Below, in pieces: positions 1 through 64,000 of a DNA stretch of 64,000 nt. The stretch comes from Spirochaetota bacterium (lineage in GTDB: Bacteria; Spirochaetota; Spirochaetia; Treponematales; UBA12059). The position numbers were made by a program, and so were the translations under genes. Where the stretch lies: positions 62,001 through 126,000 of the forward strand of contig JADFDI010000004.1 in assembly GCA_018262985.1 (NCBI GenBank). The letters are read 5' to 3'. The stretch's first letter is position 1; each line of letters starts with the position of its first letter. The notes below the pieces were generated by a model. It was not told where the DNA came from. It worked only from the letters and a program-made list of their open reading frames with translations, and ran no database searches.

Positions 1-1
1 G

Positions 2-1399
2 ATCCTCAACATGGCGGACAAAGGCGTCCGCGTCATGGCCTACGACCGCACCGCGGCCAAGACCCGGGCCTTCGTCGAGGGCGAGGCCGGACGCCCGAAC
101 CTCGCGGCGGCCTACGACCTCGCGGGCCTCGTCGCGGGCCTCGAGCGGCCGCGCCGCATCCTCCTCCTCATCAAGGCCGGCGCCCCGGTGGACGAGCAGA
201 TCGCGAACCTCGCGCCCCTGCTCGAACCGGGCGACATCGTCATCGACGGCGGCAACTCGCTCTGGGCCGACTCCGAGCGGCGCGCCGCGGCGCTGAAGGA
301 AAAAGGCCTCATCTTCGTCGGCATGGGCGTCTCCGGCGGCGAGGAAGGCGCGCGCTTCGGTCCCTCGCTGATGCCCGGCGGCGAAAGCGCCGCCTGGGAA
401 AGCCTCAAGCCCGTCCTCGAGGCCATCGCCGCGAAGGCGCCGGACGGCAGCCCCTGCGTGGACTGGATGGGTCCCGGCGGCGCCGGGCACTTCGTCAAGA
501 TGGTGCACAACGGCATCGAGTACGGCGACATGCAGCTCATCGGCGAGTCCTACCACCTGATGCGCGCCGCCTTCGGGTGGAGCGCCGCCGAGGCCGGCCA
601 GGCCTTCGCCGCCTGGAACCGCACCGAGCTCGAGAGCTACCTGGTCGAGATCACCGCGCGCATCCTGCCTTTCAAGGCCGCCGACGGCGCGCCCCTGGTG
701 GAGAAGATCGTCGACGCGGCCGGCCAGAAGGGCACCGGCAAATGGACCGTGCAGGCCGCGCTCGAATCGGGCATCCCGCTGACCCTGATCACCGAGGCGG
801 TGTTCTCGCGCTTCCTCTCCGCGCTACGCGACGACCGCGCCGCCGCGGCGAAGGTCCTGCCCGGACCGGCGCCAAAACCAGCCCGGCCCACCGACGCGGA
901 GGTCGAGGACCTGCGCCTCGCCCTGCTCGCCGCGAAGATCATGTCGTACGCGCAGGGCTACCTCCTCATCCGCGCCGCCGACTCCGAGCGCGGCTGGGGC
1001 ATCCGCCCCGCGGCCACCGCGCGCATCTGGCGCGGCGGCTGCATCATCCGCTCGGTGTTCCTCGACCGCATCCGCGAAGCCTTCGAGGCGGAGCCCGGCA
1101 TCCGCTCGATCCTCCTCGCGCCCTGGTTCCGGAAGACCCTCGAGCGGAGCGAAGGCGCCCTCCGCCGCGTCGTGGCGAAAGCGGCGCTCGCGGGCATCCC
1201 CGCGCCGGCGCACGCGGCGGCGCTGTCCTTCTACGACGGCTACCGCTCGGCGCGCCTGCCCGCCGACCTCCTCCAGGCCCAGCGCGACTTCTTCGGCAGC
1301 CACGGCTACGAGCGGGTCGACGCGAAGGCCGGCGAGGTCTTCCACACCGACTGGACCGGCTCGGGCGCCGAGACGCGCACGAGCACCTACAACGCCTGA
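2..1399 (+). CDS. gnd: 6-phosphogluconate dehydrogenase, decarboxylating (5' end outside window)
   Basis: Oxidises 6-phosphogluconate to ribulose 5-phosphate and CO2 with NAD(P)+ in the pentose phosphate pathway. The frame is open to the left edge (I-L-N precedes the first in-window Met), so the true start and the N-terminal GxGxxG loop are missing, probably only 10-15 residues. Visible family signatures are GDIVIDGGNSLW, GVSGGEEGARFGPSLMPGG, GGAGHFVKMVHNGIEYGDMQ (catalytic Lys and substrate-binding region) and GTGKWTVQAALE. The C-terminal substrate loop DFFGSHGYER and a final HTDW are present. About 465 codons are visible, so this is the long (about 470-residue) form. A structured repeat begins 2 nt after the stop codon. 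The identification is secure; the cofactor preference cannot be read. Confidence 0.96.
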   Translation: MLNMADKGVRVMAYDRTAAKTRAFVEGEAGRPNLAAAYDLAGLVAGLERPRRILLLIKAGAPVDEQIANLAPLLEPGDIVIDGGNSLWADSERRAAALKEKGLIFVGMGVSGGEEGARFGPSLMPGGESAAWESLKPVLEAIAAKAPDGSPCVDWMGPGGAGHFVKMVHNGIEYGDMQLIGESYHLMRAAFGWSAAEAGQAFAAWNRTELESYLVEITARILPFKAADGAPLVEKIVDAAGQKGTGKWTVQAALESGIPLTLITEAVFSRFLSALRDDRAAAAKVLPGPAPKPARPTDAEVEDLRLALLAAKIMSYAQGYLLIRAADSERGWGIRPAATARIWRGGCIIRSVFLDRIREAFEAEPGIRSILLAPWFRKTLERSEGALRRVVAKAALAGIPAPAHAAALSFYDGYRSARLPADLLQAQRDFFGSHGYERVDAKAGEVFHTDWTGSGAETRTSTYNA

Positions 1400-1400
1400 C

Positions 1401-1526
1401 AGGGTGTTGAAGAAGTCGCTTGCTTCTTCAACACCCTCCGCATTCTCTCCCGTTCCTTGCGGAACGGTGCGCGAATGCCGCAAAATGGTAGCTGTTGAAA
1501 GCCCGCATTCGCGGCTTTTCAACAGC
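1401..1526 (-). repeat. Three-hairpin structured repeat, copy 1
   Basis: A 126-bp element, 6 substitutions away from copy 2 (6587-6712) and in opposite orientation. On the plus strand it starts with a perfect 15-bp hairpin (arms 1401-1415 and 1423-1437). A central hairpin follows (GCATTC 1440-1445 with GAATGC 1473-1478, inner CGTTCC/GGAACG). It ends with a 13-bp stem carrying a one-base bulge (1491-1503 and 1513-1526). It begins 2 nt after the gnd stop codon. Strand '-' means that the order 'ttgaaaagcc hairpin, core, ttgaagaag hairpin' reads on the minus strand, while copies 2 and 3 read it on the plus strand. A short open frame crosses it but is best explained as chance. Confidence 0.9.
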
Positions 1527-1542
1527 TTGGAAGCAATCGGGC

Positions 1543-1579
1543 GCGGCCGCCCCGGACCGAAGCCTCCCGGGGCGGCCGC
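1543..1579 (+). terminator. Strong GC hairpin between gnd and the zinc dehydrogenase
   Basis: Perfect 13-bp inverted repeat (1543-1555 GCGGCCGCCCCGG, 1567-1579) with an 11-nt loop, followed by TCCTTTTCC. It lies downstream of gnd and 26 nt before the next ATG. It can act as an intrinsic terminator of read-through from gnd or as a leader structure for the next gene. The T-tract is weak. Confidence 0.55.
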
Positions 1580-1605
1580 TCCTTTTCCACCCGAAGGAGC
1601 CGGAC

Positions 1606-2646
1606 ATGAAAGCCCTCGTCCTCGAGGAATACGGAAAGTTCGCCTACCGCGACGCGCCCGACCCGAAGCCTTACGCGCCGGACGAAGTCCTGGTGCGGGT
1701 CAGGGCGGTCGGCATCTGCGGCTCCGACGTGCACGGCATGGACGGCTCGACCGGCCGCCGGCAGCCGCCCCTCATCATGGGCCACGAGGCCGCGGGCGAG
1801 ATCGCCGCGCTCGGCCCCGCCGCCCGCGCCGCCGGCTGGAAGGAGGGCGACCGCGTCACCTTCGACTCGACCGTGTGGTGCGGCGAGTGCGTCGCCTGCC
1901 GCTCGGGCGACGTCAACCTCTGCGACAACCGCAAGGTGCTCGGCGTCTCCTGCGACGAGTACAAGCTCGACGGGGCCTTCGCCGAATACGTGGTCGTCCC
2001 CGCGCGCATCCTCTTCCGCCTGCCCGAGGGCCTGTCCTTCAAGCTCGCCGCCATGGCGGAGCCGGTCGGCGTTGCCATGCACGCGGCCTCGCTGCCGCGC
2101 CTCAAGCCCGGCGCTTCCGTCGCCATAGTCGGCGCGGGCCTCATCGGCCTCATCCTGCTGAAAATCGTCCGCGGCATGACGGCGGGAAAGATCCTCGCGG
2201 TCGACGTGGACCCGGGCCGCCTCGAGACCGCGCTCGCGTTCGGAGCCGACGCCGCCTTCGACGCGCGGGAGGGCGACGTCGTCCGGAAGCTCCGCGAAGC
2301 CGCGGGCGGCCGCGGCGTGGACCTGGCCTTCGAGGTGGCCGGCGCCACCGCTCCCATCGCCACCGCGGTCGAAGCGACGCGGAAAGGCGGCCAGGTGGTC
2401 CTGGTGGGCAACGCGAGCCCGAAGATCGAACTCGCCCTCCAGTCCGTCGTGACGCGGCAAATCTCGCTGCTCGGCTCCTGCGCCATCGCGGGCGAATACC
2501 CCGCCGCGCTCGGGCTCATGGCGCGCGGCAGGCTCGACGTCGACCCGCTCGTCTCCGCCGTCGCGCCGCTCTCCGAAGGCGCCGCCTGGTTCGCTCGCCT
2601 CTACGCGCGCGAAAAGGGCCTCTTCAAGGTGATCCTCGAACCGTAG
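1606..2646 (+). CDS. Zinc-dependent medium-chain alcohol/polyol dehydrogenase
   Basis: 346-residue MDR-superfamily dehydrogenase, similar in layout to sorbitol, galactitol and L-idonate dehydrogenases. Catalytic zinc ligands are visible in GICGSDVHG (Cys) and GHEAAGE (His-Glu). The structural zinc loop CGECVACRSGDVNLC carries four Cys at the usual spacing. The Rossmann signature VAIVGAGLIGL follows, with an acidic residue ending the next strand (VDVDPGR), which favours NAD+. The start has GAAGGAG 6 nt upstream. It lies in a cluster with gnd, a Gfo/Idh oxidoreductase, a PfkB kinase and a LacI regulator, which suggests oxidation of a sugar alcohol or aldonate; the exact substrate cannot be read. 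Confidence 0.9.
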   Translation: MKALVLEEYGKFAYRDAPDPKPYAPDEVLVRVRAVGICGSDVHGMDGSTGRRQPPLIMGHEAAGEIAALGPAARAAGWKEGDRVTFDSTVWCGECVACRSGDVNLCDNRKVLGVSCDEYKLDGAFAEYVVVPARILFRLPEGLSFKLAAMAEPVGVAMHAASLPRLKPGASVAIVGAGLIGLILLKIVRGMTAGKILAVDVDPGRLETALAFGADAAFDAREGDVVRKLREAAGGRGVDLAFEVAGATAPIATAVEATRKGGQVVLVGNASPKIELALQSVVTRQISLLGSCAIAGEYPAALGLMARGRLDVDPLVSAVAPLSEGAAWFARLYAREKGLFKVILEP

Positions 2647-2650
2647 GAAC

Positions 2651-2687
2651 CCTCCGAAATGAACGGGGCTCCGCCCCGATACGGAGG
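2651..2687 (+). terminator. Nested hairpin after the zinc dehydrogenase
   Basis: Outer stem CCTCCG (2651-2656) / CGGAGG (2682-2687) encloses an inner stem CGGGG (2664-2668) / CCCCG (2674-2678). It begins 5 nt after the stop codon and touches repeat copy 3 at base 2687. It lacks a T-tract, so the terminator role is tentative. Confidence 0.4.
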
Positions 2688-2810
2688 CTGATCGAAAATT
2701 CCGGAGGAATTATTCGATCAGCTTCATGAATGAGACATTCGCGCACGGCATCGTGGGTGCCGGAGCGAATGTGAGGTCTGTCCCCTCCGTAACCGACGGA
2801 GTGGACAGAC
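2687..2810 (+). repeat. Three-hairpin structured repeat, diverged copy 3
   Basis: A 124-bp element with the same layout as copy 2 but different stem sequences. Hairpin B spans 2687-2722, 36 nt as in copy 2 (GCTGATCGAA / TTCGATCAGC). The core stem ACATTCGC (2735-2742) pairs perfectly with GCGAATGT (2765-2772), exactly 48 nt into the element as in copy 2. The inner stem is GGCA/TGCC, with the invariant GCAC and GGA on the two sides of the internal loop. The last hairpin is GTCTGTCC (2776-2783) / GGACAGAC (2803-2810) with an inner CTCCGT/ACGGAG stem. Pairing is kept although the bases differ, which points to selection on structure. Confidence 0.8.
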
Positions 2811-2856
2811 CGCCTCTCGGCTATCCCATCCCCGCCCGTCCGGGCAAGGAGAGCGC

Positions 2857-3324
2857 ATGGCGCGCATCGAGTTCGAGGCGGAAATCAGGAAGGCGGAAGC
2901 CGGCGCGGGCGCCTGGGTGGAGATACCCTTCGACGTCCCCGCGCGTTTCGGCGGCAAGGCCCGGGTCAAGGTGAAGGCCGAGCTCGGCGGCGCGCCCTAC
3001 CGCGGTTCGCTCGTGCGCATGGGGGGCGGGTGCCACGTGCTCGGGGTGCGCAAGGACATCCTCGAGATCATCGGCAAGAAGGTCGGCGACACGGTCCATG
3101 TCTCGCTCGAGGAGGACCTCGAGGAGCGGAGCGTCGAGCCGCACCCGGCCCTCGTCGCCGCGCTCGACGCGGAGCCTACGCTGAAGGCGGCCTACGAGGC
3201 GCTTTCCTACACGGCGCGGAAGGAAGCGCGGCGCTCGCTCGACGAGGCGAAGAAGCCGGAGACCCTCGAAAGGCGGCTCGCCGCCTTCATTGAATCGTTG
3301 CGCGCGAGGCGCGGAGGGAAGTGA
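2857..3324 (+). CDS. DUF1905/YdeI (OmdA)-family protein
   Basis: 155-residue cytosolic protein with an N-terminal DUF1905 beta-barrel-like domain (residues about 3-85, with the typical W-x-E-I-P-F-D-V segment and VRKDILEIIGKKVGDTV). A helical YdeI/OmdA tail follows (LSYTARKEARRSLDEAKKPETLERR). Members are widespread small proteins of unclear biochemical role, often described as osmotic-stress or bacteriocin-protection related. AAGGAG lies 6 nt before the ATG. The stop codon precedes the next ATG by 2 nt, so it is co-transcribed with the Gfo/Idh gene. I see no catalytic motif. Confidence 0.85.
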   Translation: MARIEFEAEIRKAEAGAGAWVEIPFDVPARFGGKARVKVKAELGGAPYRGSLVRMGGGCHVLGVRKDILEIIGKKVGDTVHVSLEEDLEERSVEPHPALVAALDAEPTLKAAYEALSYTARKEARRSLDEAKKPETLERRLAAFIESLRARRGGK

Positions 3325-3326
3325 CC

Positions 3327-4406
3327 ATGGGCAAGCTCAGGGCGGGCGTCATCGGCTACGGGAAGATCGCGCGCACCCACGCGCGCATGCTCGCGCGCGA
3401 CCCGGACTGCGCCTTCGTCGCCGCGTGCGGCCGCGACCCGGGCAAAGCCGACGCCTTCGCGCGCGAATTCGGCGGCTCGGGCCACGCGGGCGTCGCGGAG
3501 ATGGTGGAGCGCGAAAAGCTCGACCTGGTCCTCGTCGCGACGCCCCACCCCCTCCACGCGGAGCACGCGGTTGCGGCGCTCGGCGCTGGCGCGCACGTCC
3601 TCGTGGAAAAACCGCTCGCGCTCAGCGTGGCCGAGTGCGACGCCATGATCGCGGCGGCCGAGCGGGCGGGACGGACCCTCGGCGCGTTCAGCCAAAGGCG
3701 CTGGTACCCTCCCGTCCGCCGCGTCAAGGACGCCATCGACGCGGGGAAGCTCGGGACCCCCGTCCTCGGCGAGGCCGTCATGCTCGGCTGGCGCGACGAG
3801 GCCTACTACCGCTCCGACCCCTGGCGCGGCTCGTGGAAGGGCGAAGGCGGCGGCGTGCTCGTCAACCAGGCGCCCCACCCGCTCGACATCCTGCTCTGGT
3901 TCATGGGGAAGGCCGTGGAGGTGAAAGCCTACTGGGCGAACCTCAACCACCCCTACATCGAGGTGGAGGACACGGCCGTCGCCAGCGTGCGCTTCGCCTC
4001 GGGCGCGCTCGCGTCCGTCACCGTGTCGAATTCTCAGAAGCCCGGGCTCTACGCCCGCGTCCACGCGCACGGCTCGAACGGTGCCTCGGCCGGGGTGCAG
4101 ACCGACGGCGGCGCCATGTTCGTGGCCGGCATGACGGGCGTCCTCGAGGCGCCCTACGTCGACCTCTGGACCGTCCCCGGCGAGGAAGGCGAAATCGCGC
4201 GCTGGAAGGCCGAGGACGCCGCCTGGTTCGCGTCGATCGACCCCACCGAGCATTTCCACGCCCTCCAGATCCGCGACTTCGCCGAGGCGGTCCGGTACGG
4301 CCGCGAACCCGCCGTCACCGCGCGCGAAGGCCGCGCCGTGGTCGAGCTCGTCGAGGCCATCTACAAGTCGGGCAGGACAGGCGAAGCGGTGAAGCTGCCG
4401 ATCTAG
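3327..4406 (+). CDS. Gfo/Idh/MocA-family NAD(P)-dependent oxidoreductase
   Basis: 359 residues. The N-terminal Rossmann fold carries GVIGYGKIARTHARML and ATPHPLHAEHAVAALGAGAHVLVEKPLA, where EKP holds the catalytic-region Lys of the family. The C-terminal substrate-binding domain includes GGGVLVNQAPHPLDILLWFMG. Such enzymes oxidise or epimerise cyclic sugars, inositols or sugar acids with NAD(P)+. The start was set at ATG 3327 because GGAGG lies just upstream and the preceding stop codon overlaps the alternative GTG at 3321. The neighbours (zinc dehydrogenase, sugar kinase, 6-phosphogluconate dehydrogenase) fit a sugar-acid pathway. Substrate unknown. Confidence 0.92.
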   Translation: MGKLRAGVIGYGKIARTHARMLARDPDCAFVAACGRDPGKADAFAREFGGSGHAGVAEMVEREKLDLVLVATPHPLHAEHAVAALGAGAHVLVEKPLALSVAECDAMIAAAERAGRTLGAFSQRRWYPPVRRVKDAIDAGKLGTPVLGEAVMLGWRDEAYYRSDPWRGSWKGEGGGVLVNQAPHPLDILLWFMGKAVEVKAYWANLNHPYIEVEDTAVASVRFASGALASVTVSNSQKPGLYARVHAHGSNGASAGVQTDGGAMFVAGMTGVLEAPYVDLWTVPGEEGEIARWKAEDAAWFASIDPTEHFHALQIRDFAEAVRYGREPAVTAREGRAVVELVEAIYKSGRTGEAVKLPI

Positions 4407-4407
4407 C

Positions 4408-4447
4408 TGCCGGTCGCTGCCGGTCGCGGCCGGTCGCGGCCGGTCGC
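4408..4447. repeat. Four tandem 10-bp repeats
   Basis: Two copies of TGCCGGTCGC followed by two of GGCCGGTCGC, directly after the stop of the Gfo/Idh gene and within the 85-bp gap between convergent genes. Its function is unknown; slippage-prone simple repeats of this type are usually neutral. Confidence 0.8.
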
Positions 4448-4491
4448 ACCCCGCGCCGTCCCGCGGCACGCTCACGAGTCGACGCGGCCCC

Positions 4492-5283
4492 TCACTCCGG
4501 CGCGGTGAAGATGACGCGGGGCGGGCCGTCGGCGCGCGCCACCTCGTAGCGGTAGTCGTGCAACGAATCCATGAACGTCGAGTAGTCGTAGCGGCGGCCG
4601 GCCCCGGCGCTCCGGTCGCCGTTGTCGTTGGTGATGAATTCGCCGGTCGCGTCGTCGTAGCCCTTCAGCACGAGGGTGTGGAACGAGGAGCCCGTCGGCA
4701 GGAAGGGGATGTTCGGGTTCCCCAGCGCGAAGCCGTAATGGAAGGTCATGATCGGCCGCCCCTCGCGGAGCTCGCGCTTCAAGTCCTCGAGCGCGGGATT
4801 CTCCACGATGGTCGCGCGGAAGCCGGCGGCCTCCACGATAATGCGCGCCGAGCGGGCCGCGTCCGAGTTGGCGTTCGAGCGGTAGAGGCCGTCCTGGAAC
4901 GCGAAGAGCCTTCGAAGGTACGGAATCGCCTCGGCGTCCGGGACCTCGAGCCGCCCCTCGTAATAGTGCGCGATCATGGCGATGCTCGCTTCCTCGCAGG
5001 CGTTCACCCAGGGCGAGCCGGAGACGCCCTCCGGCATCTCGGGGATGAAGGGCACGGGAAGCTCGACGTGTTCGGCGGCGGAGGCGAAGGGTTCCGTCGG
5101 CCGCCGGATGCCCGCGGTCGGGACAGCGCCCTCGGACGGGCCGGGGGCCACCGAATCCGGCTCATGCGCCGACGCGGGCTCGACGAAGCCGCCTCTCCAG
5201 CCCTCGGCGCCGCCGAGCGCCAGGAAGGCCGTCACGAGGAGCGCCACGAGGATGCCGGCCGGGTACACGATTCCGTTCCGCAC
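4492..5283 (-). CDS. Exported C39-like cysteine peptidase family protein
   Basis: 263 residues. An N-terminal hydrophobic segment (about residues 6-24, GILVALLVTAFLALGG) acts as a signal peptide or anchor, followed by a Pro/Ala-rich linker and a papain-like fold of the C39-like (peptidase_C39_2) type. The catalytic Cys is in NACEEASIAMI, the His in SFHTLVLKGYDD and the Asp/Asn in FITNDNG. It probably acts outside the cytoplasmic membrane on peptides or as a processing enzyme; the substrate is unknown. The only sensible start is GTG 5283. No Shine-Dalgarno is present; TATCTT at 5296-5291 ends 7 nt upstream, so translation may be leaderless. It is convergent with the preceding oxidoreductase gene. 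Confidence 0.8.
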   Translation of the reverse strand: MRNGIVYPAGILVALLVTAFLALGGAEGWRGGFVEPASAHEPDSVAPGPSEGAVPTAGIRRPTEPFASAAEHVELPVPFIPEMPEGVSGSPWVNACEEASIAMIAHYYEGRLEVPDAEAIPYLRRLFAFQDGLYRSNANSDAARSARIIVEAAGFRATIVENPALEDLKRELREGRPIMTFHYGFALGNPNIPFLPTGSSFHTLVLKGYDDATGEFITNDNGDRSAGAGRRYDYSTFMDSLHDYRYEVARADGPPRVIFTAPE

Positions 5284-5422
5284 GGTGCAAAAGATAGCGC
5301 GGCGCGCGGCGCGGGGGGAAGGCGCGCGGCCATCCGCGTCGGTTCGGGCGCCGCCCCGGAGCTCGATGGCGCCCCCGCCGCCTCGGGGAGGGCAAGGCGA
5401 GCTTGCGGCCCCGGCGCCTGTT

Positions 5423-5452
5423 CCGCCGTTCCTCCCGGAGGGGGAACGGCGG
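5423..5452 (-). terminator. Hairpin downstream of the PfkB kinase
   Basis: Perfect 10-bp stem CCGCCGTTCC (5423-5432) / GGAACGGCGG (5443-5452), 11 nt after the kinase stop codon on the minus strand. There is no T-tract, so it is either a weak intrinsic terminator or an RNA 3'-end stabiliser. It lies in the 180-bp gap before the C39-like gene. Confidence 0.5.
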
Positions 5453-5463
5453 CCATCTTCTTC

Positions 5464-6552
5464 TTAACGCTGGATTCTGGCGGAGCCGCCCTTGGCGAAG
5501 GCTTCCACCTGGTCGAGCGTGGCCATGCTGGTGTCGCCGGGGAAGGTGGTGACGAGGGCGCCGTGGGCCCAGCCGAGGCGGAGGGCCTCCTCGGGTTCGC
5601 GGCCCGCGAGGAGGCCGTGGAAAAGGCCGGCCGCGAAGCCGTCGCCGCCGCCGACGCGGTCGTAGACGTCGAGCTCGGCGGTCGGGCTGGTCCACGATTC
5701 GCCGCCCATCCAGAGCACCGCTCCCCAGGAGTGGCGGTTGGTCGAATGGACTTCGCGCAGGGTGGTGGCCACGGCCTTGACGTTCGGCAGGTCGCGCGCG
5801 ACGGATTCCATCATGCCGAAGAAGGCGGCGGGATCGAGCTTGGAGCCTTTGTGCCCGACCTCGGGGCCTTTGAGGCCGAGGCCCTTCTGGAGGTCCTCCT
5901 CGTTGCCCACCAGGACGTCGACGTGGCGGACGATCTCGCGCAGGGTTTCCACGGCCTTGCCCTCGCCGCCGGCCGCGGCCCAGAGCTTGGCGCGGAAGTT
6001 GAGGTCGAAGCTGGTAACGGCGCCCGCGGCCTTGGCCGCCTTCATGGCCTCGATGACGAGGGCGGGCGTGGTGGGCGAGAGCGCGGCGAAGATGCCGCCG
6101 GAGTGGAACCAGCGGACGCCGCGCGAGAAGATTTCCTTCCAGTCGAAGGCGCCGGGGGCGAGCAGGGCGGCGGCCTCGTTGGCGCGGTTGTAGAAGACCA
6201 CCGGCGCGCGCACGCCCTGTCCCCGATCGCTCCAGACCGTGGCCATGTTCGGGCCGCGGACGCCGTCGTGGGCGAAGCGCTTCCAGTACGGCGCGACGCC
6301 GAGCGCCCGCACGGCGTTCTCGACGCGTCTTCCTATGGGGTAGTCCACGATGGCGCTCGCGATGGCGGCGCGCCTGCCGAAGCACGAGGCGAGGTTCGCG
6401 GCGACGTTGTATTCGCCGCCGGAGACGTGCAGGTCGTAGCGGTCCGCGCGCTCGAATGGGACGATGCCCGGGTCGAGGCGGGTGACGAGGGCGCCGAGGG
6501 CGAGGAAGTCGTGGGCGGCGCGGTCGGCGGGCGGGATCTCGAGTCTGGCCAT
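5464..6552 (-). CDS. PfkB-family sugar kinase, probably 2-dehydro-3-deoxygluconokinase-like
   Basis: 362-residue ribokinase-fold kinase. The substrate-side motif GGEYNVAANLASCFGRR is near residue 45. The C-terminal PfkB signature DVYDRVGGGDGFAAGL carries the catalytic Asp in GGGDG and the anion hole. KDG kinases have this general layout but are usually about 310 residues; the extra length lies in the middle (about residues 225-290). The start at ATG 6552 has AAGGAG 8 nt upstream. Together with gnd and the two oxidoreductases it suggests phosphorylation of a sugar acid such as 2-keto-3-deoxygluconate (inference); fructokinase or another sugar specificity cannot be excluded. Repeat copy 2 lies 34 bp upstream, between this gene and the LacI regulator. 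Confidence 0.85.
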   Translation of the reverse strand: MARLEIPPADRAAHDFLALGALVTRLDPGIVPFERADRYDLHVSGGEYNVAANLASCFGRRAAIASAIVDYPIGRRVENAVRALGVAPYWKRFAHDGVRGPNMATVWSDRGQGVRAPVVFYNRANEAAALLAPGAFDWKEIFSRGVRWFHSGGIFAALSPTTPALVIEAMKAAKAAGAVTSFDLNFRAKLWAAAGGEGKAVETLREIVRHVDVLVGNEEDLQKGLGLKGPEVGHKGSKLDPAAFFGMMESVARDLPNVKAVATTLREVHSTNRHSWGAVLWMGGESWTSPTAELDVYDRVGGGDGFAAGLFHGLLAGREPEEALRLGWAHGALVTTFPGDTSMATLDQVEAFAKGGSARIQR

Positions 6553-6586
6553 GGCGGTCTCCTTCGGTTTGGGTCGGGACTGGCAG

Positions 6587-6712
6587 GCTGTTGAAAAGCC
6601 GCGAAGGCGGGCTTTCAACAGCTACCTTAATGCGGCATTCGCGCACCGTTCCGCAAGGAACGGGAGCGAATGCGGAGGGTGTTGAAGAAGTAAGCGACTT
6701 CTTCAACACCCT
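6587..6712 (+). repeat. Three-hairpin structured repeat, copy 2
   Basis: 126 bp, identical to copy 1 at 120 positions. Hairpin B covers 6587-6622 (arms GCTGTTGAAAAGCC / GGCTTTCAACAGC). The core stem GCATTCGC (6635-6642) pairs with GCGAATGC (6666-6673) around an internal loop GCAC (6643-6646) / GGA (6663-6665) and an inner stem CGTTCC / GGAACG. Hairpin A is a perfect 16-bp stem (6676-6691 with 6697-6712). It lies 1 nt beyond the LacI stop codon (minus strand). Relative to the gene whose stop it follows, it has the same orientation as copy 1 has to gnd. Confidence 0.9.
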
Positions 6713-6713
6713 G

Positions 6714-7715
6714 CTAGGCTTTCGCGGAGGCCGGCGCGGGCGCCGAGGCGCGCGGGACCGGCTCCGTGAGGAAGGTGCGCGATTCGAACGGGGCTCCTTC
6801 GGCGAGTCGGGCGTTCACCGTCTCGAACAGGGCTTCGCCGAGGTCCTGCCCGGCCTGGCGGATGCTCGAGAGCGGCGGGTCGAGGAAGGGCGCCCAAGCT
6901 TCGTCGTCGAAGCCCACGAGGGCGAGGTCGCGGGGCACGCGGATGTCGTAGCCCGGCAGGGCGGCGAGGAGCCCGGCGGCCATGCGGTCGTTGTGGCAGA
7001 GCAGGGCGTCGGGGCGTTCGCTGGCGCGGGCGAAGATGGCCTCGGCGGCTTCGCGCCCGCCCTCGAAGCCTTTCCCGGTATGGAACACCAGGGCCGGATC
7101 GGGGACGAGGCCCGCTTCCTCGAGCCCGCGCTTCCAGCCCGCGATCCGTTCGTCGGCGCGGAAGTCCTCCACGAGCAGGGCCACGCGCCGCCTGCCCGAG
7201 GCGACGAGCGAGGCCGTGGCCGCGCGGTAGCCTTCGGAGCGGTCGATGTAGAACGCCGGGTACGCGACCTTGCCGGGCGGGTCGACGAGCAGGAAGGGGA
7301 AGCCTTCCTCGGCCAGGCGGTCGAGGACGGCGGCGCGCGGGCCGGGACGGTTGGAAAAGAGGACGAGGGCGTCGGAGCGCATCGAAAGCTCGCGGATCTC
7401 GCGCTCCTCGGCGTCGAGGCCGTCGGCCCAGGCCACCATGACCGCGTAGCCTAGGGGACCGAAGCGTCGCGCGACGGTCTCGACGCGGCGCATGGTGGTG
7501 TCGCTCGCGACGGCGTTCACCACGATGGCGACGACGCGGCGGCGCTTGGTTTTGAGCGAGCGGGCGCCCGGGTCGGGCCGATAGTCGAGGCGCGCCATGA
7601 CGGCGAGCACCCGCTCGCGCGTCCCGGCCTCGACGGCGTCGGAGCCGTTGAGCACCCGCGAGACCGTCCGCGCCGAGACGCACGCCTCGCGCGCTATGTC
7701 ATGGATGGTGGGCAT
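6714..7715 (-). CDS. LacI-family transcriptional regulator
   Basis: 333 residues with an N-terminal LacI helix-turn-helix and hinge (TIHDIAREACVSARTVSRVL, then YRPDPGARSLKTKR). A periplasmic-binding-protein-like effector domain follows, with the conserved end signature ALVGFDDEAWAPFLDPPLSS. It is probably the local regulator of the sugar-acid genes, with a sugar or sugar-acid effector. GGGAGGGAAG precedes ATG 7715. The stop codon is 1 nt from repeat copy 2, which therefore separates it from the PfkB kinase gene on the same strand. No clear repeated operator was found in front of the putative target genes; one candidate lies upstream of this gene itself. Confidence 0.92.
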   Translation of the reverse strand: MPTIHDIAREACVSARTVSRVLNGSDAVEAGTRERVLAVMARLDYRPDPGARSLKTKRRRVVAIVVNAVASDTTMRRVETVARRFGPLGYAVMVAWADGLDAEEREIRELSMRSDALVLFSNRPGPRAAVLDRLAEEGFPFLLVDPPGKVAYPAFYIDRSEGYRAATASLVASGRRRVALLVEDFRADERIAGWKRGLEEAGLVPDPALVFHTGKGFEGGREAAEAIFARASERPDALLCHNDRMAAGLLAALPGYDIRVPRDLALVGFDDEAWAPFLDPPLSSIRQAGQDLGEALFETVNARLAEGAPFESRTFLTEPVPRASAPAPASAKA

Positions 7716-7778
7716 GGCGCTTCCCTCCCCGCCGCGGCTTCCCTCCCGATTGCCGGCATTCCGGCGCGGGCAGGCGGG

Positions 7779-7792
7779 TGCCATCGGTGGCA
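7779..7792. promoter_or_regulatory. Possible LacI-type operator
   Basis: Palindrome TGCCATCGGTGGCA (5-bp arms), 64 bp upstream of the LacI gene in its 133-bp upstream gap, close to TATGGT on the minus strand. It could be an autoregulatory operator. The evidence is only symmetry and position. Confidence 0.25.
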
Positions 7793-7848
7793 TCACCATT
7801 AACCATAGCGATTCGCGGCGGCGAGGGCAAGGGGAGCGAGGGAGGGGA

Positions 7849-8472
7849 TCAGGGAACCGAGGTTCGCGCGGAGAACGGGAAGGCGGCGAGGCCGCGTAGG
7901 TCCGTGACGAGCCCCGGCCCCGGTTTCTCCAGGTCGACCCAGTCCAGGAGGGTGTTCGGGCGGCCGGAATCCGCGCCCGGGGCGGGCCAGGAAGGCGGCG
8001 GGGCCTTCCACGAGCCGTCCGCGTTCAGCATGTGCGAACGGTCGCTTACGAGTCCCGCGAGATAGTCCTCGGCGGGAATCAGGCGGAAGCGCGGCCGGAG
8101 GCGCGGTGGCGTCCGGGGCGCGAACGAGGACCGGAGCCAGGCCTTGAGCGGCAGCGGAAAGCCGGGCGTCGCGTCGAGGTCAAGGACCCGCGCGCCCGAG
8201 CGAGCGTCGGCGACGAGGGCGACCACATGGTAATCCCAGAGGACAAGCCCGTCCGGCGGCTGTCCGGCGAGCTGGCGCAGCATCGGCACCACGCGGTCCG
8301 CATTGGAAACGACGAGCGCCCACGCGGGGCGCCCGGCCAGTTCCGGCCGCCCGAGGAGGCGGTGGACGTTCTCCTCGCAATAGAAGGCGACGCGCTCGCA
8401 GGCCCCGAGCGGCGGCAAGGCGCGCGGGCGCGGCTTGCCAGGCCCTCCCGGCGCCGGGTCGATGGGACTCAC
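7849..8472 (-). CDS. Protein N-terminal glutamine amidohydrolase (NTAQ1/WDYHV family)
   Basis: 207 residues from the GTG chosen here. Deamidates an N-terminal Gln to Glu; in eukaryotes this feeds the Arg/N-degron pathway. Family signatures are YCEENV (catalytic Cys, about residue 32), the diagnostic WDYHVV (His about 82), LDLDATPGFPLP (Asp about 98) and, near the C-terminus, SDRSHM. Triad spacing and length match human NTAQ1 (205 residues; Cys28-His81-Asp97) closely. GTG 8472 overlaps the stop codon of the upstream lipoprotein gene by 4 nt (GTGA), giving translational coupling. No arginyl- or leucyl-transferase or adaptor gene is nearby. The fold call is strong; the physiological substrate is unknown. 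Confidence 0.88.
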   Translation of the reverse strand: MSPIDPAPGGPGKPRPRALPPLGACERVAFYCEENVHRLLGRPELAGRPAWALVVSNADRVVPMLRQLAGQPPDGLVLWDYHVVALVADARSGARVLDLDATPGFPLPLKAWLRSSFAPRTPPRLRPRFRLIPAEDYLAGLVSDRSHMLNADGSWKAPPPSWPAPGADSGRPNTLLDWVDLEKPGPGLVTDLRGLAAFPFSARTSVP

Positions 8473-10091
8473 CAGGCGAAGGCGGCCGCGAGCCCGCCGG
8501 CGAAATACCAGGAATTGAAGCCGCGCCACTCCCCGGCGCCGATCAGGGAGACGACCACGGCCTGGTCGGGAACGTACCAGGCGAGTTCAGCGGCGACCGA
8601 GAGCGGATCGCGGAAGCCGGTCCCGCCCCCGAGGGGCTCCGTGCGCGCGACGGCGCTCGCGGCGAGGGTCAGGTCCCCCGCGTCCCCGAGCGGAACGAGG
8701 GCTTCCGCTCCGGCGCGGAGGTAGGCCCAGGCGAAGAAGCCGGGGACGTCCCAGGCCCAGTCGTCGTAGCCGGGATAGAAGGTGGATGCGTGTCCTTCGA
8801 CCGACGCGAACAGGCGGTTCCGCCCCGCGCGGGCTTCGGCGACGAAGCTCGCGCCGAAACCGGGGAAGCGCGCCGGACCGTCCCACGCGGCGGGCCAGCC
8901 GGCGGCGTCCGGGTCGGTGAAGCTGCCCCAGGCGCCGGAGACGAGCAGGGCCGCGGCGAAGGCGCCCGTGTCGACGAGTCCCGTCTTGAAGGAGCCGGCC
9001 ACCGAAACGCTCGAGGGCGAGACGGAGGCCGTCGATCCGAAGTACGGCACGCCCATGACCGACAGGGCGAGCTCGGCGACGCCGCCGAAGAGCCCGCCCG
9101 CACGGAAACCGGCCCAGGCGGGCACCCGGGTCGCGAAGTCCGCCCCGGATGCAAGGTCGGAATCGAGGAAGGCGTAGAGTCCGGCCGCCGTCTGGAAGCG
9201 CTCGCCCGGGCTCACCGTGGCGTCGGGCGCGAGCATGGCGCCGCCGAAGCCGCCGTGCAGCGTGGAGGCGCGGATGGGGATCCTGCCGGGCTCGATGCGC
9301 ACCGGCAGCTCGAGCCTCGCCCGGCGGCCGTCAACGCCTTCACCCTCGACGAGGGCGACATAGCGGCCCTCGCCGAGCTCGCGTCCGGCATCGTCGCGGC
9401 CGTCCCACGAGAGCGTCACGGGCCATTCTTCGATCGAGCCTGAACCCAGGTCCCGGATCGAAGCGCCTTGAGCGTCCACGATTTCGGCCCGCCAGGTTCC
9501 GCGCGTCGTGGCCTGGAAGCCCAGGCGCGCCGTGCCGCCGAGACCCGGCTGGGCGGGGTCGAAGCGCGGCGCCGAGCTTCCGCGCGGCGAGAGGCCGAAG
9601 GGACGGGCCGGCATGGACGCCTGCAGCGAGACGCTGCCCCAGGACGGCAAGTCCAGGTAGGTCTCCCAGTCCTCGTACCCGAAAAGCTCCGCTTCGACGC
9701 GCGCGAGGCCGGCATCGGTACGTCCGGAGACGCGACCCGAGGAATCGGCGTCGCCGAGCCAGGCGCCGTTCACGAAGACCCGCGCCCCCGGCGCGAGCCC
9801 CGCGACGAGGATCTCGCAGCTCGGCTTCGGCGCCTGGATGACCACGAAGACCGTGGACGAGGAGGAATCGTCGTCATCGGAATCCCAGCTCCAGCCGCCG
9901 CCGGAATCGTCGTCGTCCTCGTCATCGCCGGAGTCCTGGTTGGCCGCGGCGGCCCGGGCCGCGGCGGATTCGTCGCCCGCGACCGAGGAAGAGTACGCCG
10001 AACCGGAACCGGTGGCGCAGGAGGCGAGAACGAAGGCGAACGGGAGGAGGATGGCGGCGACGGTCGGCCGCGGGAAGCTTCGGATGCGCAT
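8469..10091 (-). CDS. Outer-surface lipoprotein with PEGA-like and FlgD-Ig-like domains
   Basis: 540 residues. The signal peptide ends in the lipobox LASC (Cys about 24). A Ser/Asp-rich acidic low-complexity stretch covers about residues 40-80. A PEGA-like domain follows (VAGLAPGARVFVNGAWLGD; GYEDWETYLDL), then a FlgD-type Ig-like module (VTLSWDGRDDAGRELGEGRY). The rest, about 250 residues, is rich in Gly, Ala and aromatics with alternating patterns, as in a small outer-membrane barrel. ATG 10091 was chosen: the -10-like TACACT ends 6 nt upstream and no ribosome-binding site is present. Its stop overlaps the start of the glutamine amidase gene. Function unknown; probably envelope-associated. 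Confidence 0.7.
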   Translation of the reverse strand: MRIRSFPRPTVAAILLPFAFVLASCATGSGSAYSSSVAGDESAAARAAAANQDSGDDEDDDDSGGGWSWDSDDDDSSSSTVFVVIQAPKPSCEILVAGLAPGARVFVNGAWLGDADSSGRVSGRTDAGLARVEAELFGYEDWETYLDLPSWGSVSLQASMPARPFGLSPRGSSAPRFDPAQPGLGGTARLGFQATTRGTWRAEIVDAQGASIRDLGSGSIEEWPVTLSWDGRDDAGRELGEGRYVALVEGEGVDGRRARLELPVRIEPGRIPIRASTLHGGFGGAMLAPDATVSPGERFQTAAGLYAFLDSDLASGADFATRVPAWAGFRAGGLFGGVAELALSVMGVPYFGSTASVSPSSVSVAGSFKTGLVDTGAFAAALLVSGAWGSFTDPDAAGWPAAWDGPARFPGFGASFVAEARAGRNRLFASVEGHASTFYPGYDDWAWDVPGFFAWAYLRAGAEALVPLGDAGDLTLAASAVARTEPLGGGTGFRDPLSVAAELAWYVPDQAVVVSLIGAGEWRGFNSWYFAGGLAAAFAW

Positions 10092-10097
10092 GAACTG

Positions 10098-10103
10098 AGT
10101 GTA
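10098..10103 (-). promoter_or_regulatory. -10 hexamer of the lipoprotein gene, leaderless arrangement
   Basis: TACACT on the minus strand ends 6 nt before ATG 10091 and no Shine-Dalgarno lies between, so the predicted transcript starts at or next to the start codon. No good -35 is visible. Confidence 0.5.
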
Positions 10104-10170
10104 GCGCATGTCGCGCGATAGAACGGGAGGCGCTCGCGGTACGGCGCAGCGCGAAGCCTGGCGAAACGCG

Positions 10171-10176
10171 TATACT
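10171..10176 (+). promoter_or_regulatory. -10 hexamer of the DUF72 gene, leaderless arrangement
   Basis: TATACT ends 6 nt before ATG 10183, with no Shine-Dalgarno between. It is divergent from the lipoprotein promoter within a 91-bp intergenic region. A -35 is not obvious. Confidence 0.55.
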
Positions 10177-10182
10177 GTCGGC

Positions 10183-11076
10183 ATGGGCACGATCCGCCTG
10201 GGCACCTGTTCGTGGAAATATCCCTCGTGGGAAGGCCTCGTCTATTCCTCGAGGGAACCCGCCGACTTCCTGGCCGAGTACGCGGCGAAGCACGACGCGG
10301 TCGAGGTCGACCAGTGGTTCTGGTCGCTCGGGAAGGGCGGGAAGGCAGCCCTGCCGCGGCCGGAGACGGTGCGCGATTACGACGCGGCCACCCCGCCCGG
10401 TTTCCGCTTCGTGGCGAAGTGCCCGAACGCGCTCACGCTGACGCGGCCCTACGCGCGTTCGGGCGGCGGCGAGCCGAACCCGCGCTTCCTTGACCCAAGC
10501 CTCGCGCTGGCCTGGGTCGAGGCGCTCGGTCCCCTACTCCCCAAGGTCGGCCTCCACGTCCTCCAGTTCGAGTACCTCAACAAGGAGAAGATGCCCGGGG
10601 GAAGGGCGGAGTTCCTCGACCGGCTCGGACCCTTCCTCGAAGCCCTGCCCGCCGACCTGCCCTGGGCGGTCGAGATCCGGAACCCGCGCTGGTTCGACTC
10701 GGGCTGGCTCGATTTCCTGCGGGAGCGGCGCGCCGCGCCCGTGTTCCTGCAGGGCTACTGGATGGACGACGCCGAACCCTCGCTGCGCCTCGCGGCGGGC
10801 CGCCTCGACCCGAAAGGCCCGCCCGCCTGCCTCCGCCTCCACGGCGAGGATCGCGAGGGCATGGAGGAGCGCACCGGGGAGGACTGGTCGCGGATCGTCC
10901 GACCGAAGGACGGAGAGCTCGAGCGCCTCGTGCCCGCGGCGCGCGCCCTGGCCGACACCGTTTCCTCGGGCATCGAGGCCGCGGAGGGCATCGGGCTCTT
11001 TCTCAACATCAACAACCACTACGAAGGCTCGGCGCCGATCACGCTGGGGAAGGTTCAAGCCTTGCTGTCGGCGTGA
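10183..11076 (+). CDS. DUF72 (YecE-type) family protein
   Basis: 297-residue TIM-barrel-like protein of the DUF72 family. The N-terminal GTCSWKYPSWEGLVY, EVDQWFW, FRFVAKCPNALT, AVEIRNPRWF and the C-terminal FLNINNHYEGSAPITL are the usual conserved blocks. Members are common in bacteria and archaea; the fold resembles xylose-isomerase-like barrels, but the reaction is not established. Three upstream Met/Val alternatives lack any signal; ATG 10183 matches the family's N-terminus. It is convergent with the InlB-repeat lipoprotein gene. Confidence 0.88.
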   Translation: MGTIRLGTCSWKYPSWEGLVYSSREPADFLAEYAAKHDAVEVDQWFWSLGKGGKAALPRPETVRDYDAATPPGFRFVAKCPNALTLTRPYARSGGGEPNPRFLDPSLALAWVEALGPLLPKVGLHVLQFEYLNKEKMPGGRAEFLDRLGPFLEALPADLPWAVEIRNPRWFDSGWLDFLRERRAAPVFLQGYWMDDAEPSLRLAAGRLDPKGPPACLRLHGEDREGMEERTGEDWSRIVRPKDGELERLVPAARALADTVSSGIEAAEGIGLFLNINNHYEGSAPITLGKVQALLSA

Positions 11077-11096
11077 ATGGTACTCAAAACGGACGC

Positions 11097-11159
11097 GGCG
11101 CCGATTCGCGCCGGCGTCGCGTCGTCGATAGCGCCGATCGCCCCGCAGCGAATCGCGCC
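11097..11159. terminator. Inverted repeat between convergent genes
   Basis: GGCGCCGATTCGC (11097-11109) can pair, with one bulged base, with GCGAATCGCGCC (11148-11159). It fills the 88-bp gap between the convergent DUF72 and InlB-repeat genes and may end both transcripts. There is no T-tract. Confidence 0.4.
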
Positions 11160-11164
11160 AAGCT

Positions 11165-12886
11165 TCACCAGGTGGCGCCGCCGTCGATGGACTTGGCCTG
11201 GCGCGTGAAACTGGCCGGCGGGAAGGTCGAAATCACGGGCGAGAACGTGTACCAAAGCACTTCGCCCTGCATGTACGAAGATACCGCCCTGGTCGACCCC
11301 GACTCCTGTCCGGGAATGGCGCGGACCGTCCAGGTCGCGCCGCCGTCGGTCGACACGAGGCAACGGGCGTAGTCGTAGTCCAGGGCTTCCCGGTCGACGA
11401 TGTAGGCGAGGCAGTAGCTCGCGACGTCGTACTGCCTGAAGCGCAGGCGCGCCGCGACGCCGGCTCCGGCGGTGGTCTCCGGAATCGGCAGCGCGGACAG
11501 GGTTTCGAAGCGATCGTCGGTCGCGAAGACGAGGAGGCTCCCTGCCGGGAACGTCGCGGCGGTATCCGTACGATAGGCGAGTATGCCATTGCCGGTGGCG
11601 GGATCCATCGCGATGGCGGTGTGCTCGTTTATGGCCGCGTCGGACGCGAGGGTATCGATGGTCCACGCAGTCGCCCCGGCGAGGTCCACCGCGGACGCGC
11701 GGGCCCACTTGATGTCCTGGTTCGTCGCGTCGACGTAGGAGATAAACCACTCGCCGTCCTTGCTCGTGCCGTGCGTGATGGAGCAGAAGGACCCGACGTC
11801 GCCGCCCGAGTCGACCGTCTCCACGTACCATGACGAACCCAAGAGGCTCTTCGCGATCTTGAGGTCGCCGTTCGTCGCGTCGTAGTACGCGATGCAGACG
11901 CCGCCGGCCTTGAGAACGAGGTCATCGTACGGCGGAGCCGCCGCCAACTGGCAGGAGCTCCCGACGTCGCCCGTCGAGTCGATGGTGGTCAAGGTCGGCA
12001 TCGTGTCGCCCTCAAAGAATCGCGCGGTTTTCAGGTCGCCCGCCGCTGAATCGTAGTACGCGACCACGACCATGTTCGTGATGGCATCGCGCACCAGACC
12101 AAGGCTGCACGAAGCGCCGACGTTCCCGGAGCCGTCGAGCGTCAGCGCGTCGCCCCAGGTCATTCCGCCGTCCTCGGAAAGCCGGTACTTCAAGGCGCCG
12201 CCTTCGACCCAGACCGCGTGGACGTCCGTACCGTCGACGATGGTATCCGAGCAGGACGCGCCCGCCGCGGCGAGGTCCTGCCAACCGTGCCACTCCTCGA
12301 ACGCCGCGCTCACCGTCGCGTCGCCTTCGCTCAGAGTCACGGACGTTGAAGCCGACAAGGGGCTCTCGATGGCCGCGGCCGTCTCCGACGTGACGCTCCA
12401 CCCCTTGAATACCTGGCCGGAGTCCGGACTGGCGCTTATCGGATAGGCTACCCCGTGCGTCACCCCCACGCTCCCGGACGGCGCGGTCGTGCCCGTCCCG
12501 GTCTTGGTCACGGTAAGCGTGTAGTTGTTGATTCCGAAGTTGGCCTTTATGGCGGCGTTGCCGTCCGCCAGGGTGACGGTGGTGATGGCCCGGGACGTGT
12601 CGCCGAAGCTGACGCCCGCGCCGCTCTCCACCGTCCATTCGACGAAGTGGTAACCCGTATCGTGGGTCGCGGTCAGCGACATGGCCACGCCCTTCTTCGC
12701 GGACACGGCCCCGCTCGGCACGGCCGAGCCTCCTTCGCCGGCGGATATGGTCAGCGTGTACGAGGGGATGTTGTCCCAGGCGATGTCATCGAGCAGGCCG
12801 GCGTCGCAGGACGCGGCGGTAGCGGCGAGCAGGATCGCGACGACGGCCTTCGCCTGAAGGCGGCGGTTCGCTTGGATCGTGCGCAT
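11165..12886 (-). CDS. InlB-repeat surface lipoprotein with BNR-like C-terminal domain (two repeats)
   Basis: 573 residues. A signal peptide with lipobox AASC (Cys about 27) is followed by two about 79-residue beta repeats of the divergent InlB B-repeat type, each starting Y-T-L-T and containing PSG, HGV/KGV and GW/EW landmarks. A C-terminal region of about 370 residues has recurring YYDxAxGDLK, GxVGxxC and DGGxTW elements, resembling a BNR/sialidase-like propeller. It ends exactly at DGGATW. It is a paralogue of the next gene upstream (13114-15768), which has six repeats. Surface display by lipidation is likely; the ligand is unknown. The start ATG is preceded by GAGGA. Confidence 0.8.
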   Translation of the reverse strand: MRTIQANRRLQAKAVVAILLAATAASCDAGLLDDIAWDNIPSYTLTISAGEGGSAVPSGAVSAKKGVAMSLTATHDTGYHFVEWTVESGAGVSFGDTSRAITTVTLADGNAAIKANFGINNYTLTVTKTGTGTTAPSGSVGVTHGVAYPISASPDSGQVFKGWSVTSETAAAIESPLSASTSVTLSEGDATVSAAFEEWHGWQDLAAAGASCSDTIVDGTDVHAVWVEGGALKYRLSEDGGMTWGDALTLDGSGNVGASCSLGLVRDAITNMVVVAYYDSAAGDLKTARFFEGDTMPTLTTIDSTGDVGSSCQLAAAPPYDDLVLKAGGVCIAYYDATNGDLKIAKSLLGSSWYVETVDSGGDVGSFCSITHGTSKDGEWFISYVDATNQDIKWARASAVDLAGATAWTIDTLASDAAINEHTAIAMDPATGNGILAYRTDTAATFPAGSLLVFATDDRFETLSALPIPETTAGAGVAARLRFRQYDVASYCLAYIVDREALDYDYARCLVSTDGGATWTVRAIPGQESGSTRAVSSYMQGEVLWYTFSPVISTFPPASFTRQAKSIDGGATW

Positions 12887-13067
12887 GGTTTCCTCGCTTC
12901 GACGGAGGATACGCGCAGGGGGATCCGGTTGTAGCGCCTGTAGCGGGACGGAGGGGTCCGGGTGCGTGGGTGGTTACTGTTTATAGTATCGCAGGAGTTC
13001 GGGGACGTCAAAGGCGGAGCCCTGGAGGAATTTCCAGTCCTTGGGGCCTATCCATCCCGGTCCGATG

Positions 13068-13095
13068 GCGGGAAGGGAGGTAGCCCCCTCCCGCC
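13068..13095 (-). terminator. Hairpin between the two InlB-repeat genes
   Basis: GGCGGGAAGGGAGG (from 13068) pairs imperfectly with CCCCCTCCCGCC (13084-13095), 18 nt after the stop of the upstream paralogue on the minus strand. A second small hairpin, CTGGA/TCCAG, follows at about 13022-13037. There is no T-tract. The rest of the 227-bp gap shows no other feature. Confidence 0.4.
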
Positions 13096-13113
13096 CCGGA
13101 TGAGATTCAGAAC

Positions 13114-15768
13114 CTACCAGGTAACGCCGCCGTCGAGCGACTTCGCCTGAACCAAGGCGACCGGCTCGCTGATGATCCCGCTCATGCTCGAATAGGTGCA
13201 ATACACCCTGGAGCCGTCGAAGGCCAGCGACGGAATCCCGACGCCTCCCGCCCCGAACGATGAGTCAACCACCGTCCGTTTAGTCCATGTGGCGCCGTTG
13301 TCGGTGGAGCTCAGGAAGTAGACGCCCTTGTAAACCGTGGCTCCGCTCTGGTAGTTGCGGACATAGCAGATTCTGAAAGCGCTGTCGACGTACTGTATCC
13401 TGGCGTTCTGCCCGGCATTGGTATTGGAATCGACCGTCGAGGCGATTCCGACATTGACGAACGAGTCGGAAGACTTGAGAACCTTCAGCACGCTGTTGGC
13501 CCGGAAGCTGATCACCCCGTTCGCGCCGCTCAGGGCGATGCCCGTGTAATCAACCGTATTCGCGGCATTGTAAAACGTCGTGGTCCAGGTCGTGGTCCCG
13601 GTCCAGTTGACCGCGCTCGTGTATGCGCGGCCCACCCGTGTACCGCCATTGACGAACGACAGATATACGGTGCTGGAAAGGAGGGCTCCGGCCGTAATGT
13701 CGCAATACTTGCCGATATCGAGGCTGGCGTCATCCAAAACCGTTTCCACGTACCAAGGATCGGTCGCGTTCGCTCCGCGCTTGGCCAGCTTGAGGCTCTG
13801 GTTGCCGGCGTCGTAGTACGCGATCACGCGCTTCGTCGTATTCAGGGCTGGAGTCACGTAGGCCAACCGGCAGTACTGCCCCACGCTGCCCGAGTCCACC
13901 ACGACGGGAGCGAAGCCGCTCGTGGCGAGCGAGTCGAAGGAAATGAACTTGAGCCTGGCGTTTGTCGCGTCGTAGTAGGCGACCTCCACCGTGTAGAAGT
14001 CGGACGGAATGCCGGAGCTTCTGAGCACCTTCATGCTGCAGTACTGCCCGACGTCTCCGCTTGAATCGACCGCGATCGGTGAAGTGTATGTCTTTCCATA
14101 GTCACCGGAGCGCATGTACATGAGGTCGCCCGTCGAACCGTCGTAATAGACTACGAACACCCGATTGCCGAATACGGCCGTGTTGGTGGCGCTGGACGGG
14201 TTCGTTGCGATGGTCTGGAATCCGTGGTATTCGGCGAACGTTGCCCGGACGGAGGCGTCGCCTCCGGTCAGGGTGACCGAGGTGGACTCGCTCGCCGGGT
14301 CGGCGATGCTCGCGCCGGTGCCGGAAACGACCGACCAACCCGTCAGGACCTGCCCCGATCCCGGCGTCGCGACGATGGATTGCGGGACACCGTGGGTCAC
14401 CGTGACGTTACCCGATGGCGAAACGCTGCCCGAGCCCGCATACGAGACGTTGAGGGTGTACTGCTTGAGCGAGAAGTTCGCCTGGATGGTCGCCGATCCG
14501 CCCGTCACGGCAACGGTCGTGGAAGCCAAGGCCGAATTGCCGAACGTGACGGTGCCCGTTCCGCCGGTCTTCGTCCAACCGGCGAAATTGTAACCGGTTC
14601 CCGGAGTCGCCGCGATGCCGATGGGCACGCCGTATTGCACGAGCTGGTTTCCGGAAGGAGTTGCCGAGCCGCCCGTTCCCGCGGAAATTCCGAGCGTATA
14701 CTCCTTCAGTCTGAAATTCGCCTGAACGGTGACGTCCCCGTCCGTCACCGTCGCGGTGGTGGAAGGGCTCAGTGAGTTTGCAAAAACGACGGAGCCGACG
14801 CCCGCGACCTTCGTCCAGTTCACGAAGTCGTGGGCCACGTCGGCCACGGCCGTTATGGATACGCTTCCGCCGTGGTTCACGCTTGAGCTGGCAGGGCTTA
14901 CGCTGCCTCCGCCGTCCGACTGGACGCTCAGGGTGTAGGTATTGATGGCGAAACCAGCCTGGATGGATGCGTCGCCACCGGTGACGGTCGCCGTGGTAGA
15001 AGCCGATGCCGCGTTCCCGAATACCACCGACCCTGCGCCACCGGTCTTGGCCCATCCGGTAAAGTGGTATCCTGTCGAGGCGGTGGCGCTGATTTCACGC
15101 GCCACCCCGGATTCGACGGAGACCGTGCCGCTCGGACTGGTCGTGCCGCCCGTGGTAGCCGACACGGAAAGGGAATAGGTATCCAAGGCGCAGCGCGCGC
15201 GCACGGTAGCGTCGCCGACGGTGAGGGTAACCTGCGTGGCGGCGGAACCCGAGGAGGCGATGGTGCCGGTACCCGAAAGGAATTCCCACTCGACGAAATC
15301 ATACTCGGCGGCTGGCGTCGCGCTGACTGCCGTCGGAACGCCGTGGGTCACCGTCATCGATCCGGACGGAACCGTGGTGCAGTGCCCGTCGTCCTCGATG
15401 ATCAGGGTATAGGTCTTGATCGAAGCCTTCGCCCTGACGGAAGCGTCGCCTGCGACGAGCTTGATGAGCGTGCTCGGTGCGGCGGGATCCTGGATCGTCA
15501 CGCCTTCCCCGCTCAGCACCTCCCAGCCGCCGAAGGAGTAGCCGTCCGCGAGGGTGGCGCTGACTCCCGTATCGACGCCATGGCGGACGGTGACGGTTCC
15601 GGACGGTTCCGCGGTGCAGCCCGCATCGGAGCTGATCACGAGGGAGTACTCCCGCTCGGCCACGATCGAATCGTCGATAAGATCGAGCAGGCCGGAATCG
15701 CATGCAAAAGCCAGTAGCACCGCCATCGCCGCCAGAGCGGCCAAGGTCCTTCCCTTCCACGTTTTCAT
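13114..15768 (-). CDS. InlB-repeat surface lipoprotein with BNR-like C-terminal domain (six repeats)
   Basis: 884 residues. The signal peptide has lipobox AFAC (Cys about 23), followed by DSGLLDLIDDS. Six tandem about 78-80-residue divergent InlB B-repeats occupy about residues 40-510, each opening with YSL/YTL and closing with a D-A-S/T-V-x-A-x-F/A strand. A BNR-like C-terminal region homologous to that of the downstream paralogue follows, with YYDxxxxxLK and DVGQYC repeats, and the protein ends at LDGGVTW. ATG 15768 lies 8 nt after the stop codon of the transglutaminase/TPR gene, so the two are one operon. It is probably a cell-surface or periplasmic adhesin-like protein; no enzyme active site is evident. 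Confidence 0.82.
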   Translation of the reverse strand: MKTWKGRTLAALAAMAVLLAFACDSGLLDLIDDSIVAEREYSLVISSDAGCTAEPSGTVTVRHGVDTGVSATLADGYSFGGWEVLSGEGVTIQDPAAPSTLIKLVAGDASVRAKASIKTYTLIIEDDGHCTTVPSGSMTVTHGVPTAVSATPAAEYDFVEWEFLSGTGTIASSGSAATQVTLTVGDATVRARCALDTYSLSVSATTGGTTSPSGTVSVESGVAREISATASTGYHFTGWAKTGGAGSVVFGNAASASTTATVTGGDASIQAGFAINTYTLSVQSDGGGSVSPASSSVNHGGSVSITAVADVAHDFVNWTKVAGVGSVVFANSLSPSTTATVTDGDVTVQANFRLKEYTLGISAGTGGSATPSGNQLVQYGVPIGIAATPGTGYNFAGWTKTGGTGTVTFGNSALASTTVAVTGGSATIQANFSLKQYTLNVSYAGSGSVSPSGNVTVTHGVPQSIVATPGSGQVLTGWSVVSGTGASIADPASESTSVTLTGGDASVRATFAEYHGFQTIATNPSSATNTAVFGNRVFVVYYDGSTGDLMYMRSGDYGKTYTSPIAVDSSGDVGQYCSMKVLRSSGIPSDFYTVEVAYYDATNARLKFISFDSLATSGFAPVVVDSGSVGQYCRLAYVTPALNTTKRVIAYYDAGNQSLKLAKRGANATDPWYVETVLDDASLDIGKYCDITAGALLSSTVYLSFVNGGTRVGRAYTSAVNWTGTTTWTTTFYNAANTVDYTGIALSGANGVISFRANSVLKVLKSSDSFVNVGIASTVDSNTNAGQNARIQYVDSAFRICYVRNYQSGATVYKGVYFLSSTDNGATWTKRTVVDSSFGAGGVGIPSLAFDGSRVYCTYSSMSGIISEPVALVQAKSLDGGVTW

Positions 15769-15776
15769 GCTGCCCC

Positions 15777-17825
15777 CTATTCTCCCCATTCCATGACGGT
15801 GCGTTCGTCGCCGGCGGCCGAGCGGGCTTCGGCGCCCGTGGCCTCGACGATGTAGGCGCAGGACGCGGCGCGCTCGGGATTCACGGCCTTGAGCTTCTCG
15901 TACCACTCGCGGGCCGCGGCGTAGTTCTCGCGCTCGTATTCGGAGCGGGCGGCGCCGGAAAGCGCGGCGGCGTTCTTCGGGTCGAGCTTCAGCGCGGCCT
16001 GGTACGACTCGAGGGCGCGCGCGTAATCCTTGCGGACGAAGCGGATATTGGCCAGGTTGACCATCGAGGGCAGGTGCTGGCTCCGCGCGCCCGCGGCGAA
16101 CGCGGCCTCGGCCTGGTCGTAGAGCGAGTAGGTGGCGTAGAGCACGCCGAGCTTGTTCCGGGCGGCAGGGTCATCCTTCTTCGCGAGTCCTTCCTTGAGG
16201 GACTTCTCGCGGGCGGCGATCTCGAAGCTCACGAGGCGCTTCCACGATTCGTCGTAGCGGGAAAGCACCCTGGTCCGGTCCGGCGAGACTACGCGCGCGT
16301 CGTCCGCGGAGGCGGTCGGCTCGTAGGTCTTCCAGGCGTCGCGCACGGGGATCAGGGCGGCCATGCCGCGGGCCGAAGCCTCTCGCCACTGCCGGGCGCC
16401 TTCCTGCCAGGCGCGGAGGAAGCCGTCGTGGACCATCGTGGTCTCGACGGGAATCCAGAGGCGACCGCCCGAGACGATGGTGTCCTCGGTCCGCGGGAAC
16501 CAGCGCGACGCCGCGAACGGATCGACGCCGGGCGAGAAGGCGGCGTAGATGTGCCCCGGCACGGTGACGAAGGCCGTCTCGATGCCCGCGGCCTCGAGCA
16601 GGGCGCAGTAGAGGACGGTCAGGTCGTCGCAGTCGCCGGCGCGGTAGGTCAGCGACTGCCCGGGGAACTGCATGTAGTCGAGCGACGCGTCCGAGGCCGA
16701 AAGCTCCGCGTAGGAGGATTTCGGGTCGACCACGTAGTTCATGCCGTAGATCGACAGGGCCTCCTGGATGGCCAGGGCCTGGCGGAACTGGAGGATGAAG
16801 CCCGAGGCGTCGCGCTCGCGCACCGAACCGGCGATCTCCTTGGCGAAGGCCAGGATGGCCGGATCCTTGGCGGTGACGAAGCTGGCGGCCTTGCGGTCGT
16901 CGTCCCACGAGATGGCGTTGCGGTAGAGTACCTCCATCGAGATGGTGCGCTTCGCGACCGCTTCCTCGCCGCCGAGCGTATAGCGGATCTCGAGCTCGGC
17001 GCTCGCCTTGGTCCCTTCCGTCGTCTGGAGGATCTCGCGGTTGAACAGGGCGAGCAGCGGCACCTCGAGCTCGGCTCCCTTGGCCAGGCGCGGGACGCTC
17101 GCGCAGGTCTTCGGCGCGTCCATGAAGCTCTTCGAGAACAGGGTCACGCGGACGTCGCGGATTTCGGAGGACTCGTCGTTGCGGAACCGGAGGGTGCCGA
17201 CCGGATTGGCGTCGTAGTACTTGTAGAAAACGGGGAAGACGGGCTTGAGCTCGATGCCGAGGAACTCGATGCGCGCTGGCCGCGTCCCTCCGCCGGGCGA
17301 GAAGGAGACGCCGAGCGAGACGTCGACGCCGCGGTAGAGGCCCGGCACCTCGAGGTACGAGGCGCCGAGGGCGAGGCCGAACGAGCGCGCCAGCGAGAGG
17401 GTGAGCGCCGCGCGGGCGTCCAGCCACGGATAGCCGCCCGTCGCGCCGCGATAGAAGCCGAAGCCGTAGCCGCCCGCCGCGCCGAGCTCGATTCCCAATG
17501 GACCCGCGACGGCCAGCGGCGCGGAAACGGCGGCGCCCAGGCGCAGCTGCGAGAGCGCGTCGGAACCGGTGGTCGGATGCGTCGAGTAGCCGACCACCGC
17601 GCCGAGCCTGAGGAAGTCGACGAAGGGGAAGGCCCACCTTCCTTCGACCTGGCCCCCTCCGCCGAGCGTGTACGGAATCTCGCCGCCGGATACGACCGGC
17701 CCGAGCGGTATGGCGCCGGCCGGCTTGACCCAGAATTCGAGACCGGCGGACTGCGCCTGAAGACCGGCGGCGCAGACGAGCGCCGCGAAGAGAGCGATGA
17801 ACGTAACGCGGGTGGCACCGGACAT
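15777..17825 (-). CDS. Exported transglutaminase-like / TPR protein
   Basis: 682 residues. Signal peptide (FIALFAALVCAAGLQAQ). Residues about 25-190 are Gly/aromatic-rich with alternating strands, suggesting a membrane-barrel or lipocalin-like part. A transglutaminase-like domain follows, with Cys in RAGDCDDLTVLYCALLEAAG and His in TVPGHIYAAF; the third position falls in WIPVETT (Glu in place of the usual Asp). At least three TPR units occupy the C-terminal about 150 residues. ATG 17825 has GAGGA upstream. It heads the operon with the six-repeat InlB lipoprotein. The role could be protein crosslinking, peptide cleavage or scaffolding in the envelope; the activity is unproven because the third residue departs from consensus. 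Confidence 0.75.
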   Translation of the reverse strand: MSGATRVTFIALFAALVCAAGLQAQSAGLEFWVKPAGAIPLGPVVSGGEIPYTLGGGGQVEGRWAFPFVDFLRLGAVVGYSTHPTTGSDALSQLRLGAAVSAPLAVAGPLGIELGAAGGYGFGFYRGATGGYPWLDARAALTLSLARSFGLALGASYLEVPGLYRGVDVSLGVSFSPGGGTRPARIEFLGIELKPVFPVFYKYYDANPVGTLRFRNDESSEIRDVRVTLFSKSFMDAPKTCASVPRLAKGAELEVPLLALFNREILQTTEGTKASAELEIRYTLGGEEAVAKRTISMEVLYRNAISWDDDRKAASFVTAKDPAILAFAKEIAGSVRERDASGFILQFRQALAIQEALSIYGMNYVVDPKSSYAELSASDASLDYMQFPGQSLTYRAGDCDDLTVLYCALLEAAGIETAFVTVPGHIYAAFSPGVDPFAASRWFPRTEDTIVSGGRLWIPVETTMVHDGFLRAWQEGARQWREASARGMAALIPVRDAWKTYEPTASADDARVVSPDRTRVLSRYDESWKRLVSFEIAAREKSLKEGLAKKDDPAARNKLGVLYATYSLYDQAEAAFAAGARSQHLPSMVNLANIRFVRKDYARALESYQAALKLDPKNAAALSGAARSEYERENYAAAREWYEKLKAVNPERAASCAYIVEATGAEARSAAGDERTVMEWGE

Positions 17826-17913
17826 GGCGGTCCTCGGTACGGCGGAGGAAGCGCGGGGGATTCGCGGATGGCGTCCGCCCGGTTTTCCGGCCGGAAACTT
17901 GAAAGATGATGGA

Positions 17914-17942
17914 ATTCTACCCCGCCCGGCACAAGAAGTCAA
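17914..17942 (-). promoter_or_regulatory. Sigma-70-type promoter of the transglutaminase/InlB operon
   Basis: On the minus strand TTGACT (17942-17937), a 17-bp spacer and TAGAAT (17919-17914), giving a leader of about 80 nt before ATG 17825. This is one of the best consensus matches in the window. Confidence 0.75.
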
Positions 17943-18020
17943 AACGCACGCGGGATATTGGAGTTTTGCCGACGCACCGGGCAATGCCCCCACCATCCGG
18001 TCGCAGGCTCGCTTCCCTGC

Positions 18021-18060
18021 TTGATTAACATAGTATTTTTTATATATTGTACTTTCATAA
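18021..18060 (+). promoter_or_regulatory. AT-rich probable promoter of the BASS transporter
   Basis: Unusually AT-rich island in GC-rich DNA. TTGATT (18021-18026) is followed 18 bp later by TATTGT, giving a leader of about 120 nt before ATG 18175. The 349-bp gap 17826-18174 holds this and the divergent promoter at 17914-17942; I see nothing else in it. Confidence 0.45.
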
Positions 18061-18174
18061 GATCATGGTCGGCCTCAGCACGGTGCGCGACATGTCGAGC
18101 CGCCCCGGTCGCGCCGGCCATGATCGCCGCCGGCGCTCGAACCCGCGTCCGGACGACGAACGCAAGGAAGTGTC

Positions 18175-19206
18175 ATGAGCCACGCCATCCTCCGCAGGAC
18201 CTCGGCCTTCATACAGGACCGCCTGGTCGTCCTGCTTCCCCTCGCCATGCTCGCCGGTTTCGGCTACGGTCTGGCCTTCGACGCCGCTCCGCTCAAGGCA
18301 GCGGTCCTGCCGCTCACCTTCGCGCTCGTGCTGCCCATGATGGTCGGCGTCGAGCTCAGGAAGCTGTTCGCGACGGGCGCGGCGGGCGTACAGCTCGCGG
18401 CCCTGGCCATCAACTTCCTCGCCATTCCCTTCATCGCGTTCTGGCTGGGCCTGCTCGCGTTCCCGGGGCAGCCCTGGCTCAGGCTCGGCCTCCTGCTCGC
18501 CGCCCTCCTCCCTACGAGCGGCATGACGGTGTCGTGGACGGGGCTCTCGAACGGGAACGTGCCGGAAGCGGTGCGCATGACCGTCATCGGCCTGGTCTCG
18601 GGCGCCTTGCTGGTGCCCCTTTACGTGTCCGCCCTGCTCGGAGCCGAGGTGGCCATGCCGCCCTCGATGGTGGCGACGCAGATCGGCATCGTGGTGGCCC
18701 TGCCGCTCGCGCTCGGCGCCATCATCCGCGCCTCGCTCGAACGGAGGCTCGGCGCGGAGCGCTTCGCGAAGGAAGCGAAACCCCTGCTCCCCGGCGCCTC
18801 GACCCTCGGCGTGCTCGCCCTCGTGTTCGTGGCCATCGCCATGCGCTCGAAGGCCATACTCGCCGAGCCGGCGCTGCTCTGGACGAGCTTCTGGCCGGTC
18901 GCCCTGCTTTACGCCGCCAACTTCGGGATCAGCACCTTGGTCGGCCGCCTGTTCTTCGCGCCCGGCGACGCGAAGGCCCTGGTCTTCGGGACCGTGCTCC
19001 GCAACCTGTCCATCGCCCTCGCGCTGCTCATGGCCGTGGCCGGACCGAGGGGTGGCGAGGCAGCCCTCATCGTCACCTGGGGCTTCGTCATCCAGGTGCA
19101 GGCGGCGGCCTGGTACGCGCGCTTCGCGGACCGGCTGCTGGCTTCGGGACGGACGCCGCGGGCGAGGACCCGCGCCGAGCTCGAGGCGCTCTCGAAAGCC
19201 TGCTGA
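18175..19206 (+). CDS. BASS-family (bile acid:Na+ symporter-like) transporter
   Basis: 343 residues with about ten hydrophobic helices and the family motif LLPTSGMTVSWTGLSNGN in the middle helix pair. The BASS/ACR3 superfamily covers Na+-coupled organic-anion uptake and arsenite efflux. ACR3 arsenite exporters carry a conserved Cys in the corresponding PCTAMV motif; that Cys is absent here, so an organic-anion or keto-acid substrate is favoured. The start has AAGGAA 5 nt upstream. It is convergent with slyX, with a shared hairpin terminator between. The substrate cannot be inferred from the neighbours. Confidence 0.8.
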   Translation: MSHAILRRTSAFIQDRLVVLLPLAMLAGFGYGLAFDAAPLKAAVLPLTFALVLPMMVGVELRKLFATGAAGVQLAALAINFLAIPFIAFWLGLLAFPGQPWLRLGLLLAALLPTSGMTVSWTGLSNGNVPEAVRMTVIGLVSGALLVPLYVSALLGAEVAMPPSMVATQIGIVVALPLALGAIIRASLERRLGAERFAKEAKPLLPGASTLGVLALVFVAIAMRSKAILAEPALLWTSFWPVALLYAANFGISTLVGRLFFAPGDAKALVFGTVLRNLSIALALLMAVAGPRGGEAALIVTWGFVIQVQAAAWYARFADRLLASGRTPRARTRAELEALSKAC

Positions 19207-19255
19207 GCCGGCTGCCCCTGGCCGGTCGAGCCAGTATGGCGAGCCGCAAGCACGG

Positions 19256-19279
19256 CCGAAGCGCCTTTCGGCGCTTCGG
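19256..19279. terminator. Bidirectional terminator hairpin
   Basis: Perfect 10-bp stem CCGAAGCGCC / GGCGCTTCGG with a TTTC loop, between the convergent transporter and slyX genes. No long T-tract on either side. Confidence 0.6.
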
Positions 19280-19316
19280 CGATGCCTGCGCGCGCGCAAG
19301 GCTGCGCGTTCACCGG

Positions 19317-19535
19317 CTAGTAATGCGGCGGCCGTTCGTCCTCGGGCGGCGGCAGCTCGTGGCCGCCGGAGTCGCGGAGGCGCTCGGAGAGCTTGCGCAC
19401 CGTCGCCTCCAGGCGGTCGACGCGGCGCTCGCGCTCGAAGGCCTGGCGCGACAGCTCGCCCAGGGCGTCCTCGAGCCAGGCGAGCCGCGACTCCAGGCGT
19501 TCCATCCGGGGTTCCAGTTCGGAAACCGCGCTCAT
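19317..19535 (-). CDS. slyX: SlyX family protein
   Basis: 72 residues. It is a predicted coiled coil with heptads such as RMERLESRLAWLEDALGEL, a charged middle, and the conserved C-terminal tail P-P-P-E-D-E-R-P-P-H-Y. That tail (ending PPHY) is the hallmark of SlyX, a small protein of unknown function. ATG 19535 overlaps the stop codon of the aldehyde ferredoxin oxidoreductase gene (ATGA), so it is translationally coupled to it, an unusual context for slyX. Confidence 0.85.
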   Translation of the reverse strand: MSAVSELEPRMERLESRLAWLEDALGELSRQAFERERRVDRLEATVRKLSERLRDSGGHELPPPEDERPPHY

Positions 19536-21535
19536 CGCACCCGTCCGACGCCGTAATCCACGGGCACTTCGACCCCGAGCGCGGCGACGGTCCTCTCCGA
19601 GGGCTTTCCCGTCGTCTCGTCCCAGCCGAGCGCCTTCCAGTAATTCGACGCCATCGCCTCGAGCGGCACGGTGCGCCCCTTGAGGGGTCCTCTGCCGAGA
19701 GGCGGTTCGCCCCGGAGCCGCGGATGGCCGAGATTCTCCCGGGGCTCGACGCCCTCGCGGACCGAGAAGGCCTGGCGCAGGGTCTGGATGCGCTTGCCGA
19801 GCTCCAGGTACTCGTCCCCCGTGCGCTTCACGCCCGTGGCCGCGTCGAGGTAGCCGAAGAGGTTCCAGTGCTGGAGCCCCGCGGTCAGCGCGAAGAGGCA
19901 GCCGCCGGCCGCGTCGAGCACCTGCTTCAGGGCCGCGCCGGCCACGCTCTTCAGCGCCTCTTCCTCCGTGGCGGCGTATTCGGAGGCCTTCGGGTAGGGG
20001 CGCGTCACCTTGGGCACCCAGCTCGAGTACTCCCAGAGGTGCGACACGTTGAAGTAGACGCCGGCGGAAACCGTGTGGCGGCCCGGGGTGGGGTCGCAGG
20101 CGAAGCTGACCCCCATCATGGGGTCCATGCGCGAATCGTGCATGCCCGGCTCCTGTCCGCCCGCGTGCACCGCGTAGCGTTCGGCGCCCTTCCCCATGCG
20201 CTCGGCCGCGCGCTTCACGCCGTCCGCGAGCGTGTCGCCGAAGCCCTGGCGGGCTGCCATCATCCGCAGCAGGGCCTCCACCGCCTTCGCGTCGCCCCAG
20301 CGCAGCTCGAGGCCGCCCGTATCGCCTGAGTCGAGCACGCCGTTCTCGAAGCACTCGATGGCGAAGGCGGCGGTGTTGCCGGCGGAGATGGTATCGAGGC
20401 CCGAGCGGTTGCAGAAGTCGTTGATGCGGAAGATGGCGTCGAGGTCGTCGGAGCCGATGAGGGCGCCGAAGGCGCAGCAGGTCTCGTACTCGGGCTTGTG
20501 CTGGTGGTCGTTCGCGAGGCCGAGGCCCTCGGTCGAGCAGATGCCCCCGCAGCCGATGACGCAGCTGTAGCAGCTGTACTTCTTCGTCTCGCGCGCGATG
20601 ACGCGGTCGGGGTCGAGCCGCATGTAGCGGCGGTGGGGGAAGTCCTTGACCGAGCCGCCCCAGTTCAGCACCGGCGAGTCGCCGTTCGGCATGCCGGCCA
20701 CGTTGTTGTAGATGGTGCCCCATTTCTTGAAGATGGCCGCGGAGAGGAGGCCGTCCACCGGCGCGACGATCGGCGCCCCGAGCGCCTTGCCGACGACGGG
20801 CAGGAGCCAGCCCTTGAAGATGCCGGGCAGCTTCATCCGGCCCAGCTTCTCCGTGAAGGATTTCGAGATGGCCTTGACGGCGGCGGGATCCGCGCAGGAC
20901 ACGGTCTTCGTTCCCGAGACGACGAGGGCCTTGAGTTTCTTCGACCCCATGACGGCGCCGACGCCCGAGCGCGCGGCGTACCGTCCCCCGTCGTTCGAGA
21001 TTCCGGAGATGAGCGAAAGCCTTTCCGCGGCGGGACCGATGCAGGCCACCGCGGGCTTCCGCGCGCCGGACGCGGCCGCGCCCGCGAGGATGCGCTCCTC
21101 GGTCACGATGGCGTCGAGGCCCCAGAGCTCCGAGGCGTCCTCGAGGCGCGCGCCGGAGTCGTCCGCGACGAAGCGCACCGGCTTTTCCGAGACGCCCGTG
21201 AAGATGACGCCGTCCCAGCCGCACTTCTTGAGGGCCGGGGCGAGGTTGCCGCCGCAGTTCGCGTCGCCCCAGCCGCCGGTGAGCGGGCTCTTCGTGGCGA
21301 CCATCCAGCGGCCGGTCATGACCGAGCCCGTGCCGCAGAGGAGCCCCGTCATGAAGGCGAGCGCGTTGTCGGGGCCGAGCGGGTCGGCGCCCTCGGGGAC
21401 GATATCCCAGAGGAGCCGCGCGGCCAGCCCGATGCCGCCGAGCCAGTCGCGGTAGAGCTCCTCGCCGATGGCGCGTTCTTCCATCGTCCCGGACCCGAGG
21501 TCCACGACCAGCACCTTGCCCATGCACGCCTTCAT
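19532..21535 (-). CDS. aor: Aldehyde:ferredoxin oxidoreductase (tungsten enzyme)
   Basis: 667 residues. Oxidises aldehydes to acids with ferredoxin, or reduces acids in the reverse direction, using a tungsto-bispyranopterin cofactor. Characteristic blocks are NALAFMTGLLCGTG, TGRWMVATKSPLTGGWGDAN and GGNLAPALKKCGWDG (pterin binding). The [4Fe-4S] motif CYSCVIGC has Cys 322, 325 and 329, with a fourth Cys expected near residue 570 (GGCLFALT). The length matches AOR-family enzymes. CAGGAGG lies 5 nt before the ATG. The moaD-like gene lies 24 nt upstream and slyX overlaps downstream. AOR sub-specificity (AOR, FOR, GAPOR) cannot be read. Confidence 0.92.
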   Translation of the reverse strand: MKACMGKVLVVDLGSGTMEERAIGEELYRDWLGGIGLAARLLWDIVPEGADPLGPDNALAFMTGLLCGTGSVMTGRWMVATKSPLTGGWGDANCGGNLAPALKKCGWDGVIFTGVSEKPVRFVADDSGARLEDASELWGLDAIVTEERILAGAAASGARKPAVACIGPAAERLSLISGISNDGGRYAARSGVGAVMGSKKLKALVVSGTKTVSCADPAAVKAISKSFTEKLGRMKLPGIFKGWLLPVVGKALGAPIVAPVDGLLSAAIFKKWGTIYNNVAGMPNGDSPVLNWGGSVKDFPHRRYMRLDPDRVIARETKKYSCYSCVIGCGGICSTEGLGLANDHQHKPEYETCCAFGALIGSDDLDAIFRINDFCNRSGLDTISAGNTAAFAIECFENGVLDSGDTGGLELRWGDAKAVEALLRMMAARQGFGDTLADGVKRAAERMGKGAERYAVHAGGQEPGMHDSRMDPMMGVSFACDPTPGRHTVSAGVYFNVSHLWEYSSWVPKVTRPYPKASEYAATEEEALKSVAGAALKQVLDAAGGCLFALTAGLQHWNLFGYLDAATGVKRTGDEYLELGKRIQTLRQAFSVREGVEPRENLGHPRLRGEPPLGRGPLKGRTVPLEAMASNYWKALGWDETTGKPSERTVAALGVEVPVDYGVGRVR

Positions 21536-21559
21536 CGAGGCCTCCTGTTATTCTCCCTG

Positions 21560-21793
21560 TCAACCGCCCGGCAGGAGCCCGACGAAGCCGACCGTGTCCC
21601 CGTCGCGCAGCGTGGTCCGGAGCGTGGCCCGCCGCCAGTTCACCATGCACAGCAGGGCGGCCAGCGGCCTGAGCGGAACCCGGAGCGACGCGAGCAGCTC
21701 GCCCAGGGTGGCACCTTCCGGCAGCGTCACGAAGCCGTCGGAATCGATGGCGGCCGGATCGGCGAGCGGCGGCGCGTACACCCGGACCTTCAC
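21560..21793 (-). CDS. moaD: MoaD/ThiS-family sulfur carrier linked to AOR
   Basis: 77-residue ubiquitin-like protein ending in the required Gly-Gly (GLLPGG). As the small subunit of molybdopterin synthase it would carry the thiocarboxylate sulfur for pyranopterin dithiolene formation. It starts at GTG 21793 with GGGGGAA upstream. It lies 24 nt before the AOR gene, the usual arrangement for tungsten AOR operons. No moaE is in the window. Confidence 0.9.
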   Translation of the reverse strand: MKVRVYAPPLADPAAIDSDGFVTLPEGATLGELLASLRVPLRPLAALLCMVNWRRATLRTTLRDGDTVGFVGLLPGG

Positions 21794-21816
21794 TGACTCG
21801 TTCCCCCGTGCGCCGA

Positions 21817-21845
21817 ACAGTAAGGCAGCGGGGCCTCAAGGTCAA
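21817..21845 (-). promoter_or_regulatory. Promoter of moaD-aor-slyX
   Basis: Minus strand: TTGACC (21845-21840), 17-bp spacer, TACTGT (21822-21817). The predicted leader is about 17 nt. Confidence 0.65.
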
Positions 21846-21893
21846 CCGCGGGAAACGCCTGCGGGAGCTCGCCTGTTCCGATGGCGTGGAGCG

Positions 21894-21923
21894 TTGCGTC
21901 CGCGCTCGGGCCCGGGCTACCAT
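21894..21923 (+). promoter_or_regulatory. Promoter of the thioesterase/CPBP pair
   Basis: TTGCGT (21894-21899), 18-bp spacer, TACCAT (21918-21923), about 15 nt leader containing GGGGGAGG before ATG 21945. It is divergent from the moaD promoter. Confidence 0.5.
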
Positions 21924-21944
21924 GGTCGCGCGGGGGAGGCGAAT

Positions 21945-22343
21945 ATGGAAGAACTGAAACCCGGGCTCACGGGCGAACGCAGCCTGGTCGTCGCGAAGGA
22001 GCACACCGCGAGCCACCTGGGCTCCGGCGGCGTGGCGGTCTACGCGACGCCGATGATGATCCTGCACATGGAGGAAGCGGCGCTGTCCGCCGTCGATCCG
22101 CTCCTGCCGCCCGGCAAGGCGACCGTGGGCTATCATCTCGACGTCAAGCACCTGGCCGCCACGCCCGTCGGCATGCGCGTCACGGCGAAGGCGGTCCTGG
22201 TCGCGGTGGACGGCAAGATGCTGAGCTTCAGGGTCGAGTGCTTCGACGAACTGGAAAAGGTGGGCGAGGGAACGCACGTGCGGGCCGTCATCGACGCGGC
22301 CAGGTTCGCAGAAAAGGTGGCCGCCAAAGGGTCGGCCAGATGA
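21945..22343 (+). CDS. Hot-dog-fold thioesterase (FlK-like)
   Basis: 132 residues forming a single hot-dog domain of the fluoroacetyl-CoA-thioesterase-like family. Characteristic segments are SGGVAVYATPMMILHMEEAA (central helix, catalytic Glu region) and VGYHLDVKHLAATPVGM (Thr/His). It probably hydrolyses a short acyl-CoA; the natural substrate is unknown. GGGGGAGG precedes the ATG. Its stop codon overlaps the start of the CPBP gene (ATGA). Confidence 0.82.
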   Translation: MEELKPGLTGERSLVVAKEHTASHLGSGGVAVYATPMMILHMEEAALSAVDPLLPPGKATVGYHLDVKHLAATPVGMRVTAKAVLVAVDGKMLSFRVECFDELEKVGEGTHVRAVIDAARFAEKVAAKGSAR

Positions 22344-23041
22344 ACCCCAGGATTCCCGCCGATCTCGCCTCGGGGGCGCTCGCGCTCTGGCTCGCCGCCG
22401 CGTACGTCGCCTTCATCGCGCTCCGGGGGCTGCCGTCGAACGACCGACCGGGCAGGCTGGGACCCGACCGCGTCCTCGCTTCGCGCATCGCCTTCTTTCT
22501 GGCGTTCTACCTGGTCCCGGGAATCGCCTACCGGCTCCTGGGGCTTCGCCTGCCCGGTATCGAGACGCACGGCCTCGGGAACCCCGACGAATGGGCCCTG
22601 CCGCTCGTCGGGATCGTGGTGGCGGCATTCGGCGTCGGCTTCCTCGCCCGCAAATCGCCCGCGGACCTGGCCAACTATCCGCAGTACCTTCCCCGGCCGG
22701 ACTTTCCCCGGCCCGCCGCCCTCGCCAACGAGCTCGGCAGCTGGGCGCTCTACCTCTGGGCCTACGAGTTCGCCTTCCGCGGCATGCTGCTCTCCATGCT
22801 CCTGAGCGCGGGACCGGCGACGGCGGTTGCCGTCCAGACCGGGCTCTACGCCTTCGCGCACCTGCCCAAGAACTCGAAGGAAGCCGCGGCGGCCCTGCTC
22901 TTCGGCGTCGCGGCCTCCCTCATGACCCTCGGATGGGGAAGCGTCGTTCCGGCCTTCGTCGCGCACCTGGCGCTCGCTCTGGGCAACGACCTCTCGTGCG
23001 CGCTGAAGAATCCGCGGCTGTCGGGCGGCGCGAAGACCTGA
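22340..23041 (+). CDS. CPBP-family (CAAX-type) intramembrane protease homologue
   Basis: 233 residues with about seven hydrophobic helices. Motif 1 of the ABI/CPBP family is recognisable as WAYEFAFRGMLLSML (E-x3-R form); motif 2 is the His in YAFAHLPKNSKEA, and a further His lies in VPAFVAHLALALGND. These residues form the glutamate/His active site of Rce1-like intramembrane proteases. It is translationally coupled to the thioesterase gene. The substrate is unknown; roles in bacteriocin immunity or protein processing are known for relatives. Confidence 0.8.
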   Translation: MNPRIPADLASGALALWLAAAYVAFIALRGLPSNDRPGRLGPDRVLASRIAFFLAFYLVPGIAYRLLGLRLPGIETHGLGNPDEWALPLVGIVVAAFGVGFLARKSPADLANYPQYLPRPDFPRPAALANELGSWALYLWAYEFAFRGMLLSMLLSAGPATAVAVQTGLYAFAHLPKNSKEAAAALLFGVAASLMTLGWGSVVPAFVAHLALALGNDLSCALKNPRLSGGAKT

Positions 23042-23089
23042 GTCGGCCCGGCCCGGCACGGCGAGAGGGCTTGGAGCGGTGCCGGGGCG

Positions 23090-24103
23090 CTACTCGACGC
23101 CGAGGCCGCGGTCGCGGCGCCAGGCGGCGGCAGCCTCGAAAAGGCCTTCGCGTATGCCTCGGGCAGGCGCGAAGCCGAGCAGGCGTTTGGCGAGCGAGGA
23201 ATCGAACACGTACTCGACGGTCGATCGGTCCACGCGGTAGCGCGTGAGAGCCGGCTCTTTCTTTGATCCGACGAAGCGGCAGGCGGCTTCGAGCGCGGAC
23301 GCGGCGAGCCGCGCGATCGGCGCCGGCAAGCGCATCGGGCGCCCCGTCGCTCCCGCCGCCTCGTACACCAGGGCCGCGAGTTCGCGCCACGCGATCGATT
23401 CGTCGCCGACCGTGTCGAAGGCGCGTCCGTGGGCTTCGGGCGAATCGAGCGCCGCCGCGAGCGCGGAGCAGGCGTCATCGACGTGGATCATCGAGGTACG
23501 GTTCCCGCCGTCGCCAATCCAGCCGAAATGCCCGGCCTTCGCGGCGTCGAGCATGCGGTAGGTGCTGCCCTCGTCGCCCGGACCGTATACCCAGCCGAGC
23601 CGGACGCAGCTCGTTTCGAAACCCGTCCTGTCCATGGCGAGCACGGCGCGTTCGGCTTCGAGCTTGGAGCGCGCGTACGCGTGGCGAAGGGGATGGTACC
23701 AGGGACCCGACTCGTCGCTGCCGCGATGGGGACCGAAGCCGTGCACGGAAATCGAACCGACCAGCACGAAGCGCGAGCCGCCCGCGGCCTCCACGGCCCG
23801 CGCGGTCCGGATCGCGGCGTCCACATTGGCGGCGCGGAAGGCGGCGTCGCTGCCCCAGTCGCTCGCGAGCGCGGCTGCGTGGACGCAGGCCCGGACGCCG
23901 CTGGCGACCCGCGCCGCGCCTTCCTCGGTGGAAAGATCGGCGCGGACGAGCTCGACGCCGGAAGCCGCCAGCGCGGCGAGGCGCGGGGGAGCTTCCGCGC
24001 GGCGGTACGCAGCGCGCACCGCGACGCCCCTGCGCGCGAGCAGGGCGACGAGCGCGCCGCCCACGAAGCCCGAGGCGCCCGTCACGAGGACGGGACCCTT
24101 CAC
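23090..24103 (-). CDS. NAD-dependent epimerase/dehydratase-family protein (second of a pair)
   Basis: 337-residue extended short-chain dehydrogenase. The N-terminal Gly motif is VTGASGFVGGALVALL, the catalytic Ser region VGSISVHGFG, and Tyr-Lys lie in YARSK. The C-terminal part has the look of 3-beta-HSD/flavonol-reductase-like enzymes (SMIHVDDACSALAAAL). GTG 24103 was chosen because it overlaps the preceding stop codon (GTGA) and starts 5 residues before the Gly motif. It forms an operon with another epimerase and an MCP. Possible substrates are sterol-like, hydroxysteroid or nucleotide-sugar compounds; the sequence does not decide. Confidence 0.85.
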   Translation of the reverse strand: MKGPVLVTGASGFVGGALVALLARRGVAVRAAYRRAEAPPRLAALAASGVELVRADLSTEEGAARVASGVRACVHAAALASDWGSDAAFRAANVDAAIRTARAVEAAGGSRFVLVGSISVHGFGPHRGSDESGPWYHPLRHAYARSKLEAERAVLAMDRTGFETSCVRLGWVYGPGDEGSTYRMLDAAKAGHFGWIGDGGNRTSMIHVDDACSALAAALDSPEAHGRAFDTVGDESIAWRELAALVYEAAGATGRPMRLPAPIARLAASALEAACRFVGSKKEPALTRYRVDRSTVEYVFDSSLAKRLLGFAPARGIREGLFEAAAAWRRDRGLGVE

Positions 24104-25104
24104 AGCATGCCCCGCGCCCGGAACCAGTCTCGCGCTGCGGCGATGCCCTCGGCGACCGGCCGGATGGCATAGCCGAGCTCCGCGACGGCCTTGGCCGAGC
24201 TGTAGTACTGGCCCTCGCAGGAAATACGCGCCATGGCCAGGCTCACCTTCGGCGGCCTCCCGGTCAGGGCCGCGAAAGCGCTCCCGATGGCGCCGAAGGC
24301 CAGCACCGCCGGGGCCGGCAGGCGGAGCCGGGGCGGGCGGGTGCCGCAGACGCGGGCAACGAGCGCGAAGGCTTCGGCGTAGGGGAGGTTCTCGCCGCCG
24401 AGGATGTAGCATTCCCCGGGACGCCCGCGTTCGAGCGCGGCGACGATACCCGAGGCCACGTCGCGGACGTCGGCGAAGCAACGACCTCCGGGGGCGCTGC
24501 CCGGCACCCTGCCGCGCGCCACCTGCACGAGCAGCTCGCCCGAGCCGGGTTTCGAATCGAAAGGGCCGAACATGAAGGTCGGGTTCGCGACGACGAGCTC
24601 GAAACCGTCCCGGTTCAGTCCGAGCAGGCTTTCCTGCGCGGCGCGCTTGGAATCCTGGTAGTCGAGGCCGAAGCGGCCCGCGTCGTACGGGCCGCGCTCG
24701 TCGCCCGGCGCTTCCCTGGAACCGGCCGCGAAGGAGTTGGCGGTGCCCACATGCACGAAGCGGCGGACTCCCGCATCGCGGGCGGCCAGGGCGAGGGCGA
24801 GGGCCACGTCATGGTTGAGGGCCCGCTGGCGCGGATCCCGCGAAGGCCAGACCGCGGTGGACGCGACCGTGTGGACCACCGCGCCGACGCCCGCCAGCAG
24901 GGACGGAAGGCCCGCGGCGTCGGCCAGGTCCGCCCTGACGATCTCGACCGGCACGCCGTCGAGCGTGCCGACCTCCCGTCCCGGCTGGAGCAGGGCCCGT
25001 ACGCGGAAGCCGCGAGCGACCAGCGCGCGGGACACGTTGGCGCCCAAGAAACCGTCGGCGCCGGTGAGCAGGATGGAACCGTCGGACGGAAGGAATTCCG
25101 TCAT
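24100..25104 (-). CDS. NAD-dependent epimerase/dehydratase-family protein (first of a pair)
   Basis: 334 residues. Rossmann motif LTGADGFLGANVSRAL; Tyr-x3-Lys as YQDSK. VRADLADAAGLPSLLAGVGAVVHT and FADVRDVASGIVAALERG place it with dihydroflavonol-4-reductase-like and hopanoid-associated (HpnA-like) epimerases. It is a distant paralogue of the next gene. ATG 25104 overlaps the MCP stop codon (ATGA), so all three genes are coupled. Substrate unknown. Confidence 0.85.
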   Translation of the reverse strand: MTEFLPSDGSILLTGADGFLGANVSRALVARGFRVRALLQPGREVGTLDGVPVEIVRADLADAAGLPSLLAGVGAVVHTVASTAVWPSRDPRQRALNHDVALALALAARDAGVRRFVHVGTANSFAAGSREAPGDERGPYDAGRFGLDYQDSKRAAQESLLGLNRDGFELVVANPTFMFGPFDSKPGSGELLVQVARGRVPGSAPGGRCFADVRDVASGIVAALERGRPGECYILGGENLPYAEAFALVARVCGTRPPRLRLPAPAVLAFGAIGSAFAALTGRPPKVSLAMARISCEGQYYSSAKAVAELGYAIRPVAEGIAAARDWFRARGML

Positions 25105-26783
25105 GCAGGAGCGGCGTCTTCGACCTGGTCGTCGGCGAGGTCAGCACCGTCTTCAGCCGCCGGCCCGGCGCCCGCCGCGGCATTGAGCCGCGAGAGGCTG
25201 CGGCCGAGGGCCACGAGCGTGGCGTGGTTCGCCGAACCGGCCTCGCGCACGCGCTCCGCCTCGGCCGCCAAACCGTCCAGGCGCCCGCTCATGACGGCGA
25301 TGGATTCGACGATGGCGCTCGCGGCCGCTTCCTGGGCCGCGAGACCCGTCTCCACCTCGGCGACGCGCTCGACCACGGTGCCGACCGCGCCGCGGACCGC
25401 CTGCGAGGCGTTCACCGACTGCGTGGTGCCGCGGTTGATCTCGTCGGTGCCGCCCGAGAGCTCGGCGACGCCCTGCGCGATCTCGCCGATGGCGGCCGAC
25501 ACCTTGTCGATCTCGGTGCGCACCACGTTGTAGGCCCGCGAGGCCTCGTCGTTGACGGAGGACGCCTGCCCGATGGACTGGTTCACCGCGCCGAGCGTCT
25601 CGGCGATGATCTTGGCGTTGCGGGCGGTCTCGTCGGCCAGCGAGCGGATCTCCTCGGCGACCACCGCGAAGCCGCCGCCGGCGTCGCCCGCGTGGGCGGC
25701 CTCGATGGAGGCGTTCATGGCGAGCAGTCCCGTCTGGCTCGCCACCTTCTTGATGACCTTGACGATCTCGCCCGTGCTGGCCACGCGGCCGCGGAGCTCG
25801 TCCATGGCGGCGTTCACCCGGAGGATCGCTTCCTGCCCGCGCGCCGCGTCGTCCGCGAGCGACTGGATGGCCGCCTGGCGCTCGCGCGCGATGCGGGAAA
25901 TCGCCTCGATGGAGGCGGTCATCTCCACCACGGCGGCGCTGGTCTCCTCGACGACGGCCACCTGGTCGTTCACCGCGGAATCGGCCTCGGCGGCGGCTCC
26001 GGACATCGCCTTGGTGGCGTCCTCGAGCTTGCGCACCTGGGCCTGCAGGAGCCCGAGGCGCTCGTCGACGACGCGGTTGCTGCCGACGATCTCGTCGACG
26101 AAGCGGCTCGTGCGTTCGGCGCTGCCGGTCAGGCCCTCGCCCGCGTCGAGCCCGCGGCGCGCGTCGGAGAGCACGGCCGCGTACACCTGCGACCTCCGGT
26201 GCTCCTCCGCGGCGGCGGCCTTCGCCCTCGCGAGCGCGGCGCGGTTGCGCCGGGAAACGAGAACGAGCACGAAGCCGCCGATCCCGAGCACGAAGGCCGC
26301 GACGAAGTAGTCGACGGGCTGGACGAAGGCCGATCCGGCGTAGGGACGGGCCTTGACCAGGAACTGCAGCGCGATCGCGCCGAATCCGATCCCGAGGCCG
26401 CCGATCGCGGGCGCCGACGTGTTCGAGACCAGGCTCGAGATGGCCAGCACGAAGAGCTGCAGGGCGGCGATGATGAAGACCTCGTTGTCCTGGAGCGGCT
26501 GGAGGAAGACGATCGAGTCGACCACGATCGAGAGCAGGATGACGAAGATCACGACGGCCGCGTCGAGGGCGCGCAGGCGGATGAGCGCGAGGATGAGGAC
26601 GCCGACGGCGACGACGGCCAGCACGCCCAGGCGCATCGCCCGCTGGGCGAAGAGCTGCGAGAGCGCCACGGCGATCGGGACCAGCGCGAGCGAGATCCAG
26701 CCGAGGGCCCTGGCGCGGGCCCTGTCCATGGCGTCCCCGAAGGACTCCAGGCCCATCAACGCGCGTTCCACGAATCCGAACAT
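25101..26783 (-). CDS. Methyl-accepting chemotaxis protein
   Basis: 560 residues. About six hydrophobic helices in the first 190 residues with only short loops, so there is no classical periplasmic sensor domain; sensing may occur in or near the membrane. A long helical signalling domain follows, with the conserved hairpin tip VASQTGLLAMNASIEAAHAG and FAVVAEEIRSLADETARN, which docks CheA/CheW. Methylation-helix Glu/Gln sites are likely but not pinpointed. The first gene of an operon with two epimerases, an uncommon pairing. A promoter is visible 49-77 nt upstream. Confidence 0.93.
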   Translation of the reverse strand: MFGFVERALMGLESFGDAMDRARARALGWISLALVPIAVALSQLFAQRAMRLGVLAVVAVGVLILALIRLRALDAAVVIFVILLSIVVDSIVFLQPLQDNEVFIIAALQLFVLAISSLVSNTSAPAIGGLGIGFGAIALQFLVKARPYAGSAFVQPVDYFVAAFVLGIGGFVLVLVSRRNRAALARAKAAAAEEHRRSQVYAAVLSDARRGLDAGEGLTGSAERTSRFVDEIVGSNRVVDERLGLLQAQVRKLEDATKAMSGAAAEADSAVNDQVAVVEETSAAVVEMTASIEAISRIARERQAAIQSLADDAARGQEAILRVNAAMDELRGRVASTGEIVKVIKKVASQTGLLAMNASIEAAHAGDAGGGFAVVAEEIRSLADETARNAKIIAETLGAVNQSIGQASSVNDEASRAYNVVRTEIDKVSAAIGEIAQGVAELSGGTDEINRGTTQSVNASQAVRGAVGTVVERVAEVETGLAAQEAAASAIVESIAVMSGRLDGLAAEAERVREAGSANHATLVALGRSLSRLNAAAGAGPAAEDGADLADDQVEDAAPA

Positions 26784-26831
26784 CGGCCGACCTCCGCGCC
26801 TCCCCTGCCATATCCGCGGGGACGCAGGAAA

Positions 26832-26860
26832 ATCGTAACGGATGTCGGCCGACGGCGCAA
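26832..26860 (-). promoter_or_regulatory. Promoter of the MCP/epimerase operon
   Basis: Minus strand: TTGCGC (26860-26855), 17-bp spacer, TACGAT (26837-26832); leader about 42 nt with GGAGG near the start. Confidence 0.6.
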
Positions 26861-26958
26861 CGGAATCCGGGGACGGTCGCCGCCCGGCCCGGAATCCGCG
26901 CCAGGAGCCGCAGCGAGCAGACCGGAGCCGGGCGCGGAGCGAGCGGCGAGGACTGCTC

Positions 26959-26986
26959 GCGGAGGGGCCGGTTCGCGGGCCCCTCC
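26959..26986 (-). terminator. Hairpin downstream of the hemerythrin gene
   Basis: Perfect 10-bp stem CGGAGGGGCC (26959-26968) / GGCCCCTCCG (26977-26986), 76 nt after the hemerythrin stop codon on the minus strand. No T-tract. The rest of the 279-bp gap holds only the MCP promoter. Confidence 0.45.
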
Positions 26987-27062
26987 GGGCCCGCGAAGGC
27001 GCCCCTTCAGGCCGTCGAACTGCTCGAAGCCTTTCGACGCCCCGCGTGAACGGTTCCGTCCC

Positions 27063-27599
27063 TTACGGGTAGCGCGCGGAGAGGCGGTCGAGCATGGCGT
27101 GGAGCCGCTCGTGCTCGCCCTTGCCCATCACGGTCTCCTCGTGGACGTCGAACTCGGCGCCGAGCGCCTCGAGGGCGGCGGCGTCGAGGACTCGCTCGCC
27201 CATCGGGAAGAGGACTTCGTTCTCCTTTTCGATATGGGCCCGGAGGAGGGCGGCGTAACCCGCGAGGGCCGGGGCGAAGGAGGTTCGGAGCTCGCCGGAC
27301 GCGAGGGCCGCGCGCATCGCCGAGACGTAGGTCCGCCCCTGGACGTGCTCGGCGAGCATCTGGCCGATGGGCCCCCCGGCGTTGGGGATGCCGGCCTTCT
27401 CGAGCGCCGGGAAGAGGATGCCCTCTTCCTTGCCGTGGTGGCAGGCGTCGGCGAAGCCGCGGATGAAGTCGACCAGTTCCCCGAGGTCGGATTTCGCCGA
27501 AGCGTCGCCTTCGAGCGCCCGGGCGAGGGCTTTTTCCGTAAGCCCGATGCCGAAGAGGATGGCTTCGTGCTCGTGTTCGAGTATGCGGATCGCGTTCAT
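27063..27599 (-). CDS. Hemerythrin-like protein
   Basis: 178 residues forming one helical bundle of the hemerythrin/HHE type. Metal-ligand motifs are HEHEAI (about residues 8-13), HHGKEEGILFPAL, EHVQGR and HIEKENEVLFP, and together supply the His/Glu/Asp ligands of a di-iron site. Likely roles are O2 or NO binding or di-iron repair in an anaerobe. ATG 27599 has AGGAGG 7 nt upstream. It sits 24 nt after the ferredoxin-domain gene and downstream of an Rrf2 regulator, which supports oxidative or nitrosative stress defence (inference). Confidence 0.9.
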   Translation of the reverse strand: MNAIRILEHEHEAILFGIGLTEKALARALEGDASAKSDLGELVDFIRGFADACHHGKEEGILFPALEKAGIPNAGGPIGQMLAEHVQGRTYVSAMRAALASGELRTSFAPALAGYAALLRAHIEKENEVLFPMGERVLDAAALEALGAEFDVHEETVMGKGEHERLHAMLDRLSARYP

Positions 27600-27623
27600 G
27601 GTTTCCTCCTGCAAGTCTGGCCG

Positions 27624-28535
27624 CTAGCGGCGGTTCAGGGTTCCGCCCTCGATCGAGACGACGACGGTCTCGACGGGGACCTTGCGCTTCGAGCGCTCGA
27701 GGGCCTTGCGGACGAGGGCCGAGAGGCCTCCGCAGCAGGGCACCTCCATGATGGCCACGGTGACGCTGTTGACGCCGGAATCCTCCATGAGCGCGACCAG
27801 CTTGTCCTCGTACTCGTCGAGGCCGGAGTCCAGCTTGGGGCAGCCGATGACGAGCTTGCGGCCGTCGAGGAGCCCGTCGTGGAAGGCCGAGGTCGAGAAC
27901 GCGGTGCACGAGGCCGCCACGAGCAGGTCGGCGCCCCGGAAGTACGGCGCGCGCGGGTTGATGAGGTGGAGCTGGATAGGCCACTGCTCGAGGGCCGAGC
28001 CCGAAGCGGTCGAGGAGGATCGTGACGGGGCGCCGAGCGGCGCGAATTTCGGGGCCGCGGGACGCGCGGCGGAGAAGCTGCGCGCGGCGTGGCCGGGACA
28101 GCCCGCGTGGCCGTGCGTCTCCTGGAAGGGGCGGGCCGTCGCGGCGGGCTTCGGCCGGGCGTAGTGGCCGAGGCCGTCGTGCGGGGGCACCGCGAGCCCG
28201 CGGGCGTGGAGCCAGTCGACGGCCTCGCCGTACCAGAGCGCCTGGCCGTGGTGGGCCAGGTGTTCCAGGTGCGCCGCGATGGTGTTGGCGCCCTTGGCCG
28301 AGATGCCTTCCATGACGAGGGCTTCGTCGTAGGCCACGGCCTCGCGCTCGATCGTCGCGATGGCTCCGAGGGGACAGTCCCCGACGCAAGCGCCGAGGCC
28401 GTCGCAGAGGCTGTCGCCCACGAGGCGGGCCTTGCCGTCGACGATGCGGATGGCGCCCTCCGGGCAGCCGCCCGCGCAGAGGCCGCAGCCGTTGCAGAGC
28501 TCTTCGTCGATCTCGATTATCGTTCGCGTGGCCAT
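27624..28535 (-). CDS. Ferredoxin-domain iron-sulfur protein
   Basis: 303 residues. N-terminal ferredoxin domain: first cluster CNGCGLCAGGCPEGAI is complete; the second, CDGLGACVGDCPLGAI, has altered spacing (C-x5-C-x3-C), so it may bind a different cluster or none. A middle linker carries His/Cys residues, then a C-terminal about 110-residue domain with GCPKLDS and PCCGG Cys motifs, which could bind another cluster or a thiolate. This architecture often accompanies hemerythrin and Rrf2 genes. ATG 28535 was preferred over an upstream TTG because AAAGGAG lies between them. It may be an electron donor for an O2/NO-reducing hemerythrin (inference). Confidence 0.85.
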   Translation of the reverse strand: MATRTIIEIDEELCNGCGLCAGGCPEGAIRIVDGKARLVGDSLCDGLGACVGDCPLGAIATIEREAVAYDEALVMEGISAKGANTIAAHLEHLAHHGQALWYGEAVDWLHARGLAVPPHDGLGHYARPKPAATARPFQETHGHAGCPGHAARSFSAARPAAPKFAPLGAPSRSSSTASGSALEQWPIQLHLINPRAPYFRGADLLVAASCTAFSTSAFHDGLLDGRKLVIGCPKLDSGLDEYEDKLVALMEDSGVNSVTVAIMEVPCCGGLSALVRKALERSKRKVPVETVVVSIEGGTLNRR

Positions 28536-28614
28536 GGTCGCTCCTTTCAAGTTACTCGGTACTCTATTGCTTTTTATGGATGAACAATCGGCTTGTCCGG
28601 CGGGCGGCCCGGGC

Positions 28615-29106
28615 TCAGGCCGGCAGTCGCTTCGCGGCGGCTTCTCGGGCGCTGCGCCAATCGGCCTCGCCCGGTTCCAGCTTGCGCCGGGGCAGCGCGG
28701 CCGCCGCGAAGGTGCGGTCGCGGAGGAACTCGGTCAGCTCCCGGGAATGCCGCTCGATCTCGTCGCCGAAGATGCAGAGCCGGCGGTCGCAGCGCCCCTT
28801 TCGGAAGGGGCAGAAGGTCGGACGGACCTCGCCGTCGATCGCCTCGACCGCGTCGAGGAAGCTGATCTCGGCCGCGGGGCGGGCCAGGCGGAAGCCGCCG
28901 GACGGTCCCTTGGTGGAGAGCACCAGCCCGCTCTTCGACAGGCGCTGCATCACCTTGGAGAGGTGGTTGTCCGAGGCGCCGATCGCGGCGGAGAGGTCCC
29001 TGGCAGGCACCAGGGGCCCGTCGGCGTCGCCCTCGGCGAGGACGGCCAGGGCGTGGATGGCGATCAGGGCGGCGTCGGAAAAATGGACGATGTCGTTAGC
29101 GGGCAT
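28615..29106 (-). CDS. Rrf2-family iron-sulfur transcriptional regulator
   Basis: 163 residues. N-terminal winged helix (IHALAVLAEGDADGPLVPARDLSAAIGASDNHLSKVMQRL is the helix-turn-helix region, residues about 15-55) and wing SGLVLSTKGPSGGF. Three Cys in FCPFRKGRCDRRLC (about residues 95-108) can ligate a [2Fe-2S] or [4Fe-4S] cluster, as in IscR, NsrR and RsrR. It directly precedes the ferredoxin and hemerythrin genes and is divergent from the ArsC-like gene. A palindrome overlaps its own -10, so autorepression is likely. There is no ribosome-binding site; the start codon is 9 nt from the -10, so the leader is minimal. Confidence 0.92.
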   Translation of the reverse strand: MPANDIVHFSDAALIAIHALAVLAEGDADGPLVPARDLSAAIGASDNHLSKVMQRLSKSGLVLSTKGPSGGFRLARPAAEISFLDAVEAIDGEVRPTFCPFRKGRCDRRLCIFGDEIERHSRELTEFLRDRTFAAAALPRRKLEPGEADWRSAREAAAKRLPA

Positions 29107-29109
29107 TGT

Positions 29110-29144
29110 GGTATTATTATACCTTTTTACTATTGGCGCGTCAA
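29110..29144 (-). promoter_or_regulatory. rrf2 promoter with overlapping palindromic operator
   Basis: Minus strand: TTGACG (29144-29139), 17-bp spacer, TATAAT (29121-29116), a near-perfect sigma-70 promoter. The palindrome GGTATTATTATACC (29110-29123) covers the -10, the position expected for an autoregulatory Rrf2 operator. Confidence 0.75.
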
Positions 29145-29161
29145 GCCGGGTTCGTTATGCT
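29133..29161 (+). promoter_or_regulatory. Promoter of the ArsC-like gene, leaderless arrangement
   Basis: TTGGCG (29133-29138), 17-bp spacer, TATGCT (29156-29161), then 6 nt to ATG 29168. Its -35 overlaps the region of the divergent rrf2 -35, so the two promoters probably compete and may share control by Rrf2. Confidence 0.7.
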
Positions 29162-29167
29162 TTCCGC

Positions 29168-29506
29168 ATGGCCATCCAGGTTTTCGGCACGAGGAAGTGC
29201 AGGGACACGCAGAAGGCGGAGCGCTGGTTCAAGGAGCGGGACGTCCGCTACCAGTTCGTCGACCTGGCCGAGAAGGGCATCAGCCCGGGCGAACTGCGCG
29301 CGGTGCGCGACGCGGTGGGGAAGGACGCGCTGCTCGACGCCTCGGGTCCCCGGTACGCGAAGCGCGGCCTTTCGTGGATGGAGCACGATCCCGAGGAGGA
29401 AGCCCTCGCCGATCCGCTGCTGCTCCGCACCCCGATAGTCCGCGACGGTCGCCGGGCGGTGATCGGGTTCGATCCCGAAGGCTGGCGGACGCTGGCCGGA
29501 CTTTGA
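29168..29506 (+). CDS. ArsC/Spx-like thioredoxin-fold protein
   Basis: 112 residues with the ArsC/Spx/YffB fold: active-site-like KCRDTQKAERWFKER has a single Cys near residue 11, then YQFVDLAEKGISPGEL and LLRTPIVRDGRRAVIGF. True arsenate reductases of the glutaredoxin-coupled type share the single Cys with an Arg triad, while Spx has CxxC. The T-Q-K-A form with W-M-E-H resembles uncharacterised ArsC-family redox proteins. No arsenic resistance genes are nearby, so a thiol-redox role is more likely than arsenate reduction. It is divergent from rrf2. Confidence 0.8.
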   Translation: MAIQVFGTRKCRDTQKAERWFKERDVRYQFVDLAEKGISPGELRAVRDAVGKDALLDASGPRYAKRGLSWMEHDPEEEALADPLLLRTPIVRDGRRAVIGFDPEGWRTLAGL

Positions 29507-29560
29507 CGGGACGTCGGCTACGGGCGCCGGATCCGCGCCTTCGCTACCTCCGCCGGGGCT

Positions 29561-30088
29561 TCAAATGCGCCACTGCAGCTCCGTGTAGAGCCTGAGCGCC
29601 CTCCGGCTCGACTCGAAGGCGAGGCGGGCGTAGTTGATCTCCATGAAGGGCACGATGACCGGGGCGCGGCCCTCGGTCTCGTCCATGCGCAATTCCGAGA
29701 CCCGCATGCCCTCGGCCCGCGTCGAGAAGAAGATGTCGCAGGTGGAATACGGCACGCCGTTCCATTCGTAGCGGTTCGGGAACGTCGCGAGGAAGGACAG
29801 CGAGGGGGGCGTCCAGCCCAGCTCCTCGCGGCATTCGCGCATGGCGGCGTCCTCCGCGCGCTCGCCCGGATCGACGAAGCCGCCGGGCAGGGCCAGGAGC
29901 CCCCGGGACGGCTCCCGCGTCCGTTCGAAGAGGAGCACGCCGCCGCCCGAGTCCACGATGACGCCGGCCGCCGCCGCGACGTTGTGGAAGTATTCGAAGC
30001 GACAGCTCGGGCAGCGCCAGAAGCGGTCGCCGACCCATTCGATGCCGTCGGCGCCGCAAGCTGGACAGCGCTTGAAGATCCAGGTCAT
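29561..30088 (-). CDS. Zinc-ribbon Nudix hydrolase
   Basis: 175 residues. The N-terminal four-Cys zinc ribbon (CPAC ... CPSC) is followed by a Nudix domain with the box GGFVDPGERAEDAAMRECREELG (GX5EX7REUXEEXG; shown in part as GERAEDAAMRECREELG). The ribbon resembles that of NADH pyrophosphatases, but the SQPWPFPxS specificity motif is absent, so the substrate is probably another nucleoside diphosphate derivative. ATG 30088 overlaps the stop of the hybrid kinase (ATGA). It is convergent with the ArsC-like gene. Confidence 0.88.
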   Translation of the reverse strand: MTWIFKRCPACGADGIEWVGDRFWRCPSCRFEYFHNVAAAAGVIVDSGGGVLLFERTREPSRGLLALPGGFVDPGERAEDAAMRECREELGWTPPSLSFLATFPNRYEWNGVPYSTCDIFFSTRAEGMRVSELRMDETEGRAPVIVPFMEINYARLAFESSRRALRLYTELQWRI

Positions 30089-32748
30089 GTCGCGACTCCG
30101 TCGAGGGCGGCCAGCGCCCGCTCCCAGAATCCGGAAAGCCGGACGAGCGCCGCGAGCACGACGGAGCGATCCTCCGTCGGGAAGCGCGAGGTCAGGCGAG
30201 CGACCGCGCGGGCCTGGGCCGCCGCTCCGACGCGCGCGAGGGCGTCGCGGAAACGCTCCGCCTCGCCGCGGAAGTCGACCGCCGCGTCGCGGGCGGGATC
30301 CGCCTCGGCCTCCCGGGTCGCGGCCGCCAGGAGGGCGGCGATGGCCGGGGTGCCCAGGCGGCGGGCGGACTCGAGGGCGGCGCTTCTTCCTTCCGCGTCC
30401 CGGTGGTACTGCCGGTCGAAGAAATCGGGCGAGAACGAATCCAGCCGCGCCACGAGCGACGCGACGGCGGAGATCAGGCGGTTCGCGTCGGCGGGCTTCT
30501 GGTAGACCGCGTCGAAGCGCACGCCCGAGCGTTCTATCTCGGCCGGGTCGTAGGCGGTCAAGGCGAGGATGGGCATGTCCGGGTCGGCCACGCGGCCGCC
30601 CGAGGACCGTATCCGCCCCGCGAGCTCCACGCCGCTCATGCCCGGCATCTGGATGTCCACGACCGCCGCGTCGAGCAGCCGCCCGTCGATGATCCGGAGG
30701 GCGTCGATGCCCGACATGGCGGCGTGGACGCGGTGGCCGCGAGATTCGAAGATAGCGCGCAGGTATTCGAGGTTCACCTCGTTGTCGTCCACCAACAGGA
30801 TCGAAAGACCGCGCTGTTCGGCGGGCTCGGCGTCGTCCGATTCCATGGGGCTCGAAACTCCCGCCGGCACGAGGGCCTGGAAGACCGTGCCGCCGTCCTG
30901 GCTCCGCGAGAAGCCGATTTCTCCGCCGAGCTGGCGCACGACGTTGCGGGCCAGGGCCAGCCCGAGTCCCGCGCCGGGGAGGGTCCGGGAATAACCCGCC
31001 TCGCCCTGGTGGAACGGTTCGAAGACCCGGCCTTCCAGCTCGTCCGCGATCCCAATCCCGGTGTCCGCGATCCGGACGGAAAGCCAGGGCGGGTTGCCGG
31101 GCTTCCTCTCGACGCGCGCGAGCACCGAGACCGTGCCCTGCTCGGTGAACTTGACGGCGTTCTCGACAAGGGCGCCGACCGCGCGGCCGAGCAGCTCGGC
31201 GTCGCTGATCACGGTCTCGTCGCCGTCGGCCTCGACCGTGAAGGCGATGCCGCGTCGGGCCGCCTCGGCGCGGTGGGCGGCGCAGACCTTCTCGAGGAAG
31301 TCCCCGAGCCGGAAGGGGCCCGGCCGGGGCACGAAGCCGTCCGACTCGGAGCGGGCGTAGTCGAGGATGCCCCGCACCGTCTCGAGCAGGCGGCGCGCGG
31401 CGGCCTCGATCGAGTCCGCGAGCCGGGACGCTTCCTCCGGCTGCAGCCTGACCAGCTCCGCGGCGTTCACGATGCCGGCGAGCGGGCTCCGGAGCTCGTG
31501 GCTCATGTTGGCCAGGAAGTCGTTCTTGGTCCGGGCCGCGCGCTCCGCCTCCTCCTTCGCCGCCCGGAGGAGCTCCTCCGAGGCGCGCCGCTCGCTGGAG
31601 TCCTCGAGGATGGTCACCGCGTGCGTCACGCCGCCGCGGGGGGAACGCACCGGGGAGAAGGCCGCGACCGCTCGGACCGGCGTCCCGTTGCCGCGCGGCA
31701 CCGAGCTCTCCTGCCGGGTGTCGAAGCCGTCGAGGACCAGGGCGCCGACCTTGCGGGCGCGGGCGTGGTCGAAGCCGAGCAGCCGGAACAGGTCCTTGCC
31801 GATGGTTTCCTGGGGCTCGAGGCCGGCCAGGGCGAAGAAGGCGGGGTTGGCGTATTCCACGACGAAGGAGGCGTCCGCCACCAGCACCGAGCTCGAAAGC
31901 TGCTCCACGGCCAGGTAGAGCTTGCGCAGGGTCTCCTCGCTCTTGAGCCGCAAGGTGATGTCGCGGACGATGCCCACCGAGCCGACGAAGTCGCCGCCGG
32001 AATATTCGCCGGCGGAGGAAACCTCGCCGAAGGCGATTACCGTGGCGATCATGTCCTCGGAAGGGGTCGAGCCGGGGGCCCGCTTCAGCCGGACCTCGAG
32101 GTTCTCCGTGCGCCGGTCGATACCCCTGCGCTCGTTGAAGAGCCGCGGAGCGAGCCCCGGTCCGGTGCGGACGCCCTTGAACAGGCCGAGCACCGAATCG
32201 CGGTCGAAGGCGGTCGCGTCCTGGTCATGGAGCAGCACGGAGAAGTGCTTGCCGATCAGCTCCTCGCTCCGGTAGCCGAGGAGTCCGACGGCCTCGTTCA
32301 CGAACACGAAGCGCCCCTCGACGTCCAGCTCGTAGACGAGGTCCGGAAGGGCGCGCACGAGGTCCTCGTAGCGACGAGCGTCGCGGGAGCGACCGGAGGC
32401 GACGCCGCGCGCCCAGGCCGCGAGCGCCACGCCGAGCTCCGGCCCCGGGGCGAAGCGGGCGACGCCCTCCGGCGAGGCTCCGCCTTCGCCCGCCCTTCCG
32501 ATCAGCGCCATGGCGCGTTTCGGAAGGGCGTCGGCCAGACCCGGCCACTGCCTCGAGTCCAGGGCCAGGGCGGAATCGGCGCGGTCGTTGGCGACGAGCT
32601 CCCTGAGCGCGGCGGGATCGACCGTCTCCACGACCTCGACATCGACGCCGGGATCGGCCGAGCGGACGAGGGCCGCCCGGTCGGCCGCGTCGGAGCCGGC
32701 TATGGTCAGGCGGGCGAACGCTTGGTTGGCGGCGTGTTTGCGGGGCAT
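30085..32748 (-). CDS. Hybrid sensor histidine kinase (PAS-PAS-HisKA-HATPase-REC)
   Basis: 887 residues, cytosolic, no membrane segments. Residues 1-120 may be a degenerate receiver-like domain. Two PAS domains follow (about 125-270, with DLVYELDVEGRFVFVNEA, and about 285-390). The HisKA phospho-acceptor is in FLANMSHELRSPL, and the HATPase has VENAVKFTEQG, ADTGIGI and GAGLGLALA. A receiver domain has SILLVDDNEVN and phospho-Asp in VVDIQMPGMSG. A helical tail of about 120 residues lacks an HxxK Hpt motif. Input is unknown. The start has no Shine-Dalgarno but a TTGAAA-N17-GACACT promoter ending 6 nt upstream. The Nudix gene overlaps downstream. Confidence 0.92.
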   Translation of the reverse strand: MPRKHAANQAFARLTIAGSDAADRAALVRSADPGVDVEVVETVDPAALRELVANDRADSALALDSRQWPGLADALPKRAMALIGRAGEGGASPEGVARFAPGPELGVALAAWARGVASGRSRDARRYEDLVRALPDLVYELDVEGRFVFVNEAVGLLGYRSEELIGKHFSVLLHDQDATAFDRDSVLGLFKGVRTGPGLAPRLFNERRGIDRRTENLEVRLKRAPGSTPSEDMIATVIAFGEVSSAGEYSGGDFVGSVGIVRDITLRLKSEETLRKLYLAVEQLSSSVLVADASFVVEYANPAFFALAGLEPQETIGKDLFRLLGFDHARARKVGALVLDGFDTRQESSVPRGNGTPVRAVAAFSPVRSPRGGVTHAVTILEDSSERRASEELLRAAKEEAERAARTKNDFLANMSHELRSPLAGIVNAAELVRLQPEEASRLADSIEAAARRLLETVRGILDYARSESDGFVPRPGPFRLGDFLEKVCAAHRAEAARRGIAFTVEADGDETVISDAELLGRAVGALVENAVKFTEQGTVSVLARVERKPGNPPWLSVRIADTGIGIADELEGRVFEPFHQGEAGYSRTLPGAGLGLALARNVVRQLGGEIGFSRSQDGGTVFQALVPAGVSSPMESDDAEPAEQRGLSILLVDDNEVNLEYLRAIFESRGHRVHAAMSGIDALRIIDGRLLDAAVVDIQMPGMSGVELAGRIRSSGGRVADPDMPILALTAYDPAEIERSGVRFDAVYQKPADANRLISAVASLVARLDSFSPDFFDRQYHRDAEGRSAALESARRLGTPAIAALLAAATREAEADPARDAAVDFRGEAERFRDALARVGAAAQARAVARLTSRFPTEDRSVVLAALVRLSGFWERALAALDGVAT

Positions 32749-32754
32749 GCGACA

Positions 32755-32783
32755 AGTGTCCGGGATGGGAGCCGGTTTTTCAA
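32755..32783 (-). promoter_or_regulatory. Promoter of the hybrid kinase, leaderless arrangement
   Basis: Minus strand: TTGAAA (32783-32778), 17-bp spacer, GACACT (32760-32755), then 6 nt to ATG 32748. Confidence 0.6.
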
Positions 32784-32805
32784 GCTCGCCGACGGTCCGG
32801 CCCGA

Positions 32806-33741
32806 CTAGCCGCTCGCCCCGTCGGTGGAAGCGAACACCGAGCCTTCCCGCGCCATCTCGATCCTGAGGGAAGTACGTCCCCCGACCTTCCCTTGGTAGA
32901 ACAGCTCGAGCTCCTGGAGCTCGAGGTCAGTACGGTTCGGATCGTGGTGGAACAGCACGAGGCGCTTGACGCCGGTCCGGTGCGCCGCGTTGATGGCGTG
33001 CTCGAAGCTCGAATGTCCCCACCCGAGCTTGGAGGCGAGGTATTCCTTCGCCGTGTACTGCGCGTCGTGGATGAGGACGTCCGCCCCGGCGATGAAGGCG
33101 TCGATCTTGTCGTTCTCCTCCTTCGCGGCGAGCATGCCCTCGGTGGCCGCGAAGTCGTCGTAGGACGGATCCTCGGGGTCGGTCGGGAAGACGTTGCGGT
33201 AGGGTTCGTGGTCGTAGAGGGTGACGATGGAGAAGCCTTCGCGCTCGATGCGGTAGCCGAGGCAGAGGATGGGATGGTTCAGGTACTTGGTCCGGATGGT
33301 CGTGCCGTCGCCCAGGTCGATCAGCTGCTCGCGCAGGTGCTCGTACGTGATATCCGCGGAAAGCTCCGCCTGCCGCACCGGCCAGTACTGGTGCGAGAGC
33401 TGGGTGCCCACGATGCGCTCGAGACTGTCGCCGTCGAGCGGAAGGGGGCCGTGGATGCGGATCTTCGTGCCCGGGACGTAGATGGGCGTGAACATGGGGA
33501 AGCCCATGATGTGGTCCCAGTGGGTGTGGGTCAGGAAGATGTCGGTGTCGATCGGCCCCTTCTTGAAGTCGGTCTTCATCAAGTGGTCGCCGAGCCGGCG
33601 GATGCCGGAGCCCGCGTCGATGATGACGAGCCGCTCGCCGGCGCGCACCTCGAGGCAGGAAGTGTCCCCGCCGAAAACCACCGTGTCGGGCCCCGGGGTC
33701 GGCATCGAACCCCGGTCGCCCCAGATCCTGAGGCTGAGCAT
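32806..33741 (-). CDS. Metallo-beta-lactamase-fold hydrolase
   Basis: 311 residues. The MBL fold carries the metal motif HTHWDH (H-x-H-x-D-H) after VVIDAGSGIRRLG-type strand residues, then LYDHEP, LIHDAQYT and LVLFHHDP supply the later Asp and His ligands. The long loop between strands resembles phosphodiesterase-like (RNase Z/PhnP-type) subfamilies, and WGDRGSMPTPG at the N-terminus is typical of proteins found with cyclic-nucleotide or HDOD signalling. ATG 33741 overlaps the HDOD stop codon (TGATG). It is the last gene of the LamG/FN3-TPR-HDOD-MBL operon. It may hydrolyse a cyclic nucleotide or phosphodiester (inference). Confidence 0.85.
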   Translation of the reverse strand: MLSLRIWGDRGSMPTPGPDTVVFGGDTSCLEVRAGERLVIIDAGSGIRRLGDHLMKTDFKKGPIDTDIFLTHTHWDHIMGFPMFTPIYVPGTKIRIHGPLPLDGDSLERIVGTQLSHQYWPVRQAELSADITYEHLREQLIDLGDGTTIRTKYLNHPILCLGYRIEREGFSIVTLYDHEPYRNVFPTDPEDPSYDDFAATEGMLAAKEENDKIDAFIAGADVLIHDAQYTAKEYLASKLGWGHSSFEHAINAAHRTGVKRLVLFHHDPNRTDLELQELELFYQGKVGGRTSLRIEMAREGSVFASTDGASG

Positions 33742-34610
33742 CAGGCGCCCCCCATCTTGAGGAAGATCTTGGCCTTCTCTATCTCCTGGTTCACCGGCTG
33801 CTCGAGCTCCTCGAGCAGGGCCTTCGGGAACTTGAGCTCCTCCCAGACCTCGGGCGGCAACTTCTCCGGATAGCGGTCGCCCGAGAAGCCGATCTCCTCG
33901 CGGTTGGCGAAATAGTTGGCCACCGCCACGGTCAGGACGGCCTGGCGGTGCGGCCCTTCGTAGGCCGCGAGGTCGTGGTGCCACCGTATCGAGTCGGCGA
34001 TCGGCCCGTCGAGCTTCCAGGCCTCGGCCACCATCGCCCCGCTCTCGCCGTGGTCCAGGTCGACGGAGCGCCGCTCCGCGAGCCTCAGCGAGATGCGCTC
34101 CATGTCGGCGAGCCCCATGGTGCGCACGTAGCCGTCGGCGAGGGCGTTGTTGAGCGGGATCTTGCCGATGTCGTGGAGCAGGCCGGCGGCGAAGTACTCC
34201 TCCAGGCTCTTCGGGTCGACGCCGCGCCGGCGCGCGATCAGCTTGGCCGTGACGCCGACGCAGAGCGAGTGCCTCCAGAAGCCTTCCATGTTCAGGGCCC
34301 GGAACTCGCCCTTGCCGCCGAAGCGGTCCAGTATGGCGGTGGAGAGGGCGAGGTTCTTCACCGTGTTGATGCCGAGCATGATGATGGCGCGCACCAGGCT
34401 GGTGATCTGGTTGCCGAGGCCGTAGTAGGCCGAGTTGATCAGCTTGAGCACGCGCCCCATGAGCACCGGGTCGAGGGAGATGACGCGGTCTAGGTCGACG
34501 GGGCTGGTCTTCGGGTTGTTGCACACCTCGAGGACCTTGGCCACCGTGGTCGGGAGCGCCGGCATGGAGCGGATGTAGTCCTTGACGCGCGAAAGGTTAT
34601 CGCCCGGCAT
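33741..34610 (-). CDS. HDOD domain protein
   Basis: 289 residues. The HDOD domain covers about residues 10-210 (MPALPTTVAKVLEVCNNP, LDPVLMGRVLKLINSAYYG, GLLHDIGKIPLNN). HDOD proteins are HD-superfamily members that usually act as signalling scaffolds in chemotaxis, motility or stress networks. Here LLHDIGK retains an HD pair, so residual metal binding is possible. The start overlaps the end of the TPR gene by 14 nt. Confidence 0.9.
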   Translation of the reverse strand: MPGDNLSRVKDYIRSMPALPTTVAKVLEVCNNPKTSPVDLDRVISLDPVLMGRVLKLINSAYYGLGNQITSLVRAIIMLGINTVKNLALSTAILDRFGGKGEFRALNMEGFWRHSLCVGVTAKLIARRRGVDPKSLEEYFAAGLLHDIGKIPLNNALADGYVRTMGLADMERISLRLAERRSVDLDHGESGAMVAEAWKLDGPIADSIRWHHDLAAYEGPHRQAVLTVAVANYFANREEIGFSGDRYPEKLPPEVWEELKFPKALLEELEQPVNQEIEKAKIFLKMGGA

Positions 34611-37600
34611 CGTTCTTCTCCCTTTTCATGATCTCGATCAGCTTGGCCATCTTGAGCGAAACCGGTATGCCCAGCACGGTCGGCGTCTCGGCTTCCGCCG
34701 CGGGAGCCTGCGGCGTCGCCAAATCCGCGGCGCGCCGACCGCGCGGCGGGCGCTCGGTCGCGGGCTCGGGCGGAAGGCGATCGGACCAGCGCCGCCCGCT
34801 CGGGGTCTCGGGAAGGGCGCGGTCGCTCTCGCGCCTGCGGGGCGGTTCGGCCGCGGCCCGGTCGTCGGCCCTGCGGCGAGGAGCCTCGGCCGCGACGCGG
34901 TCGGCGGCCCGCCGCCGCGGCGCTTCGGGCGGCGGCGCCAGGAAGGGCTCGGCGTCCTCGTGCAGCATGGCCGTGATGAGGCCGTCGATGCGCCGCCCGA
35001 GGCCGCTCTCGTCGAACGCGGCCTTCTTTTCAGGCGGCAGCTCCCCGGCGAGTCCCCGGAGGTAGGCCAGCAGCTCGGCGGTCTTCTGGCCGAGCGGGTC
35101 GATCCAGGGCTTGTCGTCCCGGCCTTCGCCGGGGCCGGTCCCGGACGCTCCGGCCGGCGTCCCGGCTCCAAGGTCTCCGCCCGGGGCTTCTCCGACGCCC
35201 CCATCCGGCGCCGCGGGTTCGGGTTCGGGTTCGGGCTCGCCTGCGGGTTCGGGTTCGGACTCGGGCTCAAGGAACCCGGCTTCCTCCGCATCCTCGAGCA
35301 GCTCCTCGTCTTCCTCGATCGACAGGTCGTCGGGGCCGGACGTCTCCGCTTCCTCCGCCGACGGCGCCTCATCGTCCGGCGCGGGCCCGGGTTCCTCTCC
35401 GGACTCCTCGAAGGGCGGAAGGTCGAGGGGGAGCTCGTCACCGAAATCCTCCGGCGCCGCCGTTCCCGCGTCCTCCGCGTCCAGGTCTTCGGGCTGCGAA
35501 AGATCCGGCGGCTCGAGGGGCGGCGGCTTGGGCCGCGCGGCCTGCGGCGCCTGAGGCGGATACTGCACCTGGATGATCGGCGCGGGCTGCGGGTACTGGG
35601 GATATTGGGGATACTGCGGGAACTGCGGCGGCGGAGAGGGCTCGTATCGCGGGACCGGCGCGTATTGCGGCGGCGGATAATCCCGCTGCGGTCGCGGAGC
35701 CGCCTGCTGGGGGGAAGGCGGCTGAGGGGGGTACTGCGGCGGCTGGTACGGCGGCTCCTGCTGCCAATCCTGCCGGAGAGGCGGCCGGGAGGCTTCCTCC
35801 GGTTCCCGCGGCCTTCCGATCCCGGAATCCGGCTCGCCGCCGCGGCCGCGAGACTCCGGGCCGCCCCGTCCGCCGCCCTCGTCTTCGCCTCCGGATCCGC
35901 GACCGCCCCCGGAGGACCCGCCGCCGGAGGGCCCGTACAGGTCCTGTCCGAGCAGCAGCTCGTCGACGGCCTCCTCCTCCTCCTCGAGCAAGGGCTCGTC
36001 CTCGGGTTCCTCGGGTACGTCGAGGGCTTCCTCGCGCTCGTCGAGGAAGACGAGCTCCTCGGCCTCGTCGACGCCGATCGGCTGGGCCGAGGCGGCGGCC
36101 AGCATGGCCTCGAGCTGTTCCTCGCGCGTAACCTCGCGCGCGGCCTCCTCGGCGGGTTCCGCGTCGGCGCGCAGCCCCTCGCCGAGTACGCGCAGGTTGC
36201 GGTCCCAGGCTTCGCCGAGCTCGGTGCTCCAGGCGCCGACGGCCTTTTCGTAGATGTCGAGCGATTCCTGCAACTGTCCGAGGTCGTCCTCGGAGCCCCG
36301 CCGGCCGCGCAGGTTCACGAGGCGGTCGGCGGCGGCGACGGCGCGCTCGTGGTCGCCGAGCGCGCGGTAGGCCTCCGCGAGCGACTCCCAGGCCTCCGCG
36401 TCGTCGGGACGGTCGCGGAGCAGCTCGAGCAGCACCTGCCGCGCATGGTCCGCCCGACCGCCCGCGAGCAGGGCTCGACCCAGCGCGAGCCGGCCTCGCG
36501 GGTCGGCGGGCCGGAGCTTGAGGAAGTCGCGAAGCTCCTCGACGGCCTCGGCGTGCCGCCCGGCGGCGGAATGGATGGCGGCCAGTTCTATGCGGAAATC
36601 GGACTGCGAGGGATCGAGCTCGACGATGCGTTCCCAGGCGCGGCGCGCGCCTTCCGGATCGCCGGTCTCCTGGAGCAGGGCGCCCTTGAGCTTGAGGGCG
36701 TCGAGCCGGTCGCCCTCGGCGGCGAGCACCTTGCCGACCGAGTCGAGCGCCTCGTCCCGGTGGCCGAGCGTGCGCTGGAGCCGCGCGAGCTGCAAGCGCA
36801 GGGTGCCGTTCTTCGGCATGAGCCGGACCAGGTCGAGCATGCGCTCGAGCGCTTCGGCGCTCCGTCCGTTCGCCTCGAGGGTCTCCTGGATGTGGACGGC
36901 CGCCTGCAGGTAGCCGGGGTCGGTCTCGAGCGCCGCGCGGAAGCGGTCGATGGCCTCGTCCGGGCGTCCGAGCGCGGCGGCGGCGAGACCGAGCCCGTCG
37001 AGGGCCGCGGCCGATCCCGGGTAGACCTCCAGCACGCGCGCGTACTCCTCGCCCGCGTCCTTGGCCCGTCCCGAGGCGAGCAGGGCCGACCCGAGCCTGA
37101 GCATGGCGTCGACCCAGCCCGGCCGGGCCTTGACCGCCTGCTCGTACTCGGCCACGGCGTCGGACAGCTTGCCGAGGGACTCGTAGGCGATGCCGAGGTT
37201 GTAATGGAAGGAAGGATAGTTGTGGTCGATCGAAAGGCCCCGCCAGAGGACCCTGACCGCCGCCTCGGGGTCGTCCTTGGCCAGGTGGACGGTGCCGAGG
37301 TTGTTGTAGGCGATCGCGAGCTCGCGGTCGGCCTCGATGGCGGACTCGTACATCAAGGCGGCGGAATCGAGGTCGCCCGCCTGGCGATGGGCGTTGCCAG
37401 CCTCGAAGCGCAGCTCCGCGTTGTTCGGGTCGAGCTTCATGGCGCGGCCGAGCGCCGTGAGCGCGTCCTGGGCCTTGCCCGCCTTGAGGTAGGCGGCGGC
37501 CGCTCCGGCGAGCGCCTCGACGTCGTCGGCGTTGCGGGAGAGCACGGACAGGAAGGCCGCGAGCGCGTCCGCGGCGCGGTTCGAGCGGAAGTACGCGGTG

Positions 37601-37743
37601 CCGAGCACGATGCGCGCGTCGCGCGATTCCGGCTCCTCGCGGAGCTTCCGCGTGGCCAGCTCGGCGGCCGTGTCGAAATCGCGCAGCACTATGGCGTTGC
37701 GCGCCCTCTCGAGCAGGGCGGAACCGCCCGGATGCTGCCTCAT
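34597..37743 (-). CDS. Large TPR protein with proline-rich and low-complexity C-terminal half
   Basis: 1048 residues. About 15 TPR units fill residues 1-560 (recurring forms such as AIAYNNLGTVHLAKDDPEAA). A glutamate-rich segment (about 620-660), a Pro/Gln/Tyr-rich stretch (about 670-780), an acidic Glu/Asp/Pro segment (about 800-880) and a run of about five R-R-R-x2-D-R-type repeats (about 955-1020) follow. A short amphipathic tail ends in MAKLIEIMKREKN. There is no signal peptide, so it is a cytosolic scaffold. It overlaps the LamG/FN3 stop at its start (ATGA) and the HDOD gene at its end. The repetitive C-terminus should evolve quickly. Function unknown. Confidence 0.85.
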   Translation of the reverse strand: MRQHPGGSALLERARNAIVLRDFDTAAELATRKLREEPESRDARIVLGTAYFRSNRAADALAAFLSVLSRNADDVEALAGAAAAYLKAGKAQDALTALGRAMKLDPNNAELRFEAGNAHRQAGDLDSAALMYESAIEADRELAIAYNNLGTVHLAKDDPEAAVRVLWRGLSIDHNYPSFHYNLGIAYESLGKLSDAVAEYEQAVKARPGWVDAMLRLGSALLASGRAKDAGEEYARVLEVYPGSAAALDGLGLAAAALGRPDEAIDRFRAALETDPGYLQAAVHIQETLEANGRSAEALERMLDLVRLMPKNGTLRLQLARLQRTLGHRDEALDSVGKVLAAEGDRLDALKLKGALLQETGDPEGARRAWERIVELDPSQSDFRIELAAIHSAAGRHAEAVEELRDFLKLRPADPRGRLALGRALLAGGRADHARQVLLELLRDRPDDAEAWESLAEAYRALGDHERAVAAADRLVNLRGRRGSEDDLGQLQESLDIYEKAVGAWSTELGEAWDRNLRVLGEGLRADAEPAEEAAREVTREEQLEAMLAAASAQPIGVDEAEELVFLDEREEALDVPEEPEDEPLLEEEEEAVDELLLGQDLYGPSGGGSSGGGRGSGGEDEGGGRGGPESRGRGGEPDSGIGRPREPEEASRPPLRQDWQQEPPYQPPQYPPQPPSPQQAAPRPQRDYPPPQYAPVPRYEPSPPPQFPQYPQYPQYPQPAPIIQVQYPPQAPQAARPKPPPLEPPDLSQPEDLDAEDAGTAAPEDFGDELPLDLPPFEESGEEPGPAPDDEAPSAEEAETSGPDDLSIEEDEELLEDAEEAGFLEPESEPEPAGEPEPEPEPAAPDGGVGEAPGGDLGAGTPAGASGTGPGEGRDDKPWIDPLGQKTAELLAYLRGLAGELPPEKKAAFDESGLGRRIDGLITAMLHEDAEPFLAPPPEAPRRRAADRVAAEAPRRRADDRAAAEPPRRRESDRALPETPSGRRWSDRLPPEPATERPPRGRRAADLATPQAPAAEAETPTVLGIPVSLKMAKLIEIMKREKNDAGR

Positions 37744-39287
37744 TTCGGGGTCCTGAGCGGCCGAGCGTAGGCCTCGACGGAGAATTCGCCCGCGCCGACC
37801 GGGCCCGCCGCGTCGTACGACGCGACGGCGAAGTAATAGACGGTGCCGTTCTCCAGCCCGCCCACGGTGAACTCGAGCGCCCGGCCCGCGTCGAAGGGAC
37901 CGGGGCCGAGCGTGGCGGACACGCCGAAGTACTCTCCCGGCCTCGTGCCGAACCAGACCGCGTAACCGGCCACGTCGGCCTCGGGCACCCGCGTCCAGCG
38001 CAGGGTCACGGAACCGTCGCCCGGTGTCGCGAGGAGCCGGGCGGGGGGCGGAGGAGGCAGGTCCGGCTCGTAGCGCAGCTCGAAGCCCGAGAAGCTGGCG
38101 CCCGCGGCGCCGCGTCCGTCGGGATAAAGCTCGACGCGGAGCTGCACGTAGCGCCCGCGCGGTCCGCCGGGCAGGGGCCGATCCGGATCGAAGGGCGTCC
38201 ATTCCGGACTCGCGGCGCTCCAGCCGTAGGCTTCCTCCGCCACGCGGTACATGAAGGAGGCGCCCGAATCGCCGGGAGTCCGTCGTCGCGCCGCGATCGA
38301 AAGCAGCCTGGCGCGCGCCGAGCCCAGGTCCATGACCGGCGAGACGGCGCTGCCGCCCGAGGCGCCGTAGCGCGAGGACCGAGCCTCGGCGACGAAGCGC
38401 GAGGCGATGGAGAACTCGTCCACGAGCCCGGCGTATTCGGGGCCGATCTCGATCGGCGCGGCCTCGCCGATCCGCGGAGCGAACACGGTCCGGCCCGCGA
38501 CCCCCGTTCCCGGAGCCGCCTCGCGCCCCGACGGGGTGGCGTACGCGGTCGCCTCCACCCGTCCGTTCATCAGGTACTCGACGAGCCCCGTCGAGGAATC
38601 GAAGCGGAGCAGGTGGTGGGTCCAGGTCCTCGGCACCATGATCGACGCGCCGACGAGCTCCACGCGCGTGGGGGCGCTCCCGGGCTGCCCGGGAGGCACG
38701 AAGAAATCGACGAAGCTCCAGGCCGGCCGGTCGCGGACTATGGAAAAGTCGAAGCTCTGCGGCGCCACCTTGACGGCGCCGCCCGTACCTTCGCGGCGCA
38801 CGGAGCGCCAGCGGAGCAGGATCTCACCGTTCTCGGCGACGGCGGGCCAGGTCCAGAACGAGATGGAGAAATCGCCGGGCGCGGCGCCGGGGCCGAGCAC
38901 CTCGCTCGCTCGCGGGTCGAGCAGGAAGGGACCTTCCCCCGAGCGGAAGCTGGCGGCGCCGCTTCCCATGAAGGCGCGGGATCCGCCCGCGAGCTCGGGC
39001 GCGCTGGCGGGCCTCGCCGCCCAGCGTCCCGTCGCGTCGACCGGGGCGGCCTCGTCGAAGCCGAGGAGGAGGTCGACGCCCGGGCCCGGCTTTCCGCGGG
39101 CCTCGTCGAGGACGAAATCGAAGCCGCCGGCCGCGCCGGGAACCCTGCGGAGTCCTTCGAGCACCCATTGCTCGGGCGACGACGGCGAGACCGTCGCCGG
39201 ATCGACGCGGAGCGTCGTCTCGGCGACGGAGGCTCCCGCCGAGACGGCGAGGAGGCAGGCGGCGACGGCGATTCCCTTTGCGGACAT
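37740..39287 (-). CDS. Exported LamG-like / fibronectin type III protein
   Basis: 515 residues with a cleavable signal peptide (KGIAVAACLLAVSAGASVAE). A concanavalin/LamG-like domain lies in the middle (FSISFWTWPAVAENGEILLRW; IEIGPEYAGLVDEFSIASRF). A C-terminal fibronectin type III domain covers about residues 420-505 (ATPGDGSVTLRWTRVPEADV; GLENGTVYYFAVASYDAAGP). It probably acts in the periplasm or on the surface, binding carbohydrate or protein. The first gene of an operon with TPR, HDOD and MBL genes. Only 27 bp separate its start from the divergent uvrC start. Confidence 0.8.
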   Translation of the reverse strand: MSAKGIAVAACLLAVSAGASVAETTLRVDPATVSPSSPEQWVLEGLRRVPGAAGGFDFVLDEARGKPGPGVDLLLGFDEAAPVDATGRWAARPASAPELAGGSRAFMGSGAASFRSGEGPFLLDPRASEVLGPGAAPGDFSISFWTWPAVAENGEILLRWRSVRREGTGGAVKVAPQSFDFSIVRDRPAWSFVDFFVPPGQPGSAPTRVELVGASIMVPRTWTHHLLRFDSSTGLVEYLMNGRVEATAYATPSGREAAPGTGVAGRTVFAPRIGEAAPIEIGPEYAGLVDEFSIASRFVAEARSSRYGASGGSAVSPVMDLGSARARLLSIAARRRTPGDSGASFMYRVAEEAYGWSAASPEWTPFDPDRPLPGGPRGRYVQLRVELYPDGRGAAGASFSGFELRYEPDLPPPPPARLLATPGDGSVTLRWTRVPEADVAGYAVWFGTRPGEYFGVSATLGPGPFDAGRALEFTVGGLENGTVYYFAVASYDAAGPVGAGEFSVEAYARPLRTPK

Positions 39288-39305
39288 TTCCCTGTACCTT
39301 ATTAT
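39278..39305 (+). promoter_or_regulatory. uvrC promoter overlapping a divergent -10
   Basis: Plus strand: TTGCGG (39278-39283), 16-bp spacer, TATTAT (39300-39305), 9 nt before ATG 39315. The same AT-rich patch read on the minus strand gives GATAAT (39306-39301), 13 nt before the divergent LamG/FN3 start, so the two promoters overlap. Confidence 0.55.
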
Positions 39306-39314
39306 CGAAACGAC

Positions 39315-41279
39315 ATGCCGGACAATGAAGCTACAACGATGCAGCCCAAAGCCGTGGCGCGGAGCGCCCCGGAGTCCCCCGGAGTCTACCTCATGCGGGA
39401 CGCCGAGGGAACGATAATCTACGTCGGCAAGGCGAAGGTCCTCAAGAACCGACTTTCCTCCTATTTCACGGGCCGCAAGGACACCAAGACCCGCCTCCTC
39501 GTCTCGCGCATCGCCTCGATCGAGTGGATCCTGACCGCCACGGAGTACGAAGCGCTCCTGCTCGAGAACGAGCTCATCAAGAAGTGGGCGCCCAAGTACA
39601 ACATCAACCTGAAGGACGGCAAGACCTATCCCGTCATCCGGGTGACGAACGAGGACTTCCCCCGCGTCTTCCGCACGCGTCGCGTGGTCGACGACGGCAG
39701 CCGCTACTTCGGTCCCTTCCCGAGCGCCGAGATCATCGACCTCTACCTCGACCTGGTGAAGCGCCTCTTCCCGCTGCGCCGCTGCCGCGAAATGAGGAAG
39801 CGCGAGGCGCCCTGCATGTACTGGCACATCGGGCGCTGCGCCGCGCCCTGCGCGGGCAAGGTGACCAAGGAGGAGTACGCGGAGCGCGTGGCCGAGGTGG
39901 AGCGCCTGCTCTCCGGCGACACGGAAGGCCTGCTCGCGGACCTGCGATCGCGCATGGCGGACGCCTCGCGCGAGCTGGCCTTCGAGAAGGCGGCGGGCCT
40001 GCGCGACGCCATCGCCGCCGTGGAGGGCTTCCGCGGCGACAACCGCGTGGTCGACTTCGACCCCGAGAGCCGCGACTACCTGGCCTGGGCGATCGACGGC
40101 AGCCTCGCCGATTTCACGGTCTTCTCCATGCGCGGGGGGCGGCTCGCGGGCCGCGACCTCTTCCGCGTCCGCGCCTTCGGCAGCGAAGAGGAAGCGATCG
40201 AGTCCTTCGTCACGAGCTACTACGACCGCGAGCGCCCCCCGCCTCCCACGGTCTACGTCTCGGGAGAGCTCGACGCCGCCCTGCTCTCCGAATGGGTCCG
40301 CCGCGAGCTCGGCGTCGAGGCCGCGTTCGCGCCGCCCGAAGGCAAGCGCCACGAGGCCGCCATGGCCATGGCCGTCCACAACGCGAAGGAGGACCTCGCC
40401 AAGCGGCGCCGCGAGGCCGGCGACGTGGAGGCCCTCGAGGAGCTCCGCAAGGCCCTCGGCCTCGAAGTCCTGCCCGCCCGCATCGAGGGTTTCGACATCG
40501 CGCACCTTTCCGGCAAGCACACCGTGGCCAGCCTGGTCAGCTTCCGGGACGGCGTGCCGGACAAGAAGAACTACCGCCACTTCCGCATGCGCTCGCTCGG
40601 CGGCCGCATCGACGACTTCGCGTCCATGCGCGAGGCGGTCGGGCGCCGCTACTCGGGCCTGCTCAACGAAGGCGCCGAGCTGCCGGACCTGGTGCTGGTG
40701 GACGGCGGCCTGGGGCAAGTCAACGCCGCCCGCGGGGTGCTCGACGCGCTCGAGCTTTCCGACATACCCGTGGCGGGGCTCGCGAAGGAGAACGAGGAAG
40801 TGTGGCTCCCCGGCGCCGAGGCCGCCATCGCGCTCGCGCACGACTCGGCCGCGCTCCGCGTCCTCGTCGCCGTCCGCGACGAGACCCACCGCTTCGCCAC
40901 GGGCCTTTCGCGGCGCCTCCGCGAGAAGGAGCTCCGCTTCCCCGCCCTCGAGGACCTGGAGGGCATCGGCCCCGGACGCGCCGCGAAGGTGATGAAGGCC
41001 TTCGGCAGCCTCGAAGCGCTGGCCGCTGCCGAGAACGCCGCCATCGCGAAAGCCGGCGGCATTCCCGCGACGCTCGCCGCCGCGGTCCAGGCCGCCGCCG
41101 CGGCCGCGGTCGAGGAGACGCGCTTCCGGGAGCGGCGTCACGGCGGCCAGCCCGCCGCGGCCGGGGAAGCCCTCCACGCCGCCGAAGGTGCAGCGCCCTA
41201 CGGCGGCGCCCCGGACGGCGTCGACCGCGAGGCTGGCCACGACGCGGCCGTTCACGAGCCCGGCGCGGCGCGGGACTGA
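39315..41279 (+). CDS. uvrC: UvrABC excinuclease subunit C
   Basis: 654 residues. N-terminal GIY-YIG nuclease (SPGVYLMRDAEGTIIYVGKA; KNRLSSYF), a Cys-rich segment (CMYWHIGRCAAPCAGKV) and a UVR motif (FEKAAGLRDAIAAV). The C-terminal RNase-H-like nuclease follows (GFDIAHLSGKHTVASLV; DLVLVDGGLGQVNAA) and ends with helix-hairpin-helix motifs (LEDLEGIGPGRAAKVMKAFG). It makes the 3' and 5' incisions in nucleotide excision repair. ATG 39315 was chosen for the fit with the promoter; ATG 39339 is possible. The tail beyond the HhH region (about 50 residues) is low complexity. Confidence 0.96.
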   Translation: MPDNEATTMQPKAVARSAPESPGVYLMRDAEGTIIYVGKAKVLKNRLSSYFTGRKDTKTRLLVSRIASIEWILTATEYEALLLENELIKKWAPKYNINLKDGKTYPVIRVTNEDFPRVFRTRRVVDDGSRYFGPFPSAEIIDLYLDLVKRLFPLRRCREMRKREAPCMYWHIGRCAAPCAGKVTKEEYAERVAEVERLLSGDTEGLLADLRSRMADASRELAFEKAAGLRDAIAAVEGFRGDNRVVDFDPESRDYLAWAIDGSLADFTVFSMRGGRLAGRDLFRVRAFGSEEEAIESFVTSYYDRERPPPPTVYVSGELDAALLSEWVRRELGVEAAFAPPEGKRHEAAMAMAVHNAKEDLAKRRREAGDVEALEELRKALGLEVLPARIEGFDIAHLSGKHTVASLVSFRDGVPDKKNYRHFRMRSLGGRIDDFASMREAVGRRYSGLLNEGAELPDLVLVDGGLGQVNAARGVLDALELSDIPVAGLAKENEEVWLPGAEAAIALAHDSAALRVLVAVRDETHRFATGLSRRLREKELRFPALEDLEGIGPGRAAKVMKAFGSLEALAAAENAAIAKAGGIPATLAAAVQAAAAAAVEETRFRERRHGGQPAAAGEALHAAEGAAPYGGAPDGVDREAGHDAAVHEPGAARD

Positions 41280-41345
41280 GCCGGCGCGCCAGGCCGGATC
41301 TGCCCGCCGGACGCCGGGCATCCCCTTCCCGTCCCCCTCCCCCGC

Positions 41346-41375
41346 TTGACCCGCCCGGCCCGCTTTCCCTACTCT
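41346..41375 (+). promoter_or_regulatory. Promoter of the YkgJ-rsm22-mobB operon
   Basis: TTGACC (41346-41351), 18-bp spacer, TACTCT (41370-41375). The predicted leader is about 12 nt without a clear Shine-Dalgarno before ATG 41394. Confidence 0.6.
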
Positions 41376-41393
41376 CGCGGCACCGGTACCTCC

Positions 41394-42083
41394 ATGAAGC
41401 AACTCCACGAAATCCTGCCCCCGGGCCTCCCCTTTGGCGACCTCATGGACGCCCTATCCGGCGTCCACCGCGTCTACGGGCGCGCCGCGCTCGAGATGGC
41501 CGCCTTCCGCGAGGCGAGCGACGTCGCCTGCCCGGAGGCTTGCGGCAGCTGCTGCGAAACCTTCGTTCCCGACGTCCTTCCGCTCGAGGCCGCGTACCTC
41601 GCCGCCTGCCTGGCGCGCGAAAGCCCCGAACGCGCCCGGGCCCTGGCCCTCGAGGGCTTTTCCGACGCCGAGCGCGACGCGCCGCATTGCCCCTTCTACC
41701 GCTTCGACGACCCGGCCCACTGCTCGGTCTACGAAGGCCGCCCCCTCATCTGCCGCCTTTTCGGCTTTTCCGGAGTCCGCTCCAGGGACGGCGCGCCGGG
41801 CTTCGCGCTCTGCCGCCGCATGGACGCCCTTCCGGGCCGGACCGCGCGCTCGTGGAAGGGCGAAGCGGTCGTACGCGAGCTCGGGGCCGTGCCGCCTCTC
41901 ATGTCGGACCTCGCCGCGGAGCTCCAGGCCGTGCGCCCGAACGAGAGCCCCGAGCGGCGGCTGCTCACCGACGCCCTGCCCGAGGCCCTGCGCAAGGTCC
42001 TCTTCCTGGCCGGCTTCGGAGCGAACGACCCCGGCGACGAGCCCGAACCCGAGCCGCTCGCGCCGATGCCGAGGGCCGGCTAA
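41394..42083 (+). CDS. YkgJ-family cysteine-cluster protein
   Basis: 229 residues. The YkgJ/UPF0153 pattern is visible as CPEACGSCCETF, CPFY, CSVYEGRPLICRLFGF and a later FALCRRMDAL. These Cys residues form a zinc- or iron-sulfur-binding site. The function is not established. It precedes the Rsm22-type methyltransferase by 3 nt. Confidence 0.88.
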   Translation: MKQLHEILPPGLPFGDLMDALSGVHRVYGRAALEMAAFREASDVACPEACGSCCETFVPDVLPLEAAYLAACLARESPERARALALEGFSDAERDAPHCPFYRFDDPAHCSVYEGRPLICRLFGFSGVRSRDGAPGFALCRRMDALPGRTARSWKGEAVVRELGAVPPLMSDLAAELQAVRPNESPERRLLTDALPEALRKVLFLAGFGANDPGDEPEPEPLAPMPRAG

Positions 42084-42086
42084 GCC

Positions 42087-43256
42087 GTGGCACATCAGGG
42101 TCCGACCGCGCTGGAACGCAGGGCGGCCTCGCTCCCCGCGCTCGCTTCCGGCGAGGACGGCCATAGGCCCGTTCCGCCAGCCGTCCCGGCCGTCCTTCCC
42201 CCCGCCCGCCTCGCCACCGTCGGAAAGGCCCTGCTCCGCCTCCAGCGCGGGCTGACCGGCGGCCGCGAACTCGTCGGCGCTCCCTACATGCGCGATCCCG
42301 CGCTACTCGAAGCCTACCTGCTCTATTACTGGCCCGTCTCGTACGCGCAGGCCGCGCGCGCCCTGGCGCTCTCGAAGGCGGGTCCGCGCCGGCACGTCCT
42401 CGACCTCGGTTCCGGCCCCGGTCCGGTCGCCGCCGCCTTCGCGGATTCGGGCGCCCGCGAACTCGTCCTCGTCGACGCGTCCCCCGAAGCCCTGTCCCTC
42501 GCGCGGAGCATCCTCGAAAACCCGCCCGAAGGCCTCGCGCCGGACGGCCCGCCCCGCGTGGAAACCCTCGCGGCCGACCTCGAGGGTCTGTCCCCCGAAA
42601 TCCTCCCGCCCGGCCCCTACGACGCAGTCGCCTTCGGCCACAGCCTCAACGAGCTCTGGAAGGGCCTCCCCGACCGCGTCGCGCGCCGCGCGGCCTTCAT
42701 CGATTCGCTCCGCCCCCTCATTGCGCCTGACGGCCTCCTCATCATCGTGGAACCGGCCCTGCTCGCCACGAGCCGCGACGCCATCGCGCTCCGCGACGCG
42801 CTCGCAGCCGCCGGCTGGTCCGTCGTCGCGCCCTGCCCCGCACCGATACCCTGCCCCGCGCTCGCCGCGGGCCCCTCGCACACCTGCCACGACGCCGCGC
42901 CCTGGGAGGTGCCGCCGACCGTGGCCGCCCTGGCCCGCGAGGCCGGCTTAGGCCGCGACGAGCTCAAGGCCGCCTGGTTCGCGCTCTCGCCCGCCCGGGT
43001 GCCGCCAGCCGCCCCGCAGGGCTTCCGCCGCGTCGTCTCCGAGCCCATGCTCAACAAGTCAGGCCGCGTCCGTTACCTGGTCTGCGACGCTCGCGGACGC
43101 GTCGCGCTGAGCGCCAAATCGGGCGACCCTGCCGCGAAGGCCTCGGGCTTCTTCGAGCTCGCGCGCTACGACCTCGTGCGCGTCACGGGCGCGGAAGCGC
43201 GCGAATCCGGCGAGGGCGTCACGGCCGGCACCATCATCGAAAAGGCGGAAGATTGA
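42087..43256 (+). CDS. Rsm22-type ribosomal small-subunit methyltransferase
   Basis: 389 residues. SAM-dependent methyltransferase of the Rsm22/METTL17 family, with the SAM motif VLDLGSGPGPVAAAF and the acidic end of strand 2 at LVDASPEAL. The family-specific Cys-rich insert CPAPIPC and SHTCHDAAPWEVPP and the C-terminal EPMLNKSGRVRYLVC follow. In mitochondrial METTL17 comparable Cys residues hold a [4Fe-4S] cluster, so this protein is probably also an Fe-S protein (inference). GTG 42087 lies 3 nt after the YkgJ stop. It may act in small-subunit assembly. Its last codons overlap the mobB start (TGATG). Confidence 0.83.
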   Translation: MAHQGPTALERRAASLPALASGEDGHRPVPPAVPAVLPPARLATVGKALLRLQRGLTGGRELVGAPYMRDPALLEAYLLYYWPVSYAQAARALALSKAGPRRHVLDLGSGPGPVAAAFADSGARELVLVDASPEALSLARSILENPPEGLAPDGPPRVETLAADLEGLSPEILPPGPYDAVAFGHSLNELWKGLPDRVARRAAFIDSLRPLIAPDGLLIIVEPALLATSRDAIALRDALAAAGWSVVAPCPAPIPCPALAAGPSHTCHDAAPWEVPPTVAALAREAGLGRDELKAAWFALSPARVPPAAPQGFRRVVSEPMLNKSGRVRYLVCDARGRVALSAKSGDPAAKASGFFELARYDLVRVTGAEARESGEGVTAGTIIEKAED

Positions 43257-43855
43257 TGGGGAAAGAAAAGGCAACTCGGCCGCCCTCGCCGGTCCGGGCG
43301 ACGGGCTCACGTCCAGGCACCGGAAAGCCCGCTTCGCCCTCCCGCCGCATCGTCATCGGCTGCCTCGTAGGCTGGTCGGATTCCGGCAAGACGGCGCTGG
43401 CCGAGGCGACACTCCGCCTACTTTCCGGACGCGGCGTCCCGTGCGCCGCCCTGAAAGTAACGAAGCACCCGGGCGACCGGGACGCGCCGGGCAAGGACTC
43501 GCGGCGCTTTTTCGACGCGGGAGCCGAGACGGCCATACTCGGGAGCGGGGAGCTCCACCTCTCGCTCCACCGCGAGGCGCCGCCGGACCGCGACTTCCTC
43601 GCGCGGCTCTTCCCCGAGGCGCGCGTCGTGCTCGTGGAAGGCGCGCGCATCGAAGGCGCCCCGGCCGTGCTCGTCGCGGGCGGGGCGGAGAGCGCGGGCG
43701 AGCTGAAATTCCCCCTCGACACGGTCGACGCCCTGGTCACGGACCGCCCCGCCCTCGCGGAAACGGCCCGCGCGCGCGGCCTCGCGGTCCTGGCCCCGCT
43801 CGACGCGGAAGCCCTTTCCCGGTTCCTGGAGGCCTGGCATGGAAAACGAAGCTGA
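43256..43855 (+). CDS. mobB: Molybdopterin-guanine dinucleotide biosynthesis protein B (MobB)
   Basis: 199 residues. P-loop GTPase-like protein with Walker A GWSDSGKTAL (about residues 37-46), CAALKVTKHPGDRD and VLVEGARIEGAP. MobB is an accessory of MobA in attaching GMP to molybdopterin. No mobA is in the window. The first about 28 residues are basic and disordered-looking, so a later start is possible, but ATG 43256 is the one coupled to the preceding stop. It overlaps the next small gene by 17 nt. Confidence 0.87.
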   Translation: MGKEKATRPPSPVRATGSRPGTGKPASPSRRIVIGCLVGWSDSGKTALAEATLRLLSGRGVPCAALKVTKHPGDRDAPGKDSRRFFDAGAETAILGSGELHLSLHREAPPDRDFLARLFPEARVVLVEGARIEGAPAVLVAGGAESAGELKFPLDTVDALVTDRPALAETARARGLAVLAPLDAEALSRFLEAWHGKRS

Positions 43856-44030
43856 GCGCCGCGCGAGCGTGCTGTGCGACGGCAGGGAAGTCCCGCTCGT
43901 CCCCTTCGTCGAGGCCCTCGTGCGCGACACGGTGCTCGGCCTCGTCGGTTCGCTCAAGGGCGTCGACGCGGAAGCCGAGATCGTGGTGCGGATAGGGCCG
44001 CAAAGCGCGGACTCAGCTCCCCGCCGCTGA
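43839..44030 (+). CDS. Small protein coupled to mobB, unknown function
   Basis: 63 residues, not recognised. A central block VLCDGREVPLVPFVEALVRD followed by VLGLVGSLKGV looks like a compact alpha/beta unit. The ATG overlaps mobB by 17 nt and is preceded by GGAGG, both signs of real translation. There is no TM segment or signal peptide. It may serve molybdenum- or tungsten-cofactor insertion with MobB, based on position only. Confidence 0.55.
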   Translation: MENEAERRASVLCDGREVPLVPFVEALVRDTVLGLVGSLKGVDAEAEIVVRIGPQSADSAPRR

Positions 44031-44054
44031 GGCGGAGCGCGCGAACCCGGCCCG

Positions 44055-44432
44055 CTAAACGCAGGCCTTGGTCAGGGCGGCGTTGACCGCGTCGAGCAGC
44101 TCGGCGGCGCCGAAGGGCTTCTGGAGCAGGGCGCGAACGCCGAAATGGCCCTCGAGGCCGCGGAACGACTCGAGCCCGACGCCCACCTTTCCCGACATGA
44201 CCACCACCTTGCAGGCGGAGTCCGCGCCGAAGGATTCCATGATGAAGGAAAGGCCGCCCTTACCGGGCAGCATGACGTCGACCAGGGCCAGGTCCGGGCT
44301 CTGCCCGGCCAGCAACGCGTGCGCCTTCTCGGCGTCGGGGGCGGGCAGGACCTCGTGCCCCGCGTGCATGAGTATCTTCGATGTGGTTTCGAGGATGAGT
44401 TCGTCGTCGTCCACCAGCAGTATCAGCGCCAT
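44055..44432 (-). CDS. Stand-alone response-regulator receiver protein
   Basis: 125 residues, a single CheY-like receiver domain: LILLVDDDE at the N-terminus (acidic pocket), phospho-Asp in LALVDVMLPGKGG, Ser in VVVMSGKVG and Lys in LLQKPFG. There is no output domain. It probably relays phosphate from an orphan or hybrid kinase. ATG 44432 has GGAGG upstream. It is convergent with the mobB cluster and precedes the hydrogenase terminator. Confidence 0.9.
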   Translation of the reverse strand: MALILLVDDDELILETTSKILMHAGHEVLPAPDAEKAHALLAGQSPDLALVDVMLPGKGGLSFIMESFGADSACKVVVMSGKVGVGLESFRGLEGHFGVRALLQKPFGAAELLDAVNAALTKACV

Positions 44433-44576
44433 GCATCCTCCGCGGCCCCGTCCCCGGAGCCGTTCCATAGTAACATAGCACCGAATGTCGAAAAACTCCA
44501 TTAAATAAGTATCACGGCCGGGGCTATCGGCAGCCGCCAAAAAAGGGAGCTCCGCGACGCGCGGGGTGCGCGGGGC

Positions 44577-44615
44577 AAAAAAACGGGCCGCCCGGCAGGA
44601 GGAACCGGACGACCC
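44577..44615 (-). terminator. Intrinsic terminator of the hydrogenase operon
   Basis: Minus strand: GGGTCGTCCGG (44615-44605) pairs, including G-U pairs, with CCGGGCGGCCC (44595-44585), followed by GTTTTTTT (44584-44577). A stem plus T-run 60 nt downstream of the last hydrogenase gene; the best intrinsic terminator in the window. Confidence 0.85.
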
Positions 44616-44673
44616 TGAAACGGCTGGATACGGCGCGCCGGGGAATGCCCGACGCCGCCGCGGAGCGGGCTGC

Positions 44674-46428
44674 CTACTTCGTGTAGAGCGCCTTCTCGTG
44701 GTAGTGCGTGTGCAACAGCTCGTGGGCCTTGCCGGAGTTCGGCTTCCCGAGGAACTCGTCGTACACCTGCTTGATGAACGGGTTGAGGTGCGAGCAGCGG
44801 TAGGTCGACTTCTGGTCGTCGTTGTAGATGCCGGCCATGCGGGCCTCGCGCACCTCGTCGGTGGCGCCGTAGGGCTGGCCGCCGCCGCCGATGCAGCCGC
44901 CGCGGCAGGCCATCACCTCGATGAAATGCCAGGGCATGGGCTTCCCGGCCTTCTTCGCCTCGCGGATCTGGTCGAGCACGGTCTCGATGTTGCCCATCTG
45001 GTGCGCCACCGCAACCTTGATCTCGGTGCCCTTGATGTGGACCGAGGCTTCCTTGATGCCGGAGATGCCGCGCACGCCGGTGAAGTTGACGTCCTTGAGC
45101 TCCTCGCCGGTCACCAGGGTGTAGGCGGTGCGGAGGGCCGCCTCCATGACGCCGCCCGTGGCGCCGAAGATGGTGCCCGCGCCCGTGTACGGCCCCATCG
45201 GGCTGTCGGCTTCCTCGTCGGGCAGATTCAGGAGGTCGATGCCCGCCTGCTTGATCATGCGCGCGAGCTCGCGGGTGGTCAGGGTCACGTCGACGTCCTG
45301 GTAGCCGGAGGAGAACATGGTCTTGTCGCGCTTGTTCTCGTACTTCTTGGCCGTGCAGGGCATGACCGAAACCGAGAAGATCTTCGCGGGGTCGACGTTC
45401 GCCTTCTGCGCCCAGTAGGTCTTGATCATGGCGCCCATCATCTGCTGGGGGCTCTTGGCGGTGGAGAAGTGCGGGATCATGTCCGGGTAGTACTTCTCCA
45501 TGTAGTCCACCCAGGCCGGGCAGCAGCTCGTGATGAGCGGCAGCGCCGTCGGGTCCTTGGTGAAGCGCTGCACGAACTCGGTGCCTTCCTCCATGATGGT
45601 CAGGTCGGCGGAGAAGTTCGTGTCGAACACGACGTCGAAGCCCATGCGGCGGAGCGCCGCGTAGATCTTCTTCGTGAGCACGGTGCCGGGCGGCAGGCCG
45701 AAGTCCTCGCCGAGGGCTACGCGCACCGCGGGGGCTATCTGCACCACGCAGGTCTTGGCGTCGGGGCCTTCCTTCATGAGGGCGTCCCAGACGGGACCGG
45801 TCTCGTCCTTCTCGTAGATGGCGCCCACCGGGCAGTGCGCGGAGCACTGGCCGCAGCGGATGCACGGGCCGTCGGCCAGCGCCACGTCGCCCGCGGGCGC
45901 GATGCGCGTCTTCTCGCCGCGCCCGAGGAACTCGATGGCCCACACGTTCTGCATGTCCTGACAGACCTTGACGCAGCGGCCGCAGCGCACGCACTTCTCG
46001 GGGTCGAGGATGAGCGTGTTGGTGGACGTGTCCTTCGAAAGGCCGCGCAGGCGCTTCGGGAAGGACTGCTCTCGGATGCCGAACTCGGCGGCGAGGGTCT
46101 GGAGCTCGCAGGACTGGTTGCGCGGGCACTGGAGGCAGTCGTCCGGGTGGGTCGAGAGGATGAGCTCGATGACCGTGCGGCGCGTCTCGACGAGCTCGGC
46201 GTCGTTCGTGACGATCTCCATGCCGTTCTCGAGCGGGGTGCAGCAGGCGCGGAGCATCTTGGGGCTCTTGCCGTTCTTGACCACGCAGATGCCGCAGGCC
46301 GCCCAGGGCTCGAGGTCCGGGTTGTGGCAGAGCTTGGGGATCTTGACGTTGACCTTCGAGGCCGCGTCGAGGATCGTCGTCCCCGGCGCGACGTGGACTT
46401 CGATACCGTTTATCTTCGCGTTGATCAT
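44674..46428 (-). CDS. hndD: [FeFe]-hydrogenase catalytic subunit (HndD-type)
   Basis: 584 residues. N-terminal [2Fe-2S] plant-type domain (CHNPDLEPWAACGICVVKN), His-Cys motif (HPDDCLQCPRNQSC) and a two-[4Fe-4S] ferredoxin domain (CVRCGRCVKVC, CIRCGQCSAHCPVGAIYE). The H-cluster domain has L1 TSCCPAWV, L2 MPCTAKKYE and L3 EVMACRGGCIGGGGQP, and a C-terminal small-subunit-like tail (LHTHYHEKALYT). It produces or oxidises H2 with NAD(P)H, ferredoxin or both via the partner subunits. ATG 46428 follows AGGAGA. It is the last gene of a five-gene operon. Confidence 0.95.
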   Translation of the reverse strand: MINAKINGIEVHVAPGTTILDAASKVNVKIPKLCHNPDLEPWAACGICVVKNGKSPKMLRACCTPLENGMEIVTNDAELVETRRTVIELILSTHPDDCLQCPRNQSCELQTLAAEFGIREQSFPKRLRGLSKDTSTNTLILDPEKCVRCGRCVKVCQDMQNVWAIEFLGRGEKTRIAPAGDVALADGPCIRCGQCSAHCPVGAIYEKDETGPVWDALMKEGPDAKTCVVQIAPAVRVALGEDFGLPPGTVLTKKIYAALRRMGFDVVFDTNFSADLTIMEEGTEFVQRFTKDPTALPLITSCCPAWVDYMEKYYPDMIPHFSTAKSPQQMMGAMIKTYWAQKANVDPAKIFSVSVMPCTAKKYENKRDKTMFSSGYQDVDVTLTTRELARMIKQAGIDLLNLPDEEADSPMGPYTGAGTIFGATGGVMEAALRTAYTLVTGEELKDVNFTGVRGISGIKEASVHIKGTEIKVAVAHQMGNIETVLDQIREAKKAGKPMPWHFIEVMACRGGCIGGGGQPYGATDEVREARMAGIYNDDQKSTYRCSHLNPFIKQVYDEFLGKPNSGKAHELLHTHYHEKALYTK

Positions 46429-46439
46429 TGCGGCTCTCC

Positions 46440-48227
46440 TCAGTTCTTGACGACGGCGCCGAACTTGCAGACGGCGTAGCACTCGCCGCACTTCACGCAG
46501 CGCGACGCGTCGATGACGTGGGCCTGCTTGCGCTCGCCGGCGATGCAGGGCACGGGGCACTTCTTGGCGCAGAGCGTGCAGCCGATGCACTTCGACGGAT
46601 CGATCGAGTAGGTCACGAGGTCCTTGCACTTTCCGGTCAGGCACTTCTTGTCGCGGATGTGCGCCAGGTACTCCTCGCGGAAGTGGCGGATGGTCGAGAG
46701 GGTCGGGTTGGCCGCGGAGCCGCCGAGCATGCAGAGGCTGGCCTTGGTCATGGCCTTGCCGATGCGCTCGAGCCGGGCCAGGTCGGCCTCCTCGCCCTTG
46801 CCCTTGGTGATGCGGTCGAGGATGTCGTGCATCTGGTTGGTGCCGATGCGGCAGGGGGCGCACTTGCCGCAGGACTCGTCGACGCAGAACTCCATGTAGA
46901 ACTTGGAGACGTCGACCACGCAGTCGTCCTCGTCCATGACGATCATGCCGCCGGAGCCCATCATCGAGCCGAGGGCCGCGAGGCTCTCGTAGCTGATGGG
47001 GGCGTCGAGGTCCTTCTCGACGATGATGCCGCCCGAGGGTCCGCCCGTCTGGACGCCCTTGAACTTCTTGCCGCCCCGGATGCCGCCGCCGATGTCGAAG
47101 ATGATCTCGCGCAGCGTCGTCCCCATGGGGACCTCGACGAGGCCGGAATTGTTCACCTTGCCGGTCAGCGCGAACACCTTGGTGCCCGTCGACTTCTCGG
47201 TGCCGATCTTGGCGAACCAGGCGCCGCCCTTGGTGATGATCACCGGGATGTTGGCCAGGGTCTCGACGTTGTTGATGACGGTCGGCTTCTTCCAGAGCCC
47301 CGAGATGGCGGGGAACGGCGGCTTCGGCACGGGCATGCCGCGGTTGCCTTCGAGCGAGCGCATCAGGGCCGTCTCCTCGCCGCAGACGAAGGCGCCGGCG
47401 CCGAGGCGGATCTCCACGTCGAACGAGAAGCCCGAGCCGAGGATGTCGTCGCCGAGCAGGCCGTATTCCTTCGCCTGCGCGATGGCGATCTTGAGGCGGT
47501 CGATGGCCAGCGGGTATTCGGCGCGGATGTAGACGTAGCCCTTGTTCGAACCGATCGCGTAGCCGGCCAAGGCCATGGCCTCGAGCACCGAGTGCGGATC
47601 GCCCTCGATGGTCGAGCGGTCCATGTAGGCGCCCGGGTCGCCCTCGTCGGCGTTGCAGATGATGTACTTCACGTCGCCGGGGGCCTTGCGGGTCAGGTCC
47701 CACTTGAGCCAGGTGGGGAAGCCGGCGCCGCCGCGGCCGCGGAGCCCCGCGGTCTTGAGCTCGGCGATGACGTCCTCGCCCTTCATCTGGAAGAGCGCCT
47801 TCTCGAGCGCGGCGTAGCCGTCGCGCGCGATGTACTCCTCGATGTTCTCCGGGTTGATGACGCCGCAGTTCCTCAAGACGATGCGGAACTGCTTCTGGTA
47901 GAACTCGATGTCATCGATCTTGTTGTTCGACTTGCGCGTCGACTTGTCGTAGAGCAGGCGCTTGACCTCGCGGCCCTTGACCGCCTGCTCCGCGATGATC
48001 TCCTTCGCGTCGTCGGGCTTGACCTCGACGTAGAAGGACTCCTCGGGAAGGACCTTCACGATGGGTCCCTTCTCGCAGAAGCCGAAGCAGCCGGTCTTGA
48101 CGATCTGGACCGCGTCCTTCACGCCCTGGGCGTCCGCTTCGGCGATCAGCCGCTTGTAGATCTCGTCGGACTTGCCGGACTCGCAGCCGGTGCCGCCGCA
48201 GACCAGCATGTACTGCCTGTAGGCCAT
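46440..48227 (-). CDS. hndC: NADH-/NADPH-dependent hydrogenase flavoprotein subunit (NuoF/HndC-type)
   Basis: 595 residues. An N-terminal thioredoxin-like ferredoxin domain (VCGGTGCESGKSDEI) precedes the 51-kDa diaphorase domain with FMN/NAD motifs (GLRGRGGAGFPTWLKW, NADEGDPGAYMDR). The [4Fe-4S] motif is ESCGKCAPCRIG, and the C-terminal ferredoxin domain has CIGCTLCAKKCP and CVKCGECYAVCKFG. It passes electrons between NAD(P)H and the hydrogenase subunit, possibly by flavin-based bifurcation. GGAGGGG precedes ATG 48227. The gap to hndD is 11 nt. Confidence 0.95.
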   Translation of the reverse strand: MAYRQYMLVCGGTGCESGKSDEIYKRLIAEADAQGVKDAVQIVKTGCFGFCEKGPIVKVLPEESFYVEVKPDDAKEIIAEQAVKGREVKRLLYDKSTRKSNNKIDDIEFYQKQFRIVLRNCGVINPENIEEYIARDGYAALEKALFQMKGEDVIAELKTAGLRGRGGAGFPTWLKWDLTRKAPGDVKYIICNADEGDPGAYMDRSTIEGDPHSVLEAMALAGYAIGSNKGYVYIRAEYPLAIDRLKIAIAQAKEYGLLGDDILGSGFSFDVEIRLGAGAFVCGEETALMRSLEGNRGMPVPKPPFPAISGLWKKPTVINNVETLANIPVIITKGGAWFAKIGTEKSTGTKVFALTGKVNNSGLVEVPMGTTLREIIFDIGGGIRGGKKFKGVQTGGPSGGIIVEKDLDAPISYESLAALGSMMGSGGMIVMDEDDCVVDVSKFYMEFCVDESCGKCAPCRIGTNQMHDILDRITKGKGEEADLARLERIGKAMTKASLCMLGGSAANPTLSTIRHFREEYLAHIRDKKCLTGKCKDLVTYSIDPSKCIGCTLCAKKCPVPCIAGERKQAHVIDASRCVKCGECYAVCKFGAVVKN

Positions 48228-48244
48228 ATCGTTCCCCTCCGCCC

Positions 48245-48640
48245 TCAGTTCCTGATGATGTCGGCCGCGGGGCGGTCGTAGATGTGCTCGTTCACGAGGG
48301 CGCGCGCGACGACGTGCCGGTCCACGATCTTCGTGGCGGTCGCGGCGTCGACCTTGCCGTAGATGGTGTCGGGCATGCCCGGCACGAGCACCTCGACGGT
48401 CGGCTCGACGTGGCAGAGCCCCATGCAGCCGGTCTGCGCCAGCACGACGCTCGCGCCGATGCCGTGGCGCTCGACCGCGGCCAGGATGGCGTCGAAGGCG
48501 ACGCGCGCGCCGGCGGCGATGCCGCAGGTGCCCATGCCGACGATGATCCGGATTTCCTTGCCCTCCGTCTCGCGGCGCTCGATGTCCCGCTTCTTCTCCT
48601 CGCGCAGCTTCCTGAGCTGCTCGAGCGTCATCTTCGCCAT
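48245..48640 (-). CDS. hndB: Thioredoxin-like [2Fe-2S] protein of the hydrogenase complex (HndB-type)
   Basis: 131 residues. Cys pattern MGTCGIAAG ... TGCMGLCHVEP, the four-Cys [2Fe-2S] thioredoxin-like ferredoxin fold, with VEVLVPGMPDTIYGKVD at the end. Start set at ATG 48640 (AAGGAG upstream); an upstream in-frame start lacks a ribosome site. It is located between the ATPase-like gene and hndC. Confidence 0.92.
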   Translation of the reverse strand: MAKMTLEQLRKLREEKKRDIERRETEGKEIRIIVGMGTCGIAAGARVAFDAILAAVERHGIGASVVLAQTGCMGLCHVEPTVEVLVPGMPDTIYGKVDAATATKIVDRHVVARALVNEHIYDRPAADIIRN

Positions 48641-48695
48641 GTTCGCTCTCCTTAACCCTGCTTCATGCCGCGGGACCATCCCCCGGCCCGATCCT

Positions 48696-49244
48696 TCAAT
48701 CCGCTTCCTGCGATTCCAGGAAGGCCTTCGCGAGCGCGAGCGATTCCGCGTCGCGGAGTCCTCCCGCCGCCTCGGCGAGCTCGGAGCGCCGGGCGCTCCA
48801 TGCGAGCCGGCTCTTGCCCGGCGTTTCCCTCGTCCTCGCGACCTCGAGCTCGTAGCCGCCCTCGAAGGCCATCAGCGACAAAACCAGGCCCGGCAGGTCC
48901 CCGACGGGCGGCGCGTCCGGATGGCCGAGGTGAAAGGCGAAGCGCACCCTCGTGCCCTTCCCCTTTTCCGACTCGACCGACCAGGTCCCGCCCGCGGCCT
49001 CGACGGCCTGGACCATGAAGGGGAGCCCGAGGCCCACCTTCCGCTTCGCGTGCTTGGTCCCGTCCGTGTGGAAGGGGTCCAGCGCCCGCGAAAGCTCGTC
49101 CCGATCCATGCCGCACCCGTCGTCCTCGACGAGGACCTCGACGCGGCCGTCCGATTCGGCGATTCGGAGCCCGATGTTCCGGGCGCCGGCCTCGACGGCG
49201 TTCTGCACGATGTCGAGCACGTAATCGCCGAAATCCCGGTGCAC
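48696..49244 (-). CDS. HATPase_c-domain protein in the hydrogenase operon
   Basis: 182 residues with a GHKL ATPase domain: IVQNAVEAGA (N box), VEDDGCGMD (G1) and KVGLGLPFMVQAVEAAGG (G2 and ATP lid). There is no HisKA, sensor or membrane segment, so it is not a full kinase; it resembles anti-sigma/serine kinase-like or ATP-binding regulators. Genes of this type recur between the NuoE- and HndB-type genes of hydrogenase operons in Clostridia and Thermotogae. It starts at GTG 49244, 2 nt after the hndA stop. The last about 80 residues are specific. It may sense nucleotide state or phosphorylate a regulator (inference). Confidence 0.85.
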   Translation of the reverse strand: MHRDFGDYVLDIVQNAVEAGARNIGLRIAESDGRVEVLVEDDGCGMDRDELSRALDPFHTDGTKHAKRKVGLGLPFMVQAVEAAGGTWSVESEKGKGTRVRFAFHLGHPDAPPVGDLPGLVLSLMAFEGGYELEVARTRETPGKSRLAWSARRSELAEAAGGLRDAESLALAKAFLESQEAD

Positions 49245-49246
49245 GG

Positions 49247-49720
49247 TCAGTTGCGGTGCTTCGCGATGATCTCCGGCAGCTGCTCAACGGTCACCTTGCC
49301 GTAGACCTCGTCGCCGACCATGAGCACGGGCGCCAGCCCGCAGCAACCCACGCAGCGCACCGCGTCGATGGAATAGAGCCCGTCGTCGGTCACCTCGTCG
49401 CCCTCGATGTTCAGGATCGAGCGCGCCTCCTCGAGCAGGGCCTGGCCGCCCTTCAGGTAGCACGCGGTTCCCATGCAGATGGCGAGCCGGTTCTTGCCGG
49501 GCTTCTTGGTCTTGAAGAAATGGTAGAAGGTGACCACGCCGTAGATCTTGGCCAGCGGCAGGTCGATCATCCGGGAGAGCGTCTCGGCCGCCTCGCGCGG
49601 AATGTAGCCGTACTCCTGCTGGATGCGGTGCAGGATCATGATCAGGTTGCCCGGCTTCGTCTTCCATTCCTCGACGAAGGCGGCGAGTTCCTTCGGAAAC
49701 TCCAGTTGGGCGATTGCCAT
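49247..49720 (-). CDS. hndA: NuoE-like [2Fe-2S] subunit of NAD(P)-linked hydrogenase (HndA-type)
   Basis: 157 residues. The 24-kDa subunit fold has N-terminal helices (LIMILHRIQQEYGYIPREAA) and [2Fe-2S] Cys motif GTACYLKGG ... DAVRCVGCCGLAPVL. It completes the Hnd/HydABC-type complex. ATG 49720 has GGAGGG 6 nt upstream. It is the first gene of the operon hndA - ATPase - hndB - hndC - hndD. Confidence 0.94.
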   Translation of the reverse strand: MAIAQLEFPKELAAFVEEWKTKPGNLIMILHRIQQEYGYIPREAAETLSRMIDLPLAKIYGVVTFYHFFKTKKPGKNRLAICMGTACYLKGGQALLEEARSILNIEGDEVTDDGLYSIDAVRCVGCCGLAPVLMVGDEVYGKVTVEQLPEIIAKHRN

Positions 49721-49790
49721 TCGTACCCTCCGGTGCATGGCCGGGCTCGGGAGCCCCGGCGCGGCCAAGCTAACATAGGATTCAAATTGT

Positions 49791-49810
49791 ATCAATAAGC
49801 CCTTATCGAT
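49791..49810. promoter_or_regulatory. Palindromic operator candidate upstream of the hydrogenase operon
   Basis: ATCAATAAG CC CTTATCGAT, 9-bp arms with one mismatch, in an AT-rich island 71-90 bp upstream of hndA. It suits a dimeric repressor or a redox regulator; it does not match the Rex consensus. The promoter itself could not be fixed, although TATGTT (49778-49773, minus strand) is a possible -10. Confidence 0.45.
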
Positions 49811-49950
49811 ATTAGTTTATTCTAACTCATGGATAGGCACGGATCCTGCATAAATATACGGCGTTTCCTATTCTAAGCCCGGACAGGGGAAGGGGACAGG
49901 GCGAAAATCTCGAATTCGAAGGGGGGAGCACGCCCCACCCAGACTACGGG

Positions 49951-50124
49951 AAGCGCGCAAACGCCAGAAAACGCGGCGAGGGGCTTTATCGGGACCGGCC
50001 GGGGCGGGGCCTGACTCAAGAATACGCACCCCGGCGCGCCGCTTCGCTTCGCTTGGGGGCGCGTATTCTTGAGTCACCCGCCGTCCTGCGAGCCCCGATA
50101 AAGGCACTTGCCGGGTTTGCGCTT
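49951..50124. repeat. Nested palindrome (large hairpin or cruciform)
   Basis: Three concentric inverted repeats. The inner one is a perfect 16-bp pair, TGACTCAAGAATACGC (50012-50027) with its complement at 50061-50076, extended by CCCC/GGGG. The middle pair is CTTTATCGGG (49984-49993) / CCCGATAAAG (50094-50103). The outer pair is AAGCGCGCAAAC (49951-49962) / GTTTGCGCTT (50115-50124), near-perfect. The arms contain AT-rich words unusual for this DNA. I recognise no coding or known RNA feature in the 597-bp gap 49721-50317. Confidence 0.85.
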
Positions 50125-50218
50125 GCACGCCGCGCCCGCCGGACGGGGGCGCGCTTCCCGGCTTCCGGGCGATTGCGTTGCTCGCACGCACGCGGCTCCC
50201 CCTCGCTACAGCGTCCTC

Positions 50219-50277
50219 GGGCGCGCCTGGCGCGCCCTCCGGTCGCTTCCGCTACCCCCACTCCGGAAACCGGAGTG
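50219..50277. terminator. Two small palindromes downstream of the receiver gene
   Basis: GGGCGCGCC T GGCGCGCCC (50219-50237, 9-bp arms) and CACTCCGG AAA CCGGAGTG (50259-50277, 8-bp stem). They lie 41-99 nt beyond the receiver stop codon on the minus strand and may end that transcript. Confidence 0.4.
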
Positions 50278-50317
50278 GCGGCGCCTATGCGACGACGGCG
50301 CGGGCCAGGGGGGCGGG

Positions 50318-50674
50318 TCAGCAGTCGACCTGGTCGAAGAGCTCGCGGAAGTTCTCGAGGGTGACGGGCTTGGCCAGGAAGGCGACGGGTTCGGTCTCGG
50401 CGGCGCGGCGGAGGGTCTCGCCGTCGGTGTAGGCGCTGGCGTAGGCGAGCGGGACCTTCCAGCGGTCCCGTATGATGGCGCCGGCCTCGATGCCGTCCAT
50501 GGGGCCGTCCAGGTGGATGTCCATGAGGATGAGGTCGGGCGTCTGCCGCTCGAGCCGCTCGAGCGCGTCCTCCGCGCTCTGGATCCGAGCGAGCACCTGG
50601 TGCCCGAGCGACTCGACCATGTGCGCGGTCGCGAGCTGGATGATGATCTCGTCCTCCACGATCATGACGTCCAT
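50318..50674 (-). CDS. Stand-alone response-regulator receiver protein
   Basis: 118-residue CheY-like receiver: IVEDEIIIQ (acidic pocket), phospho-Asp in LILMDIHLDGPMDGIEA, Thr/Ser in ASAYTD and Lys in LAKPVT. The HLDGPMDG form is typical of receivers linked to PAS histidine kinases of the HWE/HisKA_2 type. There is no output domain and no kinase adjacent. It is preceded by a TTGCCC-N17-TATAGT promoter that ends 6 nt from the ATG, with no Shine-Dalgarno. Confidence 0.9.
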   Translation of the reverse strand: MDVMIVEDEIIIQLATAHMVESLGHQVLARIQSAEDALERLERQTPDLILMDIHLDGPMDGIEAGAIIRDRWKVPLAYASAYTDGETLRRAAETEPVAFLAKPVTLENFRELFDQVDC

Positions 50675-50680
50675 GGCAGG

Positions 50681-50709
50681 ACTATAGCCCGACGCGGCGC
50701 GCGGGGCAA
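50681..50709 (-). promoter_or_regulatory. Promoter of the receiver gene, leaderless arrangement
   Basis: Minus strand: TTGCCC (50709-50704), 17-bp spacer, TATAGT (50686-50681), then CCTGCC and ATG 50674. Confidence 0.7.
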
Positions 50710-50756
50710 ATTTCCCCGGAGGGGCGGCGCCGGGGCGAAGGCGGCGCCCAGTTCCC

Positions 50757-51374
50757 TCAGAGCGGCATGAGGCGGGCCAGGGGCAGCGCGAGCAGGAAGG
50801 GCGCGGCCGTCGCCGCCAGGACGAGGGCTCCCGCGAGGTTCGTGCGCTCGGGCGGGGCGGCCTCGGCGTCGCCGGCCTCGCCGAAGCGCTCGGGCGGGAA
50901 CAGCTCGAAGAGCAGGGCGTCGAGGCTGCCGACCACGTCGTCGGCCTTGACGCGGCGCTTGGCGGCCATGATGGCGTCGAAGCGCACCAGCACCTGCGAG
51001 AGGAACCAGCCCGCGCGCCCCGGAAGCCGGAGTTCGCGGCGGATGGCGGCCAGGGAGCCGAGCACGGATCCGGCGATGGTCAGGCCCTTCACGACGCCGG
51101 CGCGCAGGGCCTCGTCGGTCACGCGGAAGCCGAGCACGGCGAAGAGCGCGAGCCCGCGCGGCGCGAGCAGCTCGAAGAAGGCCACGAAAAAGGCCAGGCC
51201 GAGGAAGTAGAAGGGCTTGATGCGCTTTCCGGCCGCGCGCGCGAGCAACCAGAAGGCGACGCACTCGAGCGCCAGCAGGATCAGGCTCGACTGGGCGATG
51301 AAGGCGGCGACCATCGCGACGCCCGCGGCGAGCGCCGCGTTCGGGCCGACCACCGGCCTAGCGCGAGCCGGCAT
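50757..51374 (-). CDS. EcfT-like membrane protein
   Basis: 205 residues with about five hydrophobic helices. The central block FRVTDEALRAGVVKGLTIAG and the cytoplasmic stretch with RFDAIMAAKRRV resemble the transmembrane T component of energy-coupling-factor transporters, but the Ala-Arg-Gly coupling motifs are not clear. There is no ECF ATPase gene in the window. The ATG overlaps the end of the nucleotidyltransferase/Gx fusion gene by 17 nt. It probably acts with that fusion protein. Confidence 0.65.
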   Translation of the reverse strand: MPARARPVVGPNAALAAGVAMVAAFIAQSSLILLALECVAFWLLARAAGKRIKPFYFLGLAFFVAFFELLAPRGLALFAVLGFRVTDEALRAGVVKGLTIAGSVLGSLAAIRRELRLPGRAGWFLSQVLVRFDAIMAAKRRVKADDVVGSLDALLFELFPPERFGEAGDAEAAPPERTNLAGALVLAATAAPFLLALPLARLMPL

Positions 51375-52341
51375 ACGCGGCCTCCACGGCGGCGAGCCAG
51401 GCCGACTTGGCGCGGAAGCGGGCCGCGAGCAGGCCCACCACCACGCTCGTCGCGGTGCCGATGCCCAAGAGCCAGGGGATGATGACCTTCGCGGTCGGCC
51501 CGAACACCACGATCAGCGAGAGCCAGGCCTGCACGAGGTTCGAGGCCAGGGCTCCGCCGGCGGCCAGTCCCAGGTCGCCGATATGGCGGCGGAACAGGGC
51601 CTTGAGGGCGAGCATGGCCGCGAGGCTCGCCAGCGAGCTCGCGGCGGAGAACACGAACACGTAGCTCGCGAAGGTGCCGTTGACGATTCCCTGCCCGATC
51701 ACCTTGGTCAGCGTGACGAGGAGCAAATGCCAGGGGCTCATGAAATCGATGGCCAGCAGCAGGGGCAGGTTCGAAAGCCCGAGCCGCATGAAGGGCACGG
51801 GCCGGGGGAAGAGGTACTCGATGGCGGCGAAGAAGAGCGAGAGCGCCCCGAAGACGAGCACCGCCTCCATGCCGGCGCTATGCCGCGCGCCGTCCTTCGC
51901 GGGGGGAATGGCCACCTTCGCGGGGGCGACCGCCTCGCGGTAGGCCGTGGAACTGTGCCGTTCGCGGCGATGGGCGCCGAGGCGCCTGACGGCGATGCGG
52001 ACGCCGTTCCGCCTGAGCCAGGCGCGGAGGTCGCGCTCGAGTTCCACCTGGTCGTGGCCGAGGCAGACCAGGTCCGGCTTCTCGCGCGAGAGCGCCCCGT
52101 AGCTCCCCTGCTCCTCGTCCGCGAGCGTCGCCGCGTCCACGAGGCCGCTTTCCGCGAGCTGGCGTATGCGCTCCGCCTCGGGGAAGACCGGCTCGCGGCC
52201 CTTCACGCGGCGCACGAAGGCGTCCCGGGACACGACCGCCACGAGGCGACCGCCCTTCGCGAGCGCGCGGGCGCGGCGGAGGAACCAGGCGTGGCCCGGA
52301 TGGAGGATGTCGAAGGTGCCGAAGACGAGGACGTCGCGCAT
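51358..52341 (-). CDS. FAD-synthetase-like nucleotidyltransferase fused to a Gx-transporter domain
   Basis: 327 residues. Residues about 1-130 are a cytidylyltransferase-like fold: GTFDILHPGHAWFLRRA, V-K-G-R-E-P, PEAERIRQL and LVCLGHDQ. This pattern is closer to archaeal RibL FAD synthetases than to TagD or PanC. Residues about 158-320 are a membrane domain of the Gx-transporter (formerly heptaprenyl diphosphate synthase component I) type, with RLGLSNLPLLLAID, TKVIGQGIVNGTF and ASNLVQAWLSLIVV. The chain is one continuous frame, not a frameshift. Making FAD at the membrane and passing it across is an attractive role (inference). ATG 52341 lacks a strong ribosome site. Confidence 0.75.
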   Translation of the reverse strand: MRDVLVFGTFDILHPGHAWFLRRARALAKGGRLVAVVSRDAFVRRVKGREPVFPEAERIRQLAESGLVDAATLADEEQGSYGALSREKPDLVCLGHDQVELERDLRAWLRRNGVRIAVRRLGAHRRERHSSTAYREAVAPAKVAIPPAKDGARHSAGMEAVLVFGALSLFFAAIEYLFPRPVPFMRLGLSNLPLLLAIDFMSPWHLLLVTLTKVIGQGIVNGTFASYVFVFSAASSLASLAAMLALKALFRRHIGDLGLAAGGALASNLVQAWLSLIVVFGPTAKVIIPWLLGIGTATSVVVGLLAARFRAKSAWLAAVEAAYAGSR

Positions 52342-52427
52342 AGGGTGTCCGGCCACGATACCGGCTCGCGCCACGGGGGTCAACGGGGCCGCCTCTCGTC
52401 AGGCGCGCTTGGACGCGCGGTTCCGGT

Positions 52428-52456
52428 TTGACCGGCCTCGCCCGGCCGAGTACGTT
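52428..52456 (+). promoter_or_regulatory. Promoter of the MFS gene
   Basis: TTGACC (52428-52433), 17-bp spacer, TACGTT (52451-52456), leader about 33 nt with GAGGTG before ATG 52496. Confidence 0.65.
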
Positions 52457-52495
52457 ACATGCGTCCGGCAAACCACTCCACCGCGAGGTGCTTAT

Positions 52496-53722
52496 ATGAA
52501 GAAGGAACGCTCCCAGGCGACCGGCAGGATCGGCGCCATCGGCTTCATCGTGCTGCTCGGCGTCGTCAGCCTCTTCGCCGACATGACCTACGAGGGCGGC
52601 CGGAGCCTCACCGGCCAGTACATGAACTTCCTCGGGGCCGGCGCCCTCGCGCTCTCGCTGGCCGCGGGCCTCGGCGAATTCCTCGGCTACGGGCTCCGCT
52701 ACTTCTCGGGAGCGCTCGTCGACCGCTCGAAGCGCTACTGGCTCATCGTGTTCGTCGGCTACGCGCTCCAGCTCGCCGCGCTCCCCCTGCTCGCCTTCAC
52801 CGGCGACTGGCGCGTCGCCATCGCCCTGCTCCTGCTGGAGCGGATCGCCAAGGCCTTCCGCAAGCCCGCCGCCGACTCGATGCTGGCCTACGCCGCCAGC
52901 GCCACGGGCCGCGGCTTCGGCTTCGGCCTCCACGAGGCCATGGACCAGATCGGCGCCTTCCTCGGGCCGGCCCTGCTCTCCCTGCTCCTCTTCCTGCGCC
53001 CCGACGGCGCGGGCATCGGCGGGCTCAGGGCCGGGCTCGTGCTGCTCTTCATCCCCGCCGTCGCCGCGGTGGCCAGCCTCGGCGTCGCGCGCTTCTTCTT
53101 CCCGAGGCCCGACGCCTTCGAGCTCGAATCGAAGACGCCCAGGCTCGGGACCAGGGGCATCAGCCCCGGCCTCTGGCTGCTCATCGTCGCGGCGGGCTTC
53201 CTGGCGGCCGGCATCACGGACTTCCCGCTCATCGCCTTCCACCTCAAGGAAACCGCCGCGCTCCAGCCCGCCTTCATCCCCCTGCTCTACGCGGGCGCCA
53301 TGGCGGTCGACGCGGCCGCCGCCCTCTTCTTCGGCTGGCTCTACGACCGGATCGGCTACAAGGCCCTGGTCGGCCTCTTCGTCGCGGAGCTCTTCACCGC
53401 GCCGCTCGTGTTCCTCGGCGGCCTGCCCGCCATCCTCGCGGGCATGGCGCTCTGGGGCATCTCGGTCGGCACCCAGGAGTCGGTGCTCAAGGCCGCCATC
53501 GCCGACCACACGCCGAAGGATTTCCGCGGCCGCTCCTTCGGGCTCTTCCAGACCGTGTTCGGCGCGTTCTGGTTCGGCGGGTCGGCCATCCTCGGCTGGC
53601 TGTACGGCTTCTCGCCGGCCCTGCTCGTCGCGGCCTCGGTCGGCTTCCAGGCGATCGCCCTGGTGCTCGCGGTGTTCGCCGGCTCGAAGATGGAGAAGGA
53701 AAAGGCGGCCGCCGCGGCCTGA
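52496..53722 (+). CDS. Major facilitator superfamily transporter
   Basis: 408 residues, about twelve hydrophobic helices in two halves. The loop-2/3-like motif appears as GALVDRSKRYW and its second-half counterpart as GWLYDRIGYKALVG. The N-terminal GVVSLFADMTYEGGRSLTG resembles the conserved 'D-M-x-x-E' start of an uncharacterised MFS subgroup found beside signalling genes. It could be an exporter; the substrate cannot be inferred. Confidence 0.88.
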   Translation: MKKERSQATGRIGAIGFIVLLGVVSLFADMTYEGGRSLTGQYMNFLGAGALALSLAAGLGEFLGYGLRYFSGALVDRSKRYWLIVFVGYALQLAALPLLAFTGDWRVAIALLLLERIAKAFRKPAADSMLAYAASATGRGFGFGLHEAMDQIGAFLGPALLSLLLFLRPDGAGIGGLRAGLVLLFIPAVAAVASLGVARFFFPRPDAFELESKTPRLGTRGISPGLWLLIVAAGFLAAGITDFPLIAFHLKETAALQPAFIPLLYAGAMAVDAAAALFFGWLYDRIGYKALVGLFVAELFTAPLVFLGGLPAILAGMALWGISVGTQESVLKAAIADHTPKDFRGRSFGLFQTVFGAFWFGGSAILGWLYGFSPALLVAASVGFQAIALVLAVFAGSKMEKEKAAAAA

Positions 53723-53761
53723 GGGTTCGGGGACTTCGCGCGCCCCGGCGCCCGCTCCCGG

Positions 53762-53806
53762 GCTCCCGCGGCGACTGCCCCGTTCAGCGGGACTCGCGGC
53801 GGGAGC
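53762..53806 (+). terminator. Hairpin after the MFS gene
   Basis: GCTCCCGC (53762-53769) / GCGGGAGC (53799-53806) enclose a 29-nt loop, 40 nt after the MFS stop codon. No T-tract. Confidence 0.3.
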
Positions 53807-53844
53807 GACTGGAAAGCCGGGGCCGCGCGGCCGATACTCGTCGC

Positions 53845-55887
53845 ATGGAGAAAAATGCCCGGAAGGCCCGCGCGCCCGCCGCGGTCCGCGCCTTGTCGAC
53901 CCGCCTCGCGGCCCTGGCTCTGCTGCCGCCGCTCGCCGTCCTCGCCTCCTGTTCCCTCGCGGCTCCCACGGGAGCCGCGGGCGCCAGGCTTTCGGGCGAC
54001 TCGGTCCTCATCATGGCCGGAACTTGGGAGCGGATCGACAAACGCGGCGCCTCCGACGTCGACGTCCCCCTGAGGCCGGGACCCTGGTCCTTCCTCTCCC
54101 CCGACCGGGCCGAGGGAACGGTCAGCTACCGGGCGACGGTCGCGCTGCCGGGACCGGGCGAATACTGGCTTTCCCTGCCCCATCCTGAAAACCTCTCGCG
54201 CGTCGCGGTCGACGGCACCCCGATCTTCCTGCGCAACTCCTACCGGATCGGCCGCACGCCGCCGCCTCTCCGCTTCGTGGCCGACGGGAACGCGGCCAAC
54301 CTCGAGCTCGGCGTCGAGCGCGGCGACCGCCTGCTCGAGTCGCCCCCTCCCCAAGGTTCCTTCATCCTGCTCGGTCCCGCCGAACGCCTTTTCGATTTCC
54401 GGGTCGGCACCGCCGCGCTCGTGGTCTTCTTCTCGGCCTTCTTCGCCGTCGCCGGCGTCTTCGCGCTCTCGCTGCGGCTCAGCCGCTCGGCCAACCGGGA
54501 CCTGCCGGTCCTGGCCGCCTGGGCGTTCACCCTCTCGGCCTACTACGCGTTCCGCGGCTCCCCCTGGCTCCGCCTGCTTCCCTTCGGCGACATGGTCCTC
54601 GAACGCGGGCTGATCGCGACGAACGCGCTCCAGGTCTCCCTGCTCGGCCTCCTCTTCTCCACCCTGGCCCCCGGCGGCCTGCCGAAGGCCGCGAGGATCT
54701 TCGCCGTCGTCCTGCCCCTGCCCTTCGCCGCCGCCGCCGCGCTGGCCCCGATCCCCGCGCGCGCGCTGGGGGCCGCCGCCCAGGTCGCGCTCGTAATCGC
54801 GGGGCTCGCGCTTTTCATCGGAGTCGTGCGGAACACCTTCAAGGGGACGGCCTGCTCGCGCCTCATCCTGCCTGCCTCCGTCGCTGCAGCCGCCGCCTTC
54901 GCGGCGAGGATTCCCCTCCGCGATTCGGTGCTTTCCAACCTCGCCCTCGAGCCGGCCGGCGTCGCTATACTCTGGCTCGCGGCCCTCTCGGCGAGCCTGC
55001 AGGAAGTCTGCGACGCCTTCGACGCCGCGTCCCACCTCGGCAGCTACGTCGAGGGGCTCGAGACATCGATGGGACGCTTCATTCCGCGCGAGTTCCTCGA
55101 CGAGCTGCAGAAGGCCGGCATCGTCGACCTGAAGCTCGGCGACCACGTCCGCCGCGAGATGACCATCTTCTTCTCGGACATCCGCTCCTTCACCTCGCTC
55201 TCGGAGCGCCTGACCCCCGAGGAGAATTTCCGCTTCGTCAACTCCTACCTGGCCCGCATGGTGCCGGTCATCAAGGAACGGGGCGGCTTCGTGGACAAGT
55301 ACATCGGGGACGCTATCATGGCCCTGTTCCCCGGCCAGCGCGCCGCGGACGACGCCGTGGCCGCCGCCGTCGAGATGCAGCGGCGCGTCATCGAGTACAA
55401 CCGGCACCGCGCGAACTCAGGCTACGCGCCCATCGCAATGGGCGTCGGCATCCACACGGGCGACCTCATGCTCGGCGTGGTCGGGGTCGACGAGCGCATG
55501 GAAAATACCGTGGTCTCGGACTCCGTTAACCTCGCCTCGAGGCTGCAGGCCATCGCCAAGGCCTTCAACCTGGGCATCGTCATCTCGGAGCAGTGCTTCA
55601 AGACCCTGTCCGACCCGGGTTCCTACCACTACCGCTTCTTCGGCAAGGTCCGGGTCATGGGCAAGGCGGCGCCCGTCTCCATCTTCGAGATCCTCGACGG
55701 GCTCGACCCGGCGCTCTTCGACCGCAAGATGCGCGCCAACACCTTCTTCGAGCAGGGCATGCTGTCGTACTACGGCAAGGATTTCTCCGACGCCATGTTC
55801 CATTTCCGCAAGGCGCTCGAGCTGGTACCCGAGGACGGCGCCGTCCGCTTCTACCTGGAAACCTGCATGTCCAAAACCCGCGCATAG
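53845..55887 (+). CDS. Membrane-anchored class III adenylate/guanylate cyclase
   Basis: 680 residues. The N-terminal signal has a lipobox-like end (LAVLASC, Cys about 36). An extracytoplasmic beta-rich domain (about 40-180) is followed by about seven TM helices (about 185-385), a layout like 7TMR-DISM receptors. A class III cyclase domain covers about 430-620: MTIFFSDIRSFTSLSERL and VDKYIGDAIMALF supply the metal-binding Asp pair, and VVSDSVNLASRLQ the transition-state Asn-Arg. A TPR-like tail follows. It makes cAMP or cGMP. GATACT lies 6 nt before the ATG, with no Shine-Dalgarno. Confidence 0.9.
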   Translation: MEKNARKARAPAAVRALSTRLAALALLPPLAVLASCSLAAPTGAAGARLSGDSVLIMAGTWERIDKRGASDVDVPLRPGPWSFLSPDRAEGTVSYRATVALPGPGEYWLSLPHPENLSRVAVDGTPIFLRNSYRIGRTPPPLRFVADGNAANLELGVERGDRLLESPPPQGSFILLGPAERLFDFRVGTAALVVFFSAFFAVAGVFALSLRLSRSANRDLPVLAAWAFTLSAYYAFRGSPWLRLLPFGDMVLERGLIATNALQVSLLGLLFSTLAPGGLPKAARIFAVVLPLPFAAAAALAPIPARALGAAAQVALVIAGLALFIGVVRNTFKGTACSRLILPASVAAAAAFAARIPLRDSVLSNLALEPAGVAILWLAALSASLQEVCDAFDAASHLGSYVEGLETSMGRFIPREFLDELQKAGIVDLKLGDHVRREMTIFFSDIRSFTSLSERLTPEENFRFVNSYLARMVPVIKERGGFVDKYIGDAIMALFPGQRAADDAVAAAVEMQRRVIEYNRHRANSGYAPIAMGVGIHTGDLMLGVVGVDERMENTVVSDSVNLASRLQAIAKAFNLGIVISEQCFKTLSDPGSYHYRFFGKVRVMGKAAPVSIFEILDGLDPALFDRKMRANTFFEQGMLSYYGKDFSDAMFHFRKALELVPEDGAVRFYLETCMSKTRA

Positions 55888-55896
55888 CGCGAATAA

Positions 55897-56026
55897 ACGC
55901 CGAGGCGCCGAGACGCCGAGGGAACGATGGAATCGGGATTGTCCGGATCAACGCGCGATCTCGATCATCCGCGCCTTTTCGATTCGTCGTCTTCCCCTTC
56001 CTCGCGACGTCCCGGCGTCCCGGCGT
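55897..56026. repeat. 130-bp imperfect palindromic intergenic repeat
   Basis: The left end ACGCCGAGGCGCCGAGACGC is followed by CGAGGG, and the right end reads, in reverse complement, ACGCCGGGACGCCGGGACG, so the ends form an imperfect terminal inverted repeat around a less GC-rich core. The 8-9 bp CGCCGAG(A/G) iteration is like interspersed elements seen in many bacterial genomes. It is located in the 161-bp gap between the cyclase and GH42 genes. Only one copy is in the window. Confidence 0.6.
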
Positions 56027-56048
56027 AGGATTTCATCGAGGAGTGATC

Positions 56049-58067
56049 ATGGGTCTTGAGTTCGGGGTGGATTGGTATCCGGAGCAATGGGACGAATCGA
56101 GGTGGGACGACGACGCGCGGCGCATGGCCGACTTCGGAATCCGCGTCGCTCGCGTCATGGAATTCGCCTGGGCCCTCGTGGAAGCTGCGCCGGGCCGCTA
56201 CGACTTCGGCCTTTTCGACCGAGCCCTCGCCGCGCTCGATCGCCACGGGATCAAGGCGATCGTCGGCACGCCGACGGCCACCTTCCCGCCGCGCCTCCTC
56301 GACGAGTTCCCCGGCATGCTCCAGGTCCACCCATCCGGCCTGACGCGCGACTACGGCACGCGGCGCGCGGGCTGCTTCAACCACCCGGGCTACCGCGAGG
56401 CTTCGACCCGCCTGGCGGCGGCCATAGGCGACCACTATGGAAACGACCGCCGCGTCGCCGGTTTCCAGGTCGACAACGAGCTCGGACACGAGGGCTCGGA
56501 CCGCTGCGTCTGCGAGAACTGCCAGGCCGCCTGGCGCCGCTGGCTCGAGGCGAAATACCGGACTCCGGCCGCGATGAACGCCGCCTGGGGCACGGTTTTC
56601 TGGGGAGCGGCGTACGAGCGCTTCGACCAGGTCCCGGTTCCGCGCGACCAGGTTTCCTCCCACCACAACCCCGGCCTCCTTCTCGACTACGACCGCTTCT
56701 GCTCCGATTCCGCCGTCTCCTTCGCCGACGCGCAAGTCTCAGCCCTCCGCGAGCGTGTCGCGCCGGGAAAGTGGATCACCACGAACCTCTACCCGCCGCC
56801 GCTTTCGAACGCCATCGACCACCGCTCGCTCGTCGCGTCCATGGATTTCGCGAGCTGGGACAACTACCCCATCTGGGGACCCCAGGACGCGCCGCTTCCA
56901 TGGCAGGCGACGGCGGGCATGCTCGCGCACGTCCGCGGACTCAAGGACGGGAAGCCCTTCACGGTCATGGAGCAGTTCGCGGGAATGCAGGGCCACGTCG
57001 CCCTCGGCCGCCTGCCCGACGACCGGCAGGCCGCCCTGTGGACGGTCCAGGCGATCGCGCGGGGCGCCGACCGGATAGTCTGGTTCCGCTGGCGCACCGC
57101 TCCCTACGGACAGGAGCAGCTCTGCCTGGGCCTTCACGACGGCGACGACCGCGAAACCTCGCGCGGGGCGGCCTTGCGCGAGACCGCCGCCCGCGCCAAG
57201 GCCGAGCTCGACGCGCTGGCTTCGGTCCGCGCGCCGGCCGAGGCCTGCGTCGCGTTCCGCAAGGACGACGCGCGCGTGCTGCGCGAACAGTACCTGTCGG
57301 AGGGTCTCACGCTCCGCGAAACGCCCTGGATGCAGGCGGGCTTCGACATGGAGTTCGCGCGCGCCTTCGCCCCCTTCGCCACCTTCGGCGTCGGCGCCGA
57401 CGCGCTGGGCGCGGAATCGCTCGACGCGGAAACCCTCGGGCGATACAGGATCGTGTCGCTGCCGCTACACCAGATGGCCGATCCGGCGCTGGTCGAACGG
57501 CTCGGCGCCTGGGTCCACGCGGGCGGCACCCTGGTGCTGGGCTTCCGCGCCGGCGCCCGCACCCTGGGCAACTTCTCGCCGGACCTGCCGCTCCCCGGAC
57601 TCTTCCGGCCGCTCGCGGGCGTCACGGTGCGCCGCTTCGAGAGCCTCGGCGGGGGATCGGCGCGCCTGCGCGTGGGGCTGCTCCCGGCCCGCGGCACGGT
57701 CTGGGCGGACCTCGTCGAGCCGGATACCGCGGAGCCCGTCGCGTGGTGGACGGACCGCTCGCTCCACTACCGCGGGACTCCCTGCGCGACGGTCAACGCG
57801 CTCGGCCGCGGCCGGGTCTGGTACCTCGGCACCAGTCCCGATCCCCTCGGCATGGTCTTCCTCTACCGGCGGATCTTCAAGGAGGCCGGCGTCGACGCGC
57901 GCTTCCTCGGGGCCGACGTCGAGCGCGTCCCGCGGCTCGACGAATCGGGGCGCCGCGTCGACCTCCTCCTCAACCATTCGGCCAAGGCGCGGCGCCTCCT
58001 CGGCCGCGCGCTAGGCCCCTGGGACTGGGCCGTAGTCCCCTCGCGCCGCCCGGCGCGAGGCCGCTGA
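56049..58067 (+). CDS. GH42 beta-galactosidase
   Basis: 672 residues. The GH42 TIM barrel has the acid/base Glu about 144 in QVDNELGHE and the nucleophile Glu about 308 in FTVMEQFAG. Zinc-cluster Cys lie at about 109, 153, 155 and 158 (CVCENC). The trimerisation and C-terminal domains follow (ASVRAPAEACVAF; DRYRIVSLPLHQ-type). It hydrolyses terminal beta-D-galactosides. There is no signal peptide, so it is cytosolic. GAGGAG precedes the ATG. No sugar transporter or regulator is adjacent. Confidence 0.93.
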   Translation: MGLEFGVDWYPEQWDESRWDDDARRMADFGIRVARVMEFAWALVEAAPGRYDFGLFDRALAALDRHGIKAIVGTPTATFPPRLLDEFPGMLQVHPSGLTRDYGTRRAGCFNHPGYREASTRLAAAIGDHYGNDRRVAGFQVDNELGHEGSDRCVCENCQAAWRRWLEAKYRTPAAMNAAWGTVFWGAAYERFDQVPVPRDQVSSHHNPGLLLDYDRFCSDSAVSFADAQVSALRERVAPGKWITTNLYPPPLSNAIDHRSLVASMDFASWDNYPIWGPQDAPLPWQATAGMLAHVRGLKDGKPFTVMEQFAGMQGHVALGRLPDDRQAALWTVQAIARGADRIVWFRWRTAPYGQEQLCLGLHDGDDRETSRGAALRETAARAKAELDALASVRAPAEACVAFRKDDARVLREQYLSEGLTLRETPWMQAGFDMEFARAFAPFATFGVGADALGAESLDAETLGRYRIVSLPLHQMADPALVERLGAWVHAGGTLVLGFRAGARTLGNFSPDLPLPGLFRPLAGVTVRRFESLGGGSARLRVGLLPARGTVWADLVEPDTAEPVAWWTDRSLHYRGTPCATVNALGRGRVWYLGTSPDPLGMVFLYRRIFKEAGVDARFLGADVERVPRLDESGRRVDLLLNHSAKARRLLGRALGPWDWAVVPSRRPARGR

Positions 58068-58082
58068 GCCAAGGCAAGGTCG

Positions 58083-58616
58083 ATGGACGAGTTCGATCGC
58101 GCCAGGGAACTGGACGAGAAGGGACGCGCCCTGTCCGACTCGGGCCGGCCCCTCGAAGCCGCCGAGGCCTTCCGCGAGGCCCTGGCGCTCGACCCCGGCT
58201 CGGCCGACCTGGCCTACAACCTCGGCGTGGCCCTCCAGCGCGCGGGACGCGCCGCCGAGGCCGACGAAGCCTTCGCCAGGGCGCTCGAGGCGGGCGGGGA
58301 GCGCGCGGACCTGGTCCTCTCGCTCGGCCTCGCGGCCTGGGAGCGCGGCGAGGCGAAGGAGGCGGAGCGGCTCTACCGCCGCGCCCTCGAGCTCGATCCG
58401 GAGCTCGCGGCCGCCTGGAACGACCTCGGCGTGGTCCGCTTCGTGGCCGGTCGCCACGCCGAGGCCCGGGCCTGCTTCGAAAGCGCCGTCGCGCTCGCGC
58501 CGGAGGACTACGACGCCTGGTTCAACCTTCGCGACGCGTGCGAGGTCCTGGGCGACCGGAACGCGTTCCGCGCCGCCGCCGCGAAGGTCCGGGAGCTCGA
58601 GCGCCTCCGCCGCTGA
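58083..58616 (+). CDS. Small TPR protein
   Basis: 177 residues, almost entirely four to five TPR units (SADLAYNLGVALQRAGRAAEA; AAWNDLGVVRFVAGRHAEAR). No signal peptide. It is probably a scaffold; no specific role can be read. It follows the GH42 gene by 15 nt and may share its transcript. Confidence 0.8.
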   Translation: MDEFDRARELDEKGRALSDSGRPLEAAEAFREALALDPGSADLAYNLGVALQRAGRAAEADEAFARALEAGGERADLVLSLGLAAWERGEAKEAERLYRRALELDPELAAAWNDLGVVRFVAGRHAEARACFESAVALAPEDYDAWFNLRDACEVLGDRNAFRAAAAKVRELERLRR

Positions 58617-58668
58617 GCGTTCTCGTCCCTCCGACCGGACTTTCCCGTCTGCGGCGGGCGATATCGCT

Positions 58669-58696
58669 TTGAGCTACCCGGAAGCGGGTGTACAAT
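58669..58696 (+). promoter_or_regulatory. Promoter of the 5'-nucleotidase lipoprotein gene
   Basis: TTGAGC (58669-58674), 16-bp spacer, TACAAT (58691-58696), then a leader of about 45 nt with AAAAGGAGA before ATG 58748. Confidence 0.65.
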
Positions 58697-58747
58697 GTTC
58701 GTTCCCGCCGCGGACGCGGCCGGAATACCGCCATAAAAGGAGATCCC

Positions 58748-60613
58748 ATGCGCAAGCGAATCATGCTCGGTTTCGCGCTCGCCGCGACCCTGCTCGCCAT
58801 CGTTTCGTGCGCCTCGCCGTTCGAGAAGTACGCCGAGGAACCGCTCGTCATCACCTTCATCGAGACGACCGACGTCCACGGCTCGGTCTTCCCGTACAAC
58901 TTCATCACCGCCAAGCCCTCGGACACCTCGCTGGCCCAGATCTCGACCATCGTCAACGCCGAGCGCGCCAAGCCCGGCAACGAGGTGGTGCTCCTGGACA
59001 ACGGCGACAGCCTCCAGGGCCAGCCGACGGTCTATTACTCCAACTTCGAGAAGGTCGACGTCCCGCACATGTGGGGCGAGATGCTCAACTTCATGGGCTA
59101 CGACGCCGTCTCGGTCGGCAACCACGACATCGAGGCCGGCCACGGCGTCTACGACAAGCTCTACGCCGAGCTCGACGCGGCCGTGGTCACCGCCAACGCG
59201 GTCAAGCCCGACGGCAACCCCTACTTCAAGCCGTACGCCATCATCGAGCGCCAGGGCGTGAAGATCGCCGTCCTCGGCCTCGTCAGCCCGAAGATCCCCG
59301 AGTGGCTGCCGCCCCAGTTCTGGACCGGCATGGAGTTCGAGGACATGATCGTCTCCGCCCAGAAGTGGGTGAAGATCATCCAGGAGACCGAGAAGCCCGA
59401 CGTGCTCGTCGGCCTCTTCCACGCCGGCGTCGACTACACCTACGGCGGCGTCACCGCCGACAAGGTCGCCAACGAGAACGCCAGCCAGCTGGTGGCCGAG
59501 CGCGTTCCCGGCTTCGACATGATCTTCGTCGGCCACGACCACTCCGGCTGGTCGGGCCCCGGCTACGATCCCGCCACCAAGAAGGCCGGCAAGATCGTCA
59601 CCGATCCGAACGGCAAGGTCGTCCCGATCTACGGCGGCCTCGCCGGCGCCCAGTCCGTGCCCGTCGTCCGCCTGGAGCTCCTCTGGGACAAGGAAACCAA
59701 GTCCTGGACCAAGAAGGTCGAAGGCTCCCTGGTGAGCGTGAAGGGCGTGCCCGCCGACGCCGCCTTCATGGCCAAGTTCCAGCCCGAATACGACGCTGTC
59801 AAAGCCTGGGTCGACCGCCCGGTCGGCAAGATGGAAGGCAAGATCTACGCCAAGGACTCGATGACAGCCGACTCGGCCTTCGTCGACCTCATCCACACCA
59901 TCCAGCTCGAAATCACGCGCAACCCGGCCAACGGCCTCAAGCCGGCGGACATCTCCATCACCGCCCCGCTCGACAACACCTCCGTCGTCCCGTCGAGCTC
60001 CGACGGCACGCTCTACGTCCGCGACATGTTCAACCTCTACAAGTACGAGAACTTCCTCTACACCATGTCGCTGACGGGCGCCCAGATCGACAAGTTCCTC
60101 GAGTCCTCGTACGCTGGCTGGATCGACACCATGGACTCCCCGGACGACTCCCTGATCAACTTCGCCAAGGACTCCTCCGGCAAGCCGATCTGGAACGAGC
60201 GCTACAAGAGCTATGACACCAAGATCCGCCCCTACAACTACGACTCGGCCGCCGGCATCAAGTACACGGTCGACGTCACCAAGCCCGCGGGCGAGCGCGT
60301 CGCCATCCTCTCCATGGACGACGGCTCGGCCTTCGTGCTCGACAAGGTCTACACCGTGGCCATCAACTCCTACCGCGCCTCCGGCGGCGGCGGACACCTC
60401 GCCGCGACCGGCCTCACCAAGGAAGAGATCCTGACCATGGCCAAGGTGACGAGCGCCACCACCAAGGACCTCCGCTTCTACATGCTCAAGTGGTTCGAGG
60501 GCAAGACCGGCGTGGTCAATGTCGGCACCGACAACAACTGGAAGTTCATCCCCGAGGACCTGGCCGCCGCCGGCGCCAAGGTGTCCCTCCCGATGATGTA
60601 CCCCGCCCCGTAA
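58748..60613 (+). CDS. 5'-nucleotidase/UshA-type metallophosphoesterase lipoprotein
   Basis: 621 residues. Lipoprotein signal (LFALAATLLAIVSC-like end with Cys about 19). The metallophosphoesterase domain has TTDVHGSVFPY, LDNGDSLQGQP, SVGNHDIEAG, GLFHAGVDYT and VGHDHSG, a complete di-metal set. The C-terminal 5'-nucleotidase substrate domain covers about 330-560 (RDMFNLYKYENFLYTMSLTG; INSYRASGGGGH). It cleaves nucleotides or nucleotide sugars outside the cytoplasmic membrane. It has its own promoter and terminator, so it is probably monocistronic. Less extreme codon use (many AAC/AAG/TAC) suggests high expression. Confidence 0.93.
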   Translation: MRKRIMLGFALAATLLAIVSCASPFEKYAEEPLVITFIETTDVHGSVFPYNFITAKPSDTSLAQISTIVNAERAKPGNEVVLLDNGDSLQGQPTVYYSNFEKVDVPHMWGEMLNFMGYDAVSVGNHDIEAGHGVYDKLYAELDAAVVTANAVKPDGNPYFKPYAIIERQGVKIAVLGLVSPKIPEWLPPQFWTGMEFEDMIVSAQKWVKIIQETEKPDVLVGLFHAGVDYTYGGVTADKVANENASQLVAERVPGFDMIFVGHDHSGWSGPGYDPATKKAGKIVTDPNGKVVPIYGGLAGAQSVPVVRLELLWDKETKSWTKKVEGSLVSVKGVPADAAFMAKFQPEYDAVKAWVDRPVGKMEGKIYAKDSMTADSAFVDLIHTIQLEITRNPANGLKPADISITAPLDNTSVVPSSSDGTLYVRDMFNLYKYENFLYTMSLTGAQIDKFLESSYAGWIDTMDSPDDSLINFAKDSSGKPIWNERYKSYDTKIRPYNYDSAAGIKYTVDVTKPAGERVAILSMDDGSAFVLDKVYTVAINSYRASGGGGHLAATGLTKEEILTMAKVTSATTKDLRFYMLKWFEGKTGVVNVGTDNNWKFIPEDLAAAGAKVSLPMMYPAP

Positions 60614-60695
60614 GCCACTCCGGGCGGACGCCGGGCTGCCCCGGAGCCCGCCCGATTCCTTACGGTTTCACGACGGCCCGCGTCGCGCTTGATAA

Positions 60696-60718
60696 AAGCC
60701 CGGCGCGGGCTTATTTTT
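60696..60718 (+). terminator. Intrinsic terminator (also a possible promoter spacer)
   Basis: AAGCCCG (60696-60702) GCG CGGGCTT (60706-60712) followed by ATTTTT. The same bases form the spacer of TTGATA (60689-60694)-N17-TATTTT (60712-60717), a possible hsp20 promoter. A second hairpin, CCGGG/CCCGG within CGGGC/GCCCG, lies upstream at 60621-60654. Confidence 0.75.
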
Positions 60719-60834
60719 ACTGAAGGATGGTTCGCGCCCGGTCGGGGCGAGCCGTCCGGAAGGCCGCTCCGTACGGGGGGCCATCACGTCGGATGCGACG
60801 GACGCGAACGCCGCGTCGTCGCGGGAGCACTGCC

Positions 60835-61377
60835 ATGAAAGGCAATCGCATGTACGTGGACATCGGATCCATGCTGGACGAGATCTTCGACGCCGCCCGT
60901 TCCTTCGGGAACGAGATGCGCGACAACTTCGGGCACGGCCCCGGCCACGAAGGACCGCACGGTCCCCGCGGACCCTGGTTCGGCGAGGGGCAGGACGAGA
61001 ACGCCGACTGGTACCCGTCCTATTCCTACCCGCCCATGAACATCTACCTGACGCAGGACCGCTCGATCGTCTTCGAGTTCGCCCTCTCCGGCTTCTCGGA
61101 GAACGACATCAGCCTGTCCTTCCAGGGCGACTACATGATCTTCTCGGCCCGCATCGGCCTCGAGGGCGTCGCGGACGAGGGCGTGCGCTACATCAAGCGC
61201 CGGCTCAAGCTGAAGGACGTGGAGAAGCAGAAGTACTACGTCCCCGCGGACAAGTTCGACCAGGGCCTCGTGAAGGCCGTCTTCACCAACGGCATCCTGC
61301 GCATCTCGGTGCCCCCGAAGGAGCAGGTCGAGCAGCCCGAGGGCATCAAGATCGAAATCGTCAAGGAAGGCAACTGA
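60835..61377 (+). CDS. Hsp20/alpha-crystallin family small heat-shock protein
   Basis: 180 residues. A variable N-terminus (Gly/His/Pro-rich about 30-55) precedes the alpha-crystallin domain (about 65-165: IYLTQDRSIVFEFALSGFSE; GVRYIKRRLKL; VPADKFDQGLVKAVFTNGIL; ISVPPKE). The I-x-I-like C-terminal motif appears as IKIEIV. It acts as an ATP-independent holdase chaperone. ATG 60835 was chosen (GGGAG upstream); ATG 60850 is an alternative. No CIRCE element is visible. Confidence 0.92.
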   Translation: MKGNRMYVDIGSMLDEIFDAARSFGNEMRDNFGHGPGHEGPHGPRGPWFGEGQDENADWYPSYSYPPMNIYLTQDRSIVFEFALSGFSENDISLSFQGDYMIFSARIGLEGVADEGVRYIKRRLKLKDVEKQKYYVPADKFDQGLVKAVFTNGILRISVPPKEQVEQPEGIKIEIVKEGN

Positions 61378-61387
61378 AGCGATAAAG

Positions 61388-61423
61388 CCGCGGCCGCACG
61401 GAGTCTGCTCCCTGCGGCCGCGG
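61388..61423. terminator. Shared terminator hairpin between hsp20 and the anti-sigma gene
   Basis: Perfect 11-bp stem CCGCGGCCGCA (61388-61398) / TGCGGCCGCGG (61413-61423) with a 14-nt loop, between convergent genes. No T-tract. Confidence 0.5.
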
Positions 61424-61442
61424 TCATCCCGGTGGGCGAATC

Positions 61443-61895
61443 TTACGGGGTGCGTTCGCGGACGTGGAAGGTCTTGGCGAGCAGCTCGAGGTGGCTCGCT
61501 ATGAACACGAGGCCGTAGGCGGTCAGCGCGAGCCCGAAGACGATGCCGAGCGGCAGCACGTAGCTCGTCCCGAACGCCTTTTCGGCCAAGCCGGCCTCGA
61601 GCGAGACCGCCGCTACTATCGAGCTGCCCGCCAGCGCGAGTCCCACCATGGCCCATTCGCGGAGGCCCACCTCCCGGCGCGGCTTGGGCAGGAAGGGCAA
61701 CACCTCCATGACCGAGCGGACGAAATCGCGTTCGCCTCCGGCGAAGGGCGCGCGGTAGAGGTCGAGCGCCGTGGCCTGCCGGGTCGCCAGCTCGCGGCAG
61801 GCGGGGCAGCGCGCCATGTGCGCGACCGCGTCGATGCCGCGGGGCCTCGTGCCGTCCGCCCGATCCAGGCGGTTCCTGAAATCCTCGCAGGTCAT
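61443..61895 (-). CDS. Zinc-finger anti-sigma factor, membrane-anchored
   Basis: 150 residues. An N-terminal zf-HC2-type motif with His and two Cys in HMARCPAC (about residues 26-33) binds the cognate ECF sigma factor. Two to three hydrophobic helices follow (about 75-100 and 110-135). ATG 61895 overlaps the sigma stop codon (ATGA), so it is translated in step with its partner. It probably holds the sigma factor at the membrane until an envelope signal arrives. Confidence 0.85.
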   Translation of the reverse strand: MTCEDFRNRLDRADGTRPRGIDAVAHMARCPACRELATRQATALDLYRAPFAGGERDFVRSVMEVLPFLPKPRREVGLREWAMVGLALAGSSIVAAVSLEAGLAEKAFGTSYVLPLGIVFGLALTAYGLVFIASHLELLAKTFHVRERTP

Positions 61896-62494
61896 CGTCG
61901 CTCCTCCGGCCCTTCCAGGGCTGTACGCAGCTGCTTCTTGGCCCTGAACACGTGGCTCTTGATCGTGTTCACGGGGAAGCCGGTCACCTCGCCGATCTCG
62001 GCGAGGCTCAACTCGTGGTAAAAATACAGGTCGACGCAGGCCGCGTAGCGCTCGGGCAGTTCCGCCATCGCGGCGCGCAGGGCCGCCGCGGCCTCTGAGC
62101 GCAGGACCAGCTCCTCGGCGGAGTACCGCGACGCGTCCTCGGGGTCGGCCTCGAGCGGCTCGTAGCGGGGCTTCCGGCGCTTGGCCTGGGCCGCGGCGTT
62201 CCAGGCCACCCGGTAGAGCCAGGTGGAAAAGCGCGAGCGGCCCTTGAAGGACGCCAGGTGCCGGTACGCCTTGATCATGACGTCCTGGACGAAGTCCGCG
62301 GCATCGTCCGGATCCTTGAAGAAGCCGAGGCCGAGCCTGAAGACCTTGGCCTGGTGCCGACGGACGATGCCGGCGAAGGCCTCTCGGTCGCCGTCGAGCA
62401 CCATGGCCACCAGCTCTTCGTCCGAGGCCTCCGCGCGGGAAGCTCCGGCGGACCCGCCCGTCGCGCCGGAGGCGCCGGCGGATCCCGCGCTCAC
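61892..62494 (-). CDS. RNA polymerase ECF sigma factor
   Basis: 200 residues. Region 2 has FAGIVRRHQAKVFRLGLGF and DPDDAADFVQDVMIKAYRHL, with FKGRSRFSTWLYRVAWNAA for -10 recognition. Region 4 has LPERYAACVDLYFYHELSLAEIG and FPVNTIKSHVFRAKKQL. A Gly/Ala/Ser-rich N-terminal tail of about 20 residues precedes region 2. GTG 62494 overlaps the stop of the membrane-protein gene (GTGA). It is probably autoregulated through the ECF-type promoter at 62893-62920. Confidence 0.93.
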   Translation of the reverse strand: MSAGSAGASGATGGSAGASRAEASDEELVAMVLDGDREAFAGIVRRHQAKVFRLGLGFFKDPDDAADFVQDVMIKAYRHLASFKGRSRFSTWLYRVAWNAAAQAKRRKPRYEPLEADPEDASRYSAEELVLRSEAAAALRAAMAELPERYAACVDLYFYHELSLAEIGEVTGFPVNTIKSHVFRAKKQLRTALEGPEERR

Positions 62495-62835
62495 GCCCGA
62501 CCGTTCCCGTCGACGGCCTTCCCGCCGAGGACGTAGAAAACCACGAGGCCGATTCCCACGGCCAGCGGAATGACGCCCCCGAGCAAGCCGTAGCCGAAGC
62601 CGTCGAGCAGCGAGAGCATCACCGTCAGCACCGCGCCGACGCAGGAAAGGAGGATCCCGGCGAAGAGCGAAAGGAGCACGAGGTCGAGCGAGGCCGGGCG
62701 ATAGAGGCCCTTCTCGATCATCGCGACCTTCTCGCGATGGCTCCAGAGCATCCAGAAGAAGATGACCACGCTTCCCATGACGATGCCGACGATGGGGATT
62801 ATGGAAACCAGGACCTGCGAAGCGGCCGAAGGCAT
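62491..62835 (-). CDS. Small membrane protein heading the ECF sigma operon
   Basis: 114 residues with three hydrophobic helices (VLVSIIPIVGIVMGSVVIFF; LVLLSLFAGILLSCVGAVLT; LGGVIPLAVGIGLVVFYVL) and the cytoplasmic turn SHREKVAMIEKGLY, which is typical of a DUF6249-like family often found with ECF sigma and zf-HC2 genes. The role is unknown; it may take part in signal sensing. ATG 62835 with GGTAGG upstream was preferred to GTG 62853. Confidence 0.75.
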   Translation of the reverse strand: MPSAASQVLVSIIPIVGIVMGSVVIFFWMLWSHREKVAMIEKGLYRPASLDLVLLSLFAGILLSCVGAVLTVMLSLLDGFGYGLLGGVIPLAVGIGLVVFYVLGGKAVDGNGRA

Positions 62836-62892
62836 GTCGTACCTACCTGTCACTGTGTTCGGAAGGGCTCCCGGGGGATCCCTTCCACCTGC

Positions 62893-62920
62893 TTAGACCC
62901 GGCCGCCGCGCGAAAGTTGC
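62893..62920 (-). promoter_or_regulatory. ECF-type autoregulatory promoter
   Basis: Minus strand: GCAACTTT (62920-62913) and GTCTAA (62898-62893); CAACTT and TCTAA are 16 bp apart. The AAC of the -35 and the GTC/TCTAA -10 are hallmarks of ECF sigma promoters. Leader about 50 nt to ATG 62835. Confidence 0.7.
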
Positions 62921-62942
62921 AGGTCCCGGGCATTCCCGGCCC

Positions 62943-63344
62943 TCAGGCTTCCGTCGGGGGAAAGGGCAGCGTCCGCGTCGCGATCAGGTCCACCCCCGTG
63001 CCGAGCGCGTCGGCGATGAGCACCTGGCCGCGCCTGACCGGCAGCGCCACGTCCAAGGCGTACACGGCCTCGAGCAGCTCGGCGACGCGCTCCTTCGGAA
63101 AAGGCGCCGCCGTGCGGACGGGCACGCGGGCCACCGCGCCGACCTCCCCGCGCGCGGGGGCGTCGGCGGCGCGGATGCGGGCGGTGGCGCTGACCACGCG
63201 CCGCGGGTCGAGGAATTCCTCGGCGGCGTAGCGGGCTCCGCGCGGACAGCGGTTGCCGCTCGTCAGGACCGTGCCGTTTTCGCCGAGCCGGACCTTGAGC
63301 GCGCACGACATGGGGCAGACGACGCAGACGAGATCCCGTTCCAT
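62943..63344 (-). CDS. DUF1667 cysteine protein of anaerobic glycerol-3-phosphate metabolism
   Basis: 133 residues. The N-terminal four-Cys set CVVCPMSC ... NRCPRGARYAAEE may hold a cluster or zinc; a C-terminal domain of about 80 residues follows (VSATARIR; VAELLEAVYALDVALPVRRGQVL). DUF1667 genes usually lie with a FAD-dependent NAD(P)-type oxidoreductase and glycerol-3-phosphate dehydrogenase. ATG 63344 overlaps the oxidoreductase stop (TGATG), confirming the pairing here. Confidence 0.9.
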   Translation of the reverse strand: MERDLVCVVCPMSCALKVRLGENGTVLTSGNRCPRGARYAAEEFLDPRRVVSATARIRAADAPARGEVGAVARVPVRTAAPFPKERVAELLEAVYALDVALPVRRGQVLIADALGTGVDLIATRTLPFPPTEA

Positions 63345-64000
63345 CAGAGGCGCTCCTGCACGAGGGCGATCTCGAGCACGGCGTCCGTGCCCGCCTCGAC
63401 CAGGTCGGCGAAGTCCTCGGGCCCCAGCTCGATGGATTGCATTTCGGACGGTTGCACGTGGCCCTTGCGCAGCTTCTTGACCACGCGCCGGTCGATCCTG
63501 GCTTCGAGCGTGGCGCCGTGCAGCACGGCGAGCGAGCGGAAGTACACGCGGTTCTTCCGCGTCAGGTCGACCTTGACCGGCGCGACGTAGCGGACGTTGG
63601 CGCCGGCCTTGACGCGGAGCTCGGGACCGGGACGCTCCCCGCCGAGCCAGGCCGCCGCGTGGGCGCCGGCCCGCCGCGCCTCCTCCGCCACCCAGTCCAC
63701 CAGGTCGTGGACGTGCAGCACGTTGCCGCAGGCGAAAACGCCCGGCACGCTGGTCATGAGCGTGGAATCGACCTTCGGGCCGCCGGTGGCGGGATTGAGC
63801 TCCACGCCGGCGCCGCGGGAGAGCTCGTTCTCGGGCACGAGGCCGACGGAGAGCAGGACCGTGTCGCAGGGGATGGTCCGCGCGCGCGAAAGGTCGAGCG
63901 AGCCGTTCTCGAGGGGCGCTATCTCCACTCCCTCGACGCGGTCTTTCCCGAAGATGCGCGTGGTCTGGTGGCCGAGGTAGAGGGGGATGCCGAAGTCCTC
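63344..64000 (-). CDS. FAD-dependent oxidoreductase (5' part beyond window)
   Basis: The C-terminal 218 residues of a two-dinucleotide-domain flavoprotein. The frame continues through an internal GTG at 63928 to the window edge (EDFGIPLYLGHQTTRIFG precedes it). FAD-domain ends are visible: DTVLLSVGLVPENEL and VPGVFACGNVLHVHDLVD. The partner is DUF1667, as in glpA-FAD oxidoreductase-DUF1667 clusters, where it carries electrons from glycerol-3-phosphate oxidation. The rest of the enzyme, and any glpA or glpK, must lie to the right of the window. Confidence 0.88.
   Translation of the reverse strand, partial: EDFGIPLYLGHQTTRIFGKDRVEGVEIAPLENGSLDLSRARTIPCDTVLLSVGLVPENELSRGAGVELNPATGGPKVDSTLMTSVPGVFACGNVLHVHDLVDWVAEEARRAGAHAAAWLGGERPGPELRVKAGANVRYVAPVKVDLTRKNRVYFRSLAVLHGATLEARIDRRVVKKLRKGHVQPSEMQSIELGPEDFADLVEAGTDAVLEIALVQERL

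Follow-up and report, generated by a model that had tools for sequence, protein, structure and literature searches.

What keeps the fold of a repeat whose letters change? The question is raised by three short repeats in the window (the whole 64,000-nucleotide stretch of spirochaete DNA analyzed here). The initial annotation, made from the letters alone, described each as a row of three hairpins with compensatory stem changes and proposed a structured RNA or a protein-bound DNA fold. The three copies lie where they were reported and fold as described, with RNA folding z-scores of -10.2, -8.5, and -10.6 for copies 1, 2, and 3, and the sequence of all three has the core hairpin exactly 48 nt in. 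The reported length of 124 to 126 bp falls a few bases short for copies 1 and 3, in which the full element is 130 bp and runs CA...TG. Overall, the window copies measure 126 to 130 bp and contain no transposase open reading frame (ORF). They are listed here with their flanks, their parts, and the scores of their matches to a covariance model (CM).

1400..1529, minus strand: copy 1, probable three-hairpin MITE; CM match of 137 bits
1401-1437: hairpin A of copy 1
1440-1478: core hairpin of copy 1
1491-1526: hairpin B of copy 1
2686..2811, plus strand: copy 2, diverged; CM match of 128 bits
2687-2722: hairpin B of copy 2
2735-2772: core hairpin of copy 2
2775-2811: hairpin A of copy 2
6580..6583: left flank of copy 3, CTGG, a degenerate version of the YTAR target duplication (from sequence)
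6584..6713, plus strand: copy 3; CM match of 145 bits, z-score of -10.6
6587-6622: hairpin B of copy 3
6635-6673: core hairpin of copy 3
6676-6712: hairpin A of copy 3
6714..6717: right flank of copy 3, CTAG (YTAR; from sequence and ORF 6714-7799)

The pattern TTCGCGCAC-N8-30-GGAGNGAA occurs three times in the window and was absent from 100 shuffles. Folding of the opposite strand gave z-scores of -7.9 to -10.4, compared to -8.5 to -10.6 on the strand originally read; given this similarity, the element folds nearly equally well on either strand. The initial annotation counted 6 differences in 126 positions between copies 1 and 2. The count holds for the copies at 1401 and 6587, the labels of copies 2 and 3 having been swapped. 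These six differences include no compensatory change: four fall at unpaired positions, and each of the other two disrupts a pair in copy 1. The compensatory changes are found in the copy at 2687, whose stems are rewritten yet paired and whose two ends are no longer alike, and in a fourth copy elsewhere in the genome (C17:4279-4406), which differs from the 6587 copy at 10 positions that include three two-sided exchanges. Copies 1 and 3 both border on stop codons: the TGA at 1397-1399 of the upstream gene directly adjoins copy 1, and the stop codon of a minus-strand LacI-type gene (ORF 6714-7799) lies inside the CTAG flank of copy 3.

Insertion sites and target duplication

At least 84 copies of the element occur in one relative, Spirochaetes bacterium GWB1_60_80, and we read the flanks of 84 distinct insertion sites in this genome. 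YTAR tetranucleotides were present on both sides at every site, and at 79 of the 84 they formed identical direct repeats. Because YTAR includes palindromes, sites with a nonpalindromic left flank are the deciding cases; 32 of these 33 sites showed a direct repeat, and none showed an inverted one. The YTAR repeats at the GWB1_60_80 insertions are a 4-bp target duplication, which in the window copies is degenerate. More than half of the GWB1_60_80 copies (55/84) are identical to the consensus, indicating a recent burst. In the same genome (L106:3500-4560), a 422-bp unit comprising the element and a gene start is repeated in tandem, which results in three elements in a row.

A sister species provides a second view of mobility. 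At its site orthologous to that of copy 1, the flanks almost touch, separated by about 6 bp instead of about 142, so copy 1 is polymorphic for presence and absence. An ortholog of copy 2 occupies the corresponding position in this species.

Hairpins A and B have versions of the terminal repeat in their arms. Solo hairpins of 42 to 45 bp with YTAR-like flanks of their own were detected in four genomes (G015, G010, G017, and G005), which suggests that a single hairpin may be mobile by itself; these hairpins (L145, L151, L154, L156, L170, and L171) are possibly the smallest mobile units of their kind.

Element ends and a candidate transposase

The element starts with CAGGnTGTTGAAA and finishes in its inverse, that is, it has terminal inverted repeats. 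Similarity between the two ends is higher within an element (0.71) than between elements (0.60 +/- 0.02; 0 of 2,000 shuffles). The ends of copy 2 and of a further copy on contig C16 match no identified transposon.

We searched five carrier genomes for CAGGnTGTTGAAA ends. Assemblies break at repeated insertion sequences, and in RA.bin110 (G015) two unpaired CAGGnTGTTGAAA ends were located at contig ends. At the contig end C2:176387 of this genome, the repeat TTAACAGGCTGTTGAAA is followed by an ORF start, MRGMEEKQIDAFCYISMEDRI. A search with this peptide hit 13 plasmid records, all matched over the full length of the peptide, each single E-value being weak, and the gene annotated at the match in 11 of the 13 was an IS5-family transposase in all 11 cases. 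On plasmids, ISPst12 and a Thauera IS5 have the ends CTAG-CAGGCCGTTGAAAAA and CTAA-CAGGTTGTTGA, with CTAG on the far side. An order-wide protein search detected an IS5 protein in G068, a genome of the same order, that is 52% identical to the Thauera IS5 protein; the ends of this IS5 are CTAA-CAGGCTGTTGAAAT and ATTTCAACAGCCTG-CTAT, and its N-terminus, MRGNEEKQIDAFIYVSMEDRI, is nearly that of the G015 ORF start. At the level of sequence, these comparisons show the ends and target of the three-hairpin element to be those of IS5-family, ISPst12-like insertion sequences.

The draft assemblies of the window's genome and the richest carriers yielded no complete IS5 transposase, and a search of 14 carriers for DUF772/PF05598 and DDE_Tnp_1/PF01609 likewise detected none in these genomes. 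In G015, fragments of IS5 transposases are present at contig ends; the longer genes detected all belong to other members of the order. The missing gene has to be weighed against the draft status of the assemblies, because G015 lost such copies at contig ends.

Another transposase family touches a neighboring class of the element. IS1182 (NF033551) is present in some of 59 genomes, mostly noncarriers. The IS1182 copy of G058 (L078) has the ends GGGGCTGTCCAAAAA, which are also those of the three-hairpin class of G046 and G058 (L030/L031), two genomes that we infer to be Treponema. IS1182 ends match this presumed-Treponema class only, and both ends and target are unlike those of the CAGG/YTAR class to which the window copies belong. 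A complete IS1182-like transposase gene with the ends GGGGCTGTC and a terminal hairpin was also observed in the window's own genus (L110, G002:C187).

Taken together, we consider it very probable that the copies are nonautonomous MITEs of about 130 bp with IS5-type ends, served in trans by an IS5-family transposase and with their fold kept in master copies. The initial annotation missed this transposon-derived identity, with its terminal inverted repeats, 4-bp target duplication, and IS5-type ends. The element is short, does not encode a transposase, shares terminal inverted repeats with an insertion sequence, duplicates its target, and is polymorphic for presence and absence, as MITEs are. 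A borrowed IS5-type transposase is the most likely agent of its spread. Such an enzyme would act in trans, and insertion would occur mostly at stop codons and gene 3' ends, where harm is small. Each end is a hairpin of the terminal repeat and its own inverted copy, and the two flank the central hairpin. Copies able to fold would be favored in spreading, so that the fold would persist among the propagating masters rather than serve the host at individual sites. In the same order, classes whose ends differ would depend on other transposases; the presumed-Treponema class has IS1182-like ends. We know of no IS5 mechanism that requires the conserved core hairpin.

Distribution in the genome and in relatives

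Two further copies were detected in the window's genome (22 contigs, 3.44 Mb): C17:4279-4406 and C16:170374-170498, the latter diverged and with ends unlike each other. Of the five copies in this genome, four are clustered in a 65-kb stretch of a single contig (C17:4279-68712). With a covariance model built from five copies, a type of search suggested in the initial annotation, and a threshold of E <= 1, the 126-nt layout was matched in 21 of the 59 genomes searched (15 of 48 among good genomes) and at least 59 times in one genome, although some of the weak matches close to the threshold are spurious. A distinct subclass of 165 nt in G051 (L090-L093) has the ends GAGGCTGTCC and flanks that resemble an AATY duplication instead of YTAR.

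The ends extend beyond the phylum. A scan for the end motifs at MITE distance, covering 84,980 species with a single genome apiece, found at least 120 stretches in many phyla. We applied the covariance model to 100 of these loci, and it matched 15 of 17 from Spirochaetota and 0 of 83 others. Among the loci listed in this sample, the three-hairpin interior is confined to spirochaetes and the ends are cross-phylum. IS5 (ISPst12-like) insertion sequences and the MITEs of other phyla are like the three-hairpin element in their CAGGnTGTTGAAA terminal repeat and 4-bp YTAR target duplication, and the MITEs are also of similar length (about 120 to 141 bp without flanks). In contrast to the insertion sequences, the three-hairpin element has no transposase gene, and the MITEs of other phyla have other interiors; in Gammaproteobacteria, for example, it is a single long and imperfect palindrome that includes CTCAAAATGCTCATTTAC. 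The core CTCAAAATGCTCATTTAC...GTAAACTGCGC recurs in IS5-ended MITEs of Gammaproteobacteria and Desulfobacterota (among L226-L339).

ERIC/IRU, Correia, and RUP-type MITEs are palindromic, intergenic, nonautonomous elements of about 100 to 150 bp (127 bp for ERIC). The three-hairpin element is similar in size and kind but differs in ends and target, and copy 3 had no sequence match in 5,426 Escherichia coli genomes, where ERIC occurs. DNA similarity searches of plasmid, phage, and E. coli sequences gave no match, and the titles and abstracts of open-access literature on spirochaete or IS5 MITEs contained no description of the element.

Covariation and conserved parts

We aligned 30 diverse copies without using structure. 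On this alignment RNAalifold predicted 34 pairs, and two-sided changes occur at every one of them; paired cells amounted to 89.6%, compared to 62.5% after shuffling, and two-sided cells numbered 267, compared to 87. The covariation score was 0.688, whereas shuffled alignments scored 0.218 and slid alignments at most 0.177, with relatedness only partly controlled. The covariation proposed in the initial annotation is real, and it extends over the stems of different genera; the internal loop that it called fixed is better described as semifixed. The core hairpin mostly keeps a GCA/GA internal loop (G in 28/30, C in 20/29, and A in 27/30 copies; on the opposite side, G in 24/30 and A in 27/30), which is absent from the L097/L100 and presumed-Treponema classes. 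The AACCG loop of hairpin A (C in 28/30, G in 29/30) and a linker around CTWCCTTAATG are also conserved. In some classes, the G015 class L097/L100 and the presumed-Treponema class L030/L031, the core is perfectly palindromic.

Within GWB1_60_80, distinct substitutions numbered 4 in 88 paired columns versus 12 in 41 unpaired columns (Fisher p = 0.0002), and none breaks a pair; the counts are low, and the pattern used to collect the copies was loosely anchored at the ends. Most of the variants are common to several copies, indicating that they were passed through transposition. Because the variants passed on in this way spare the pairs, the data suggest that foldability matters for spreading in this genome. 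Copy 1, which is old and has lost pairs, is as expected without upkeep in place.

Paired changes can also be made without selection for folding, by template switching within hairpins (quasi-palindrome correction). Changes do come in blocks on both arms, as in the three two-sided exchanges between the 6587 and C17:4279 copies, and the perfectly palindromic core of two classes also fits this process. However, template switching should erase the asymmetric GCA/GA loop, in which G, A, and the opposite A are kept in 28, 27, and 27 of 30 copies, and it leaves the conserved linker and apical loop unexplained. We regard it as possible but rather unlikely as the source of the covariation, and it would affect how the covariation arose but leave the element a MITE.

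Alternative explanations for the element

A functional structured RNA, either an sRNA or a cis-regulatory element, might have been spread by transposition and kept by the host for its RNA role. Strong covariation at all pairs, unpaired motifs that are common across genera (the AACCG loop, the linker, and the GCA/GA internal loop), and the retention of copy 2 at the same place in two species fit this explanation. Strandedness does not: relative to flanking genes (ORF-based calls), copies in tandem settings showed no clear preference (sense:antisense 10:19 and 7:6), and local GC skew, a weak test of the replication strand, revealed no bias. The ratio of G-T to A-C mismatches was 35:22 when every row was counted and 13:12 when each cluster contributed a single row, and this near equality counters a strand-specific RNA because an RNA fold on that strand should favor G-U. 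No promoter-like site was found near the copies. No Rfam family exceeded its gathering cutoff, and a low threshold brought up nothing relevant, in line with the initial annotation, which knew of no named family. The 55 identical copies in GWB1_60_80 indicate recent spread, not long service. Overall, this explanation is quite improbable. A strand-specific functional RNA is not favored, and of the two natures first proposed, the DNA fold comes closest, the protein most likely being a transposase. Recruitment by genes as a bidirectional transcription terminator or 3'-end mRNA stabilizer is improbable as well. Copies do lie mostly at 3' ends, with convergent:divergent gene pairs of 13:1 in G015 and 17:6 in GWB1_60_80, and a stop codon falls inside the YTAR duplication in 31 of 61 long upstream frames, where one third would be expected. 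Such positions are also explained by the TAA/TAG within YTAR together with selection against insertions into genes and promoters. Moreover, the copies have no T-tract, and a terminator scan gave matches at chance level that lay outside the copies; the earlier view that this is not a simple terminator stands.

The position of three-hairpin elements, which carry hairpins in intergenic sites, also recalls REP, BIME, and REPIN repeats, short palindromes that a RAYT (Y1/HuH) transposase would move on single-stranded DNA. The window's genome contains six Y1_Tnp (RAYT) genes, on C1, C6, C11, C16, C18, and C19 (L007-L012), and one of them (L010) has beside it several AGCTCTGTCCCC repeats that resemble hairpin A in copy 2. 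Nevertheless, a simple hairpin scan detected no three-hairpin copy at the six RAYT loci, the ends match a DDE insertion sequence, and, to our knowledge, HuH transposition does not yield a 4-bp direct target duplication. With its DDE-type target duplication, terminal inverted repeats, three fixed hairpins, and conserved core, the element differs from REP-type repeats, and we found neither HuH mobility without target duplication nor an association with RAYT. The RAYT genes are present and the target duplications argue against their involvement; a RAYT/REP origin is highly improbable, and we rejected it.

Implications

The unusual part of this finding is that the same three-hairpin fold is kept across spirochaetes while its letters have changed almost completely. 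One tentative idea, which we consider improbable, is that the three-hairpin interior is a chassis for different transposases, with IS5-type ends in most genera and IS1182-type ends in Treponema, and that the hairpin ends let a DDE transposase act on single-stranded DNA. A hairpin would offer such an enzyme a double-stranded end on single-stranded DNA, for example, at a replication fork, and folding would be part of transposition.

Returning to the MITE with IS5-type ends, a structured repeat without an Rfam family has been resolved into a mobile element, whereas covariation alone would have suggested a new RNA. The case cautions that transposon ends folded on themselves can produce covariation in a dispersed repeat. 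It also presents a MITE whose interior retains its fold from genus to genus as both sequence and ends change, and it makes testable whether DDE transposases respond to hairpin structure.

Follow-up and report, generated by a model that had tools for sequence, protein, structure and literature searches.

The window analysed here is a 64,000-nucleotide stretch (G000:C17:62001-126000) of a 3.44-Mb, 99.8%-complete assembly. On its minus strand, at positions 51358-52341, we identified a single uninterrupted open reading frame with an ATG start, encoding a 327-residue fusion of a RibL-like nucleotidyltransferase to an EetB-type membrane protein. The predicted RibL-like FMN adenylyltransferase domain comprises residues 1-138 (51928..52341, minus strand), within which Pfam placed the CTP_transf_like family PF01467 at residues 6-136 (E 9.6e-16, above cut-off) and which carries the motifs GTFDILHPGH, CLGHDQ and HSST. 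It is followed by an inter-domain linker (residues 139-158; 51868..51927, minus strand), which dN/dS values mark as the least conserved part of the protein, and by an EetB-type ECF S-subunit, a candidate FAD exporter subunit (residues 159-327; 51361..51867, minus strand), in which the 'Gx transporter' family PF07456 was matched at residues 165-308 (E 1e-25, above cut-off). Both the RibL-type signatures and the Gx-transporter membrane domain proposed by the sequence-only reading are thus borne out. Downstream lies a second minus-strand open reading frame (50757-51374), which shares 17 bases with the fusion gene and encodes a 205-residue EcfT-like membrane protein that is a candidate ECF-T partner; no ECF ATPase adjoins the fusion gene. 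An Rfam scan of window positions 48000-56000 identified no riboswitch and no other family. An AlphaFold2 model built from three sequences was set aside (pLDDT 40, pTM 0.25).

The full-length fusion was recovered from all three sampled genomes of the genus (G000, G270 and G299) at 97-98% identity, the latter two copies deriving from the MAG contigs JAFGNN010000069.1 and JAKLEE010000080.1. Since the same open reading frame is present in these three separate assemblies, the fusion is not an assembly artefact, nor is it unique to the assembly in which it was first noticed; the overlapping EcfT-like gene is likewise kept beside it in each. Both halves are maintained by strong purifying selection, with pairwise dN/dS at 0.04-0.06 in the enzyme half and 0.01-0.02 in the EetB half, whereas the linker reaches 0.15-0.25. 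The fusion was found only in this one genus: none was detected outside it among 296 sampled genomes of the phylum, nor in the other 20 genomes of the family, where matches corresponded to the membrane half alone or to a different nucleotidyltransferase. These absences refer to samples of the phylum and the class, and a single-sequence scan of genome contigs returns near relatives only.

Several lines of evidence relate the enzyme half to archaeal FAD synthases. Its best relative among PDB sequences is 3glv (E 2.5e-17), which is also the strongest PDB match (2.3e-34) of a haloarchaeal protein annotated as FAD synthase; we take this structure to originate from Thermoplasma and to have been deposited under an LPS-biosynthesis name. 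When compared with 72,556 plasmids, the enzyme half matched two genes, both haloarchaeal and both annotated 'FAD synthase', and none of the TagD, RfaE2 and HldE genes, although these are common among the plasmids searched. A profile built from close homologues, from which the window sequence was excluded, scored archaeal FAD synthases at 77-96 bits versus 34-55 bits for TarD, HldE and ECT types, some of the scored references being fragments. Further, maximum-likelihood reconstruction placed the window enzyme within a spirochaete clade and split archaeal FAD synthases from TarD, HldE and ECT sequences with 91% support; this tree is unrooted, includes few archaeal references, and constitutes no proof of descent from archaea. 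Alignment confirmed the HxGH and G[HY]DQ motifs in the enzyme half, while the bacterial RibF family PF06574 reached 15 bits, under its cut-off of 27. The fusion contains one cysteine overall, and the conserved cysteine pair of archaeal RibL is not evident. The archaeal-type FAD synthase from Entamoeba is active although it, too, has no such pair (PMC11423594), so function does not require the two cysteines. Nucleotidyltransferase matches at three loci elsewhere in the phylum (L087-L089) were set aside as HldE/GmhB types.

Given the breadth of the PF01467 family, we also considered that the enzyme half might be another nucleotidyltransferase, of the glycerol-3-phosphate, heptose-phosphate or phosphoethanolamine type. 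Among named NCBIfam models the top score does go to a heptose one, rfaE_dom_II, although its 48.5 bits stand against a cut-off of 181.5; the corresponding values for g3p_cytidyltrns are 26.1 and 165.4 bits. We judge such an identity very improbable, as no TagD or RfaE2 plasmid gene was matched despite their number, the GHDQ motif and profile scores favour RibL, and the loss of ribF described below would be left without explanation. The relatives of the enzyme half instead point to FMN, rather than glycerol-3-phosphate, as its predicted substrate.

PF06574 was absent from exactly the three genomes carrying the fusion. Of the 13 other family members sampled, 12 have it, and the one that does not is 67% complete. 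In relatives, ribF occupies a conserved position in the order rbfA-truB-ribF-rpsO-pnp, whereas in all three fusion genomes rbfA-truB-rpsO-pnp is contiguous without it, so that its absence is not due to an assembly gap. Apart from the fusion, G000 has just two PF01467 proteins, CoaD and NadD, as named by sequence and context. A similar arrangement was identified in G334, a member of another family with a stand-alone version of the enzyme: here nusA-infB-rbfA-truB-rpsO-pnp also lacks ribF (L214), and no RibF was found in the approximately 1.2 Mb examined of this 4.0-Mb genome. Two separate lineages thus combine a RibL-like enzyme with the disappearance of ribF from between truB and rpsO, and this pairing forms the strongest argument that the enzyme makes FAD. 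Together with its relatives, motifs, tree placement and profile scores, the ribF loss supports the FAD synthetase identity suggested by the sequence-only reading, as a predicted activity. The enzyme half is probably also the only FAD synthase of the cell, a prediction under which the fusion must feed the cytosol as well, no other FAD synthase being visible.

The supply of FMN to such an enzyme was also considered. No riboflavin kinase, either PF01687 or the archaeal PF01982, scored over cut-off in 25 genomes of the order, and FMN would thus have to be supplied either by an unrecognised kinase or from outside the cell. The RibF of relatives retains PF06574 only, followed by a C-terminal stretch that is unrecognised. 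In G191, a complete genome of the order, PF06574 matched weakly, in part and below cut-off, and the RibL-like enzyme is not among the matches listed; the order may therefore include other routes to FAD.

The membrane half scores 90.9 bits against PF07456 (cut-off 30) and keeps 30 of the 34 columns at which at least 90% of relatives agree. PF07456 is the EetB family, whose Listeria member acts as the S-subunit of an ECF-type FAD exporter and binds FAD: on expression in E. coli it pulled down FAD, and export of FAD to an ApbE-like enzyme requires EetB together with FmnA (ECF-T) and the ATPases EcfA/EcfA', which are common to flavin import and export (PMC9973259). Of 44 distinct relative loci, 35 have a homologue of the EcfT-like gene either immediately 3' of eetB or joined to it. 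By sequence the second gene is less readily assigned, with CbiQ (PF02361) matching at E 0.3, below cut-off, and a profile comparison with the CbiQ-type EcfT of G000 itself giving no match. Its putative ECF-T role is consequently supported by gene position and by the pairing already published; the overlap noted in the initial reading stands, whereas the EcfT label is weak by sequence. Neither the EcfT-like protein nor the EetB half matched any PDB sequence. Many relatives (ten loci) encode EetB with a C-terminal EcfT-like domain as a single chain.

Comparison of gene order also revealed relocation of this gene pair. The relative G165 has the order slyD-eetA-eetB-ecfT-MCP-leuS, while the corresponding block of G000 reads slyD-eetA-MCP-leuS, without eetB and ecfT; the eetB-ecfT pair of G000 is now found in the window, where eetB is joined to the enzyme gene. 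An orphan eetA (NusG_II, PF07009) was identified at the ancestral locus on G000:C11 (L075, 9108-9491), where it remains after relocation of the two genes.

Other components of the predicted flavin export pathway were identified elsewhere in the genome. The earlier remark that the window holds no ApbE gene is correct, the genome's single copy (G000:C17:224451-225287) lying approximately 98 kb past the window end. Rnf-like and Nqr-like clusters each include an FMN_bind gene (RnfG and NqrC, the subunits being named from sequence), and further FMN_bind proteins are present. An ECF module at G000:C22 comprises a double ATPase, which scores below the TIGR04520 cut-off, an EcfT and an S-subunit.

Based on these observations, we consider it likely that a RibL-like FMN adenylyltransferase, as sole FAD synthase, has been fused to the EetB S-subunit of an ECF-type FAD exporter. 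By homology and from the loss of ribF, the N-terminal half would act in the cytosol, using a nucleoside triphosphate to convert FMN to FAD. By analogy with Listeria EetB-FmnA, the EetB half, the EcfT-like protein and shared ECF ATPases, for which the double ATPase at G000:C22 is a candidate, would export part of this FAD. Outside, ApbE, the gene for which is present, may then attach FMN to RnfG, NqrC and other FMN_bind proteins.

An opposite direction of transport was also considered, in which the EetB half would import FMN or riboflavin and the fused enzyme would turn FMN into FAD that is retained inside. ECF transporters are classically importers, and the lack of a recognised riboflavin kinase in the order, which keeps this alternative alive, fits a need for external FMN. 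Relatives with ribF are, on the other hand, also without a recognisable kinase, and the genome possesses ApbE and FMN_bind clients that need FAD outside. In Listeria, moreover, EetB could not substitute for RibU in flavin uptake and is required for export (PMC9973259). Together, these points make import an unlikely function of the fusion.

Other families of the class also carry close homologues of the enzyme half, at 41-59% identity. Many of these stand alone, including eight loci in other Spirochaetia families; no conserved flavin gene was found beside the stand-alone enzyme in the loci examined. In two further genera (g204 and g211), the RibL-like enzyme is instead fused to an EamA transporter (PF00892, E about 1e-29 to 1e-32). 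This EamA/DMT-type domain was observed at the C-terminus of the enzyme at five loci, each in a different genome (L136, G465; L139, G437; L142, G473; L144, G421; L147, G461), and the EamA-fused enzymes belong to other families of the class. An additional RibL-like enzyme (L148 / L166, 7916-9259, in G414) is fused to a membrane domain without a Pfam family.

Because the fusion puts FAD synthesis at the export gate, a local hand-over of FAD is plausible, and direct coupling of FAD synthesis to membrane passage, as put forward in the original reading, remains a prediction. In its strongest form, with the only FAD synthase handing new FAD directly to the fused ECF S-subunit, and with the same enzyme joined separately to EamA in sister lineages, we advance the idea tentatively, as somewhat more apt to be wrong than right. 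Alternatively, fusion might serve mere co-expression or membrane anchoring, with FAD joining the cytosolic pool and no local hand-over. The enzyme must also supply cytosolic flavoproteins, no other FAD synthase being visible; the same enzyme stands alone in other families, and the linker, besides being short, is less conserved than the rest of the protein. Conversely, fusion of the enzyme to membrane transporters in two ways, to EetB and to EamA, suggests a benefit of proximity. We regard co-expression or anchoring as a real possibility, though one that falls short of an even chance.

Compared with the EetB-FmnA-EcfA-EcfA' system of Listeria monocytogenes (PMC9973259), the locus described here similarly has a PF07456 S-subunit adjoining an ECF-T-like gene, with ATPases encoded elsewhere and ApbE and FMN_bind clients in the genome; it differs in that the S-subunit bears an N-terminal FAD synthase-like enzyme and that the gene pair lies away from eetA. 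Fusions of EetB to ECF-T, ECF-A or EetA have been described (PMC9973259) and likewise join EetB and a functional partner in one chain, but the partner there is a transporter part or EetA, whereas here it is a biosynthetic enzyme. With archaeal RibL and the Entamoeba FAD synthase (PMC11423594) the enzyme half shares its fold family, the GTFDxxHxGH and G[HY]DQ motifs, and replacement of the usual FAD synthase; those enzymes are soluble and stand-alone, while the window enzyme is part of one chain with a transporter subunit, and in having no evident cysteine pair it resembles the Entamoeba enzyme and departs from archaeal RibL. Bacterial RibF (PF06574), which is absent from the genus, catalyses the reaction that we propose for the enzyme half but belongs to a different nucleotidyltransferase family. 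A term search of PMC9973259 identified no mention of FAD synthetase or RibF, and open-access full texts yielded no report of an FAD synthetase in fusion with EetB or an ECF protein. The parts are already known; the combination was nowhere found reported.

The route by which FAD reaches ApbE outside the cytosol is a recent finding, made in Listeria. From another phylum, the fusion supplies independent evidence of FAD handling by PF07456 proteins, and it also draws attention to a bacterial FAD synthase family, so far unassigned, that takes the place of RibF. Further, it offers a single protein for testing whether cofactor synthesis is coupled to transport. If the only FAD synthase does hand its product directly to the fused S-subunit, one protein would decide how FAD is divided between cytosol and envelope.
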